Shown here in pieces: positions 1 through 40,102 of a stretch of DNA of 40,102 nt (positions within the stretch are counted from its first letter, which is position 1; each line of letters begins with the position of its first letter). The position numbers and the translations under genes were made by a program. Location of the stretch: assembly GCA_903929035.1 (NCBI GenBank), contig CAIYTF010000149.1, positions 1-40,102 of the forward strand, in the 5' to 3' direction. The DNA comes from an uncultured Ignavibacteriales bacterium (GTDB taxonomy: Bacteria; Bacteroidota; Ignavibacteria; Ignavibacteriales; Ignavibacteriaceae). The notes beneath the pieces were generated by a model, which saw nothing but the letters and a program-made list of their open reading frames with translations, did not search any database and had not been told where the DNA came from.

Positions 1-1
1 C

Positions 2-970
2 CAAAAACAATTTGGCGGAAATGGTACAGGCTTAGTAAATATAAATTGTGAAGACTTTGGTATGAGGCTTTCAACCTCGGTTTCATTCTCGCAGGATTGG
101 AAAGGGGGATCGTTAATTGAAAACAGGGATAAACTTCCTCTTGGAATAAGTGGTTTTGTAGCTATTCCATCAGATGGAAGCTGGGTAAAATATGAAATTA
201 GCAGAAAATCGCGTACTTTTAAAAATATTGTTACAGCGAGGCTTTTTTATGCTAACGCGCCTTCAGGAAGCATCGTGAGATATGCTCTTAACAACGGTAT
301 AGAGAAATCAGCAAAATTAGAATCGGGGGCAAACTTAAAAGAACTTTCACTCGATTTTCCGGTTGGAACTGTATCTGTAAAATATACATTCAATGGTTGT
401 AAAGGCGGTTATTTTTATGGTGTGAGTTTTGAAAACGGGAATGGCGTTTATGTTGATAACTTTCCTATTAGAGGAAATAATGGTGTTGCACTCGGGGGAT
501 TATCCTTAGACATTCTTAAACAATTTAATGCAAAATTAAATTATAAACTTATAATTGTCAATTTTGGTGTAAATATAATATCAGCAGAAAAATTAGATTT
601 TTCGGACTATGAAAGGCAAATGAGTAAGGTACTCTCGCATCTAAAAGAAGCTTTCCCGGGAGCAAGTATTCTCATCATTGGAGTAGGTGACAGGGCAGTA
701 AAGGCAACAGAAGGCAAAAAACGCGGAAGATTTGCAACAAACTCTAAAGTACCGCTGCTATTGAAATCACAACAAAACATAGCAGATAAAAATGGTACTG
801 CTTTTTGGAGCCTTTTTGAAGCCATTGGAGGCGAGGATGCGATAATAGACTGGGGAGAAGCTGTTCCGCCTTTGGCAGAACACGACTACACTCATTTCAC
901 CCACCTTGGTGGCAAGTTAGTGGCGGATTTACTTTTTGAATCTCTTATGAATGAGATGAAAAATAAATAG
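2..970 (+). CDS. SGNH/GDSL-family hydrolase, C-terminal part (5' end outside window)
   Basis: The reading frame is already open at base 2 with no stop before the first internal ATG at 62, so this is the 3' part of a gene that begins to the left. About the first 140 visible residues look like a beta-sandwich insert. The hydrolase core follows: RGNNG (block II Gly), NFGVN (block III Asn) and, near the C-terminus, DYTHFTH, which supplies the Asp-x-x-His of block V. The nucleophile block (GDS) should lie off the left edge. Family knowledge: SGNH enzymes of this layout are envelope or polysaccharide O-acyl esterases, often beside MBOAT acyltransferases; no such partner is visible here. The substrate is unknown. 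The gene is convergent with the minus-strand operon and ends at a good terminator, so it is probably unrelated to it. Confidence 0.8.
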   Translation, partial: QKQFGGNGTGLVNINCEDFGMRLSTSVSFSQDWKGGSLIENRDKLPLGISGFVAIPSDGSWVKYEISRKSRTFKNIVTARLFYANAPSGSIVRYALNNGIEKSAKLESGANLKELSLDFPVGTVSVKYTFNGCKGGYFYGVSFENGNGVYVDNFPIRGNNGVALGGLSLDILKQFNAKLNYKLIIVNFGVNIISAEKLDFSDYERQMSKVLSHLKEAFPGASILIIGVGDRAVKATEGKKRGRFATNSKVPLLLKSQQNIADKNGTAFWSLFEAIGGEDAIIDWGEAVPPLAEHDYTHFTHLGGKLVADLLFESLMNEMKNK

Positions 971-1017
971 TTGAAATCTTTGTTGGTAACTGTTTATCTG
1001 TAACTTCTCAATAAGTT

Positions 1018-1036
1018 ATGGCGAAACGCCATTTTT
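1018..1036 (+). terminator. Rho-independent terminator after the SGNH hydrolase gene
   Basis: A 6-bp stem ATGGCG/CGCCAT with an AAA loop is followed directly by a T run. The T run is on the + side only, so it serves the SGNH gene rather than the facing operon. A wider 10-bp inverted repeat (999-1008 and 1071-1080) encloses it. Confidence 0.7.
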
Positions 1037-1109
1037 TAAATCAAAATCAAATTATTCCCACAGGTTATTTAGAAGTTACACATATTTTGGATATGAATTT
1101 ATACACGCC

Positions 1110-1973
1110 TTACCTTTCTAAAGTAATAAGTTGATTATTGTAATCAATGGACACTTTGCCAAATCTCTCCAACGCCGATTGACCGAAAAGCAATGGGGCG
1201 TTGGATGTATTGACAACCGAAGCCTCGACATCTTTAATGATTTTGTCTCCTATTTTCACCTTTCTAAGCCGGATTATCGCCCCTTCAGAAACTCTGCCGG
1301 TGGCATCCACAAAGCTTTGTTTCCGAATAAAATCGTCTCGGCTTATCTTGCCTTGGTCCAAAAGTATTTCAACTTCGGTAAGAGAAATTGAAATTGCGGA
1401 AGCACCTGTGTCGAAAATGAAATTCATCGGAATATCGTTAATTTCAATAGGAACTTCATATACACCGTTTCGTTTAGTCATCCTGACTGTGGTAACACTG
1501 CCGGTTGAACCTGCACCCGCCGGAACGTCCGAACGGTGAACCGGGGGTTGAGCGGTACTACCTGCATACTTTGCATATCGAGAAAAAGCCAACAAACTGT
1601 CCCCCAGATAATCCGCGCAAAATCGAGCCGAACCCGTTTTCAGCATTTCGGCATTAACGCATATTTTATTTTCGTCCAATACATAAGCATAATAAACTTT
1701 GGTTTTAGCCGATGACGGCGGTCTTCCTTTTTTGTCAAAAAACACCACAACCTTGCGTCCAGATAATTTTGAAGCAAGATAATCTTGTGACTCGGGACTG
1801 TCATATATTCCCAACATAATAATCAAGGAGCCATCACTCAATTGAATTGTATTGCCCGACAAGATAGAAGAAACATCTATATATTTCCGTTCCGGAGAAT
1901 TCCGGCAAGAAGAAAAAAAGCATATAAAAACTATTAATATGCTTATAAAACCCGTTTTCTTATTGGGGTTCAT
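1110..1973 (-). CDS. Lipoprotein: nuclease-fold (SNase-like) domain plus retropepsin-like aspartyl protease
   Basis: A 287-aa lipoprotein: residues 1-22 form a type II signal peptide ending FFSSC (Cys23). Residues about 31-138 resemble the OB-fold of thermonuclease (VSSILSGNTIQLSDG, then YAYVLDENKICVNAEMLKTG), but I cannot identify the full catalytic Arg/Glu set, so it may be a binding fold only. After a Pro/Ser/Gly linker (140-165), residues about 170-287 form a retropepsin-type (clan AA) domain with the active-site motif FIFDTGAS (Asp188) and a C-terminal LLFGQSALERFG segment like the second half of single-domain proteases; this type acts as a dimer. It is the last gene of the eight-gene operon and its start overlaps the OmpA/PEGA gene by 14 bp. 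Likely in the periplasm, anchored to a membrane. Domain calls are firm for the protease, moderate for the nuclease fold. Confidence 0.75.
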   Translation of the reverse strand: MNPNKKTGFISILIVFICFFSSCRNSPERKYIDVSSILSGNTIQLSDGSLIIMLGIYDSPESQDYLASKLSGRKVVVFFDKKGRPPSSAKTKVYYAYVLDENKICVNAEMLKTGSARFCADYLGDSLLAFSRYAKYAGSTAQPPVHRSDVPAGAGSTGSVTTVRMTKRNGVYEVPIEINDIPMNFIFDTGASAISISLTEVEILLDQGKISRDDFIRKQSFVDATGRVSEGAIIRLRKVKIGDKIIKDVEASVVNTSNAPLLFGQSALERFGKVSIDYNNQLITLER

Positions 1974-2913
1974 TGTCCTGCTCGGATTCTAAAAAGAAAG
2001 AAAAGTGATTATCCGCAAGCGAATCAACGTATATCTCGCCGGTTAAAGTTTTATATCCCGAGGAAGTTAATTTAACCTTGTATGACTTTGGGAAAAGAGT
2101 ACCATTATAGGGAACATTACCGACTAATTTGCCATCCAAAGCAAGAATAGCGGAACTCGGATAGCACTGAATATTTACGCTGTATTTCTTTTTCGCAACC
2201 AACAGCGGAGTATTGTCTGGCTTCACAGGTTCCGGAATGATGGGTTTATCTTTTTGTCCGATTGAGTTTCTATTTTTATCGTTATCCGTTGTATGCAACA
2301 AATTGCTTTCAATAAACTTGCTCAATTTGGGAATCACCTGAATAATTATTCTCTGATTATTAGCCTCAATTATAGTATCTCTTCCTACGCCCCCTATCCC
2401 GCTTCCTGAAATCATTGTTTCGCAAATTGAAGGATTAAATTTTATATTCTTTCTTAACCAAAAATTATACACTGATAAAGCACGCTCATAGCTTAGCTGG
2501 TTGTTCAAAGAATACTTATCTTTAGAAGCCATACCTTCTATCACAAGAATATATTTGATGCTGTCCGCCGCATATTTCACTTGCAGAGAGTCTATCATAG
2601 AACGCAGCGATGCACCAACATTTTCAAGATAGTTTTCGTCTATAGCAGGTATTTCGGATCTTCCCGTTGCAAAGCTAATTTGGCGCGTGAGGATATATCG
2701 TTTATATTCATTTTCATACTTAAAGTACTCTTGAGGCAAACCATTAACCGATTTCTGTATTTCTTCTATTTTTTTAAGCTTTTCTTCGGAAGCTTTTTTA
2801 GAGTCACTCAATAGTTTATAGCTTAAAACAAAAAGAACGAGAATCACGATAAAAAGCCCTGTCATTAAATCCACATAACTTGGCCAAAAGAAATCGCTGT
2901 GTTCTTTTTTCAT
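1960..2913 (-). CDS. MotB/ZorB-like stator protein with OmpA and PEGA domains
   Basis: A 317-aa protein with one N-terminal TM helix (about 13-34) in the motif WPSYVDLMTGLF. Asp15 sits at the place of the ion-carrying Asp of MotB/ExbD/ZorB. A short charged coil (36-60) leads to an OmpA/MotB peptidoglycan-binding domain (about 78-196; FATGRSEI, NNQLSYERALSVYNFWL, NNQRIIIQV). A Pro/Lys linker and a PEGA domain (about 243-312; YPSSAILALDGKLVGNVPYNG) follow. PEGA after OmpA is not part of classical MotB or ZorB. The ATG overlaps the stop of the upstream MotA/TolQ-like gene in an ATGA, the usual sign of a stoichiometric pair. Predicted role: the wall-anchored, ion-conducting B subunit of a rotary or force-transmitting 5:2 motor. 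Confidence 0.85.
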   Translation of the reverse strand: MKKEHSDFFWPSYVDLMTGLFIVILVLFVLSYKLLSDSKKASEEKLKKIEEIQKSVNGLPQEYFKYENEYKRYILTRQISFATGRSEIPAIDENYLENVGASLRSMIDSLQVKYAADSIKYILVIEGMASKDKYSLNNQLSYERALSVYNFWLRKNIKFNPSICETMISGSGIGGVGRDTIIEANNQRIIIQVIPKLSKFIESNLLHTTDNDKNRNSIGQKDKPIIPEPVKPDNTPLLVAKKKYSVNIQCYPSSAILALDGKLVGNVPYNGTLFPKSYKVKLTSSGYKTLTGEIYVDSLADNHFSFFLESEQDNEPQ

Positions 2914-4376
2914 CGCTCGATCGACTGTCCGTTTTTGGAAATAATAAAATAAAAGAATTCTTTAGGTCTGAAAATTGACGGAGTGATTGTTCTCCTTAGT
3001 TTTCTTAATTCGTGAACCATATCCCTAAATCCCTCCGAAATTTCGTGATTGTAATCAGGTGCTGAACTGGTGTTTTTATCGAGCTTCCTTGATATAGTTT
3101 CAAGGTTTTTGTTTACTGCATCCAATAATTTTAACTTATTAAGCGGATTCTCGTCTTTTGATACCGAAAAAGTATCTGATAATTCTTGCTGAAGTTTTTG
3201 AGTTAATCCCTGAAATTCTTTGCTGTAAGAAAGAGCAACATCCCTCACCTCGTTATCGGATTTATTCATAAATTCCTGAACTAACTGCCATCGCTTCTGC
3301 AATTCGGTAAGATGACCGGCCACCGAGCTGCCAAGCATTCCGTAGTTTTGATAACTTTGTTGTACTAATTCACCCACGCCGTTTATGTTTTCCTCAAATT
3401 TTCCCAATCTGTCAAGCAGTCCGGTGACTTTATCCAACATCCGATCGGAAGCCTCAAAACTTTTTTGAAGGTTCACGGCATATTGATTGAAACTATCAAA
3501 AATAGCTACGCTCTGATCAAGCTTATCCATTATCTTCAGATTTGCGTTTACCAAATTGGGCAAATTTATGTCGTTAAACCTCCTGATGAATTCCGTTTGT
3601 AACCTCATATTGTCGGTTATTTTAGGTATGGTACCGCTGAAATCCTCTATATTATCGGAAAACTCGGTATTAAATCTCTGAAGATGATTTTTGAACTCTT
3701 TAATATTATGCGAAAGCGAATTTTCCAACGTGGGCAATAGCTGAGCTTGTAGAAAATTGAAATAGGTGTTCTTTAAATCGTCTCTTATGCTTTTGGCTCT
3801 CTTGAAGAAATAACTATTATTTAAAGTCGTTAATAATAAACCGAAGAAACTTCCTATCATAGCGATCAAAACACCTCGCAAAAAGTCGTGTACGCCTACT
3901 TCTGATATTCCGCTTGCAGCAACGCCTGCTCCGGGTTGAGAGAATCCGCGCAGAAGGTAAAATATTCCGAAAATAACGCCGCCAAAAGTTCCCATTAACC
4001 CGACATAGAGCGGGAGAGAAACTGATGCTGCGATTTTATTTTCTTCGGATTCCGAAATTCTCTCGGCTATATCCCGCATAATATCATATTCAGCAGTTGT
4101 CCCTGAGTTGCTCCAAAGATAGTGATTTGTCGCCGTGATTATTGAAACGAATTTAGTGCTAATATCGTTTCTTAGTTTATCAATTTGAATTAGCTTCTGT
4201 TTATTTCCCGATTCAAATTGTATATCAGTTTCCTCTATGCTATATGGGGGTTCGTTTGATATTTTATCAGTATCGGGGAATAAGCGAGACATTTTCACGA
4301 TTTCTAACAGTGTTTTAATTGCAAAGTATATTTGCAAACCCACAACTAAGAGTAATAGAATTATCGCCGTAACCAT
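2910..4376 (-). CDS. ZorA/TolQ/MotA-like motor subunit with long cytoplasmic tail
   Basis: A 488-aa protein with TM1 at 2-26, a cytoplasmic segment, then TM2 (about 119-143, PLYVGLMGTFGGVIFGIFYL) and TM3 (about 165-188, FLRGVLIAMIGSFFGLLLT). The three-helix plan and the GLxGTFxG and GxxxAMxGSxxGL signatures are those of the ExbB/TolQ/ZorA family, not four-helix MotA. Residues about 195-445 are a long, mostly helical tail with heptad character, like the intracellular tail of ZorA. It has a good ribosome site (GGGAG, 8 nt before ATG), lies 16 bp after the preceding gene and overlaps its MotB/ZorB-like partner by 4 bp. Predicted A subunit of an ion-driven inner-membrane motor. TolQ and ExbB lack such a tail, so ZorA is the closest named comparison. 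Whether it takes part in phage defence is not shown. Confidence 0.85.
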   Translation of the reverse strand: MVTAIILLLLVVGLQIYFAIKTLLEIVKMSRLFPDTDKISNEPPYSIEETDIQFESGNKQKLIQIDKLRNDISTKFVSIITATNHYLWSNSGTTAEYDIMRDIAERISESEENKIAASVSLPLYVGLMGTFGGVIFGIFYLLRGFSQPGAGVAASGISEVGVHDFLRGVLIAMIGSFFGLLLTTLNNSYFFKRAKSIRDDLKNTYFNFLQAQLLPTLENSLSHNIKEFKNHLQRFNTEFSDNIEDFSGTIPKITDNMRLQTEFIRRFNDINLPNLVNANLKIMDKLDQSVAIFDSFNQYAVNLQKSFEASDRMLDKVTGLLDRLGKFEENINGVGELVQQSYQNYGMLGSSVAGHLTELQKRWQLVQEFMNKSDNEVRDVALSYSKEFQGLTQKLQQELSDTFSVSKDENPLNKLKLLDAVNKNLETISRKLDKNTSSAPDYNHEISEGFRDMVHELRKLRRTITPSIFRPKEFFYFIISKNGQSIER

Positions 4377-4392
4377 TTGTATCTCCCTTTTT

Positions 4393-5604
4393 TTATTGGA
4401 ATTTGATTTTAATCTTTTTAATAATTTGAAGTTTTCCGTTGCCTATGTCCTTAAGAACTCCTCGTTCTCCGCCATTGGCAACGATTTTTTGATCTGACGG
4501 TTTGGGATCGTCTTTATATTCACAAGCTGGTTGAAGACTTGTTCTTGCCGAATTCATCGCGAATCGATGACCGCCAATATTATCAAACAAAAGCTCGAAT
4601 TCAAGAGCATTTGTTTTTTTATTATGAACTATCTTGTAAAGTGAACGTCTCTGCACCTGCGGAGTGTTGTTTTTGCTTAAAAACCATCCATCCTGTTCAG
4701 GGCTTTCACTGTATAGAATTTGGGGCTTTTCTTCAACAATTTCAATAGGAACCGGCGTTGATTCATAAGGACGACTCAATTGTAACTCGCTCAACTTTTG
4801 CTGCAACGGCTCAATCGCTTTCCTTATTTTTTCATCGATATTACTCATCGATAAATTAGAAGTATTATAATTTGGCCTGACAGTACTCTCTTGCGTATGT
4901 CTGACATTTCGGATACCATCAAAGCTATTTCCTATTTCGTAGATTTTTAAAGAAATAAATATTGCAAACGAAATAAAAAAACATATCAATGTGATTACTC
5001 CCCAGAAAATATAATCCCACCATTCGGCGACATTTACAAGTACCTCAACCACAGTTGAAGGTAGTCTTTTTTCAAACTTTTGAATTATTGACTCTAATGA
5101 ATCTATATTGGTAATGTTTATTTTTGGAGGAATTGTTGAAACAGTTGTATTGAAAGAAGTTTTCAAATCCAAGGCTAATTTATTAATATCAGCCTTAATG
5201 GCAGCTATTGTCCCAAATCTCTTTGGATTTTTTGATTCGTTAGGAACCAATGCAATTATGGCAGAACAAAAATCGTCTATCAATTTTTCATTTTCGCGAA
5301 TCTTCCCAGTCAGTTTCTTTTTGAAATCTCCTTTTTTCTTTTCAATATCAATAATGATTTTGACATTATTTGGGAACTTGCCATTGAAAGAATTTTTAAG
5401 TTCACTTTCGTCCATTCCGATTGATATTTTATCAGCAATTTTTGGGTCTATTTCTTTAGCTAAATTTTTTGTTATTATTACATTTGCTTGTTCGCAAAAC
5501 CTTGAAAAATCTTGCTTTATTTCTTCTGATTGTCCGAATACCCAAAAAGGTAAAAATATTAGTACGAATAAATATCTCATAAGTATCTTTATATTAATTT
5601 TCAT
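4393..5604 (-). CDS. Signal-peptide, single-TM envelope protein of the motor/cytoskeleton operon
   Basis: Not a family I recognise. From the start chosen here (ATG at 5604) it is 403 aa: signal peptide (about 1-25, ending FWVFGQ), a Lys/Ile-rich helical domain of about 170 residues expected in the periplasm, a TM helix (about 198-220), and a C-terminal part of about 180 residues expected in the cytoplasm (low-complexity stretch, then a beta-rich end with GGHRFAMNSARTSLQP and NGGERGVLKDIG). The frame is open up to 5733, but the extra 43 residues lie inside the upstream ATPase gene and precede the signal peptide, so they are probably not translated. ATG 5580, 14 bp after that gene's stop, is an equally good start. 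With domains on both sides of the membrane it could link the motor pair to the cytoplasmic NTPases; this is inference. Confidence 0.7.
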   Translation of the reverse strand: MKINIKILMRYLFVLIFLPFWVFGQSEEIKQDFSRFCEQANVIITKNLAKEIDPKIADKISIGMDESELKNSFNGKFPNNVKIIIDIEKKKGDFKKKLTGKIRENEKLIDDFCSAIIALVPNESKNPKRFGTIAAIKADINKLALDLKTSFNTTVSTIPPKINITNIDSLESIIQKFEKRLPSTVVEVLVNVAEWWDYIFWGVITLICFFISFAIFISLKIYEIGNSFDGIRNVRHTQESTVRPNYNTSNLSMSNIDEKIRKAIEPLQQKLSELQLSRPYESTPVPIEIVEEKPQILYSESPEQDGWFLSKNNTPQVQRRSLYKIVHNKKTNALEFELLFDNIGGHRFAMNSARTSLQPACEYKDDPKPSDQKIVANGGERGVLKDIGNGKLQIIKKIKIKFQ

Positions 5605-8600
5605 CGTCTTCACCATCGTATAGAAGTTTACCAAGGTCAAAAAGCATTGAAACCAACGGATAGAAGAATAGTGGTTCATTAACGTGCTCGGAGTTTCTTG
5701 ATTTAAGTTTTCGGTCGGCAAGCCCTGCATCAAGGTATTGTAGAGTGTTCTCCTTTATTATTCCCTTATAAAATTCAAAATCTTTGGGCAGGCGAATTCC
5801 TAAATTCCTATTGAAAGAATATGATTTATCCATAGCAAAGAAAATATCTAGAAAATTATTAACATTATTCACTACTCCGTCTTGGAGGGAGTTGCTTATT
5901 TCCGAATACAAAAGAGACTCGAATTTTGGTGATTCTTCCCCGTAATAGGGAACTGTTTCCTGCGTATCTTTTGGTAGTGTCCCCTGCGCCCTGCTATCAG
6001 CGAGTAAATACAATCCTCCGATACTTGTGGCTTCTTTCTTATTCATAACTTGTTCTAAAGTTACTTTATATTTTGAATTGCCTGTAGAAATTTTGGTCAC
6101 AAAAGAATCAAGGAATCCATTTAATAGTTTTAGTCCATCCGACGGATCAATTATCGAGAGATATTTACTCCCGTTTCCGCTAATGCAAATAAACTGAGGT
6201 TTACATAACCCTTTTTCACATAGTAATTTGGTACAAAAATAAATAATAGAACTAAAATGAAAGAGAATAAGAAACTTTACTTTTGGATCACTGCTTAGGG
6301 TATTGCTGAACCCCAATAAATGGTCCCAAGTAAAATATAAATTGAATATGTCCTCAGATAATCCGCCGCTATTTGAATTATGTAGTATCAAGTCAATAGC
6401 TTTAGTAATAGTCCTGTCGTTCCTGTGTTTGTTTATTAAACTCTCAATAAACGTATTTCCATAATACTGTACAATACCTATCTTTTGTTGCTGTTTTTTC
6501 ACTAATCCTGGGTGCCAAAGTGAATTCCCCGCGAAATTAAACGATGTCCCGAATTGCGGTTCGCCGTTAATAAAAAAGCTGACATCGGTTGAGCCTCCGC
6601 CAATGTCTAAAGAAAGCACCGGGTTCTTGCTGTTGGCACGGCTCATCTGAGCATAATAATAAAAGGGAGCGCAGGATTCAGTTAGCGCGAATATGCGCCC
6701 GTTAGTATCATCTATTTTGAATATTCCATTGAGAGCGTTTACCCAAATCTGCCCGTAAATCACCTGATCATTTAAATACATACTCAAGGGCTTAAACCAT
6801 ATCATCTTGCATAAACGCGGATCGCCCCCTGTCAATAAAATCTTGTTTCTGACGATATATAGCAGTTCTTCGATAAATTTGGCAACCAACGCGGATATTT
6901 GAGTGTTGCCGATATTCCATTTTAAATTTGTTATTATATCTTCATCAGGCCGCCTTTGCTCTTTCTCGCAAGAAAATGATATATTTACATTTTCAAATAA
7001 ATTCAGATTACCTGTTCGTCCATTATTAGGACTTGAAATAGCGGTTCTCATTGGGAATTGGTATTTTGGCCATTTGGTTTCTTCACCAATGATAGATGGC
7101 ACAAATTCATGAATTAACCGCGGAATTAGGTGTCTTGTAACAAAGTTATTTCCTTTTTCATATTGGTCGGATAAAGAATTATTGGGGTCTTGATTCGATT
7201 TATTAAACAACACAGTTTGTAAGTCGTTACGTCCGATTTTAAGAGTTTCAGGCTTAGTGTTTTGAGTGCCACGATATTCTAACAGAGAAACATTCGTATT
7301 TGTTGTTCCAAAATCAACAGCAATATCATACGATCTATTTCCGAGAGGTATTTCACGCCATTTGGGAATAATTAAACCTTTCATTTTATTAATTGAAAGG
7401 TCATTTTCAGGAATATTTACCTCAATAAACCTGAGCGGAAAGTTTGTAGTGTAATAAATAGAACCTCCGCCATTATCAGGTGTTTTGGCAACTCTTATTC
7501 CTTTTGAAATACTTTTTTGCGCACCGGCGTTGAGTGCTATTTCCGTGTTGTTTTCATCGAATACTTTAAGTTCCACATACTCTTTTGTTGGTTCGTCATC
7601 AACAAGCATTATCTTGTAAAAGTCGTTAAATATCTTACCTCCGTCAACCACTTTGAACAAAGGGAAAAACGACATATATATATTACTGTTAGTAACTAAT
7701 TTTCCGGCGGTAGTATCAAGGGAATTGGAGTAGTAAAACTTTTTCAAAATAACAGGTTCGTTTCCTTGAATCGGTATCTTTAATTCAACCTGATATCCGT
7801 TGTTAAGCTTTTTTATACTTAAATTTCTTTGCAGAGTAGCTTCGTCAAAGAAATCGAAATATTCCTTTTTTATCGGCAGTAAAAATCCATTATCTTCTTC
7901 TTTATTGATACCGGTGTAATTCGGGATAATAAAACTGTTGTCATTAACGGGGTAACGTAATTCAATGAGTTGATCTTCCAAAAAATCGTCTGTAACCAGA
8001 TATGGATATTTTATACCATTCCCCGGTAAAATTCTCTCGTTTATACCACCAATTGGACCGGCATTTTTGGGCACTTTGATACCCGAATTCTTAGTGCCTA
8101 AATGGTCTTCGCCATCGCGAAGAACAAGCGGAATGCCGGTCAAATAACTCGGATTTTTCCAATTTTGCGGTATTTGTAAAGCCAACGGAGAATTACCCAT
8201 ATTGGGACTAACGCTATTCTGCACAAAGATCAAGCTATTGCAAATTGTGAGCAATGCTCCCTGATCATCCACGAGCGAGTTAAAATCTGGAAGTGATCCG
8301 TCTGGTTCATTTTTAATGATTTTCTTTACTTGCAAGTTTAAAGGAGGATTGACAATCTTATTCACGACCAAATTATTGGTTAAATACTTAAATACAGAAG
8401 AAGCTTCGCGTGCGATTTGGCCATTTTGAAGAGAAAATGTCTTATAGATTGCCAGAATAAAGTTTGGGTCCCTGCTCCATATCGGTGCGACTTTTGAAAA
8501 ATAGGTATTTCCGTCATCCTTTCTTATTTCGAAATCAACCAAGTCCGCTTTCGTGAAAAATCCGGTGAAAGGCGAGGTGCCGCCGAATACTTTGTCATTA

Positions 8601-9058
8601 ACATTGAATAAATAAATATTTGGGTTTGAATTCAAACTCGAGTTATTCACGACATACTTGCGCAACACTTCTCCTAACTGTTGATGCGCGGAATCTGTAG
8701 ATGAAATTAGATTATTGATATGATGTTCAAAATTCCACATAGCAATTGAAATCGTATGACCTGCGGATTTATGTAGTGCAAGGTTATATAGCAACTCGAA
8801 CATATCAAAACATTCAGAAACTAATTTTTCGAAAACAGTATTCTGATTTTTCCCTATATTCTTGAGTGCCATATCAAAAGCCGTTTCAAACATATGCATC
8901 CGGGCAAACGGTGAAGGAATTGCTGTAAGCAGCTTATTGATATTCCCGCCGGCGGGATCGATTATATTATTAATAATTGATTGAGAATATTGTTGCGAAC
9001 CCGACCAGTAGGTGTTTTGAACATTTTTAGCATTTTGAATTGTTAATTTGTGTCCCAT
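5594..9058 (-). CDS. Giant Hsp70/actin-superfamily ATPase with ~550-aa N-terminal extension
   Basis: 1154 aa, no signal peptide or TM, so cytoplasmic. The actin/Hsp70 ATPase core begins about residue 575: phosphate-1 loop AVDFGTTNTNVSLLEY (about 580-595), phosphate-2 loop LSLDIGGGSTDVSFFI (about 815-830) and adenosine-type motif ICISGNGSKYL (about 957-967). Between them is a larger insert than in Hsp70. The first 550 residues are unlike any chaperone domain I know and are rich in beta-like segments; residues 1-130 look helical. There is no Hsp70 substrate-binding domain. The general plan (large bacterial Hsp70-like ATPase of about 1000 aa) recalls SrfB-type proteins, but I cannot confirm membership. 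A clear GAGG site precedes ATG. It follows the tubulin-like gene by 7 bp, so an actin-type and a tubulin-type NTPase are made from neighbouring cistrons. Confidence 0.85.
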   Translation of the reverse strand: MGHKLTIQNAKNVQNTYWSGSQQYSQSIINNIIDPAGGNINKLLTAIPSPFARMHMFETAFDMALKNIGKNQNTVFEKLVSECFDMFELLYNLALHKSAGHTISIAMWNFEHHINNLISSTDSAHQQLGEVLRKYVVNNSSLNSNPNIYLFNVNDKVFGGTSPFTGFFTKADLVDFEIRKDDGNTYFSKVAPIWSRDPNFILAIYKTFSLQNGQIAREASSVFKYLTNNLVVNKIVNPPLNLQVKKIIKNEPDGSLPDFNSLVDDQGALLTICNSLIFVQNSVSPNMGNSPLALQIPQNWKNPSYLTGIPLVLRDGEDHLGTKNSGIKVPKNAGPIGGINERILPGNGIKYPYLVTDDFLEDQLIELRYPVNDNSFIIPNYTGINKEEDNGFLLPIKKEYFDFFDEATLQRNLSIKKLNNGYQVELKIPIQGNEPVILKKFYYSNSLDTTAGKLVTNSNIYMSFFPLFKVVDGGKIFNDFYKIMLVDDEPTKEYVELKVFDENNTEIALNAGAQKSISKGIRVAKTPDNGGGSIYYTTNFPLRFIEVNIPENDLSINKMKGLIIPKWREIPLGNRSYDIAVDFGTTNTNVSLLEYRGTQNTKPETLKIGRNDLQTVLFNKSNQDPNNSLSDQYEKGNNFVTRHLIPRLIHEFVPSIIGEETKWPKYQFPMRTAISSPNNGRTGNLNLFENVNISFSCEKEQRRPDEDIITNLKWNIGNTQISALVAKFIEELLYIVRNKILLTGGDPRLCKMIWFKPLSMYLNDQVIYGQIWVNALNGIFKIDDTNGRIFALTESCAPFYYYAQMSRANSKNPVLSLDIGGGSTDVSFFINGEPQFGTSFNFAGNSLWHPGLVKKQQQKIGIVQYYGNTFIESLINKHRNDRTITKAIDLILHNSNSGGLSEDIFNLYFTWDHLLGFSNTLSSDPKVKFLILFHFSSIIYFCTKLLCEKGLCKPQFICISGNGSKYLSIIDPSDGLKLLNGFLDSFVTKISTGNSKYKVTLEQVMNKKEATSIGGLYLLADSRAQGTLPKDTQETVPYYGEESPKFESLLYSEISNSLQDGVVNNVNNFLDIFFAMDKSYSFNRNLGIRLPKDFEFYKGIIKENTLQYLDAGLADRKLKSRNSEHVNEPLFFYPLVSMLFDLGKLLYDGEDDEN

Positions 9059-9065
9059 AGAATCC

Positions 9066-10505
9066 TCAAATTAGGTTAGAGATTTTTTTCACAAATGTGG
9101 ACTGTGAAGCTTGATACATTACATCGATAAATCTACCATTAACAGTACTTTGCTTTGACTTCACTTTGGAGCATTCGTCCACGAACTGATTTGCTCCGAG
9201 TGCAGAACTTCCAAAAAACTTTTTTTCGATAGGATTTCCGTTTATAAGGTTACTCAAATCTTTCTCGGTGACCTGCCCAAACGGAGAAAAACCGCGTTGA
9301 TTTCGCTCAAGTTCAATCAGCCATTGATTAAAGTGTTTATTAATAAACTCACTGAATGATTTATAAAAACCGGAAATAAAAAAATCTTTTGTGAACCCGT
9401 TATTCACCGCGAAAGTTGACCCAACTTGGGCTTCCACCGTTACCTTGAAAATATCGGTGAGTTTTAGGGATACCAAAGAAGCGGCAATAACATCGTTCGT
9501 GTCTTTACCCAAATCGGAGAATCGAAGGTGTTGATTGTCATTTTGAACGGAAAATTCCTTATAAATCTTATTGTCTGTAAGGTTGGATTCAAGAATTTGC
9601 ATAAAATCCACGATGCTTAAAGCCGCCGCGACTTCAATAAAATTAGCATCGTTCTGCTGCTGCCCGCCTCCCTGAATATTCTCATAAGTTCCGGATTGTT
9701 GAGAATCACCGATATAATAAAGCGCGTTCACTCTATCAATGTTATTTTGATAATAGTTCAACGCTGCAATAGATTTTGTATAGAAAGCGGTGGAATCGAT
9801 TCTGCTCTCATCGTTTTTTGGAAGTGTAAAATATGGGAGAACTGTTATCGCTCCAATCGGAATGGTTGATAAAATTCCTTGATTTGCTATATTGCCGGCA
9901 CTGGGTTTAAAATTATTCATTAAAAGAGGAAATCCGGCGGCACCGGTTCCTCCGAATATTGAACTTATGATGAAAACCCTATCTCGCGGTTGAATTATAG
10001 AACCAAAATATTGAAATTCTTTAGTCTTGATTAATTCATCCAACACAATACATCCTACATTCGGCGAACCCAAAAAACCATAGGTAAGTGAGTCATCGAG
10101 ATTATTATCAGAATATAGCAGTTCAAGCAGAGATTTTGTTTCGAAATCTAAAAGAAAAGGAAAATTAATATAATCGCGTAGCGTTTTACCCGTTGTACTT
10201 TGAAATTTGATGGTGAAGTTAGTTCCCCAGCCATTCACGCCGCCTTGATGAGCGAGATCTCCCAAAGAAAGAATTTTATTATGGAAGAATGAACCATTAA
10301 GATCGGGGATTTGATTTCGCAAATCACGATATGCTTTCAAAAGATTCTCTGTCCTTTGAGTGTCTGCGTTTTGTTCATCTGTATCAATTATAATAGGGAT
10401 AATTTCACTCGCGTTAACTTGAACACCCGAAGCCAATAAATTTCCAAGCGATTTTAGCACTCTCGCGCCCGTTCCGCCGATGGCGAAAATAAACAATCTC
10501 GACAT
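9066..10505 (-). CDS. Tubulin-like GTPase (Tubulin_2-type)
   Basis: A 479-aa cytoplasmic protein. It starts MSRLFIFAIGGTGARVLKSL, a Rossmann-type glycine loop like T1 of tubulin/FtsZ. Residues about 184-191 read FGGTGAAG, matching the tubulin signature loop T4 (GGGTGSG, here with one Gly fewer). IIPIIIDTDEQNADTQ (35-50) fits the T2 region. The family resembles Pfam 'Tubulin like' (PF13809), whose function is unknown, rather than FtsZ, which is shorter and has a C-terminal tail peptide not seen here. The C-terminal part (about 330-479) lacks an obvious FtsZ-type catalytic loop, so polymerisation cannot be assumed. A very strong Shine-Dalgarno (AGGAGGAAA) precedes the ATG. It is the third gene of the operon, directly before the actin-like gene. 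Confidence 0.8.
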   Translation of the reverse strand: MSRLFIFAIGGTGARVLKSLGNLLASGVQVNASEIIPIIIDTDEQNADTQRTENLLKAYRDLRNQIPDLNGSFFHNKILSLGDLAHQGGVNGWGTNFTIKFQSTTGKTLRDYINFPFLLDFETKSLLELLYSDNNLDDSLTYGFLGSPNVGCIVLDELIKTKEFQYFGSIIQPRDRVFIISSIFGGTGAAGFPLLMNNFKPSAGNIANQGILSTIPIGAITVLPYFTLPKNDESRIDSTAFYTKSIAALNYYQNNIDRVNALYYIGDSQQSGTYENIQGGGQQQNDANFIEVAAALSIVDFMQILESNLTDNKIYKEFSVQNDNQHLRFSDLGKDTNDVIAASLVSLKLTDIFKVTVEAQVGSTFAVNNGFTKDFFISGFYKSFSEFINKHFNQWLIELERNQRGFSPFGQVTEKDLSNLINGNPIEKKFFGSSALGANQFVDECSKVKSKQSTVNGRFIDVMYQASQSTFVKKISNLI

Positions 10506-10516
10506 TTAATTTCCTC

Positions 10517-10909
10517 CTATTTAACCAAAAATCGCAACGGTGTATATTTGGCGCGCGGCGAACCCCAGCATAACATACAAGAAGCAATAAAATACATAAC
10601 CGCCGCGTATAGCAGATTAATTAAGGCAAAACTAAGTACATCGCCGTCAAGCCAAGCGGTTTGCAATTTACTAATGGCGATACCGTAAGCAATTAAAGAA
10701 ACAATTAGGGAGTTTATCAGCATAATCAAAAACCATCTTTTCATTTTGAACCAGTGAAGAAAGAATTTATTTAACACATAATAGTATATTATCGCTAAAA
10801 TAAATGAACAAACGATTAGAAAAAATCCGGTTGTCGTGTAAACCTCGTCCCAATCGGGCGGATGCACACCGTGTAAAAAACCGTAAATGCTAATAAAGAA
10901 GTCTTGCAT
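10517..10909 (-). CDS. Small integral membrane protein, three TM helices
   Basis: A 130-aa protein with three hydrophobic segments (about 25-46, 57-78 and 90-112), no signal peptide and a basic C-terminal tail (GSPRAKYTPLRFLVK). No family recognised. It sits between the vWA-like lipoprotein (8 bp gap) and the tubulin-like gene (11 bp gap), so it is co-transcribed with them and may be the inner-membrane anchor for the tubulin-like GTPase. That role is inference from position only. Conservation of this small gene beside tubulin-like genes elsewhere would be the useful support. Confidence 0.7.
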   Translation of the reverse strand: MQDFFISIYGFLHGVHPPDWDEVYTTTGFFLIVCSFILAIIYYYVLNKFFLHWFKMKRWFLIMLINSLIVSLIAYGIAISKLQTAWLDGDVLSFALINLLYAAVMYFIASCMLCWGSPRAKYTPLRFLVK

Positions 10910-10917
10910 ATCGACCC

Positions 10918-12183
10918 TTAGTTTTTGTTAATGATTAAATCAAAATTGAAATAGTTGCTGTCGCTATTTAATTCACCGTAAGCGTTCTGCATACCTGTGA
11001 TAATTTCTTTCAATAGGAATGTTTTCAGGTTGTTGCCCTGATTAAGATTGCTATCGTCATTCGTTGATAAACTATCCAAATCAATCGGTTTATTCTTCAA
11101 TCCAAGGTGAACAATGTTTTTATCAAGGCGAAACTGAGAAACCGAGACCTCGATATAGTGCGAATGCGCCTTGTCTTTAGGGTGGAACCTTGAGCCTAAA
11201 ACAGAATGCGGATATATATTACAATAATTTATGTTACAGCTTGCCGATGAAGCATCCTTGTTCTGTTGTAGATACGAAATCTCCCGCGCATACTTTGGAA
11301 TGGAATTTAAGTCAACGCCCAATGTAATCTTCAGATTGTTGTTCTTCAGACTTACATTCGTAAATTCACCATTCTTGAAACGGAATCTGCCTTCAGGGCT
11401 ATTCGAGTAGTATAATATATCGAATGGAATTTTGGATGACCCAAATCCGAGTTGAGCTTCCTGCAGCGGCTTGAATACCGGACTTCTTTCGATTTGTCTC
11501 CTGAAACTGATTAGATTATTTTTATCTCCCAGAACCCAAATAAAATATGGACGGGTCACTTTGTTGGGAGCTTTAAAACTTTTCCCAAAAGAAGGATAAT
11601 ATATTCCTGAAAAATCGCTTGTTAGCCTATATAACGAAACCGCAAGATTTTTCTTTGGGGCATTATTAAAAATTGTGTTAAACCTGCTTTGTATAGCTGG
11701 TATTATAGAAGGCGATTTAATATTCACCACAAAGTCGGAAATAAGAATTGAAATTTTGTTTTGAGAGTGTTCATCAACTAATTTGTTTACGATATCATCG
11801 ATTGGAGAAGTTGATCCGGTGGCTATTTTACCGGTCAGAATTTTTGTGTTGAAATCATAAGCAGTGCAGGATATTGGTTCAAATCGAGGTATATTATTTT
11901 TTATAACCGAAGCGAAATATTTAACGGAGTCTATCACAAGTCCGGTTGTGTCTTTAGACATCTTATCCAATTCGGCGATAAAATTTGTGACATCGGACTT
12001 AAACTGCGAACCATTTAAATAACCCTGCATACTTGCGCTTGTTTCAAGTATCACGTTCACTGAAACTTTGGGTTTCTGCAAAGAAACCACGGACATAGCC
12101 GCCGGAGGGTTGCTTCGTTTGCACCCTGCAATAACAAAAAACATAACCAATATACTAAACAGAAAAAGAACCAAAGGCTTCAT
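10918..12183 (-). CDS. vWA-like lipoprotein, first gene of the operon
   Basis: From ATG 12183 it is 421 aa: a type II signal peptide ending FFVIAGC (Cys21), then a von Willebrand A-like fold. The first strand and metal-site motif read VNVILETSASM, where Glu replaces the usual first Asp of the DxSxS MIDAS; a later strand ISILISDFVVNI gives a typical second acidic position. The rest (about 200-400) is beta-rich and unassigned. Upstream in-frame ATGs at 12192 and 12222 only lengthen the N-region; AGGA stands 11 nt before 12183. As a lipoprotein it is extracytoplasmic, attached to a membrane. vWA domains usually carry protein-protein contacts; a partner could be the other lipoprotein at the end of the operon. 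A Bacteroidetes-type promoter lies just upstream. Confidence 0.75.
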   Translation of the reverse strand: MKPLVLFLFSILVMFFVIAGCKRSNPPAAMSVVSLQKPKVSVNVILETSASMQGYLNGSQFKSDVTNFIAELDKMSKDTTGLVIDSVKYFASVIKNNIPRFEPISCTAYDFNTKILTGKIATGSTSPIDDIVNKLVDEHSQNKISILISDFVVNIKSPSIIPAIQSRFNTIFNNAPKKNLAVSLYRLTSDFSGIYYPSFGKSFKAPNKVTRPYFIWVLGDKNNLISFRRQIERSPVFKPLQEAQLGFGSSKIPFDILYYSNSPEGRFRFKNGEFTNVSLKNNNLKITLGVDLNSIPKYAREISYLQQNKDASSASCNINYCNIYPHSVLGSRFHPKDKAHSHYIEVSVSQFRLDKNIVHLGLKNKPIDLDSLSTNDDSNLNQGNNLKTFLLKEIITGMQNAYGELNSDSNYFNFDLIINKN

Positions 12184-12245
12184 AAGAAACATATTCCTAA
12201 TCAAATTAATAAAAACTAACAACAGTGTAGCACATATTTAAGCAA

Positions 12246-12276
12246 CAAAGATAGTTTTGTTTAAATGCTAACTAAA
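12246..12276 (-). promoter_or_regulatory. Probable promoter of the eight-gene operon
   Basis: Read on the minus strand: TTTA (12276-12273), 19 nt, then TATCTTTG (12253-12246), a full match to the Bacteroidetes -7 box TAnnTTTG with a three-of-four -33 box. It would start RNA near 12240, about 55 nt before the ATG at 12183. It is the only match I noticed in the gap. Confidence 0.5.
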
Positions 12277-12564
12277 GTTAACGGATAATATACAATTTAC
12301 CAAAAAATATTGTAGTAGAAAGAATGATGATTGTGAGTGTGCCCGGCTGAATATAATATTCTGCATAACAAACCGTGCGGTCGATAGGGAGAAGTTGTTT
12401 AATACAGAAAAGGATATGGTATTGTGACTAAAGGGATTAGTGAGCCTCCTCTAAAAGTAATTATTTTAACCATTTTTAGTATATATTGAAAGTATCCCAT
12501 TTTTCAACAATATTAATGGAGTAACCCGATCAAAAACGTTTAAGTCGATTTCAATAAAATATAG
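12277..12564. other. Intergenic stretch, nothing recognised
   Basis: About 290 bp of AT-rich DNA between the operon promoter and the hairpin at 12565. No ORF of note, no RNA gene and no repeat shared with the rest of the window. It separates the operon from the GIY-YIG/tRNA block. Confidence 0.5.
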
Positions 12565-12597
12565 AACCACTCATAAGAGTTTATCTTATAAGTGGTT
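12565..12597 (-). terminator. Strong hairpin downstream of the GIY-YIG gene
   Basis: A 14-bp stem (AACCACTCATAAGA with TCTTATAAGTGGTT; one G-T pair) and a 5-nt loop. On the minus strand it is followed by a T-rich stretch, so it probably ends transcripts coming from the GIY-YIG/tRNA side before they reach the operon. Confidence 0.55.
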
Positions 12598-12602
12598 ATA
12601 GT

Positions 12603-12656
12603 GTGGGCACTCAGGTATTTGAACCCCGGACCCTCCCGACTCGTCGGGATGCACTA
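12603..12656 (-). pseudogene. Decayed partial copy of tRNA-Val fused to the GIY-YIG 3' end
   Basis: The T-arm and 3' acceptor side match the tRNA-Val at 12998-13072 at 28 of 32 positions (12603-12634 against 12997-13028), same orientation. The anticodon arm is replaced by a simple hairpin (CCCGACGAGTCGGG on the minus strand). D-arm-like sequence continues into the last codons of the GIY-YIG gene, whose stop TAG lies inside it. The 5' acceptor strand is missing, so it cannot be a working tRNA. Confidence 0.7.
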
Positions 12657-12914
12657 AACTACTGATTGCAAATACTCCAATGCTTTCTTGGAATTCTTCA
12701 ACGATTTCAAGTATGTTTCTAATTCCATAGCTTCTTTTTTTGAACCGGACATTTTAGATATTTCAATCTGCCACAGTTTAGAAGTCGCTGTAAATCCCTT
12801 ATGTTTGCGATTATGCTGAGCAATTCGTTGTGATAGGTTTGAAGTAAATCCAATGTATCTTCTTCCTTTTTCTGAAAGCAAAATATAAACAGTATAATCA
12901 GCAGAATTTCCCAT
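12654..12914 (-). CDS. GIY-YIG domain protein (small putative endonuclease)
   Basis: An 86-aa single-domain protein. The GIY-YIG core is present as YTVYILLSEKGRRYIGFT, followed by LSQRIAQHN, which supplies the conserved Arg and His region, and a later AMELETYL with an acidic residue at about the place of the catalytic Glu. Family knowledge: stand-alone GIY-YIG proteins of about 80-100 aa (UPF0213-like) are common and often multicopy in Bacteroidetes; their function is unclear. The last codons (LQSVV-stop) are made from tRNA D-arm-like sequence, so the natural C-terminus may have been replaced. It is flanked by the real tRNA-Val on one side and a broken copy on the other, which suggests the gene arrived as a small mobile unit at the tRNA. 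Confidence 0.8.
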   Translation of the reverse strand: MGNSADYTVYILLSEKGRRYIGFTSNLSQRIAQHNRKHKGFTATSKLWQIEISKMSGSKKEAMELETYLKSLKNSKKALEYLQSVV

Positions 12915-12958
12915 ATTTCGAATAGGCCTTGATAAAATTTACAAAAATAGAAAATGAA

Positions 12959-12991
12959 AATAGCCTGTAATTCAATGAATTACAGGCTATT
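12959..12991 (-). terminator. Terminator of the tRNA-Gly/tRNA-Val transcript
   Basis: A perfect 15-bp stem (AATAGCCTGTAATTC / GAATTACAGGCTATT) with a 3-nt loop, six bases beyond the tRNA-Val 3' end. On the minus strand it is followed by a T-rich stretch. Confidence 0.8.
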
Positions 12992-12997
12992 TATTAG

Positions 12998-13072
12998 TGG
13001 GTGCTCAGGGATTTGAACCCCGGACCCCCTGCTTGTAAGGCAGGTGCTCTGAACCAACTGAGCTAAGCACCC
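12998..13072 (-). tRNA. tRNA-Val (anticodon UAC)
   Basis: A 75-nt cloverleaf: acceptor GGGTGCT/AGCACCC, D-arm with GCTCAGTTGGTTCAGAGC, anticodon stem CCTGC/GCAGG with loop CTTACAA (anticodon TAC), T-arm GGGGTTCAAATCCCT, discriminator A. CCA is not encoded. It is the second gene of the tRNA-Gly/tRNA-Val pair. A decayed partial copy lies at 12603-12656. Confidence 0.95.
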
Positions 13073-13108
13073 CTTTACTTTTTAATACTACTAACTTAAT
13101 GTAAAGTG

Positions 13109-13181
13109 AGCGAGCAACGGGACTCGAACCCGCGACCCTCAGCTTGGGAAGCTGATGCTCTACCAACTGAGCTACGCTCGC
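13109..13181 (-). tRNA. tRNA-Gly (anticodon CCC)
   Basis: A 73-nt cloverleaf: acceptor GCGAGCG/TGCTCGC with a G-T pair, D-arm GCTCAGTTGGTAGAGC, anticodon stem TCAGC/GCTGA around loop TTCCCAA (anticodon CCC), T-arm with GGGTTCGAGTCCC, discriminator T. CCA is not encoded. It is first in the pair, behind the promoter at 13194-13225. Confidence 0.93.
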
Positions 13182-13193
13182 ATTTTGATGTTA

Positions 13194-13225
13194 CAAATTT
13201 AGCTATTTATTACTTCTTTCACAAA
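13194..13225 (-). promoter_or_regulatory. Promoter of the tRNA-Gly/tRNA-Val pair
   Basis: On the minus strand TTTG (13225-13222), 20 nt, then TAAATTTG (13201-13194): full match to both parts of the Bacteroidetes promoter (TTTG-N19/20-TAnnTTTG), 13 nt before the tRNA-Gly 5' end. This is the clearest promoter in the window. Confidence 0.75.
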
Positions 13226-13236
13226 TTTAATTTGAA

Positions 13237-13244
13237 TAAATTTG
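13237..13244 (+). promoter_or_regulatory. Probable -7 box for the REC/PEP-synthase-like gene
   Basis: TAAATTTG on the + strand, 26 nt before ATG 13271. A -33 partner is weak (TTTC at 13217-13220, spacer 16). It is divergent from the tRNA promoter and within 15 bp of it, so the two promoters share one short control region. Confidence 0.45.
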
Positions 13245-13270
13245 AATATTAAAAATATTAAAGATACACG

Positions 13271-16249
13271 ATGAACATAGTCGATAAGCTTTTTATAGAG
13301 GATATTTTCAGCAGCAGAATAAGGGCATTCCAAAAATTAATGAAGTTTCGGATTAGGAATATTTTGCTTGTTTCAAGTTTATATGACTATTATTTGTTTG
13401 AAGAGGATGGTCAGCTATATGAATTAATACGGCAGGAATACAGGGTATCGAATCTTAGTCAGGCTCCGGAGTTAGTTCACGTTACTTCCGGCACTGAAGC
13501 ATTGGAACTCGCGTTATTGGAGGACCGGTATGATGTTGTAATTGTAACGCTGCACATAGATGATATGCACCCGGTTAAATTCACTCAAATGCTGAGGCAG
13601 GCTGGAATGGATATTCCGGTAATTTTGCTCGCTTATGATAACAAGGAACGAGAAGAACTTTCACGCGGTTATGATGATTCAATTTTTGATCGAGTTTATA
13701 TATGGCAGGGGGACTATCGATTATTAATTGCAATATTTAAGAGCCTTGAGGATAAATTAAATGTTGAAAACGATACGCGCGCTGTCGGTGTGCAGGTGAT
13801 TATACTTGTAGAAGATAATGTTAAATTTTATTCTTCTTATCTGCCAATCATATACAGAGAAATATTTGACCAGTCTCAACGGCTCATATCGGAGGGAATA
13901 AATCTCACAAATAAGTTTTTGAGATTGCGGGCACGCCCCAAAATATTACTTGCAACAAATTATGAAGAAGCCTGGTCATTTTTCCAAAAATATAAAGAAA
14001 ATGTTCTTGGTGTGATTACCGATGTTAATTTTAGATGCAATGGGGTGAAAGACCCTGAGGCGGGGATTAAGCTCGCGATGCATATTAAAAGCGAACAGAG
14101 TGATATTCCGATTCTAATGCAGTCCGGCAATCCTGAAATGGCGTTTGTTGCCGCGGAGATGGGCGTTTCATTTATTCACAAAGGTTCGCGCTCGCTGCTT
14201 CGCGAATTGCGAATGTTTATGCTCAAGAATTTTGGATTTGGCGATTTTGTTTTCCGGTTAATCGATGGACGCGAAGTTGGACGTGCTCAAAATCTGCATT
14301 CTTTCTTTGAAAAAATAATGTCTGTTCCTGATGAAAGTATTTTTTATCACGCGGAGAGAAATCATTTTTCTAACTGGCTGAAAGCGCGAACTGAATTTGG
14401 GCTGTCGTTTCAGCTCCGTCCAATGAAAGTCACTGATTTCAAGTCTGTAAGTGAATTGCGTAATCTAATTATTGATTCTGTTAAAAGCTACAGGGAGATG
14501 CAAAGCAGGGGAATAACTACAGATTTCAACAAAGATACTTTTGATCATAAATACGGATTTGCCCGTTTAGGTTCGGGCAGCTTGGGTGGAAAAGCCCGTG
14601 GGTTAGGATTTATTAATTCACTGCTTAACTGCCGGCAGTTTGGTAATAGCTTCCCGGGTGTTGAGATTTATGTTCCTGCTGCAATTGTTTTGGCAACCGA
14701 TATTTTTGATAAGTTTATGGAGGATAACGGAATTGAGTATTCTCAATTGAATAACTTAACGGATGAGGATATATTAACGCGGTTTCTTCATAATACACGA
14801 TTCCACGGTGACATAGTTTACAAGTTAAGGGATTTTCTTGAAATTATGCAGGAACCATTGGCAGTGCGTTCATCAAGCCTGCTGGAAGATTCGCAGTTCC
14901 AGCCGTTCGCGGGGGTGTATGAAACTTTTATGATAGCTAATAACAATCCTGATTTTGAAGCAAGGCTGCGGGAATTATTACAAAGTATTAAAAACGTTTA
15001 CGCGTCAACATTCTTTAAAAAGGCGCGGGACTATATGCAGTCAACTGAGTATAGCCTTGAAGAAGAGAAAATGGCCGTGATTATTCAACGGCTTGTCGGC
15101 AAGAGACATAACGACCGGTTTTATCCTGATATAGCTGGTGTCGCGAAGTCCTATAACTTTTACCCGGTTGCACCGCAAAAGGCACAAGACGGAGTTGTAT
15201 ATACAGGGCTTGGATTAGGCAAAATTGTTGTAGATGGCGGAAACTCTGTCCGGTTTTGTCCAAAATATCCAAAACATCTTTTGCAGTTTTATTCTGCCAA
15301 AGAAACTATTCGAAATTCACAGCAATCATTTTATGCTTTGGATTTGAAAGAAAAATTCAATTTATCGGAAATCGTACCTCCCTCTAATTTAGTAAAAGAA
15401 TATGACGTAGCTTCTGCTGAAGCTGACGGGACGCTTATACATATTGCATCAACTTATTCGCCTGAAAATGATGCAGTTTACGATGGTCTATCCCGCGCAG
15501 GGAAAAGGGTGGTGACATTTGCTCCGATATTAAAACAAAAAACTTTTCCTTTGCCTGAAATTCTTATGTCATTATTATCAACCGGAACGTGGGGGATGGG
15601 TACACAGGTTGAAATTGAGTTCGCGGTTGAGATGAACGATCATCCTGATAAACCGCCTGAATTTGCAATGCTGCAGATGAGACCATTAGTAATTTGCTTA
15701 GATGACGAAGAACTTCATATTGAAGCATACAAAAAAGAACTGTTGATTTGTGAAAGCACGCGGATTCTCGGAAACGGTTCAATCAATGATATTTATGATG
15801 CCGTAGTTGTAGATTTTGACAGGTTTGATAGAGGGAAAAGCAGGGAGGCTGCAATTGAAATAAGCAAGTTTAACGAGAAGTTATTCATTTCAAAGCGGCC
15901 ATATCTGTTAATAGGCGTTGGCAGATGGGGAAGCCTTGATCCATGGTTAGGTATTCCCGTAACTTGGGAACAAATTTCCGGTGCCCGCCTTATTGTAGAA
16001 TCCGGATTCAAGGATTTTGATGTACAGCCCTCACAAGGTTCACACTTTTTCCAAAACCTTACATCTTTCAGGGTTGGATATATGACTGTCAATATCGCCG
16101 ATAAAACAGGTTTCATTGACTGGGAATGGTTAAAGGAACAGCCTGCAGAGCAGAAACTACAATTTACATCTCATATCGTTTTTGAAAAACCTATTAAAGT
16201 AAAATTGAACGGGCACAAAGGCATAGGTGTAATTATAAAACCGGATTAA
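13271..16249 (+). CDS. REC-REC-PEP-synthase-like (PPDK_N ATP-grasp) signalling protein
   Basis: A 992-aa cytoplasmic protein. Residues about 28-165: degenerate receiver-like domain (VVIVTLHIDDM, no Asp at the acceptor position). Residues about 172-325: second receiver with acceptor Asp251 (LGVITDVNF) and HK near 303-304 at the Lys position, but with a long insert (about 190-222). Residues about 430-806: the ATP-binding domain of PEP synthase/pyruvate phosphate dikinase (SGSLGGKARGLGF; EPLAVRSSSLLEDS; ending LQMRPLVI). The phosphohistidine swivel domain and the PEP/pyruvate TIM barrel of those enzymes are absent; instead there is a unique C-terminal domain of about 185 residues (YLLIGVGRWGSLDPWLGIPV). 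So it is not a metabolic PEP synthase. Phosphorylation-controlled phosphotransfer is an inference. Single gene, convergent with clpP (14 bp between the ends). Confidence 0.8.
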   Translation: MNIVDKLFIEDIFSSRIRAFQKLMKFRIRNILLVSSLYDYYLFEEDGQLYELIRQEYRVSNLSQAPELVHVTSGTEALELALLEDRYDVVIVTLHIDDMHPVKFTQMLRQAGMDIPVILLAYDNKEREELSRGYDDSIFDRVYIWQGDYRLLIAIFKSLEDKLNVENDTRAVGVQVIILVEDNVKFYSSYLPIIYREIFDQSQRLISEGINLTNKFLRLRARPKILLATNYEEAWSFFQKYKENVLGVITDVNFRCNGVKDPEAGIKLAMHIKSEQSDIPILMQSGNPEMAFVAAEMGVSFIHKGSRSLLRELRMFMLKNFGFGDFVFRLIDGREVGRAQNLHSFFEKIMSVPDESIFYHAERNHFSNWLKARTEFGLSFQLRPMKVTDFKSVSELRNLIIDSVKSYREMQSRGITTDFNKDTFDHKYGFARLGSGSLGGKARGLGFINSLLNCRQFGNSFPGVEIYVPAAIVLATDIFDKFMEDNGIEYSQLNNLTDEDILTRFLHNTRFHGDIVYKLRDFLEIMQEPLAVRSSSLLEDSQFQPFAGVYETFMIANNNPDFEARLRELLQSIKNVYASTFFKKARDYMQSTEYSLEEEKMAVIIQRLVGKRHNDRFYPDIAGVAKSYNFYPVAPQKAQDGVVYTGLGLGKIVVDGGNSVRFCPKYPKHLLQFYSAKETIRNSQQSFYALDLKEKFNLSEIVPPSNLVKEYDVASAEADGTLIHIASTYSPENDAVYDGLSRAGKRVVTFAPILKQKTFPLPEILMSLLSTGTWGMGTQVEIEFAVEMNDHPDKPPEFAMLQMRPLVICLDDEELHIEAYKKELLICESTRILGNGSINDIYDAVVVDFDRFDRGKSREAAIEISKFNEKLFISKRPYLLIGVGRWGSLDPWLGIPVTWEQISGARLIVESGFKDFDVQPSQGSHFFQNLTSFRVGYMTVNIADKTGFIDWEWLKEQPAEQKLQFTSHIVFEKPIKVKLNGHKGIGVIIKPD

Positions 16250-16263
16250 AAAAAGAATGAGAA

Positions 16264-16875
16264 CTATTTACGTTTGGCAAGAATGTTATCAATTAGCTTA
16301 TACTCGAGGGCATCTTCAGCACTCATATAATGATCACGATCGCAGTCTTTAGTGATTTCATCAAATGATTTGCCCGTGTGTTTTGCAAGAATCGTGTATA
16401 GGGTATCACGTGTTTTAATCATATCTTTCGCGTGAATTTCAATGTCTGTTGTTTGTCCCTGCAAGCCGCCAATCCACGGCTGATGAATCATTATTTTTGA
16501 ATGTGGTAATGATGTTCGTTTGCCTTCAGCACCGCCGCCGAGAAGCACCGCGCCCATACTTGCAGCCATACCCACGCAAATTGTTGCAACATCGGGTTTA
16601 ATGTAGTGCATCGTGTCATAAATGGCAAGTCCTGCTGAAACACTTCCGCCGGGAGAGTTTATATATAGATAAATATCTTTTTGAGAATCTTCAGCCTCGA
16701 GAAAAATAAGCTGCGCGATTGTTAAACTCGCGACGTGATCGTCAACTGCAGTACCGAGGAAAATGATTCTTTCCCGCAGCAGGCGGGAATAAATATCCAT
16801 TCCGCGTTCACCGCGCCCTGTTTGTTCAATAACATAGGGGACTAACTGATTCATTATTTCAATATGATTTTTCAT
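16264..16875 (-). CDS. clpP: ATP-dependent Clp protease proteolytic subunit
   Basis: A 203-aa serine peptidase of the barrel-shaped Clp protease, cytoplasmic, working with a ClpX/ClpA-type unfoldase (none encoded in this window). All family marks are present: [21 protein letters not shown] at the N-terminus, oxyanion-loop glycines INSPGGSV, nucleophile Ser106 in GMAASMGA, His131 in MIHQPWIGG and the catalytic Asp region [11 protein letters not shown]. Length is normal and there is almost no propeptide. It lies 18 bp behind tig on the same strand, the common tig-clpP order; clpX, often third, is missing here because the facing gene ends 14 bp away. Confidence 0.97.
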
Positions 16876-16893
16876 TATAAACCTTTTGTATTT

Positions 16894-18198
16894 TTAGTGG
16901 TGGCTGTGCATTTCAACTGCATCGACCTTTTCAACCTTTATAATATTATTATTTGCAATAAGATAGTCATAAAGTGCATCTGTTAAAAGTATGTCTTTAA
17001 GGTTATCTTTATTTTTATAAATATTTAAAATCGTTTCATAATCTTGGTTGTATTTTTCTGCTTCTTCTTTTGCAATTTGCTCAATCAGTTGATCAGATAC
17101 CGTGATATTTATTTCTGCTAAAATAGCTTGCTCGATGTAAAATAATTTGATTTTAGTTGTCGCGATGGCTTCCATTCGTTTCATCAGTACATCTCTTTTT
17201 ACTGACTTTTTTCTTTTTGCTAATTGCGCCTTGATTTCATCATCAACGATTAAGTTGAGATAATGATTAAATTGATACTCCCCAAGCGAGAAATCATTTA
17301 ATTCGATTAATTTTTCGGATATCCGTTGAATGGTCTCTTTTTTTATCTTAGCATCAAGTGCATTAGACATATCAGCACGCAACAAGTCTATGAATTCCTG
17401 TTCGGAAGCAGCTTCTGAATCCGAAATACTCTTGAAGAATTCTTCGTTTAACTCAGGCAACACGAGTTTTTCAATTTCAAGAACTTTTCCGCTATACTTA
17501 TAGGTTGCTGAATGTTCGTGTGAACTGCCGTCTTCGTGGTTATGACTATGGGTGTTGGTATATTCAAAGGCAAATTCATCGCCAACTACTTTTCCCATTA
17601 ACGCGGTTCTAATTTCTTCTTGTGAGCGGGGAAGATGCACATCCATAGTATGCGGTGAAGGAACAGGTATTCCTTCGGTATTTTCAACAAGTATAAGATC
17701 ACATTTAACTGTAAAATCAATACTGTCCACGATATCAGCCGGCTCAGTTGTTGTACGTTCTTCTTTGATTAGCCGATATTCTTCATTAACCATTTCTTCA
17801 GTAATCTTCCAGTCAATTACTTCAATATCTAAGTCACTGTATTTAAGATTCGATAATTCAGGAAAATGCTCGTATTTTAATTTAAAAGAGAGATTTTCTT
17901 CCGGTTTGTAATCAAAATCATAAATGGATGGTTTCCCGAGATATACAATCTCATTAGTATCGGCATAGTCAAAAAAAACTTCAGCCGCCACTTTCTCTGC
18001 TGTTTTATATTTAAGCGAATCACCAAAGAATCTTTGAATAACATTAACCGGAGTTTTTCCTTTACGGAATCCGGGGATTGATACCTTAGAAATTTCTTTT
18101 TTATATTCTTTTTCGAAACTTTTTGCATACTCCGCAGGAGTAATGACAAAAGATATTTCACTTTCAGACTCGTTAATTTTGCTGATAGCAGTTTCCAA
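16894..18198 (-). CDS. tig: Trigger factor (ribosome-associated chaperone), TTG start
   Basis: 434 aa, normal length for trigger factor. The ribosome-binding signature GFRKGK is at residues 43-48; a divergent PPIase-type domain follows (about 150-245), then the helical arm and chaperone region. Start: the frame is open to 18303, but those extra residues (MAKLADALDLGSSGEIRGG...) are the tRNA-Leu gene read as protein. The TTG at 18198 has GAGG at a proper distance and gives METAISKINESESEI, the expected N-terminus. Odd points: a His-rich loop in the PPIase-type domain (HSHNHEDGSSHEH, residues 217-229) and a C-terminus MHSHH, suggesting metal binding. It is followed by clpP and preceded by tRNA-Leu 29 bp upstream, probably on one primary transcript. 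Confidence 0.93.
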   Translation of the reverse strand: METAISKINESESEISFVITPAEYAKSFEKEYKKEISKVSIPGFRKGKTPVNVIQRFFGDSLKYKTAEKVAAEVFFDYADTNEIVYLGKPSIYDFDYKPEENLSFKLKYEHFPELSNLKYSDLDIEVIDWKITEEMVNEEYRLIKEERTTTEPADIVDSIDFTVKCDLILVENTEGIPVPSPHTMDVHLPRSQEEIRTALMGKVVGDEFAFEYTNTHSHNHEDGSSHEHSATYKYSGKVLEIEKLVLPELNEEFFKSISDSEAASEQEFIDLLRADMSNALDAKIKKETIQRISEKLIELNDFSLGEYQFNHYLNLIVDDEIKAQLAKRKKSVKRDVLMKRMEAIATTKIKLFYIEQAILAEINITVSDQLIEQIAKEEAEKYNQDYETILNIYKNKDNLKDILLTDALYDYLIANNNIIKVEKVDAVEMHSHH

Positions 18199-18227
18199 AA
18201 TGCATACCTCATTAATAAAATAAATAG

Positions 18228-18309
18228 TGCGGAATGGGGGACTTGAACCCCCACGGATTTCTCCACTAGATCCTAAGTCTAGCGCGTCTGCCAATTTCGC
18301 CAATTCCGC
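18228..18309 (-). tRNA. tRNA-Leu (anticodon UAG)
   Basis: An 82-nt class II tRNA: acceptor GCGGAAT/ATTCCGC, D-arm TGGCGAAATTGGCAGACGC, anticodon stem CTAGA/TCTAG with loop CTTAGGA (anticodon TAG), short variable arm, T-arm GGGGGTTCAAGTCCCCC, discriminator A. CCA not encoded. It lies directly before tig and may share its promoter; a weak -7-like box (TAAATTTT) is at 18319-18326. Confidence 0.95.
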
Positions 18310-18410
18310 GGGAATAGAAAAATTTAGAGAGTAAATATATTAAAAGTTTACCATTGAATAAAGGTATTCACGATATTTATATTACAATTTGAAATGAATG
18401 AAAATGAATT

Positions 18411-18503
18411 CTTAGGGTTTGTTAAGAAATAATTTATTACATCTCCTAAATCTAACCTTCGCGTGAGAAAGTTTTATTGTTATTTCTTTACAAGGACTAA
18501 GCA
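18411..18503 (-). repeat. IR-bounded 3'-end element, copy C
   Basis: One of three related elements (others at 34751-34856 and 36780-36876). The ends are imperfect inverted repeats: on the minus strand CTTAGTCCTTGTAAAGAAATAA opens it and the reverse complement of its end reads CTTAGGGTTTGTTAAGAAATAA. The shared core is CTCACGCGAAGGTTAGATTT followed by AGGAGATGTAA. It begins about 6 bases after the stop of the triple-REC gene and has the same orientation. Confidence 0.65.
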
Positions 18504-18508
18504 GCCCT

Positions 18509-20323
18509 TTAATCCGAGTCGATCGCGCTTTTTGCATCATTGTAAACTTCGAACAAACGGGATATACCCTGCAGAAAAATTGCGTTGCCCATCATCATTT
18601 CCTTACTGACAACTAATTTCACCCTGCTGCCATTTTGAGATACTTTCTTTTTGAACATAACAACTACCCCTAAAAAGGTAGAGTCCAAATGTTCAGCACC
18701 CATAAGGTCAATAACATATATGCTCTTGTTTTTATTAACAACAGCAAGTAAAAATAAATAAAAAGAGTTGCTTTCTTTTTTAACTCCCCAATGAATATTT
18801 ACACGCACAACCACTATATTATCACTGCAAATACTTTGATAATCTATAATTCGATTCTCTCGTGAATAAAATTCTTCAAATGCACTAAATTTGGTCCGCG
18901 GTGCATTAACTTCTTGTTGTACAAAAGTAACCGGTTGTGGAATTGGTCGCGGTGCAGGATTCTCGATTGGGAGTATTTCCCGAGTTTGTTTAAATAATTT
19001 AGAAAAATTTTCTATTTCATTTTCTACTGAAACTTCTGTTTCCACGCTCGCTGTATTAGCCGGAGGCGGAGTTTCCACCGATATAGGGGCTGAACTTTGC
19101 ATTTCGGGAATTTGATGCGAAAATTTCTTTTTAATTATTTTTAATAATGATTTAATTTTTACCGGTTTCGTCAGGTAATCATCAGCCCCAAGCGACATCC
19201 CTTTCCTTATATCTTCATATTCCACTTTCGCGCTTAGAAACAGGAAGGGAATGTTGCGCGTTATAATTTTATTATTTAATAGTTGTCTAACTTCATATCC
19301 GCTGATACCGGGAAGCATAATATCTGAAATTATCAAGTCAGGGAGATTAATATCCGCCAACTCGATTCCAATTTCCCCGCTTAAAGCGGAAAGGACTGTA
19401 AAACGATTTAATTCAAGCTGCAACCTCAAATTACTTATTAGGTCAAGATCATCTTCAATTATTAAAATGCTTTTCTGTTTTCTCTTACGAAGTTCCTTCC
19501 TGGTGGCAATAGCACTAATCAACTCTTTATCAGCAAACTCGTTGCTATCCGGAATATCATTGGAATCAAGTAACCTGCGGAACTTCACTTTTTCAAGTTG
19601 TAATTCAATCGCGGCAAGTATCTCTAAAAAATTAACCGGTTTGGCTAAATAGTCACTGACTTCTTCGCCCATACTTTTTCTAAAAATGGCGGATTCGTTC
19701 CTTGTCCCCAGAACAATGATCGGCACATCGCTTAAATTTTGCTCCAGCGTGAATGAAAGAATTTTTTCATCTATGGTTTCGGTTTCTCTCATAAATTCAA
19801 GAAGAATGATATCCGGTGCAGGCTTTACGTCACAAACTACGTTCGGAGTATAGCCGCTTAATAAAACCTTATACCCTTTCTTTATTAAAAACTCTTTCAA
19901 GTCTGCTGAAAGCGGCGGATCTTCTGAAATAAGGAGAATACGATCATTGGTTGAATAGCTTTTACCAATCATTTCAAATATAATATCAAGCAAAGTTTTA
20001 ATTTTTAACGGTTTTATTAAAAACATATTTGCCCCAGCCGCGAGTGCCTCTTCTTTATCAGAATCTTCAGCGCGTGATGTTTGAAATATAATCGGAATTT
20101 TATTAGTGGCAGGTGACTGCCGTAATTCCTTACACAAATTGAAACCATCCATTCCGGGCAGATTTATCTCGGATAAGATAAGGTCAGGTAAATTTTTTTT
20201 TGCTATTCCAAGTGCGGTTTTTCCATTTGATGTCGTTAGAACTCTGTATTTTTTTTGTTCAAGATGAAATTTTATATTCTGAGTGAACATTTCATCATTT
20301 TCAATAATAAGAATTTCTTTCAT
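18509..20323 (-). CDS. Triple-receiver response regulator with C-terminal STAS-like domain
   Basis: A 604-aa cytoplasmic regulator. REC1 (about 1-118) has acidic pocket END and KPL lysine, but the acceptor position reads LILSEINLPG: Glu52. REC2 (about 126-240) also has Glu (ILLEFMRE, Glu176). REC3 (about 284-400) is canonical: IEDD pocket, Asp334 in IISDIMLPG, Lys in LTKPV. A Pro/Glu-rich linker (405-470) leads to about 110 C-terminal residues (SIYVIDLMGAEHLDSTFLGV...) like a STAS/anti-anti-sigma fold. There is no DNA-binding domain, so output is likely protein-protein. Glu at the acceptor can mimic phosphorylation, so REC1 and REC2 may be locked; that is inference. It follows the histidine kinase by 13 bp and surely forms a two-gene operon with it. 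Confidence 0.85.
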   Translation of the reverse strand: MKEILIIENDEMFTQNIKFHLEQKKYRVLTTSNGKTALGIAKKNLPDLILSEINLPGMDGFNLCKELRQSPATNKIPIIFQTSRAEDSDKEEALAAGANMFLIKPLKIKTLLDIIFEMIGKSYSTNDRILLISEDPPLSADLKEFLIKKGYKVLLSGYTPNVVCDVKPAPDIILLEFMRETETIDEKILSFTLEQNLSDVPIIVLGTRNESAIFRKSMGEEVSDYLAKPVNFLEILAAIELQLEKVKFRRLLDSNDIPDSNEFADKELISAIATRKELRKRKQKSILIIEDDLDLISNLRLQLELNRFTVLSALSGEIGIELADINLPDLIISDIMLPGISGYEVRQLLNNKIITRNIPFLFLSAKVEYEDIRKGMSLGADDYLTKPVKIKSLLKIIKKKFSHQIPEMQSSAPISVETPPPANTASVETEVSVENEIENFSKLFKQTREILPIENPAPRPIPQPVTFVQQEVNAPRTKFSAFEEFYSRENRIIDYQSICSDNIVVVRVNIHWGVKKESNSFYLFLLAVVNKNKSIYVIDLMGAEHLDSTFLGVVVMFKKKVSQNGSRVKLVVSKEMMMGNAIFLQGISRLFEVYNDAKSAIDSD

Positions 20324-20336
20324 CCTAATTTTATTT

Positions 20337-22409
20337 TTAAAGGTTATAGTCTATTGGAAGTTCAATTTGAAATGTTGTGCCTAAATTCAAATAGCTTTCA
20401 AACGTCAGCTTTCCCTGAAGCGAATCAACAGACCTTTTCACTATCGGCAAGCCTAGTCCGGAACCGGAAATAGAACCCACATTTTTCCCCCGCGAAAAAG
20501 GTTCAAACAATAATTTTTGATCTTCATCAGGAATTCCAATTCCCTCATCCTTCACTTCAAGTGAAAAAAACGGAACATTTTTTCTAATGATGATATAAAT
20601 ATTTTTCGTAACGGGAGTATATTTAATGGCATTGGTTACAAGATTAGTAAGAATTTGTTTATACAATATAGGTGAAGAATTAATTTCGAATTCATTTAAA
20701 ACTGAACTAAAGTGTATTGCCGGCGTAATTTTAAATCCGGCGGAAATATCGTGAATGATGCTTTTTGAAAAAGATATAATATCAAAAACAGAAATAGCAT
20801 AGTTTGCCTTTTCCAAATCATATTTGCTCATAGTGATCACGTCATCAAGCAGTTCAATCATTTCATCGACACAAGTCTCTATTTTTTTATATAGGTCTTG
20901 TTTTTGCTGTGCATTCAGCTGCCCTTCATACAATTCCAGAATCTCAGCGGAAGAAAGAATAGTGGAAAGCGGTGTGCGATATTCGTGAGACACGATTGAA
21001 ATAAATCTAGATTTCAGTTCATTTAGTTCTTTTTCGCGTTCAAGTGCTTTCTGAAGTTTATCCTCAACACTTCTTCGTAAAGTGATATCCTCCATTCTCC
21101 CTATAAACCGCATCGGGTTTCCATCACTGTCGCGAGACACCACTTTACCCCTGAGCGACACATATTTCATCACATCATTATTAATTAATATTCTCAGTTC
21201 CATTTCAAAAAAATCACTTTTCCCTGAAAGGTGATTTCTAAATTTATCTTTGAATAAAAATAGGTCATCGGGGTGAATGAAAGATTCAAAGTTTTTTAAG
21301 TCTATCACGTGTTTGTTATCAATAGGAATATTCAGAATATCCGAAAACCGCTCGTTATAGTAAATTGAACCGCTTTCAAGGTTAATATCCCATAGTCCAT
21401 AAGCCGAAACCTCGAGCGCTAGCGCGAGTCGTTCATCTTTAACAGAAAGTTCATCTTCTGCTTCTTTACGCCAGGCCGCCTCGTTGCTTAATTTCTCATT
21501 CGTGGATAGTAATTCTGATGTTCGTTCTTCCACAAGTTTTTCAAGATTACCCTTATATTGCTCCAGCTCTTCAAGAAGCTGCTTCTGCTTATTGATGTTC
21601 CGGCAGATAATAATAAACTTGTTTATGCCGTCTTTTTCAGAAAATATCTTGCCGGAAGCTGCAAATGTATTTTTAATACCGTTTTTATCCGCGATACATA
21701 TCTCAAAAGAGAATGACATAGATTTTTTGGAGGCTGCCTGATAAAAAATGCCGGTAATTTCATCACGATATTTGGGTTCCATCAACGAAACGAATTCTTT
21801 TCCTGCAAGTTCTACTGGAAGATATGATAATGAGGAAACAGTAGGGCTGACATATTCAATATTCCCATCTCCCGTTAGAAGAAAAATAATATCCGAAATA
21901 TTTTCGACAATTAATCTAAAACGCTCTTCTTGCATTTTATTTTCTTGTTCAAATATTATTCGTGAAGTAACATCTCTTCCCATTGACATATAGCCGTTTA
22001 CAACTCCTAACGAATTAATTACAGGATTAATAATATTCTCATTATAAAACAACTCGCCGCTTCTTTTTTTACAAAGCACAACACCGGAATATGACTGCCC
22101 ATTATTTATATTTTCCCATAGCTCAATAACTTTTTCATTATTCGAAAAGTTTGAATAAAACATAGTTATGGATTTGCCCAGCAGGTCCTCCGGATTGTAA
22201 CCTGTGAATTTTAAAAATGCTGGATTTAGATACTCAAACTGAGCGTTAGTATCTATTATACTTATGAAGTCATTACTTCGTTCAATCATTGAACATTTGT
22301 CAAATTCAGCCCGCTCTGTATCATCCTCTGCCGATTGCACCGGCTCAGAATAAAAGGGAAAGAGTAAACAATATTTATGATGCAAATGACCCGCCTTTTT
22401 ATTAATCAT
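20337..22409 (-). CDS. Hybrid-free sensor histidine kinase with three PAS domains
   Basis: 690 aa, no TM helix or signal peptide, so a cytoplasmic sensor. PAS1 about 40-150 (FEYLNPAFLKFTGYNPEDLLGKS), PAS2 about 162-275, a coiled-coil stretch about 275-325, PAS3 with PAC about 328-445, then HisKA (His475 in SHEYRTPLSTIL) and HATPase_c (N box LVTNAIKY, DEGIGIP, GSGLGLPIV). The kinase motifs are complete. A PAS signal (redox, small ligand) cannot be read from sequence; I see no obvious haem or flavin Cys motif. ATG 22409 has an AGG site 7 nt upstream. It is first in the operon with the triple-REC regulator, whose REC3 is the likely phosphate acceptor. Confidence 0.92.
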   Translation of the reverse strand: MINKKAGHLHHKYCLLFPFYSEPVQSAEDDTERAEFDKCSMIERSNDFISIIDTNAQFEYLNPAFLKFTGYNPEDLLGKSITMFYSNFSNNEKVIELWENINNGQSYSGVVLCKKRSGELFYNENIINPVINSLGVVNGYMSMGRDVTSRIIFEQENKMQEERFRLIVENISDIIFLLTGDGNIEYVSPTVSSLSYLPVELAGKEFVSLMEPKYRDEITGIFYQAASKKSMSFSFEICIADKNGIKNTFAASGKIFSEKDGINKFIIICRNINKQKQLLEELEQYKGNLEKLVEERTSELLSTNEKLSNEAAWRKEAEDELSVKDERLALALEVSAYGLWDINLESGSIYYNERFSDILNIPIDNKHVIDLKNFESFIHPDDLFLFKDKFRNHLSGKSDFFEMELRILINNDVMKYVSLRGKVVSRDSDGNPMRFIGRMEDITLRRSVEDKLQKALEREKELNELKSRFISIVSHEYRTPLSTILSSAEILELYEGQLNAQQKQDLYKKIETCVDEMIELLDDVITMSKYDLEKANYAISVFDIISFSKSIIHDISAGFKITPAIHFSSVLNEFEINSSPILYKQILTNLVTNAIKYTPVTKNIYIIIRKNVPFFSLEVKDEGIGIPDEDQKLLFEPFSRGKNVGSISGSGLGLPIVKRSVDSLQGKLTFESYLNLGTTFQIELPIDYNL

Positions 22410-22936
22410 TAATCAACCTATATTAACTCAATCTATGACTGATAAATATATCAGTGCCACATCCCCAGCCCTCAGGTTGTCCGGCAAGAATTATCGTATG
22501 GACGAAATTTAGCTGTTGTATCGTGTTAGATTATCATTATCAATATATTAAATAATTTGATGCTCTGCAACATCTATTGCATAATTTTTGTAAATATAAG
22601 CAATTTAGTTTTTTTAGGTATTATTTTATCAGAAAATTTTGTAACTTTGACACGTCATTTTGCAAAAAAAAGATATTTGAGCGAGTTAATTTTAGCGCGG
22701 GTTAAATAAACAGATGATTTAGCTTAAATTATTATTAATCCGGCTTTTATTACTTTAATAACCGCGTAGCGGAATAAGAGCGAACTTACTCTTCTCGGTG
22801 TTTATCGTGATGATAATAATCGGTATGTGGAGTTTGTGGTTTTAATCAAATTTATAAACAATAAATCAAAAAGAGTCGGATTTCCGGAAAAATTCCGATT
22901 AACTTAATTATATACACAAATAGAAAGATATATATT
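22410..22936. other. Intergenic divergent control region (527 bp)
   Basis: It separates the kinase operon (-) from the glycan cluster (+). Noted: a palindrome CTGATA-N4-TATCAG at 22439-22454, a -7-like TAACTTTG at 22642-22649 (weak -33), and two small stems close together, CCGC/GCGG (22762-22772) and AAGAG/CTCTT (22776-22793), inside a possible leader of the + cluster. No ORF and no recognised riboswitch class. Confidence 0.4.
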
Positions 22937-25438
22937 ATGAAAAAACTCAACTTGTTTTTTCTCTTCCTGATGACTTTCGTCATTGCAGGTAATGTTTTCG
23001 GGGCTGCCGGCAACGGGAAAAAAGCAACGGGAACATCAAGAGACGTTGTTTTATTTAACGGGAAAAATTATTCAAATGAACTCTGGATGTGGGGTTGGGG
23101 TTCTTCCATCGTGGATGTTTTGTGGGGTGCCGGCCCTGATTCAAATCTTAACGCGATTAGATGGAAAACGGGAGATGGAGGGGGAAGCGGTATTACGGGA
23201 ATGGGTTTTTCCGTCAAAGATACTGTTCTTGCATACGATTTATCAAGTATGTGGTCAACAGAAAGTATAAAATTTCAATTGAAATGTGATCCTGATGTTG
23301 GCCCGACATCATTGACAATTAAACTTAAAAGCAGCTTAGATGGTCCGAATGGAGTTCCTGAAGCTGACTATAAAGGCACTAGCATTAACCTTATTTCGGA
23401 TGGTCAATGGCATCAGTATTCCATAGCATTGAATAGTTTGACTTTATCTCAATCGGGAGGTCTAGGATTCGATAATTCAAAGATAATAATCATTGGATTA
23501 AATACAGAATCCGGATCATTATCTGGTAAAGAAATCGATATATCGGATTGGTGGATTGGTACTCCCGGTTCTATAGCTTTCCCATCAGTTATTTTTAATG
23601 GCGGCTCATTGTCTGGAAATACTTTACTGTTCGCACACCCGACTGATGCGGATGCCGCCGTAGTTCCACAGAGTGCAGGCATTAAAGGCAATACCATCCA
23701 ATGGACTCAAGAAAACGGAAAATGCGGGGTTGGCGTTAATATTGATAATCCCAAATTTGACTTTCAGTTTGGAGATGTATGGAATCTTGATAGTATTAGA
23801 TTTAAATTAAAATGCGATGCGGGTGTAGGAGCATTGAGAATACAATTTGAGAGTTATATGAAATCTGATACCAATAAAAGAGCGACAGTTGCTAAAGTAT
23901 TTACTCCCAAAGGGGATAATACTTGGAATCAGTACGCGTTTGCACTTAAAGATATGTTTCCGAAGGATGGCACAACCGGATTTGATACTGCTAATATAAA
24001 TGCAATTCAAATTATGACGGATAGTTCAGCAGTTTATAATCATACAGGAATCGCTGGAAAAGTTATTTATATTACCGATTGGTGGACAGGTAATCCTTTG
24101 CCGTTTGATGTGTATCCGCCTGAGGCTCCAACAGGAGTTAGTGCTACAAATACCGCGGACTATACTAATACTATTAATTGGAATCGCGTTCAAGGTGAAA
24201 CAAACGAAACATATAACATTTACTTTAGCCACTTACCTATTACGGATGCAGAGTTAAAGAATATTATAAACCCGAGCTTTGAAGCAGCAAGAATAGGTGT
24301 TGTGGCAGATAATTCCACACCTATGCAATATTCTCACTTAATCTTTTCCCCGAATGTAGATAAGTCGGTAACCTATTATTACGCGGTTGTATGTGTTGAT
24401 GCAGCGGGTAATGCAAGTGTAGTGAGTTCAAACTCGGTACCTGTTACAAATACCGCTAAAGGTGTTCCTACAATATCTTTAAATCCACCTGTAAGTTTTG
24501 CCGCGGATGGCAATCTTTCCGAATGGGCAGGAATTACTCCTATTATAATAAAACCTTCAGATAATTCGGGGCATCCTTTTTTCCCGACCGGAAGCGGTGG
24601 AACTTCTTTTTCAGGTAATAACGATATTTCAGCGAAAGTTTATTTGGCAGTTGATAATAACTATTTGTACGCGGCATTTGACGTGACAGACAACTTAGTC
24701 GTTTCTGATCCTTCTGTAGCCACCTATAAAAACGATTGTCCTGATTTATATATAGGTCTATATAACCAGCACGGAAACCCTCATTATTATTACCAGCACG
24801 GATATCAACCGGACTACCATTTCAGATTCGCGAAAGATCGTTTGCTTATTGACGCGGTGAAAGATAGTATTCTTTTGCCTGGTACAAATTATATTTGGAA
24901 AGTAAAGCCTCCCCTCGGATATGTCGTAGAAGCAAGAATTCCATTAGCTGATTTGGCTTCAAAATTAAAGGATACTTTGTTCGTTCCGGTAGAAGGTATG
25001 AGGATTCCTATTGATATTGCCATCAATGATGCAGATGTTCTTGGAACACGCAAAGGCATATTGACTTTTTCACCATACAATGAAGACCTATCATTTCTTT
25101 ACGTAAACCGCTGGCTGAATACCTGGGTTGCAAATCAGAACTGGGATGCAGTAAATGACAATAATGTTAATCCAATTTCATATTCTTTGAAACAGAATTA
25201 TCCAAATCCTTTCAATCCATCTACAAAGATTGATTATTCGATAGAAAAGGCCGGTTTTGTTTCTATAAGAGTGTTTGATATACTTGGACGTGAAATAGCA
25301 AACCTTGTTAATGATTTTAAACAACAAGGCAAATATTCAGTTTCATTCGATGCAAGTAAATTGGCAAGCGGGATGTATCTTTATAAAATTGAGAGCGGTT
25401 CGTTTGTTCAAGTCAAAAAAATGATGTTAGTTCGATAA
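22937..25438 (+). CDS. T9SS-exported protein with CBM9 domain (first gene of glycan cluster)
   Basis: 833 aa. A signal peptide (1-22, ending VFGAAG) precedes two related beta-sandwich repeats (about 35-210 and 213-392; both run from FNG near the start to ISDWW/ITDWW near the end, like CBM11/CIA30-type folds). Then come a fibronectin III domain (about 393-505), a CBM9/DOMON-like domain (about 508-735; starts FAADGNLSEWAGITP) and a type IX sorting domain (about 745-833; LKQNYPNPFNPSTKIDYSI ... SGMYLYKIESG). So it leaves the cell by T9SS and probably sits on the surface. No catalytic module is seen; CBM9 usually binds the ends of beta-glucans, xylan or simple sugars. The role is probably glycan capture for the TonB-dependent receptor next to it. 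The ribosome site is weak (AGAAAG). Confidence 0.85.
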   Translation: MKKLNLFFLFLMTFVIAGNVFGAAGNGKKATGTSRDVVLFNGKNYSNELWMWGWGSSIVDVLWGAGPDSNLNAIRWKTGDGGGSGITGMGFSVKDTVLAYDLSSMWSTESIKFQLKCDPDVGPTSLTIKLKSSLDGPNGVPEADYKGTSINLISDGQWHQYSIALNSLTLSQSGGLGFDNSKIIIIGLNTESGSLSGKEIDISDWWIGTPGSIAFPSVIFNGGSLSGNTLLFAHPTDADAAVVPQSAGIKGNTIQWTQENGKCGVGVNIDNPKFDFQFGDVWNLDSIRFKLKCDAGVGALRIQFESYMKSDTNKRATVAKVFTPKGDNTWNQYAFALKDMFPKDGTTGFDTANINAIQIMTDSSAVYNHTGIAGKVIYITDWWTGNPLPFDVYPPEAPTGVSATNTADYTNTINWNRVQGETNETYNIYFSHLPITDAELKNIINPSFEAARIGVVADNSTPMQYSHLIFSPNVDKSVTYYYAVVCVDAAGNASVVSSNSVPVTNTAKGVPTISLNPPVSFAADGNLSEWAGITPIIIKPSDNSGHPFFPTGSGGTSFSGNNDISAKVYLAVDNNYLYAAFDVTDNLVVSDPSVATYKNDCPDLYIGLYNQHGNPHYYYQHGYQPDYHFRFAKDRLLIDAVKDSILLPGTNYIWKVKPPLGYVVEARIPLADLASKLKDTLFVPVEGMRIPIDIAINDADVLGTRKGILTFSPYNEDLSFLYVNRWLNTWVANQNWDAVNDNNVNPISYSLKQNYPNPFNPSTKIDYSIEKAGFVSIRVFDILGREIANLVNDFKQQGKYSVSFDASKLASGMYLYKIESGSFVQVKKMMLVR

Positions 25439-25447
25439 TAAATTCAA

Positions 25448-25475
25448 CATCAGGCACCTGTAAGGGTGCCTGATG
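25448..25475 (+). terminator. Strong hairpin between the CBM9 and TonB-receptor genes
   Basis: An 11-bp perfect stem CATCAGGCACC / GGTGCCTGATG with a 6-nt loop, 10 bp after the stop. There is no T run after it, so it may be an attenuator or 3'-end stabiliser that sets the ratio between the two genes rather than a full stop. Confidence 0.5.
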
Positions 25476-25507
25476 GCTTAATATACAACAAGGCTATCTG
25501 TAAGTTT

Positions 25508-28222
25508 ATGTTTATTCTTTTGAAAAATACCCCCGTGAAAATATTTCAAAGCTTTTTACTTTTTTATTTAATTTTTAGCAGCTCATATTTGTTCGCGGGT
25601 CAAACCGGTAAACTGAAAGGAACAGTGTTTGATAAGGTGACTAAAGAAGCTGTAATCGGTGCCAATGTGGTTATCGAAGGCACTTATTTGGGTGCTGTTG
25701 TTCAAATGGACGGTTCTTATTTAGTTTCCAACATACCGCCCGGGGAATATAGAGTGGCGATTAGCAGTGTCGGTTACCAAAAAGCAGTAGTTCAGAAGGT
25801 GTTAATTAAGATTGACCTCACCACAAACCTTGATGTTGAACTGCAGCCTCAAACTGTCAATATAGGAAAAGAAATCCTTATCACGGCTGAGCGTCCTTTG
25901 GTTCAAAAAGATTTGACTTCTACAAGTTCTATTGTTACAGCCGGGGATATAAAATTAATGCCGGTTGAAGAAGTTGGGCAAATAGTTAATCTACAGGCAG
26001 GTGTTGTTGCCGGTCACTTTCGCGGCGGCCGTACCGGAGAAGTTTCATATTTGGTCGATGGTGTCCCTGTAACTGATGCATTTAATGGAGAAATGAGCCT
26101 TCACGTTGATAATTCGAGTATTCGCCAGATGGAAGTTATCAGCGGAACTTTTAACGCCGAATATGGTCAGGCTATGTCAGGGGTTGTTAACACGGTTATC
26201 CAGGATGGCGGTACAAAGTGGGAGGGTTCGGTAAACACTTACGCTGGGAATTTTATTACATCAAACTCGGATCTTTTTCAAAATCTAAATAAGCCTCTTC
26301 GGTTAGCAACCAATAATTTTCAAGTTAATTTATCAGGTCCAACCGGACTTCAAGGTTTAACGTTCTTTTCAACATTTCGCCATTCAGAGAGTGATGGCTA
26401 TTTGTATGGGAAACGAGTATATAATGTTACAGATAGTGTTCCTTATTTGCCTGATCAATCTAATCAATCGGTTTGGGTTGCCCGTAATACCGGTGATAAC
26501 AAATATGTTCCGATGAATCCTGAACGACATAATTCGTTTAACGGCAAATTAACTTATGGTTTACCAGAAGTAAAAATTTCATATAGTTTTTTTTATGACA
26601 ATAATTTTAGTAAAATATATGATCATAGTTTTTTTCAGACCCCGGACGGAATTTTGAATCACTACAGTACTAATTATTTTCATAGTTTACAGTTGTCTCA
26701 TTTCCCAAATGCGAATACTCTTCAAACTTTGAAATTATCATATATAACGAATGATTATAAGGGGTACCTTTATGAGAATATGTATGATGCGAGATATGTA
26801 GATCCAACTCAAGGATGGCCATTAACAGGTTATACTTTTCGCTCGGGTGGAAATGACGGAAGCAGATATTCACGAACAACAAATTCTATGTTAGCTGCGT
26901 ATAGCCTTTCGTCCCAGATATCGCAAAAACATAAAATTGGTTTTGGAATTGAAGCCCGTGTTCACAAAATTTATAATCAAGAATTAGGTATGGTCAATGT
27001 AGGAGACTCGGTAAATAGTGCAGGCAAAACTATTTTTAAAATCGGATATCCATCTAAAGGAGTGATTACAGATAATGGACGTAATGTTGACTATACCAAA
27101 TATCCGGTTGAAGGATCCGCCTACATACAGGATAAGATGGAATATGACATTATGATTATTAATATCGGTTTGCGTATGGATTATTTTGATCCAAAAGCAT
27201 CACTGCCTGCTGACAAGCAAAATCCAAACAATGATACTCTTTACAACGGGTATAATCAATTTACAAAAGCAAAGGCCAAACTACAATTAAGCCCGCGTTT
27301 TGGAGTTTCATTTCCAATTACCGACCAGGGAATAATTCGCTTTTCTTACGGACATTTTTTTCAGATTCCTAATTTTGGAAATTTATATACAAATACGGGC
27401 ATCCCATTACCAAAAGTAAATTCATTAACAAGGGTTGTAGGAAATCCAGACCTTGGTGTTCAAAAGACGGTTATGTATGAAATCGGATTGCAGCAGGTTT
27501 TTTTCGGTTCAATCATTCTAAATGGTTCATTCTATTATCGCGACATTCGTAATTTGCTTGGTATGGAAATAGTTAATGCATACGGAAATGTTATGAAATA
27601 TGCGCGTTTTATTAACAGAGATTATGGAAATGTTCGCGGATTTATCATATCAATAGATAAACGATTTGGTGATTTCTTTAGCGCGAAGCTGGATTACACG
27701 TATCAGATCGCGGAAGGAAACGCTTCTGATCCTTACGCGGTCTTTTATAAGAACCAAAGTACACCTCCTCAAGAAGAAAGTAAGCACGTTATTCCTTTAG
27801 ATTGGGATCAGCGTAACACGCTTAATTTTTCTGTAAATATTGGAGAAATGAATAATTGGAACATAGGGCTTATTATGCAATATGGTTCAGGTTCGCCATA
27901 CACCGAAGATGCGAGAGTCTCCAAGGGTGTTACCTTTGAAAATAACGCTGTAAAGCCAAGTACATATAATGTTGATCTTCGTGCCGATAAACGATTTGAA
28001 ATCTTTGGTGTGGATGTTTCGACTTTTTTGTTAGTGTATAACATCCTTGATATTAAGAATGAATATGGTGTATATTGGACAACCGGCAGGGCTACTAGCG
28101 ATACCAATACACAATATGCAGCAGCGGTGATTGGTTTGAATACTATAGACCAGTATGTTAATAACCCTTCAATGTTTTCAAAACCTCGAGAAGTTAGAGT
28201 TGGTTTTGGATTCGGATTATAG
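25508..28222 (+). CDS. TonB-dependent receptor with CarboxypepD_reg domain
   Basis: 904 aa from ATG 25508. After the signal peptide comes a CarboxypepD_reg-like domain (KGTVFDKVTKEAVIGANVVI ... GEYRVAISSVGYQ), then a plug domain (VSYLVDGVPVTDAFNG; NAEYGQAMSGVVNTVIQDGG) and a 22-strand-type barrel ending in an aromatic residue pattern (VGFGFGL). Outer membrane; it imports ligands with TonB/ExbBD energy, none of which are encoded here. A GTG at 25466 would put the start inside the preceding hairpin; GTG 25535 (MKIFQSFLLFYL...) is a real alternative because it gives a compact signal peptide. Unlike Bacteroides Sus systems there is no SusD lipoprotein beside it. Cargo is likely an oligosaccharide from the GH3/CBM9 context. 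Confidence 0.9.
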   Translation: MFILLKNTPVKIFQSFLLFYLIFSSSYLFAGQTGKLKGTVFDKVTKEAVIGANVVIEGTYLGAVVQMDGSYLVSNIPPGEYRVAISSVGYQKAVVQKVLIKIDLTTNLDVELQPQTVNIGKEILITAERPLVQKDLTSTSSIVTAGDIKLMPVEEVGQIVNLQAGVVAGHFRGGRTGEVSYLVDGVPVTDAFNGEMSLHVDNSSIRQMEVISGTFNAEYGQAMSGVVNTVIQDGGTKWEGSVNTYAGNFITSNSDLFQNLNKPLRLATNNFQVNLSGPTGLQGLTFFSTFRHSESDGYLYGKRVYNVTDSVPYLPDQSNQSVWVARNTGDNKYVPMNPERHNSFNGKLTYGLPEVKISYSFFYDNNFSKIYDHSFFQTPDGILNHYSTNYFHSLQLSHFPNANTLQTLKLSYITNDYKGYLYENMYDARYVDPTQGWPLTGYTFRSGGNDGSRYSRTTNSMLAAYSLSSQISQKHKIGFGIEARVHKIYNQELGMVNVGDSVNSAGKTIFKIGYPSKGVITDNGRNVDYTKYPVEGSAYIQDKMEYDIMIINIGLRMDYFDPKASLPADKQNPNNDTLYNGYNQFTKAKAKLQLSPRFGVSFPITDQGIIRFSYGHFFQIPNFGNLYTNTGIPLPKVNSLTRVVGNPDLGVQKTVMYEIGLQQVFFGSIILNGSFYYRDIRNLLGMEIVNAYGNVMKYARFINRDYGNVRGFIISIDKRFGDFFSAKLDYTYQIAEGNASDPYAVFYKNQSTPPQEESKHVIPLDWDQRNTLNFSVNIGEMNNWNIGLIMQYGSGSPYTEDARVSKGVTFENNAVKPSTYNVDLRADKRFEIFGVDVSTFLLVYNILDIKNEYGVYWTTGRATSDTNTQYAAAVIGLNTIDQYVNNPSMFSKPREVRVGFGFGL

Positions 28223-28237
28223 AATAAGGAATAGATA

Positions 28238-31200
28238 ATGATAAATAAATATATATTTTGGGTAATCTTGCTTTTTGCATCGTTAAATAATTATTCGCAA
28301 GTCAGTCCTAAAACACAATTGTATCGCGATGATCAAAAAGGTGATTTTCGCTATCGACGCGGGGGTACTATGGATGGCAACCAAGTGCGTACATTATTTT
28401 ATAATAACGGTGAAGTGGGGCAATGGCCATATAAGCCTTCAGGCGAGTGGCCAAAGGGAACAGGACATACATATCTTGATGGTGTTGCTGTATTAATTGC
28501 TGCTGAATTTACTGCTCCTGGGAATAAACAAGTAATTCATTCACTCGAAACATCATATAGAGAGTGGATGGATAAGGATCCGGTTACCGGTTTAATTTGG
28601 GGATTGGAGCCAATCCCCGGATATATGAATCCAAGCAATAATACGCCGGCTATCAATACTGATAGTGCATCTTGGCCCAAAATATGGCCTGCGGCACTAG
28701 GAATCACCAGTGATTGGAATACATATTGGTATGGTTATTTTGGCAAGGGTGTGCAAAATTCTGATTTTGAAACTTTTTTTGTTATGGATGATTCAAAAGA
28801 CAAAGAATTTGTCAAATCTCCTTATTTATATCAGCCGATTGCCGCTGATTTATCACGCGGCGGTATAGGTCTTCGTGTCGAGGTACGAGGGTTTCAATGG
28901 TCACACGTGCTTGCTGAGGATATTATTTTTTGGCATTACGATATTGTAAATATTAGTGATTACAATTATCCCAAAACTATTTTTGGGTTTTATACTGATG
29001 TTGGTATTGGTGGAGAAAAGGATAACGAAGATGATTGCGCTTCGTTTGATACCTTAATAAGTTTGGCATATTGTTATGATGGTGATGGTTATGCGAAACC
29101 GGAGCCGTGGAAAACGGGATATTATGGTTACGCGTATCTCGAATCACCGGGGAATGCCACAGATAAAATTGATAATGATCACGATGTTATGATTGACGAA
29201 AGAAGAGATGATGGCATTGACAATGACCACGATTGGGTTGGCTATACAGATTTAAATGGTAATGGCAAATGGGATTCAAATGAACCATTGAACGATGATG
29301 TTGGTACAGATGGTATTGGTCCTTTTGATGTAGGTTATACTGGACCGGATTTAGACAACACTCAAGGTAATGGAAAGCCGGATGACGGGGAACCTAATTT
29401 TGATAGGTTAGATAAAGATGAATCCGATCAAATTGGTCTTACTGCAGTTTCAATTTACCGATTAGGTGATGGCGGAGTTGGCGGCGGGTGGCCAAGGGAT
29501 GATGAATCTATGTGGAAGAAGATGGATTATCATCATTTCGATACCTCACTGCAGCGAGCAAATATTAGTATGGTTTTTGCTTCAGGTACATTTCCATTGA
29601 ACATAAATTCACGCGAAAGATTTTCTATGGCACTTGTATTTGGAAATGATTTAACAGATATCAAATTTAATAAAGAAACAGTTCAACAAATTTACAATTC
29701 CAATTACAATTTCTCAAAGCCGCCGTCTAAACCATTTTTAACTGCAATTGCCGGAGATAAGAAAGTTTATCTTTTATGGGATAAAAATGCGGAGACATCT
29801 TATGACAGAGTTTTAAAGAGAAATGATTTTGAGGGATATCTTATTTATCGAAGTGAAGAAGCTGCTTTTAATGATATAAAAGTAATCACGGATTCTAAAG
29901 GGGATGCAAAATATTGGAAACCTATTGCTCAATTTGATCTAAAAGATACTATTAATGGACCTGATCCTGTCGGTATTAATGGTGCAAGGTTTTGGAGAGG
30001 TGATAACACAGGTTTGAGGCATTCATATATTGACACTACCGTTGTGAATGGAAAGCGATATTATTACGCCTGTGTTTCGTATGATATGGGAGATACTAAA
30101 TTTGGGACAACAGGATTGCAACCATCAGAATGTACAAAAATTATCTCTGAAGACCTTTCAGGTGTGGTCACATTTACGGATATAAACACTGCTATGGTTG
30201 TCCCGAATGCTTCACCCGCTGGTTATAATTCCCCAGGTTTTTCCGGTGATCTAAAGAAAGTTACCAATGGATTGGGAAGCGGTTACATTTTACCCATAGT
30301 AGTAAATCCAAGGGCTGTGAAAGATAATGCTTCATATCAAGTTACATTCAAATCAGATGCCCTTTCCCCTAAATACAAAACATTAGGATATAGTATTGTG
30401 CGAACAGACTCAAGTGCTACTTTGGCATCTTTTGTTGATACTACTATGATTGGTCTTGGAAGAGTTGGTCCTTTGTTTGATGGAATAACATTAACGGTTT
30501 TTAATGACACTGCAGTTTCAGTTGATCTTAGCGGTACAGGATGGTCTGTTGGGAAAAGTAACGTAAAAATAGCAGTTTCTGCTGATTTGACTAGTTATAG
30601 TTTTCCTTGGCCAGCTGACTATGAAATTAGTTTTTCTGATAGTACATATTTGACGTATTATAATTATTATTCTCCCATACCGGTTCATTTTAAAGTAATA
30701 AATCTTACAACCGGCAAACAGAGTGCTGTTTCAGTCGATGATGTTGATGCGAACAATGTACTTTCATTAGGAGACAAGATAAAAATTCTTGAATTTTCTA
30801 CTGCTACATCCGGAGATACAACAAATATTTATGCAGCTTGGAGCATAAGCTATGATTCTGCGCTGACAGGTATTACCAATTTACCGAAGAACGGAGATAA
30901 GTATCTAATAAAAACTAAGCGTCCATTCCAAACTGGAGATTATTTTACATTCAAGACAATATCTGAGAAAATCAGTTCTGACAAGGCAAAGGAAACGCTC
31001 GCGAATGTTGGTGTTGTTCCAAATCCATATCTCGGTTCTGCTTCCTGGGAGCGGGTGAATATAAACTCAACAGGCCGCGGCGAAAGAAGAATTGATTTTA
31101 TTCATCTTCCAACGGAATCTACAGTAAGAATATATACTGTCGCCGGCGCGTTAATTAAAACGCTTCATAAAGATTATAGTATGACAAATGGTTCTCTTTC

Positions 31201-31312
31201 TTGGAATTTGGTTACCGATGATGGAATGGATGCCGCCTACGGATTGTATGTTTATCACGTTGATGCTCCGGGTGTGGGAACACATATCGGCAAATTCGCG
31301 ATTATTAAATAA
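28238..31312 (+). CDS. Large secreted protein with Ca-binding-like loops and variant T9SS C-terminal domain
   Basis: 1024 aa with a signal peptide (1-20, LNNYSQ). The N-terminal half (about 25-300) is rich in Trp/Tyr/Gly and not assigned. Residues about 309-398 form a dense acidic stretch with EF-hand/thrombospondin-3-like loops (DLNGNGKWDSNEP; DNTQGNGKPDDGEP), a likely Ca2+ site. Beta-sandwich modules follow. The last 100 residues (VVPNPYLG ... VRIYTVAGALIKTL ... YGLYVYHVDAPG ... GKFAIIK) resemble a type IX sorting domain, but without the usual NPxNP core. AAGGAA precedes the ATG; 15 bp after the receptor stop, so one operon. Proteins of this plan beside CarboxypepD_reg receptors are a feature of Ignavibacteria-type genomes, as I recall; function unknown. 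Confidence 0.75.
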   Translation: MINKYIFWVILLFASLNNYSQVSPKTQLYRDDQKGDFRYRRGGTMDGNQVRTLFYNNGEVGQWPYKPSGEWPKGTGHTYLDGVAVLIAAEFTAPGNKQVIHSLETSYREWMDKDPVTGLIWGLEPIPGYMNPSNNTPAINTDSASWPKIWPAALGITSDWNTYWYGYFGKGVQNSDFETFFVMDDSKDKEFVKSPYLYQPIAADLSRGGIGLRVEVRGFQWSHVLAEDIIFWHYDIVNISDYNYPKTIFGFYTDVGIGGEKDNEDDCASFDTLISLAYCYDGDGYAKPEPWKTGYYGYAYLESPGNATDKIDNDHDVMIDERRDDGIDNDHDWVGYTDLNGNGKWDSNEPLNDDVGTDGIGPFDVGYTGPDLDNTQGNGKPDDGEPNFDRLDKDESDQIGLTAVSIYRLGDGGVGGGWPRDDESMWKKMDYHHFDTSLQRANISMVFASGTFPLNINSRERFSMALVFGNDLTDIKFNKETVQQIYNSNYNFSKPPSKPFLTAIAGDKKVYLLWDKNAETSYDRVLKRNDFEGYLIYRSEEAAFNDIKVITDSKGDAKYWKPIAQFDLKDTINGPDPVGINGARFWRGDNTGLRHSYIDTTVVNGKRYYYACVSYDMGDTKFGTTGLQPSECTKIISEDLSGVVTFTDINTAMVVPNASPAGYNSPGFSGDLKKVTNGLGSGYILPIVVNPRAVKDNASYQVTFKSDALSPKYKTLGYSIVRTDSSATLASFVDTTMIGLGRVGPLFDGITLTVFNDTAVSVDLSGTGWSVGKSNVKIAVSADLTSYSFPWPADYEISFSDSTYLTYYNYYSPIPVHFKVINLTTGKQSAVSVDDVDANNVLSLGDKIKILEFSTATSGDTTNIYAAWSISYDSALTGITNLPKNGDKYLIKTKRPFQTGDYFTFKTISEKISSDKAKETLANVGVVPNPYLGSASWERVNINSTGRGERRIDFIHLPTESTVRIYTVAGALIKTLHKDYSMTNGSLSWNLVTDDGMDAAYGLYVYHVDAPGVGTHIGKFAIIK

Positions 31313-31322
31313 GGAGTTTGAA

Positions 31323-32351
31323 ATGAAAAAAATACTGTTAATAACCTTACTCTTCATTGTGACCGCGAACATAACGCAAGCGCAGACTTTTAAAAGAGAT
31401 GTTTCAAAGAAAGGGACTTCGGCTGCCCCGTTTTTATCTATTGGGCAGGGAGCAAAAGCAGCGGGTATGGGCAGTGCATTCGTTGGTGTTGCTGATGATG
31501 CTTCTGCAATATATTGGAATCCTGCCGGTTTGGCTGATTTGGACGGAGCGAATTTAATATTTGATCATACAGAATGGTTTGCTGATATTAAATATAACTT
31601 TGTTGCAGCCTCGTATAAATTGGGTGACTTTGGCTCTATCGGCTTTGGCTTTACTTCATCTGATTATGGTGAAATGAAAGAAACAACTATAGACTACCCT
31701 GAAGGCACCGGTCAAACTTTTACTGCCCGCGATGTCGTTTTTTCATTGGCTTACGCGATGAAACTGAATGATAGATTTTCTATCGGTTTTAACCCGAAAA
31801 TAATCTATCAATCAATATGGCGGATGAGTGCATCTTCAATGGCATTTGATATGGGTGTTAAATATATAACACCGTTTGATGATGCCATATTGGCAATGTC
31901 AATCACTAACTTTGGCGGTAAGATGCAGCTTCTTGGTACCTCAAATTTAGTTTTATACGATGAGAACCCATCCAGTACCGGTAACAATGGGAAGATTCCT
32001 GCTTATATAGAAACAGGGGAATGGGCATTACCGCTGACATTCCGGGTTGGTGTAGTATATCAGCCGCTTAGAACTGAATTAAATAAAATAACTATCGCGG
32101 TTGATGCTTTGCACCCGAGTGACAATTATGAGAGCCTAAATGTTGGCGCGGAATATATTTATGATAATCTTGTTTCCCTCCGTGCAGGGTATAAATCCCT
32201 GTTTTTGACGGATTCAGAAGAAGGATTAACTCTTGGGATAGGATTGCGTCAGTCTTTAGTTGGAAGCGTTGCTTTATTAGTTGACTACGCGTATCAGGAT
32301 TTTGGCAGATTAAGTAATATTCAGAAAATATCATTTGGAATTAATTTCTGA
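31323..32351 (+). CDS. PorV/PorQ-family outer-membrane beta-barrel protein
   Basis: 342 aa. Starts at ATG 31323 with AAGGAG 8 nt before it; the frame is open farther upstream, but that part lies inside the previous gene. The signal peptide ends TQAQ. The mature part starts with the family signature FLSIGQGAKAAGMGSAFVGV, then DDASAIYWNPAGLADL, the hallmark of PorV/UPF0164/FadL-like barrels, and ends in SFGINF (C-terminal aromatic). Family knowledge: PorV shuttles T9SS cargo from translocon to attachment complex. Its place behind two proteins with type IX-like C-terminal domains supports a role as a dedicated partner for them. It could instead be a general barrel; the T9SS link is an inference. 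Confidence 0.85.
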   Translation: MKKILLITLLFIVTANITQAQTFKRDVSKKGTSAAPFLSIGQGAKAAGMGSAFVGVADDASAIYWNPAGLADLDGANLIFDHTEWFADIKYNFVAASYKLGDFGSIGFGFTSSDYGEMKETTIDYPEGTGQTFTARDVVFSLAYAMKLNDRFSIGFNPKIIYQSIWRMSASSMAFDMGVKYITPFDDAILAMSITNFGGKMQLLGTSNLVLYDENPSSTGNNGKIPAYIETGEWALPLTFRVGVVYQPLRTELNKITIAVDALHPSDNYESLNVGAEYIYDNLVSLRAGYKSLFLTDSEEGLTLGIGLRQSLVGSVALLVDYAYQDFGRLSNIQKISFGINF

Positions 32352-32387
32352 TAAATATGCGATTCATTCATTTCGAGATGCAGATTT

Positions 32388-32431
32388 TTGCCGCTGCACA
32401 ACTAATGTTTCTGTCGCGGCAAGCTGTTTTT
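32388..32431 (+). terminator. Probable terminator after the PorV-type gene
   Basis: Stem TTGCCGC / GCGGCAA with a 21-nt loop, then GCTGTTTTT. The long loop makes it weaker than a classical terminator, so some read-through into the GH3 gene is likely. Confidence 0.45.
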
Positions 32432-32476
32432 CAAAGTAATTTTAAATAATTTAATTAAACGAAAGGTAAGTTCAAT

Positions 32477-34717
32477 ATGAAAATGTTTTTAATGGCTGTC
32501 ATTATATGCTCTGTTGTTTTCGGTGCAGAGTTTCCGAAAAATATAGAGTCAAATAAAGAAATTGACAAAAAGGTAGCAAAACTGCTTTCCAAAATGACAA
32601 TTGAAGAAAAGATTGGTCAAATGACACAATTGACACTTCAGGCAGTTTCATCACAGGAGGGTACCAAAAACAAAAAACATATTATTAATGAAAAAGCTCT
32701 TGAAGAAGCAATTGTTAAATATCACGTTGGCAGCATACTAAATGTATATAATGTTGCACACTCGGTTGAATATTGGCACGAACTTATTACCAAAATTCAG
32801 GATATCGCCACAAAGAAAACAAATAATTCAATTCCGGTTTTATATGGTATAGATGCTATCCACGGAGCAACTTTTACTCAAAATTCCACTCTTTTCCCGC
32901 AGGCAATTTCTATGGCTGCAACTTGGAATAAAGAATTAGAAAGAAAAGCTGGCGAAATTACTGCAAAAGAAGTAAGAGCTTCAGGTATTCCCTGGAATTT
33001 TTATCCCGGAATGGACCTCGGAAGACAGGTGTTATGGCCCCGCTTTTGGGAAACATTTGGTGAAGATGTTTTTCTTACTTCAACAATGGGCTCAGAGTAT
33101 ATTATTGGATCGCAGGGGGAAAATATTGCTGCTCCGGATAAAGTTGCTACTTGCTTAAAGCATTATGTAGGTTATAGTTTTCCTATGAATGGCAAAGACA
33201 GATCTCCGGCGTGGATTTCTGAAAGAATGATGCGGGAATACTTCATACCAAGTTTTGAAGCAGGTATTAAAGCCGGTGCAATGACCATAATGGTTAATTC
33301 AGCTGAAGTTGACGGCATTCCTACTCACTCGGATCATCATTTACTGACAGATATTTTGCGCGGTGAATTAAAATTCACCGGCGTGGTGGTTTCAGATTGG
33401 GAAGATATCAAACGTCTATATACAAGAGACCGTGTCGCGGAATCGCCAAGTGAAGCAGTTAAAATGGCAGTTATGGCAGGTGTTGATATGAGTATGGTTC
33501 CTTATGACTATTCATTTTATACTTTGCTGCTTGAACTGGTACAAAAAAAGGAAGTTCCGGAAGAAAGAATAAACGAAGCTGTGAGCCGTATTCTTAAAGT
33601 TAAAATGATGCTCGGGTTATTCGAGAATCCATATCCTGAAAAAAACGGAGCTTCATTGGTGGGAACACCGGAAAGTCAAGCCGTTAATCTGCAGGCCGCG
33701 GTTGAATCTATTGTAATGGTTAAAAATAAAAATAATGTTTTACCGCTTAAGCAGGGAGCAAAATTATTAGTAACCGGACCAACTTCAAATTTACTTTCTA
33801 CGCTTAATGGCGGCTGGACGTTTTCGTGGCAGGGCAATGAAGATGCATTATATCCCAAATCTGCTAATACTGTTTTGAAAGCACTGCAGTCCAAATTTGG
33901 AGCTGATAATGTCGTTTACTCTGAAGGAACCTCCATTGATAAAGATATAAATACAAATAAAACAGTTGAACAGGCAAAAAATGCTGATGCAATAGTTGTT
34001 TGTTTAGGAGAGGCGGCATACTGCGAAACACCCGGAAATTTTGATGACTTAGAATTAGATGCTTCTCAGCTAAAGTTAGTCGATGAACTGAGCAAGCTAA
34101 ATAAACCGATTGTTCTTGTTATGCTGGAAGGTCGTCCGCGTATTATAAGGAAAATTGTTGACAAGGCAGATGCGATTTTAGTAGCGATGCTGCCGGGAAT
34201 GATGGGCGGCGATGCGATTGCAAAAATTTTATCAGGCGAAGCAGCTCCAAGCGGGAAGCTGCCTTTTTCTTATCCGAAATATCCTGCTGCTTTATATCAT
34301 TATGATCATAAACCGATTGAACAAAGAGATGATTTGAAATATGATCCTCAGTGGAAATTCGGTTTTGGATTGAGTTATACAACATTTGAATACTCGAATC
34401 TGAAAATTGACAAAAATGTTATTTCAAAAAGTGAGGATATAAAAGTTACCGTGAACGTGAAAAATACCGGCAAAGTGGAAGCTCTTGAAAGCGTGCAGTT
34501 ATATTTATGTGATCTATATGGCAGTGTATCACGACCGGTAAGACAAATAAAAGGATTTGATAAGATTTCTTTGAATCCGGGTGAAACAAAAGAAGTAAGT
34601 TTTACTATTCATCCTGATGCTTTGTCATTTATTGGGCGGGATAATACCAGAATTATTGAAGAAGGTGAATTTGTCATTTACGTTGATAAATTAGAACAGA
34701 AATTCACTTTAAAATAG
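32477..34717 (+). CDS. GH3-family beta-glucosidase, secreted
   Basis: 746 aa. Signal peptide (about 1-16, SVVFGA). GH3 N-domain (TIM barrel, about 30-375): MTIEEKIGQMTQLT, VLYGIDAIHGATF, LKHYVGYSFP; catalytic nucleophile Asp307 in TGVVVSDWEDI. GH3 C-domain (about 405-620; VMVKNKNNVLPLKQG, GWTFSWQG, AILVAMLPGMMGGDAI) with the acid/base Glu expected there, and a FnIII-like end domain (about 640-746). It cleaves beta-linked glucose from non-reducing ends of oligosaccharides (cello-, laminari- or xyloglucan-type); specificity cannot be fixed by eye. No T9SS domain, so probably periplasmic: it would finish oligosaccharides that the receptor imports. AAAGG precedes ATG. The chain closes the glycan cluster. 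Confidence 0.93.
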   Translation: MKMFLMAVIICSVVFGAEFPKNIESNKEIDKKVAKLLSKMTIEEKIGQMTQLTLQAVSSQEGTKNKKHIINEKALEEAIVKYHVGSILNVYNVAHSVEYWHELITKIQDIATKKTNNSIPVLYGIDAIHGATFTQNSTLFPQAISMAATWNKELERKAGEITAKEVRASGIPWNFYPGMDLGRQVLWPRFWETFGEDVFLTSTMGSEYIIGSQGENIAAPDKVATCLKHYVGYSFPMNGKDRSPAWISERMMREYFIPSFEAGIKAGAMTIMVNSAEVDGIPTHSDHHLLTDILRGELKFTGVVVSDWEDIKRLYTRDRVAESPSEAVKMAVMAGVDMSMVPYDYSFYTLLLELVQKKEVPEERINEAVSRILKVKMMLGLFENPYPEKNGASLVGTPESQAVNLQAAVESIVMVKNKNNVLPLKQGAKLLVTGPTSNLLSTLNGGWTFSWQGNEDALYPKSANTVLKALQSKFGADNVVYSEGTSIDKDINTNKTVEQAKNADAIVVCLGEAAYCETPGNFDDLELDASQLKLVDELSKLNKPIVLVMLEGRPRIIRKIVDKADAILVAMLPGMMGGDAIAKILSGEAAPSGKLPFSYPKYPAALYHYDHKPIEQRDDLKYDPQWKFGFGLSYTTFEYSNLKIDKNVISKSEDIKVTVNVKNTGKVEALESVQLYLCDLYGSVSRPVRQIKGFDKISLNPGETKEVSFTIHPDALSFIGRDNTRIIEEGEFVIYVDKLEQKFTLK

Positions 34718-34721
34718 TTTA

Positions 34722-34747
34722 TAAAAGAGTGTAAAAGTCCTCTTTTA
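34722..34747 (+). terminator. Probable terminator after the GH3 gene
   Basis: Stem TAAAAGAG / CTCTTTTA with a 10-nt loop, 5 bp after the stop; the T-rich 3' stem side stands for a U tract. An alternative overlapping stem AAGTCCT/AGGACTT spans 34735-34759. Confidence 0.5.
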
Positions 34748-34750
34748 ATA

Positions 34751-34856
34751 TTAGGACTTGTTCAGAAATAACATTAAGACTTTCACGCAAAGAAGCGAAG
34801 ACCGCAAAGGTTAGATTTAGAAGATGTAAAGGTTATTTTTTTACAAGTACTTAGGG
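34751..34856 (+). repeat. IR-bounded 3'-end element, copy A
   Basis: Opens TTAGGACTTGTTCAGAAATAAC and ends with sequence whose reverse complement is close to it (GTTATTT, then ACAAGTACTTAGG). Internal core TTTCACGCAAAG, GGTTAGATTTAGAAGATGTA, shared with copies at 18411-18503 and 36780-36876. It lies 34 bp after the GH3 stop, same strand. The CACGC(A/G)AAG part is slightly expanded in this copy (three related AAG units). Confidence 0.7.
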
Positions 34857-34979
34857 CGGGCAAGTTTGTATTTCTGAAAACAGTTATTTTCTCATTGGAG
34901 AATAATAATCTGAGTTTACGAATAGAAACTTGTCTGCTTTTTTGTTACATCCAAAATTTATATCAGTACTAAATATTTA

Positions 34980-36779
34980 ATGAAAATCTATATTTTCCTA
35001 TTTTTTCTCATAATTATTACATCCAAATGCTTTTCACAGGATAGAATTATCGCGAGATATGCCGGCGGAGAGATTTCTGAAACAGAGTTTAAGAACCGAT
35101 ATGAACTCAGTCCTCAAGTTGTTGATCCTTTATTTGGTGCAGATTCTGCTAAACAGCAGTTATTAGCTTCAATGATTGCAGAGAAACTTTGGGCAAAAGA
35201 AGCCGAGCTATCAGGTTTTGTTTCCAACCCTGATTTGCAAGGCTACCTTGGTGTACTTCGGAAAATGTTTATAAGGGATCAACTTTTTAAAAAAGTTATT
35301 GAACCAAAAATAACTATTTCCGGCACTGATATTCAACACGCTCAAGAGATGAATAAGTATATTCTTTCTTTATTAATTCTTTCAAATAACGATTCATCTG
35401 TTATCGCCGGAATGTACAATGAATTGAATAATAATAAAATATCATTTGATTCGCTATTATTGCAACAGACAAGCCCCGGTGCGAAGGATGTTTATGTAAT
35501 TCATTATGGTGATATGACCAAAGAATGGATTGAAAACATTCTGTTTGAGTTAAAAGTTAATCAATACACTGCTCCAATTCGTGACGGCAATCTGTGGCTT
35601 ATATTTAAATTAGTTAGAAAAGATGATAATCCCGGCGAACCTAAAGACCCGCTCAAAACCTATAAATATCGTCTTAAAGAAAGGCGCGTACGCGAAGCAG
35701 GGGAGTTGTATCTCTCAAATTTGTTAAAGAATGTAAAGATCAATTTCAATGAAAAGAATGTACAATTGCTTTCCGAGAGGCTGCTTCTGCAAATAAAATC
35801 AGTTAACAAAATCAGCGGAAATGATACAGTTCTATATTTGAACGAAAAGAATATTTATACTCTGCGTGATGAAATGTCAACGGAATTTTTGCATCAGGAA
35901 ATAATTCGTTTTCCGGGGAAATCGGTGACAGTGAGTGAAATTCTTGATTATTTCGCATTTCACGGATTCTCAATTCGTTCAAGTAATTTAAAGTATATCA
36001 AAGGTAAACTTGTAAAGGATTTGCAGCAGATTACAGAGGAGGAATATCTATATAGAGAGGGCTTGCACACTATTCCTAACGCTGAAACAGCTGCTGAGCT
36101 GGAATTAAGTGTATGGAAGGAAAATGCTCTTGGGCAGCTTATAAGAAACAGGTATATAGATTCCGCGAATGTGTCTGAAAACCAAGTAAATGATTATTAT
36201 TCAAAGATGAATTCATCGGGGGAAGCAATCGGGAAAATACAATTATCTATTGCCGCGCATAACGATCTTGATACGATGTCAAAAATAATGGATTTGTTGA
36301 ATAGCGGGGCTGATTTTGATAAATTGGCAATGCTTTATAAGCAGAACAAATATGCTGCGAATTCACCAATGCCATATTCGCATTTTGCACCTTTCGATGA
36401 TAAACTTCGTTTATATAAATATGGGGATATTATTGGACCAATTAAAGTTGACAGCACTTACTATTTAATGAAAGTAATGAAAGTAAAAGAGGCGGATTCT
36501 TTATTCATTAAGCCGTTTGAAGCTGTTAAGAAAGACTTGCAGCTTATGCTTAAAATAAAAGCTGTTGAAAAATTAATGAACAAAAAAACAGCTGAACTTG
36601 CTGTTAAATTCGGATTGGATATTAATTCCAATGTTATGAAAGATGTAAAAGTGATTGACATTCCAACGTTTGTATATAGGTTTATCGGTTTTGGAGGAAG
36701 AATAGCAGCCGTGCCGTTTACTACCCCGATGTATATGTGGATGAAAGAATATCAAAGCAAAAAAAAGCAGATGCCATAG
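34980..36779 (+). CDS. SurA/PpiC-like periplasmic chaperone (putative peptidyl-prolyl isomerase)
   Basis: 599 aa with a signal peptide (1-19, SKCFSQ). The N-terminal helical part has the SurA/PpiD-type arrangement: ARYAGGEISETEFKNRYE, then a LLASMIAEKLWAKEAE helix. The middle (about 100-400) is divergent. A parvulin-like domain is near the C-terminus (about 400-510): KIMDLLNSGADFDKLAMLY ... YKYGDIIGPIKVDSTYYLMKVMKVKEAD, the usual end of a PpiC domain, but key parvulin His/Cys positions are not obvious, so activity may be lost. Periplasmic. Expected role: folding or transport of outer-membrane proteins, fitting the barrel-rich neighbours. Monocistronic by the look of it, with repeat elements on both sides. 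Confidence 0.75.
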   Translation: MKIYIFLFFLIIITSKCFSQDRIIARYAGGEISETEFKNRYELSPQVVDPLFGADSAKQQLLASMIAEKLWAKEAELSGFVSNPDLQGYLGVLRKMFIRDQLFKKVIEPKITISGTDIQHAQEMNKYILSLLILSNNDSSVIAGMYNELNNNKISFDSLLLQQTSPGAKDVYVIHYGDMTKEWIENILFELKVNQYTAPIRDGNLWLIFKLVRKDDNPGEPKDPLKTYKYRLKERRVREAGELYLSNLLKNVKINFNEKNVQLLSERLLLQIKSVNKISGNDTVLYLNEKNIYTLRDEMSTEFLHQEIIRFPGKSVTVSEILDYFAFHGFSIRSSNLKYIKGKLVKDLQQITEEEYLYREGLHTIPNAETAAELELSVWKENALGQLIRNRYIDSANVSENQVNDYYSKMNSSGEAIGKIQLSIAAHNDLDTMSKIMDLLNSGADFDKLAMLYKQNKYAANSPMPYSHFAPFDDKLRLYKYGDIIGPIKVDSTYYLMKVMKVKEADSLFIKPFEAVKKDLQLMLKIKAVEKLMNKKTAELAVKFGLDINSNVMKDVKVIDIPTFVYRFIGFGGRIAAVPFTTPMYMWMKEYQSKKKQMP

Positions 36780-36876
36780 ACCGCTTGTTCATAAATAACC
36801 TTAACAATTTTTCACGCGAAGATCGCGAAGGGGTTATTTTAGAAGATGTAAAAGTTATTTCTTATCAAGCCCTAAC
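36780..36876 (+). repeat. IR-bounded 3'-end element, copy B
   Basis: Starts at the base after the SurA-like gene's stop: CTTGTTCATAAATAACCTTA, core TTTTTCACGCGAAG and TTTTAGAAGATGTAA, end GTTATTTCTTATCAAGCCCT. The two ends are inverted repeats of each other (reverse complement of the end: GGGCTTGATAAGAAATAAC). Same strand as the gene. Confidence 0.68.
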
Positions 36877-36931
36877 AATTGACAACTTAGAGTGGACTTA
36901 TTAACAATTTACCATTAACCATTAACAATTA
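36877..36931 (+). repeat. Short TTAACAATT/ATTAACC repeats before purK
   Basis: Several imperfect copies of a short AT-rich unit (ATTAACAATT, ACCATTAACC, ATTAACAATT) run up to the base before the purK ATG. They replace a ribosome site; no Shine-Dalgarno is visible before purK. Confidence 0.5.
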
Positions 36932-36934
36932 CTT

Positions 36935-38029
36935 ATGCGTATTGGCGTATTAGGCGGCGGACAATTAGGCAGGATGCTGGCACTCGCGGGACTGCCGATG
37001 GGATTAGAATTCGTGTTCATAGACCCCGCGAAAGATGCCCCGATGGAATCAATCGGGAGGCATATTTGCGCGAACTATGACGATGAGACAGCACTTGATG
37101 AGCTTGCCTCGCGGGCGGATATAGTGACTTATGAGTTTGAAAATATTTTGCTTAGCTCTGTTGACTATCTTTCGCGAAAAGTTCCTGTCGTTCCCAGCCG
37201 GAAAGCATTAGAAATATCTCAGGAGCGACTATTTGAAAAATCATTCTTGAAAAAAATTGGTATCCCTGTTGGGCAATTTTGTCCAATTGACAGTCTTGAT
37301 GATATTGAAAATGCTGCGCGGGTTACAGGCTTGCCGGCGGTACTCAAAACCCGCCGATTCGGATATGATGGTAAAGGGCAGAGAGTAGTTGCAACTATTG
37401 ATGAACTTACTACAGCCGTTCGGGAGATGATTTCAGTACCGTTAATTTTAGAGAAAAAGATAGACTTTAAAAGGGAGATGTCGATGATGGTGGTCAGGAA
37501 TTTATCCGGTGAAACGGCGTATTACCCGTTGGTGCAAAATGAACATCGGCGCGGCATTCTTTATACTTCAGCTGCACCTGCTCCCAATATAGAATCACTC
37601 GCGGGCATCGCGGAGGAATATGCCGGCAAGCTCCTGACGGCACTTGGATATGCCGGTTTACTGACGATAGAATTTTTTGAAACTGATGAAGGATTATTGG
37701 TAAATGAATTTGCCCCGCGTGTTCATAATTCTGGACATTGGACAATTGAAGGAGCAGTTACCTCTCAATTTGAGAATCACCTGCGGGCAATACTTGATTA
37801 CCCGCTTGGCAGCACCGATTTGACCGGATACTCAAAAATGATTAATCTTGTTGGTGCTTTACCATCATTCGGAGAAATAGCAAAGTTTTCAGATACTCAT
37901 ATTCATTATTACGGTAAATCGCCCAAGCCCTCCAGAAAAGTTGGACATATAACAGTTCGCGGCAACGATTTTAATACTGTTGAAAAAAAAGCTGATGAGA
38001 TTATTCGATTGATTGAAGTTGTTTATTAA
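36935..38029 (+). CDS. purK: N5-carboxyaminoimidazole ribonucleotide synthase
   Basis: A 364-aa ATP-grasp enzyme of purine biosynthesis: AIR + ATP + bicarbonate -> N5-CAIR, cytoplasmic. The start MRIGVLGGGQLGRMLALAG is the PurK hallmark. VTYEFENI, PSRKALEISQERLFEK, LKTRRFGYDGKGQ (ATP-grasp loop) and VNEFAPRVHNSGHWT with GAVTSQFENHLRA close to the end are all in place. Length is normal. PurE, often its neighbour, is not in this window. It has no SD and lies behind short AT-rich repeats, so its transcription start may be very near the ATG. Confidence 0.96.
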   Translation: MRIGVLGGGQLGRMLALAGLPMGLEFVFIDPAKDAPMESIGRHICANYDDETALDELASRADIVTYEFENILLSSVDYLSRKVPVVPSRKALEISQERLFEKSFLKKIGIPVGQFCPIDSLDDIENAARVTGLPAVLKTRRFGYDGKGQRVVATIDELTTAVREMISVPLILEKKIDFKREMSMMVVRNLSGETAYYPLVQNEHRRGILYTSAAPAPNIESLAGIAEEYAGKLLTALGYAGLLTIEFFETDEGLLVNEFAPRVHNSGHWTIEGAVTSQFENHLRAILDYPLGSTDLTGYSKMINLVGALPSFGEIAKFSDTHIHYYGKSPKPSRKVGHITVRGNDFNTVEKKADEIIRLIEVVY

Positions 38030-38425
38030 ACGTGTAACGAGGGTAATTCATACTAAACCAATAACAAGTTAAAGACAACCAACGGAAAGAAAATATAATG
38101 CAGTATTGATTTTTATTTTGTTGATGATAGTGAAAAAGGGAAAAGTGTATGAATTCTAACAAATAATTTCGATTTGCCGCGGGATATGATAGGGGATATA
38201 CAAGAACAGTTGGCAAATAGAGTCTATGTTCAAAAGACATACAAAATTTTCCGTTGAAATATTTCTTAGGCGACAATCAGAATTCTATTGATATTCAGTA
38301 TGGATTAGTCTTTATGAGCTCAAATCGCATCTTTTTTCTTTGTTCCCACTTTTTATCGGACAACAATGATTCTAAATTAAATCTTATGTTTTTTTCATCG
38401 TGAAAATTAAATATATTTGTACTTT
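38030..38425. other. Intergenic stretch before the GGGP-synthase-family gene
   Basis: About 395 bp with no convincing gene. Short open stretches on + (e.g. FDLPRDMIGDIQEQLANRVY near 38170-38225) are broken by stops and frame changes and could be a decayed gene, but I cannot name it. At 38412-38419 lies TATATTTG, a -7-type box (TAnnTTTG) only 6 bp before the next ATG, which would make that message nearly leaderless. Confidence 0.4.
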
Positions 38426-39199
38426 ATGCTTAGCAAAGTAATATCCGTATATAATTACCTTTTGGATCAATCAGGCAGGAAAGGAGCCGCCTATATAGTG
38501 CTGATAGACCCAGATAAATTTTCACCGGCGAAAGCTCCGGAGTTTCTGGAGCATAGTATCCAAGCCGGTGTGGATGCTTTCCTAATTGGCGGCAGTTTGC
38601 TTATGAGCGGCAATTTGGAAGAAACCTTAAAAATCGTAAAAACACATACTGATATTCCCGCTATACTTTTCCCGGGTAGCCTTAACCAGTTATCACCCAT
38701 CGCTGACGCGTTGCTATACCTTTCTCTTATTTCCGGAAGAAACGCGGAACATTTAATAGGGAAACAAGTTATTGCCGCCCCGTTGATTCGTCAAATGAAA
38801 ATCGAGCCGATTTCCACCGGGTATATGTTAATAGAGTCCTCGGTGAGAACAACCGCGGAGTATATCAGCGGTAGTCAGCCTATTCCACGCCACAAACCGG
38901 AAATTGCCGTGGCAACTGCACTTGCTGCACAATATCTCGGGATGAAGTTTGTCTATCTTGAAGCAGGCTCCGGTGCAAAAGAGCATATTCCTTTTGAAAT
39001 GGTTCAGGCTGTTTCACAAGTCTGTACAATTCCGATTATCGCCGGCGGCGGCATACGTTCCGCTGAAACAGCCGCCAAGATGGCGATAAGCGGCGCAAAA
39101 ATTATCGTTACCGGAAATTTCTTTGAATCTTCAAAAAATTGGACTCTATTATCCGAATTTGCCGATGCAATCCATTTCAAATCATCTAAAATCACATAA
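38426..39199 (+). CDS. Geranylgeranylglyceryl/heptaprenylglyceryl phosphate synthase family protein
   Basis: 257 aa from ATG 38426. (A TTG at 38417 lies inside the promoter-like box and is not credible.) A TIM-barrel prenyltransferase that joins sn-glycerol-1-phosphate to a polyprenyl diphosphate: AYIVLIDPDKFSP, VDAFLIGGSLLMSG, ILFPGSLNQLSPIADALLYLSLISGRN, YLEAGSGA, IIAGGGIRSAETA and IIVTGNFFE are the known binding loops (phosphate held by the GGG and TGN loops). In archaea this makes the first ether lipid bond; bacterial group members occur in Bacteroidetes and Bacillus (PcrB). The product chain length here is not readable. It precedes gmhA by 28 bp, probably same transcript. Confidence 0.9.
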   Translation: MLSKVISVYNYLLDQSGRKGAAYIVLIDPDKFSPAKAPEFLEHSIQAGVDAFLIGGSLLMSGNLEETLKIVKTHTDIPAILFPGSLNQLSPIADALLYLSLISGRNAEHLIGKQVIAAPLIRQMKIEPISTGYMLIESSVRTTAEYISGSQPIPRHKPEIAVATALAAQYLGMKFVYLEAGSGAKEHIPFEMVQAVSQVCTIPIIAGGGIRSAETAAKMAISGAKIIVTGNFFESSKNWTLLSEFADAIHFKSSKIT

Positions 39200-39227
39200 T
39201 CAACATCAATAAAATTAATTAGCCTAT

Positions 39228-39815
39228 ATGAATAAAATTGAATTTTTTCTTTCTTCGTTAGATGAAAGTGCCGAAACAAAAATTAAAATGAAAGCCGCCT
39301 GTCAGGACTCTATTTTGCGTTCTGTAGATTTAATTGTTCAGGCATTTAAAAACGGAAACAAATTGCTTCTATGCGGAAACGGCGGAAGTGCCGCGGATTG
39401 CCAGCATATTGCAACAGAATTTATGATTCGACTAAGTCATCATATCCAACGTCCGGCATTGCCGGCAATTGCATTAACAACTGATTCTTCAAACCTCACC
39501 GCCGGCGGGAACGATATCGGGTTTGAAAACGTGTTTGCACGCAACGTGGAAGGATTAGGAAACTCGGGCGATGTACTCCTCGCGATTTCAACAAGCGGGA
39601 ACTCGCCAAATGTTATTCAAGCGATCGGCGCGGCAAAAAAAAAGAATATTTCCGTGATTGCTTTCTTGGGCGGTACAGGCGGTAAGATGAAAGATTTAGT
39701 TGACATTCCAGTGATAATACCATCAGGGAATACACAGAGGATTCAGGAAGGACACATTACTTCTGCCCACATCATTTGCGAATTAGTGGAAGAAGAACTA
39801 TATGGGGGTAACTAA
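39228..39815 (+). CDS. gmhA: Sedoheptulose-7-phosphate isomerase (SIS family)
   Basis: 195 aa. Converts sedoheptulose 7-phosphate to D-glycero-D-manno-heptose 7-phosphate, first step of ADP-heptose for LPS core. SIS-domain motifs: LLCGNGGSAADCQHIATEF, LTTDSSNLTAGGNDIGFENVFARNV, LAISTSGNSPNV (phosphate loop) and a C-terminal QEGHITSAHIICELVEEEL that brings the zinc/catalytic residues of GmhA. Length is typical of GmhA (about 190); DiaA is similar, but the QExH motif and the TPxDSS-like LTTDSS favour GmhA. The last bases overlap a 24-codon ORF (39802-39876). Confidence 0.9.
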   Translation: MNKIEFFLSSLDESAETKIKMKAACQDSILRSVDLIVQAFKNGNKLLLCGNGGSAADCQHIATEFMIRLSHHIQRPALPAIALTTDSSNLTAGGNDIGFENVFARNVEGLGNSGDVLLAISTSGNSPNVIQAIGAAKKKNISVIAFLGGTGGKMKDLVDIPVIIPSGNTQRIQEGHITSAHIICELVEEELYGGN

Positions 39816-39876
39816 TTTCGATTCCAAAAAAAATACTCCTTCAATAAGTGAATATGAGAAAATGATAATAATTTAG
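39802..39876 (+). pseudogene. Short ORF overlapping gmhA end, possibly a cut-off next gene
   Basis: ATG at 39802 in another frame overlaps the gmhA stop by 14 nt, as in a coupled operon, and reads MGVTNFDSKKNTPSISEYEK up to TAG at 39876. It then stops 25 bp before the nested palindrome. It looks like the N-terminus of a longer protein truncated by insertion or decay; it has an A8 run at 39826-39833 where a frameshift could occur. It may also be chance. Confidence 0.25.
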
Positions 39877-39900
39877 TAACTACTCAGCCTCTTCTTGAAT

Positions 39901-40091
39901 TTGTCCCAACGGGACTAAATTTGAATAACCGTGAGTGCTAACTCACGGAAAAGTAAGCCCAAACAAATAACGTCCCCGAAGGGGGCGAACTAATGCGATG
40001 TGAATTTGCCCCCTTCGGGGACATAGATGCTTTTTATCATTCTCCCGTGAGTTGTCACTCACGGTTATTCAAATTTAGTCCCTTTGGGACA
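39901..40091. repeat. Nested palindromic element (REP/REPIN- or MITE-like) at right edge
   Basis: The outer arms, 39901-39948 and 40045-40091, are near-perfect inverted repeats of about 47 bp. Each arm itself carries two small hairpins (GTCCC-aac-GGGAC and CCGTGAGT-gcta-ACTCACGG). The inner arms, 39972-39986 and 40008-40022 (GTCCCCGAAGGGGGC and complement), are a perfect 15-bp inverted repeat. There is no ORF inside. The right flank continues to the window end, so the full limit is not seen. Confidence 0.75.
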
Positions 40092-40102
40092 TAATATCCG
40101 TA

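Follow-up and report, generated by a model that had tools for sequence, protein, structure and literature searches.

We identified an operon that encodes a bacterial cell-envelope machine, conserved widely, in which an ion-driven motor akin to the flagellar stator is joined by a tubulin-like and an actin-like protein. It lies in a stretch of 40,102 nucleotides from an uncultured Ignavibacteriales bacterium (hereafter, the window). The parts of the machine, their conservation, their linkage and the intact motor and NTPase motifs are all observed in the sequences and structures described below. A first-pass annotation had described eight tightly packed minus-strand genes between positions 1110 and 12183, and all eight ORFs are present. 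They encode a vWA-type lipoprotein, a small membrane protein (TM2), a tubulin-like GTPase (TUB), an actin/Hsp70-like ATPase (HSP), a signal-peptide protein with a single transmembrane (TM) helix (SPTM), two motor subunits (one ZorA-like, one ZorB-like) and a second lipoprotein; all coordinates given below are on the minus strand. The successive spacings are +8 bp (vWA/TM2), +11 bp (TM2/TUB), +7 bp (TUB/HSP), -11 to -23 bp (HSP/SPTM), +16 bp (SPTM/ZorA), -4 bp (ZorA/ZorB) and -14 bp (ZorB/lipoprotein). The range for HSP/SPTM is set by the start of SPTM, at the ATG at 5604 or that at 5616 (the ORF as listed begins at a TTG, 5733). Ordinary genes flank the operon in the window. A promoter scan gave results at chance level, and a terminator scan slightly above it.

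The motor B subunit (core gene 7, 1960..2913) is ZorB/MotB-like, with a TM helix, an OmpA-like domain and a C-terminal PEGA domain. It matches the ZorB profiles of PADLOC (E 3e-13) and, by profile, the solved ZorB chain 8vvn_B of the PDB (E 1e-10), and scores 24.7 bits with the NCBIfam ZorB1 profile, for which the cut-off is 400. The TM helix (residues 12-30) carries the ion-binding aspartate, D15, which is found in 63 of 63 homologues. Among five aligned ZorB proteins, the PEGA domain was seen only in that of the window (9e-7). The A subunit (core gene 6, 2910..4376) is ZorA/TolQ-like, with three TM segments and a coiled tail of ~270 aa. Its match to the PADLOC ZorA profiles is weak (E 5e-5) and mainly in the tail, and a sequence search of the PDB returned nothing useful. 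Its identity, weak by sequence alone, therefore relies on the ZorB neighbour, the three hydrophobic segments and the conserved Thr/Ser residues, i.e., T130 and T183 (99% of 68 homologues) and S176 (96%). This three-TM subunit has the Ser/Thr ring of the 5:2 motor type; by analogy with such motors, the ring would be placed at the pore.

TUB (479 aa, core gene 3, 9066..10505) clearly has a tubulin/FtsZ fold in its predicted structure (pLDDT 89.2, pTM 0.93). The model aligns with CetZ (Z 17.0) and FtsZ (Z 16.6) at 2.9-3.0 Å over 194-199 residues. The tubulin-type nucleotide-binding fold covers residues 1-345 (Z 15-17 to FtsZ, CetZ and tubulin), and the C-terminal part is helical in the model. The glycine-rich T4 loop, GGTG, is fully conserved (G185, G186, T187 and G188, 100% of 89 homologues). 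TUB is FtsZl1-like and related to Pfam Tubulin_2, which it matches with a score of 21, below the curated cut-off of 27 (E 2.3e-4); the match to Pfam Tubulin (E 2e-3) is also below the curated cut-off. The profile that we built for the TUB family matches an annotated cyanobacterial tubulin-like protein with an E-value of 1.6e-66.

HSP is an ATPase of 1154 aa (core gene 4, 5594..9058) with a beta-rich N-terminal half and a C-terminal region (~575-1028) that is of the MreB/actin/DnaK fold in the predicted structure (pLDDT 77.8). The model aligns with MreB (Z 14.2, 282 residues, 3.9 Å) and DnaK (Z 13.7), and the protein matches MreB with an E-value of 1.5e-8. The phosphate-1, phosphate-2 and adenosine motifs of this fold are present and conserved in 93-100% of 87 homologues, with D582, G584, D818, G820, G821, D825 and G961 at 100%. 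The N-terminal half is outside all fold matches, which does not imply a new fold. Neither TUB nor HSP matched any PADLOC model. In the alignments of homologues the motor aspartate (63/63), the Ser/Thr ring (99% for Thr) and both NTPase motifs (ATPase and GTPase loops mostly at 98-100%) are essentially invariant.

Three smaller proteins complete the core. The vWA-type lipoprotein (core gene 1, 10918..12222) starts at a TTG (12222) or at an ATG (12183, the choice of the first-pass annotation) and has the lipobox VIAGC. Its ExSxSM...SD motifs are conserved among 87 homologues (E60 94%, S62 95%, M65 99%, D163 100%). The name vWA is the least certain of the set, because it was assigned from this motif pattern only; Pfam gave no match for the protein of the window or for two relatives, and a PDB sequence search with it gave nothing useful. 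TM2 (core gene 2, 10517..10909), a small inner-membrane protein with three hydrophobic segments, is recognised between vWA and TUB. SPTM (core gene 5, 4393..5616) follows HSP; its hydrophobic segments (9-27 and 203-221) correspond to a signal peptide and a single TM helix, and its C-terminal part is predicted to be cytoplasmic.

Of the set of eight genes proposed at first, these seven are the core and the eighth (1110..1973) is not: it is an optional, exchangeable secreted-protease slot. In the window it encodes a secreted lipoprotein in which an SNase-like domain is fused to a retropepsin with the motif DTGA (gag-asp_proteas, 7e-14). The N-terminal SNase-like match is weak, and the domain is probably inactive, judging from an alignment with SNase relatives in which it has SGNT in place of DGDT. 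The retropepsin occurs in 11 of the 80 loci described below; elsewhere a trypsin-like lipoprotein takes its place, and secreted lipoprotein proteases or nucleases come after ZorB in other loci. PADLOC matches to "RT-Protease_XI" and "C3a212" among the neighbours were discarded, as they reflect only the trypsin and SNase domains.

The order vWA-TM-TUB-HSP-SPTM-ZorA-ZorB is repeated across Bacteroidota and in one Leptospiraceae MAG (80 named genome loci). HSP and TUB are each present in 77 of these loci, vWA in 75, SPTM in 68, TM2 in 67, ZorA in 61 and ZorB in 55, several contigs being incomplete. Gene-neighbourhood counts thus show a gene set and order conserved far beyond the window, which bears out the earlier proposal of one system. 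The cluster is not due to chance, in which case the neighbours of TUB would vary freely or the motor would never occur with the NTPases: in a phylum sample of 395 genomes, TUB was found in 13 and the ZorA subfamily in six, and all six ZorA matches adjoin TUB. In a distant lineage, a clear ZorB (E 2e-27) and a weaker ZorA (E 1e-8) flank the same core, one on each side; hence, the association of motor and core survives altered gene order. The motor repeatedly adjoins both NTPases, but it is optional. Spirosoma and others have motor-free versions of the NTPase core; the NTPases can therefore do without the motor. TUB is present in 120 of 120 genomes of one genus, which matching synteny indicates to be Hymenobacter, and ZorA in 50 of 51 genomes of the same genus (49 of 49 good ones). 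Outside this genus the distribution is patchy (the 13 of 395 genomes; five of 59 relatives matched, one of them dubious). The TUB and ZorA distance matrices correlate (r 0.89, permuted maximum 0.24), an agreement that may reflect shared ancestry only.

The first-pass annotation knew of no described system with this set. Parts of it have been described (PMC2875224, PMC7159879), but our literature search found no description of a motor joined to both tubulin-like and actin-like NTPases. The FtsZl1 operons were predicted to encode a membrane-remodelling machine of the envelope from a divergent tubulin-superfamily protein encoded with vWA, membrane and OmpA-domain proteins (Makarova and Koonin 2010, PMC2875224); in the literature searched, no function has been assigned to them fifteen years after the prediction. 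The vWA neighbour may have its counterpart here in the conserved lipoprotein upstream of TUB in 75 of the 80 loci (vWA by motif only). That text mentions neither a motor nor an actin/Hsp70 partner and takes OmpA as a porin/transport family, whereas here the OmpA domain is part of a MotB/ZorB-type motor subunit. At ~1000 aa, FtsZl1 is also larger than TUB, and has an extended coiled coil and a helical C-terminal domain. Systems with a GAP1-N2 DO-GTPase, proposed as conflict systems (Kaur et al. 2020, PMC7159879), share tubulin-like, HSP70 and vWA components and a membrane location. Their defining components, TRAFAC double GTPases and GAP1, are not seen in our operon (no P-loop GTPase family among its eight proteins); they have tubulin and HSP70 in non-overlapping themes, mainly in Firmicutes and Actinobacteria, and the part of that paper considered here mentions no ion motor. 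Some TolQ-type motors of the 5:2 type are encoded beside a vWA protein, with a proposed role in force transduction (2025, PMC12204202). There, the vWA protein is tethered to the membrane and either belongs to the motor or binds it; in our operon it is a lipoprotein and ZorB is separate. The sections of that report used here describe no NTPases. Zorya (PMC11890865) resembles the operon in the ZorB family match, the conserved aspartate, the wall-binding domain and the long cytoplasmic tail of ZorA. As noted at first, the operon lacks a Zorya partner: ZorC and ZorD, ZorE, and ZorF and ZorG were absent from its proteins and from the families listed for 123 neighbour proteins (30 loci). It is therefore not Zorya; it has the tubulin-like and actin-like NTPases instead, and is core in a whole genus.

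The reading that we favour, at roughly even confidence, is that of one trans-envelope inner-membrane machine, a ZorA5B2-type motor with tubulin/actin NTPases, most likely for envelope upkeep or remodelling and not for specialised phage defence. The motor, anchored to the cell wall through the OmpA-like/PEGA portion of ZorB, would use the flow of ions to produce rotation or conformational work. The long ZorA tail would meet the GTP-dependent TUB and the ATP-dependent HSP in the cytoplasm, and these may assemble on the membrane at their partners TM2 and SPTM. On the outer side, the vWA-type lipoprotein and the exchangeable secreted protease (sometimes a nuclease) could perform or gate a periplasmic step. 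The machine might serve to build the wall or outer membrane, to sense strain in it or to clear material there. We infer the 5:2 assembly, the contact between ZorA tail and NTPases, filament formation, the way in which signals travel and the physiological role. A bolder extension, which we put forward as tentative, is that the rotary motor acts directly on filaments of the tubulin-like and actin-like proteins, or that these filaments gate it; this would be the first bacterial 5:2 stator-type motor with a mechanical link to the two families of cytoskeletal NTPases, and a core envelope piece in some Bacteroidota.

We favour envelope maintenance or remodelling over a dedicated anti-phage system because the machine is core in a whole genus and lies between ordinary genes in the window. 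A system of anti-phage or inter-bacterial conflict, in which the ZorAB-like motor would sense envelope damage by an invader and set off TUB/HSP assembly and secreted protease/nuclease effectors, is a somewhat doubtful alternative. The ZorB of Zorya is the nearest to ours in our searches of solved chains and defence profiles, yet no ZorC-G partner accompanies it, and TUB and HSP are foreign to the PADLOC models. Patchiness in the phylum is likewise compatible with an accessory function or with defence. Other points in favour of conflict are the exchangeable secreted proteases and nucleases that adjoin the operon, the integrase and restriction-type methylase-like genes that flank a few loci, and the conflict role proposed for tubulin/HSP70/vWA systems (PMC7159879). 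On the other hand, most defence systems are not carried by 120 of 120 genomes of a genus, and a search of 50,697 phage records gave no match. It is improbable that membrane remodelling or vesicle formation is driven mainly by the tubulin/actin pair, with the motor as an anchor or accessory: this agrees with the prediction published for the similar FtsZl1 gene context and with the motor-free cores that keep vWA, TUB and HSP, but the ion-pathway residues of the motor are conserved as highly as the NTPase motifs, and the motor varies in step with TUB and HSP. Two or more neighbouring but functionally distinct operons (motor and NTPases) merely travelling together are very improbable since, despite the several core-keeping lineages without a motor and an extra gene (579-590 aa) that separates ZorA from ZorB in three loci, genes overlap, the ZorA subfamily of the phylum sample occurs only beside TUB, and the distant lineage keeps the association in a different order.

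These results place the OmpA-type component in Bacteroidota within a ZorAB-type ion motor and make the giant actin/Hsp70-like ATPase a constant partner. The FtsZl1-type machine thereby gains a source of energy and a topology that can be tested. They also imply that a ZorAB-like motor alone is not a sign of phage defence. Hymenobacter, Pontibacter and Pedobacter provide cultivated hosts for testing.

Several other readings of the locus were set aside. A congener lacks TUB, but its flank in common with the window has unrelated cytochrome-type genes and no tRNAs, and gives no clean empty site. Integration at the upstream tRNA-Val/Gly genes was rejected, with a flat GC content and, across the part of the window examined, no integrase. 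The SrfB family was considered and is absent from the Pfam scan, and the search of phage records led us to reject a phage origin. On plasmids, the system was found only in one Prevotella replicon (1.77 Mb) and in cyanobacteria. Three IMG/VR contigs carry the system and are probably bacterial sequence.

All eight minus-strand genes that the first-pass annotation had placed at 1110-12183 appear in the ORF listing, tightly packed, with spacing from +16 to about -23 bp. Sequence alone settles just three assignments: the ZorB-like motor subunit (PADLOC ZorB, 3e-13), the PEGA domain that it carries, and the lipoprotein with a retropepsin domain. A profile search also matched the ZorB-like subunit to the solved ZorB 8vvn_B (1e-10), from the Shewanella type I ZorAB complex (PMC11890865). 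Pfam matches for the tubulin-like protein (TUB) and the actin/Hsp70-like ATPase (HSP) were marginal, and we therefore checked both by structure prediction. The TUB model (33 homologues as input, pLDDT 89) matched FtsZ, CetZ and tubulin with Z of 15-17, aligning 194-199 residues of FtsZ at 2.9-3.0 Å, which bears out the identity first proposed. The same holds for HSP (1154 aa, 35 homologues, pLDDT 78): the stretch from residue ~575 to 1028 resembles MreB, actin and DnaK in fold (E 1.5e-8, Z up to 14), and the beta-rich N-terminal half lies outside the structural matches. The nucleotide-binding motifs of both proteins are essentially invariant among homologues, so TUB and HSP are probably active NTPases.

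The TUB profile matched 13 of 395 genomes drawn evenly from the phylum. In their neighbourhoods and those of relatives, a core of vWA-type lipoprotein, small 3-TM protein (TM2), TUB and HSP was constant, and the motor pair (ZorA-like and ZorB-like subunits) was present in about half. The ZorA-like profile had six matches in those 395 genomes, all adjoining the TUB gene. Were the two independent, the probability that all six fall within the 13 TUB genomes is about 3e-10, and at genus level (4/4 ZorA among 11 TUB genera of 171) about 1e-5; both figures leave aside adjacency, which adds further improbability. A scan of named collections gave at least 556 relatives. The matches listed include 80 loci, mostly from Hymenobacter, Pontibacter, Rufibacter, Spirosoma, Pedobacter, flavobacteria and Prevotellaceae, with MAGs labelled Leptospiraceae and others. 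The genes run in the order vWA-TM2-TUB-HSP-SPTM-ZorA-ZorB (SPTM, a signal-peptide, single-TM protein). One sampled genome, G206, has flanking genes identical in kind to those of named Hymenobacter loci. Its genus encodes TUB in 120/120 genomes and ZorA in 50 of 51 (49/49 good ones), nearly always a few kilobases from TUB on one contig.

Distances among TUB proteins track those among ZorA proteins (matrix r 0.89; permuted maximum 0.24), and the match between TUB and HSP is closer still (0.94). The first-pass annotation had proposed a neighbourhood count, taking the cluster for chance if neighbours varied freely or the motor never accompanied the NTPases. Given the 6/6 adjacency, conserved order, genus-wide presence and matching distances, neither is the case, and the cluster is not chance. 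The Spirosoma group, which lacks the motor, is nested in the TUB tree within motor-bearing lineages, as expected from motor loss. Deeper branches (L006, L008, L029) also lack the motor, and the remaining motor-free tips are often truncated contigs. In L032, a distant lineage, the core has a motor gene at each end, one a clear ZorB (E 2e-27), the other a less certain ZorA (E 1e-8). A 579-590-aa gene separates ZorA from ZorB in L092, L094 and L110. IMG/VR contigs L121 and L122, probably bacterial sequence mis-binned as virus, carry the complete vWA-TM-TUB-HSP-ZorA-ZorB cassette without SPTM. The cyanobacterial Gloeothece plasmid Cy782204 (L142) encodes a TUB-HSP pair, a weak SPTM-like gene and a divergent vWA-like gene without the motor; with it, the NTPase core crosses phyla.

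At residue level, the motor pair directly shows an intact ion pathway, with ZorB Asp15 conserved in 63/63 and ZorA Thr130, Thr183 and Ser176 in 96-99%. The operon also encodes a domain of the wall-binding type and a long tail on ZorA, together with two NTPases that look active, two membrane proteins and lipoproteins. The ZorAB of Zorya is an A5B2 complex in which the Asp faces a Ser/Thr ring and the cytoplasmic part of ZorA is a pentameric rod (PMC11890865). The pair described here may assemble likewise as A5B2; the rod of its ZorA-like tail would then meet TUB/HSP, and the periplasmic proteins would be the machine's outer partners.

FtsZl1 was defined by Makarova and Koonin, who predicted that it works with vWA and OmpA proteins in a machine for membrane remodelling; one of the paper's reviewers wondered how an FtsZ-like protein in the cytoplasm could cooperate with periplasmic partners (PMC2875224). 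A subunit of the ZorB type that bears an OmpA domain, together with SPTM and TM2, would answer this query, although that paper's own OmpA proteins may differ. According to Kaur et al., DO-GTPase systems include tubulin, HSP70 and vWA parts, in separate themes (PMC7159879). In another study, vWA proteins are predicted to transduce force for motors of the TolQ type (PMC12204202), and PMC12505986, which does not mention tubulin, regards ZorAB as a distant relative among the motors. We found no paper uniting motor, tubulin-like and actin-like genes in the open-access literature; because subscription papers and preprints lie largely beyond it, the novelty of this set is provisional.

A secreted-protease slot commonly follows ZorB, or SPTM where the motor is absent. 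Retropepsins occupy it in 11 of the 80 loci among the matches listed, and in the window. Trypsin-like proteins are comparably frequent (a cluster of 11 including L006; eight Pfam Trypsin_2 matches in the neighbour-protein set). The two look mutually exclusive, and were never seen together among the loci examined. SNase or endonuclease/exonuclease/phosphatase (EEP)-type secreted proteins come next in some loci; in L044 (18489-19832), L073, L086, L087, L088, L093 and L118, a secreted or lipoprotein protease of either kind follows ZorB and precedes an SNase or EEP-type nuclease. In the window lipoprotein, the retropepsin is fused to an SNase-like domain with SGNT in place of the DGDT motif, so that one protein holds both slots.

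A constant core accompanied by a secreted hydrolase that can be exchanged recalls conflict systems, but also envelope turnover. We assign about a quarter of the probability to a defence system. We lean towards a role in maintaining or remodelling the envelope, since the cassette as a whole is core in an entire genus and the flanking genes in the window are ordinary (PPDK-like, ClpP, TonB receptor, PurK). At 13271-16249 (plus strand), a response-regulator-like region is followed in the same protein by a PPDK_N ATP-binding domain, a fusion conserved in 15/15 relatives searched. Just upstream of the operon lie tRNA-Val and tRNA-Gly (12997-13181, minus strand), a typical integration spot; no integrase was seen in the window part examined.

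Other genes follow the core in motor-free loci. Cassettes of the Spirosoma type (L106, L109, L115, L024, L030) end with a conserved ~470-aa WG-repeat protein (cluster C20). In L008 (2172-4063), the NTPase core is followed by three genes of the TerD family, of which Pfam confirms one; they link the core to the Ter stress network.

Follow-up and report, generated by a model that had tools for sequence, protein, structure and literature searches.

Nucleases at tRNA genes

SegB of phages T4 and T6 is a free-standing GIY-YIG homing endonuclease encoded among phage tRNA genes (PMC2988022; PMC13096335), and the available text of the latter paper reports experiments in which the tRNA was amplified in tandem together with the nuclease gene. 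From group I introns of tRNA genes, a homing endonuclease specific for the tRNA anticodon region is described in the accessible part of PMC3984707. No description of chromosomal units of the kind considered below was found in bacteria by a literature search whose scope excluded most subscription papers and bioRxiv. The 2006 survey of GIY-YIG proteins (PMC1564403) shows no tRNA-gene context in the text covered by a term search, and a mention of GIY-YIG in a paper on SOS in Bacteroidetes (PMC8565304) concerned, in the part available, an exonuclease.

We analysed a stretch of 40,102 nucleotides from an uncultured Ignavibacteriales bacterium, here called the window, and compared it with related genomes. 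A small GIY-YIG gene beside a tRNA-Val gene in the window probably belongs to a phylum-wide set of isotype-specific, homing-like mobile units at tRNA genes, which would cut their targets and be copied by recombination.

The unit beside tRNA-Val

The order on the minus strand is tRNA-Gly, tRNA-Val, a terminator-like stem, the GIY-YIG open reading frame, a D-arm-like stretch, a hairpin, the 3' part of tRNA-Val and a second terminator-like stem. The tRNA-Gly(CCC) gene (13108..13181) lies upstream of the intact tRNA-Val(TAC) gene (12997..13072), the presumed target, and this Gly-Val pair is kept in several relatives. The tRNA-Val gene is followed by an intrinsic-terminator-like hairpin of 16 pairs with a T-rich tail (12958..12992), and a second hairpin of this type (12565..12597) follows the remnant; both are additional to the preliminary description of this locus. 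The reading frame (12654..12914) encodes an 86-aa single-domain GIY-YIG nuclease (PF01541 match, E 7e-16).

The preliminary description had reported a same-orientation repeat of the tRNA-Val 3' side. A recount confirms it: positions 45-76 of the intact gene and window positions 12603..12634, comprising the variable region, T arm and acceptor, are identical at exactly 28 of 32 bases. The gapped local alignment of tRNA-Val with its surroundings has a score of 47, compared with 20 for the best of 200 shuffles, and its significant part covers tRNA-Val positions 46-76 only. The shuffles and the control tRNA loci considered below reject a chance repeat as the source of the copy. The anticodon arm of the remnant is indeed replaced by other sequence, namely the hairpin TCCCGACGAGTCGGGA (12634..12649). 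The stop codon of the nuclease gene had been placed in tRNA-like sequence. In the window itself this assignment is weak: the stop TAG (12654-12656) falls within GTTTAGTGCA, resembling the D-loop GGTTCAGAGCA, in a D-arm-like remnant (12650..12664) that was recognised by reading the sequence. It is strengthened by locus L012, where the stop occupies the same D-loop position (GGTTTAGCGCA) and the remnant aligns to tRNA positions 15-76. Only tRNAs reach the Rfam gathering score in this stretch, and a scan for sigma-70-like promoters gave results no better than shuffles.

At least one match to the 86-aa protein in its own genome was listed by one search, and two were counted by another; with one or two matches, expansion of this nuclease within the genome was rejected. 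Three other GIY-YIG frames occur there, in open frames of 622, 579 and 139 aa, the last of which looks like a different GIY-YIG type and has no tRNA.

The nuclease

Residues Y10, Y20, G22, R30, H34, E66 and K70 are invariant across 13 aligned proteins. Among them, Y10, Y20, R30 and E66 are those that we take to be the catalytic Tyr, Tyr, Arg and Glu of the GIY-YIG domain. The AlphaFold2 model of the 86-aa protein consists of one compact GIY-YIG domain (mean pLDDT 84), and a separate DNA-binding domain appears from the model to be absent. Homing enzymes usually carry such an additional domain, and a domain of about 80 residues is, to our knowledge, smaller than the known homing enzymes. The closest proteins by sequence profile are UPF0213/YhbQ-like, PDB entries 1zg2 (E 9.5e-16) and 1ywl (E 9e-13). 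The same two structures are the top Foldseek matches, at E-values of only 2e-3 and 1e-2. The next relative, both by sequence and by fold, is the branched-DNA nuclease SLX1 (7cq2, 6seh). Searches of NCBIfam and PHROGs gave no clear family.

A tblastn search with P0001 against 50,697 phage records produced no match at E 1e-3, and no match to the nuclease was confirmed in viral contigs. A phage origin of the window nuclease lineage was rejected on these grounds.

Among the domains collected below, 151 of 162 lie in stop-free stretches of at least 70 aa. At loci L019, L024, L033 and L037 the nuclease frame has no stop codon across the upstream tRNA, and automatic annotation could therefore yield proteins whose N-termini are tRNA-encoded.

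Distribution and linkage to tRNA genes

The 86-aa protein has matches in 50 of 59 genomes (its own and 58 others of the same genus, family and order). Occupancy is patchy, with 0-16 matches per genome among the matches listed. The regions fetched around listed matches (123 loci) gave at least 162 domains at no fewer than 121 places in 48 genomes. After removal of 14 of the 121 places with a flank shorter than 300 bp on one side, a tRNA gene was found within 50, 100, 200 and 400 bp of the domain at 60, 73, 83 and 85 of the 107 listed places, respectively. As an expectation, the 43 tRNAs of genome G026 with 200 bp on each side span about 0.5% of that genome. All 109 tRNAs within 300 bp of a domain at the listed places are on the same strand as the domain.

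No tRNA occurs within 400 bp at 22 of the 107 listed places. Rfam was run on 20 of these (all except L015 and L114), and six of the 20 have a tmRNA upstream, on the same strand and within about 340 bp. Several other tRNA-less places sit in tRNA-linked clades of the domain tree (L036, L026 and L091 among the Asn types). Near the members of one small clade, L118, L139, L121, L134 and L100, no RNA gene was found; this clade may be something else than tRNA-linked units.

A wider search of the phylum, the order included, yielded matches in 95 of 148 genomes. Among the first 40 places listed from outside the order, a tRNA lies no more than 300 bp away at 33, in all 33 cases on the same strand, and 31 of the 33 tRNA-linked places contain a partial tRNA copy. 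At L351 (G106:C16), also outside the order, the GIY-YIG gene lies immediately before a same-strand gene for RNase P RNA, which may be one more RNA gene serving as a target.

As a test of prediction, named genomes were searched with an alignment of nucleases of the Asn type. The search recovered 43 loci from Ignavibacteria, Chlorobiaceae, Salinivenus, Bacteroidales, Saprospiraceae and relatives, and one WOR-3 genome. At 30 of the 43 there is a tRNA within 300 bp, assigned as tRNA-Asn(GTT) in 29 cases and unassigned in one; 29 of the 30 are on the same strand as the nuclease gene and one is on the opposite strand. Nine of the 43 loci are DNA already used, some of it in the query alignment, and removal of these repeats leaves 24 of 34 loci with a tRNA within 300 bp (23 Asn, one unassigned). 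Several tRNA-less loci lie at contig ends; L289 of Saprospiraceae and L286 of WOR-3 have full flanks and no tRNA.

Partial tRNA copies and arrays

An extra partial copy of the neighbouring tRNA, with a score above all 200 shuffles, was observed at 87 of the 90 listed places with a tRNA within 400 bp. GIY-YIG genes with tRNA-like tails, which the preliminary description had suggested seeking in related genomes, are thus present, L012 being one example. The control consisted of the 30 best-scoring of 86 tRNA matches in two genomes, with 700 bp searched on each side. Partial copies were found at 1 of 14 control loci in the window's genome G000, that one being the window's own Val site, and at 3 of 15 in G026; one of the 30, L216, was lost with no tRNA at the expected place. 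When the copies were compared with same-isotype tRNAs of other genomes, the local tRNA was best in 51 of 75 cases, tied in 17 and lost in 7. Since it is best or tied in 68 of 75 cases, the copies derive from the local gene or are homogenised with it.

Two layouts were observed. In one, the intact tRNA is followed by the nuclease gene and a 3' remnant (L051, L012, the window). In the other, a 5' remnant and the nuclease gene precede the intact tRNA (L052, L054, L055, L056), and in some of these upstream-type units the reading frame starts near the anticodon loop. The window unit had been viewed as a tiny mobile element that copies a tRNA 3' end. The frequent partial copies and the variable occupancy agree with mobility, but the restriction to the 3' end does not hold, as 5' parts are copied too. 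In many remnants one side of the acceptor stem is missing, so that folding into a complete tRNA is impossible.

At 29 of the 121 listed places there were two or more domain hits, a count that includes a few close pairs (one of them in G019, spaced by 105 bp) resembling one broken gene. The domains in some arrays are 100% identical, and the spacing of units in arrays is mostly 300-400 bp. In locus L350 (G105:C34) eight GIY-YIG units follow one another in tandem at intervals of about 364 bp; by our reading, the 3' half of an initiator-Met-like tRNA stands at their start, and no intact tRNA was found at this locus. Nuclease-free arrays occur in G026 at L243, L232 and L234, where 11, 5 and 4 hairpin-armed parts of tRNA-Asn, tRNA-Asp and tRNA-Pro, respectively, lie beside the intact tRNA. 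At about 600-753 of L093, directly downstream of a nuclease unit, there is a repeat that occurs many times, at scattered positions, in G009 and G034.

Hairpins in place of tRNA segments

The tRNA-Val copy in the window had been described as decayed. It is a remnant, but the replacement of the anticodon arm recurs in relatives, which argues against random decay. Hairpins of the scored types are present at 54 of 87 listed places. Replaced intervals were analysed in 70 records from 50 places at which a hairpin could be located between tRNA flanks; the window hairpin, whose left flank is too diverged, is outside this set. Within one isotype, the same intervals are found replaced in different genomes. 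Pro, Val, Lys, elongator Met and Gly have the 17-nt anticodon arm replaced, and at some Pro, Asp, Val and Met sites 17 nt are exchanged for 17 nt in register. The interval 51-59 is replaced in Asp, where two loci also have the anticodon arm replaced. The corresponding intervals are 22-32, 36-47 and 57-61, as well as 14-27 and 24-33, in Asn, 59-61 and 13-18 in initiator Met, and 39-56 and 11-18 in Cys. This recurrence could result from shared ancestry of the units.

Among 100 substituted segments picked regardless of pairing, some of them copies within one array, 53 form end-to-end hairpins with stems of 5 or more, and 48 are hairpins at p <= 0.005 when compared with shuffles of the same segment. 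The stems vary in sequence (TCCCGA, CTCCGAC, TCCGCC, TGGCGC), an indication that what is maintained is base pairing and not a particular motif, although the interval records were chosen for pairing.

The pattern TCCCGA-N(1-12)-TCGGGA occurs at four places in G000, and the reversed control pattern at none. G026 contains 37 such palindromes, 24 of them within 1 kb of a tRNA (positions compared by eye); TCCCGA..TCGGGA palindromes also occur away from tRNAs. Hairpin tails are visible in the Chlorobiaceae, Salinivenus and Bacteroidales loci L278, L279 and L288. The palindrome TCCCGAAACAAGTTCGGGA is found at nine places in the G002 chromosome, with locus L202 having no tRNA. The literature searched, again with most subscription papers and bioRxiv outside its scope, contained no description of the substitution of hairpins for tRNA arms.

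Isotype specialisation

At 68 of 92 listed places the nearest protein in another genome is found at the same isotype, whereas 1000 shuffles gave a mean of 5.7 and a maximum of 17; 27 of 119 rows with no tRNA or tmRNA label were omitted from this comparison. In the tree of 119 domains (two of 121 rows, short or low-scoring, were dropped) the isotype labels require 49 changes, compared with 86.4 after shuffling (0 of 200 shuffles as low); the genome of origin, used as a label on the same tree, needs 106. The tree is based on few columns and has many weak forks, with 13 of 116 inner branches starred. Most enzyme branches keep to one kind of tRNA.

The isotypes do not match at 24 of the 92 places, and 15 of these mismatches are, by our grouping, between related kinds: Val, elongator Met and Lys; Ser isoacceptors; Leu isoacceptors; and Ala with tmRNA. 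The tRNA-like part of tmRNA is of the alanine type, and the Ala-tmRNA pairing suggests that tRNA sequence is recognised by the nuclease. The tmRNA case L141, which pairs with the Ser type, is a counterexample. Common descent of units that seldom move could likewise produce the grouping by isotype.

Empty and filled sites

At the tRNA-Asp gene located, by reading of the flanks, behind the same upstream gene, the terminator alone follows the tRNA in G030, while in G002 of the same genus it is followed by five 315-bp nuclease units with identical domains; in G026 a nuclease-free array precedes the tRNA. Given the empty site in G030, the pair of nuclease and remnant is dispensable at tRNA-Asp. For tRNA-Val, a comparison of strains for an empty site had been proposed, and it gave a partial answer: the site is unoccupied in G045 and occupied in G052 of the same genus, but the downstream flanks of the two differ. 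The tRNA-Val locus of G055 is near a contig end and unusable as an empty site. The initiator-type Met site holds only a remnant in G034, and a remnant with a nuclease unit in G009 of the same genus.

The neighbouring operon

An operon at 1110-12222 of the window (minus strand) contains aspartyl protease (1110-1973) and PEGA/OmpA (1960-2913) domains and a weak Tubulin_2 similarity (9066-10505). The gene at 13271-16249 (plus strand) encodes a 992-aa protein with response-regulator, DUF5752-like and PPDK_N-like ATP-binding domains, and it is matched in 58 of 59 genomes, its own included. Synteny at the window site is not conserved in G001 of the same genus, where an acetyl-CoA-synthetase-like gene (PF00501) precedes the 13271 homologue and there is no tRNA. 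The operon gene at 10918-12222 has a match in 0 of 40 relatives. The lack of matches to this gene and the different neighbourhood in G001 fit an insertion (island) or a rearrangement at this spot.

The preliminary description had hinted that the operon could belong to an island. These two observations agree with that, but no integrase or recombinase was found among the 15 window proteins scanned, and the unit, being about 0.4 kb, is too small to be the carrier of the operon. The same description had named as contrary evidence related nuclease genes with no tRNA-like tail, or an operon conserved in all relatives; the relatives do have such tails, and the operon gene tested is not conserved.

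Proposed mechanism and alternatives

The unit would consist of a stand-alone GIY-YIG gene and a partial copy of its target tRNA, often with an arm or a loop replaced by a GC hairpin; the target would be a tRNA gene, sometimes tmRNA. By analogy with SegB, we infer that the nuclease cuts the tRNA gene of its own isotype, or a structure formed by that gene, and that a copy carrying the unit then serves as template for recombinational repair of the break, with the tRNA sequence common to both providing the homology. The unit would thereby be copied in beside the tRNA, with the intact tRNA retained, and recombination between tRNA parts, again on the SegB analogy, would produce arrays of units in tandem as well as derivatives without the GIY-YIG gene. 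As for the hairpin, it probably either labels the site recognised by the nuclease or abolishes that site: it may remove the site from the extra copy, or may itself be recognised by the enzyme.

The intact presumed target adjoins the nuclease gene, and cutting it would damage the host in the absence of protection by flanking context or repair. Requirements for flanking sequence or DNA structure, low expression, and efficient repair are possible ways for the intact tRNA to escape. The single-domain protein, having no DNA-binding domain of the usual kind, leaves the source of specificity unexplained, which is an argument against homing-like units. A bolder and more tentative possibility is a gene-drive-like radiation through the phylum, with lineages on some twenty kinds of tRNA and tmRNA, in which the recoded and hairpin-armed partial copy of the target would be immune to the enzyme and serve as a homology arm. 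If so, the hairpin interval would read out the cleavage site of each lineage from sequence.

The hairpins might instead be separate mobile palindromes (REP/MITE-like) that insert into redundant tRNA copies, the GIY-YIG gene merely sharing the neighbourhood. Palindromes away from tRNAs and GIY-less arrays point in this direction, but in different genomes the hairpin returns to certain tRNA intervals of each isotype, the nuclease tree is arranged by isotype, and the palindrome is present only four times in G000 and is concentrated near tRNAs in G026 (24 of 37 within 1 kb), so that we consider this explanation unlikely. No more probable is a conflict at the RNA level, in which the GIY-YIG protein would cut one particular tRNA, mature or precursor, and the tRNA-like RNA with the hairpin substitution would be an uncleavable decoy or antitoxin, somewhat as in type III toxin-antitoxin systems. 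Such a conflict is compatible with the isotype grouping of the nucleases, with the exchange of arms for hairpins in register, 17 nt for 17 nt, and with tandem hairpin-tRNA arrays that have or lack the nuclease. However, a tRNA-cleaving toxin needs no adjacency to a tRNA gene, yet most of the nuclease genes adjoin one; many remnants without one acceptor side cannot fold whole, and the empty site shows the pair to be dispensable there. GIY-YIG enzymes, moreover, are mostly known as DNases. In type III systems, RNA repeats serve as the antitoxin of a ToxN-like RNase; the fold here is GIY-YIG.

A module useful to the host, with a SegB-like nuclease that drives amplification or repair of the tRNA locus and is kept for tRNA dosage, seems distinctly improbable. 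The multi-domain places (29 of 121 listed), the arrays with identical domains and the precedent of SegB at tRNA-Tyr in the available text of PMC13096335 favour it. What is amplified, however, is a defective tRNA piece and not an intact tRNA, and the occupancy of the genomes is patchy. We regard as very improbable the remains of an integrase-driven island that decayed at a tRNA-Val attachment site and left the GIY-YIG gene as a passenger. Repeats of tRNA 3' ends are classic attachment sites, and the neighbouring operon gene was found in none of the 40 relatives. On the other hand, compact units recur at many isotypes, mostly 300-400 bp apart in arrays, copies of 5' parts occur, and a scan of 15 window proteins revealed no integrase; the tRNA linkage, the partial copies and the isotype grouping largely refute this origin. 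The least probable candidate is a degenerate group I intron in the anticodon loop. GIY-YIG genes do occur in such introns, an endonuclease for the tRNA anticodon region is cited in the accessible part of PMC3984707, and the frame of some upstream-type units starts near the anticodon loop, but the tRNA is duplicated and not interrupted. At Rfam gathering scores, 20 loci contained only tRNA and no ribozyme, which refutes the intron for the loci tested.

tRNA genes are essential and conserved, and parasites at them that do not kill their host raise the question how a target is cut and yet kept. The family would comprise many natural enzyme-target pairs, in which a domain of some 80 residues has an isotype specificity that can be read off. 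It may account for annotated GIY-YIG proteins with tRNA-like tails or with N-termini derived from tRNA, as well as for tandem repeats beside tRNA genes.

Comparison with known systems

The UPF0213/YhbQ-like proteins share with the present nuclease sequence and fold similarity and the same small single-domain build; no link of these proteins to tRNA genes was found in the literature searched. Integrase elements use tRNA 3' ends as attachment sites, and here, too, a tRNA 3'-end repeat flanks the insert. The units differ from such elements in their size of about 0.3-0.4 kb, the copies of 5' parts, the hairpin substitution, and the absence of a recombinase among the 15 window proteins. With the group I introns of tRNA genes, as far as the available account of them goes, they would share a selfish nuclease aimed at the anticodon region, but no ribozyme was found in the window stretch or in the 20 loci scanned, and the tRNA is left uninterrupted.

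The closest likeness is to SegB, in the GIY-YIG domain with its presumed catalytic Tyr, Tyr, Arg and Glu, in the free-standing frame outside an intron (no ribozyme in 20 loci), and in the location among tRNA genes, beside a presumed target and with varying occupancy. Homing is a property of SegB, and would be one of the present units with the tRNA as the putative target. The separate DNA-binding domain has no counterpart in the 86-aa protein. In the parts of the SegB papers available, no report of hairpin-substituted partial tRNA copies was found; SegB is described there as phage-borne and with no isotype preference, whereas the present genes are chromosomal, encode a smaller single-domain protein and are grouped by isotype. 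By this analogy, the units would resemble phage SegB, but in a chromosomal and smaller form.
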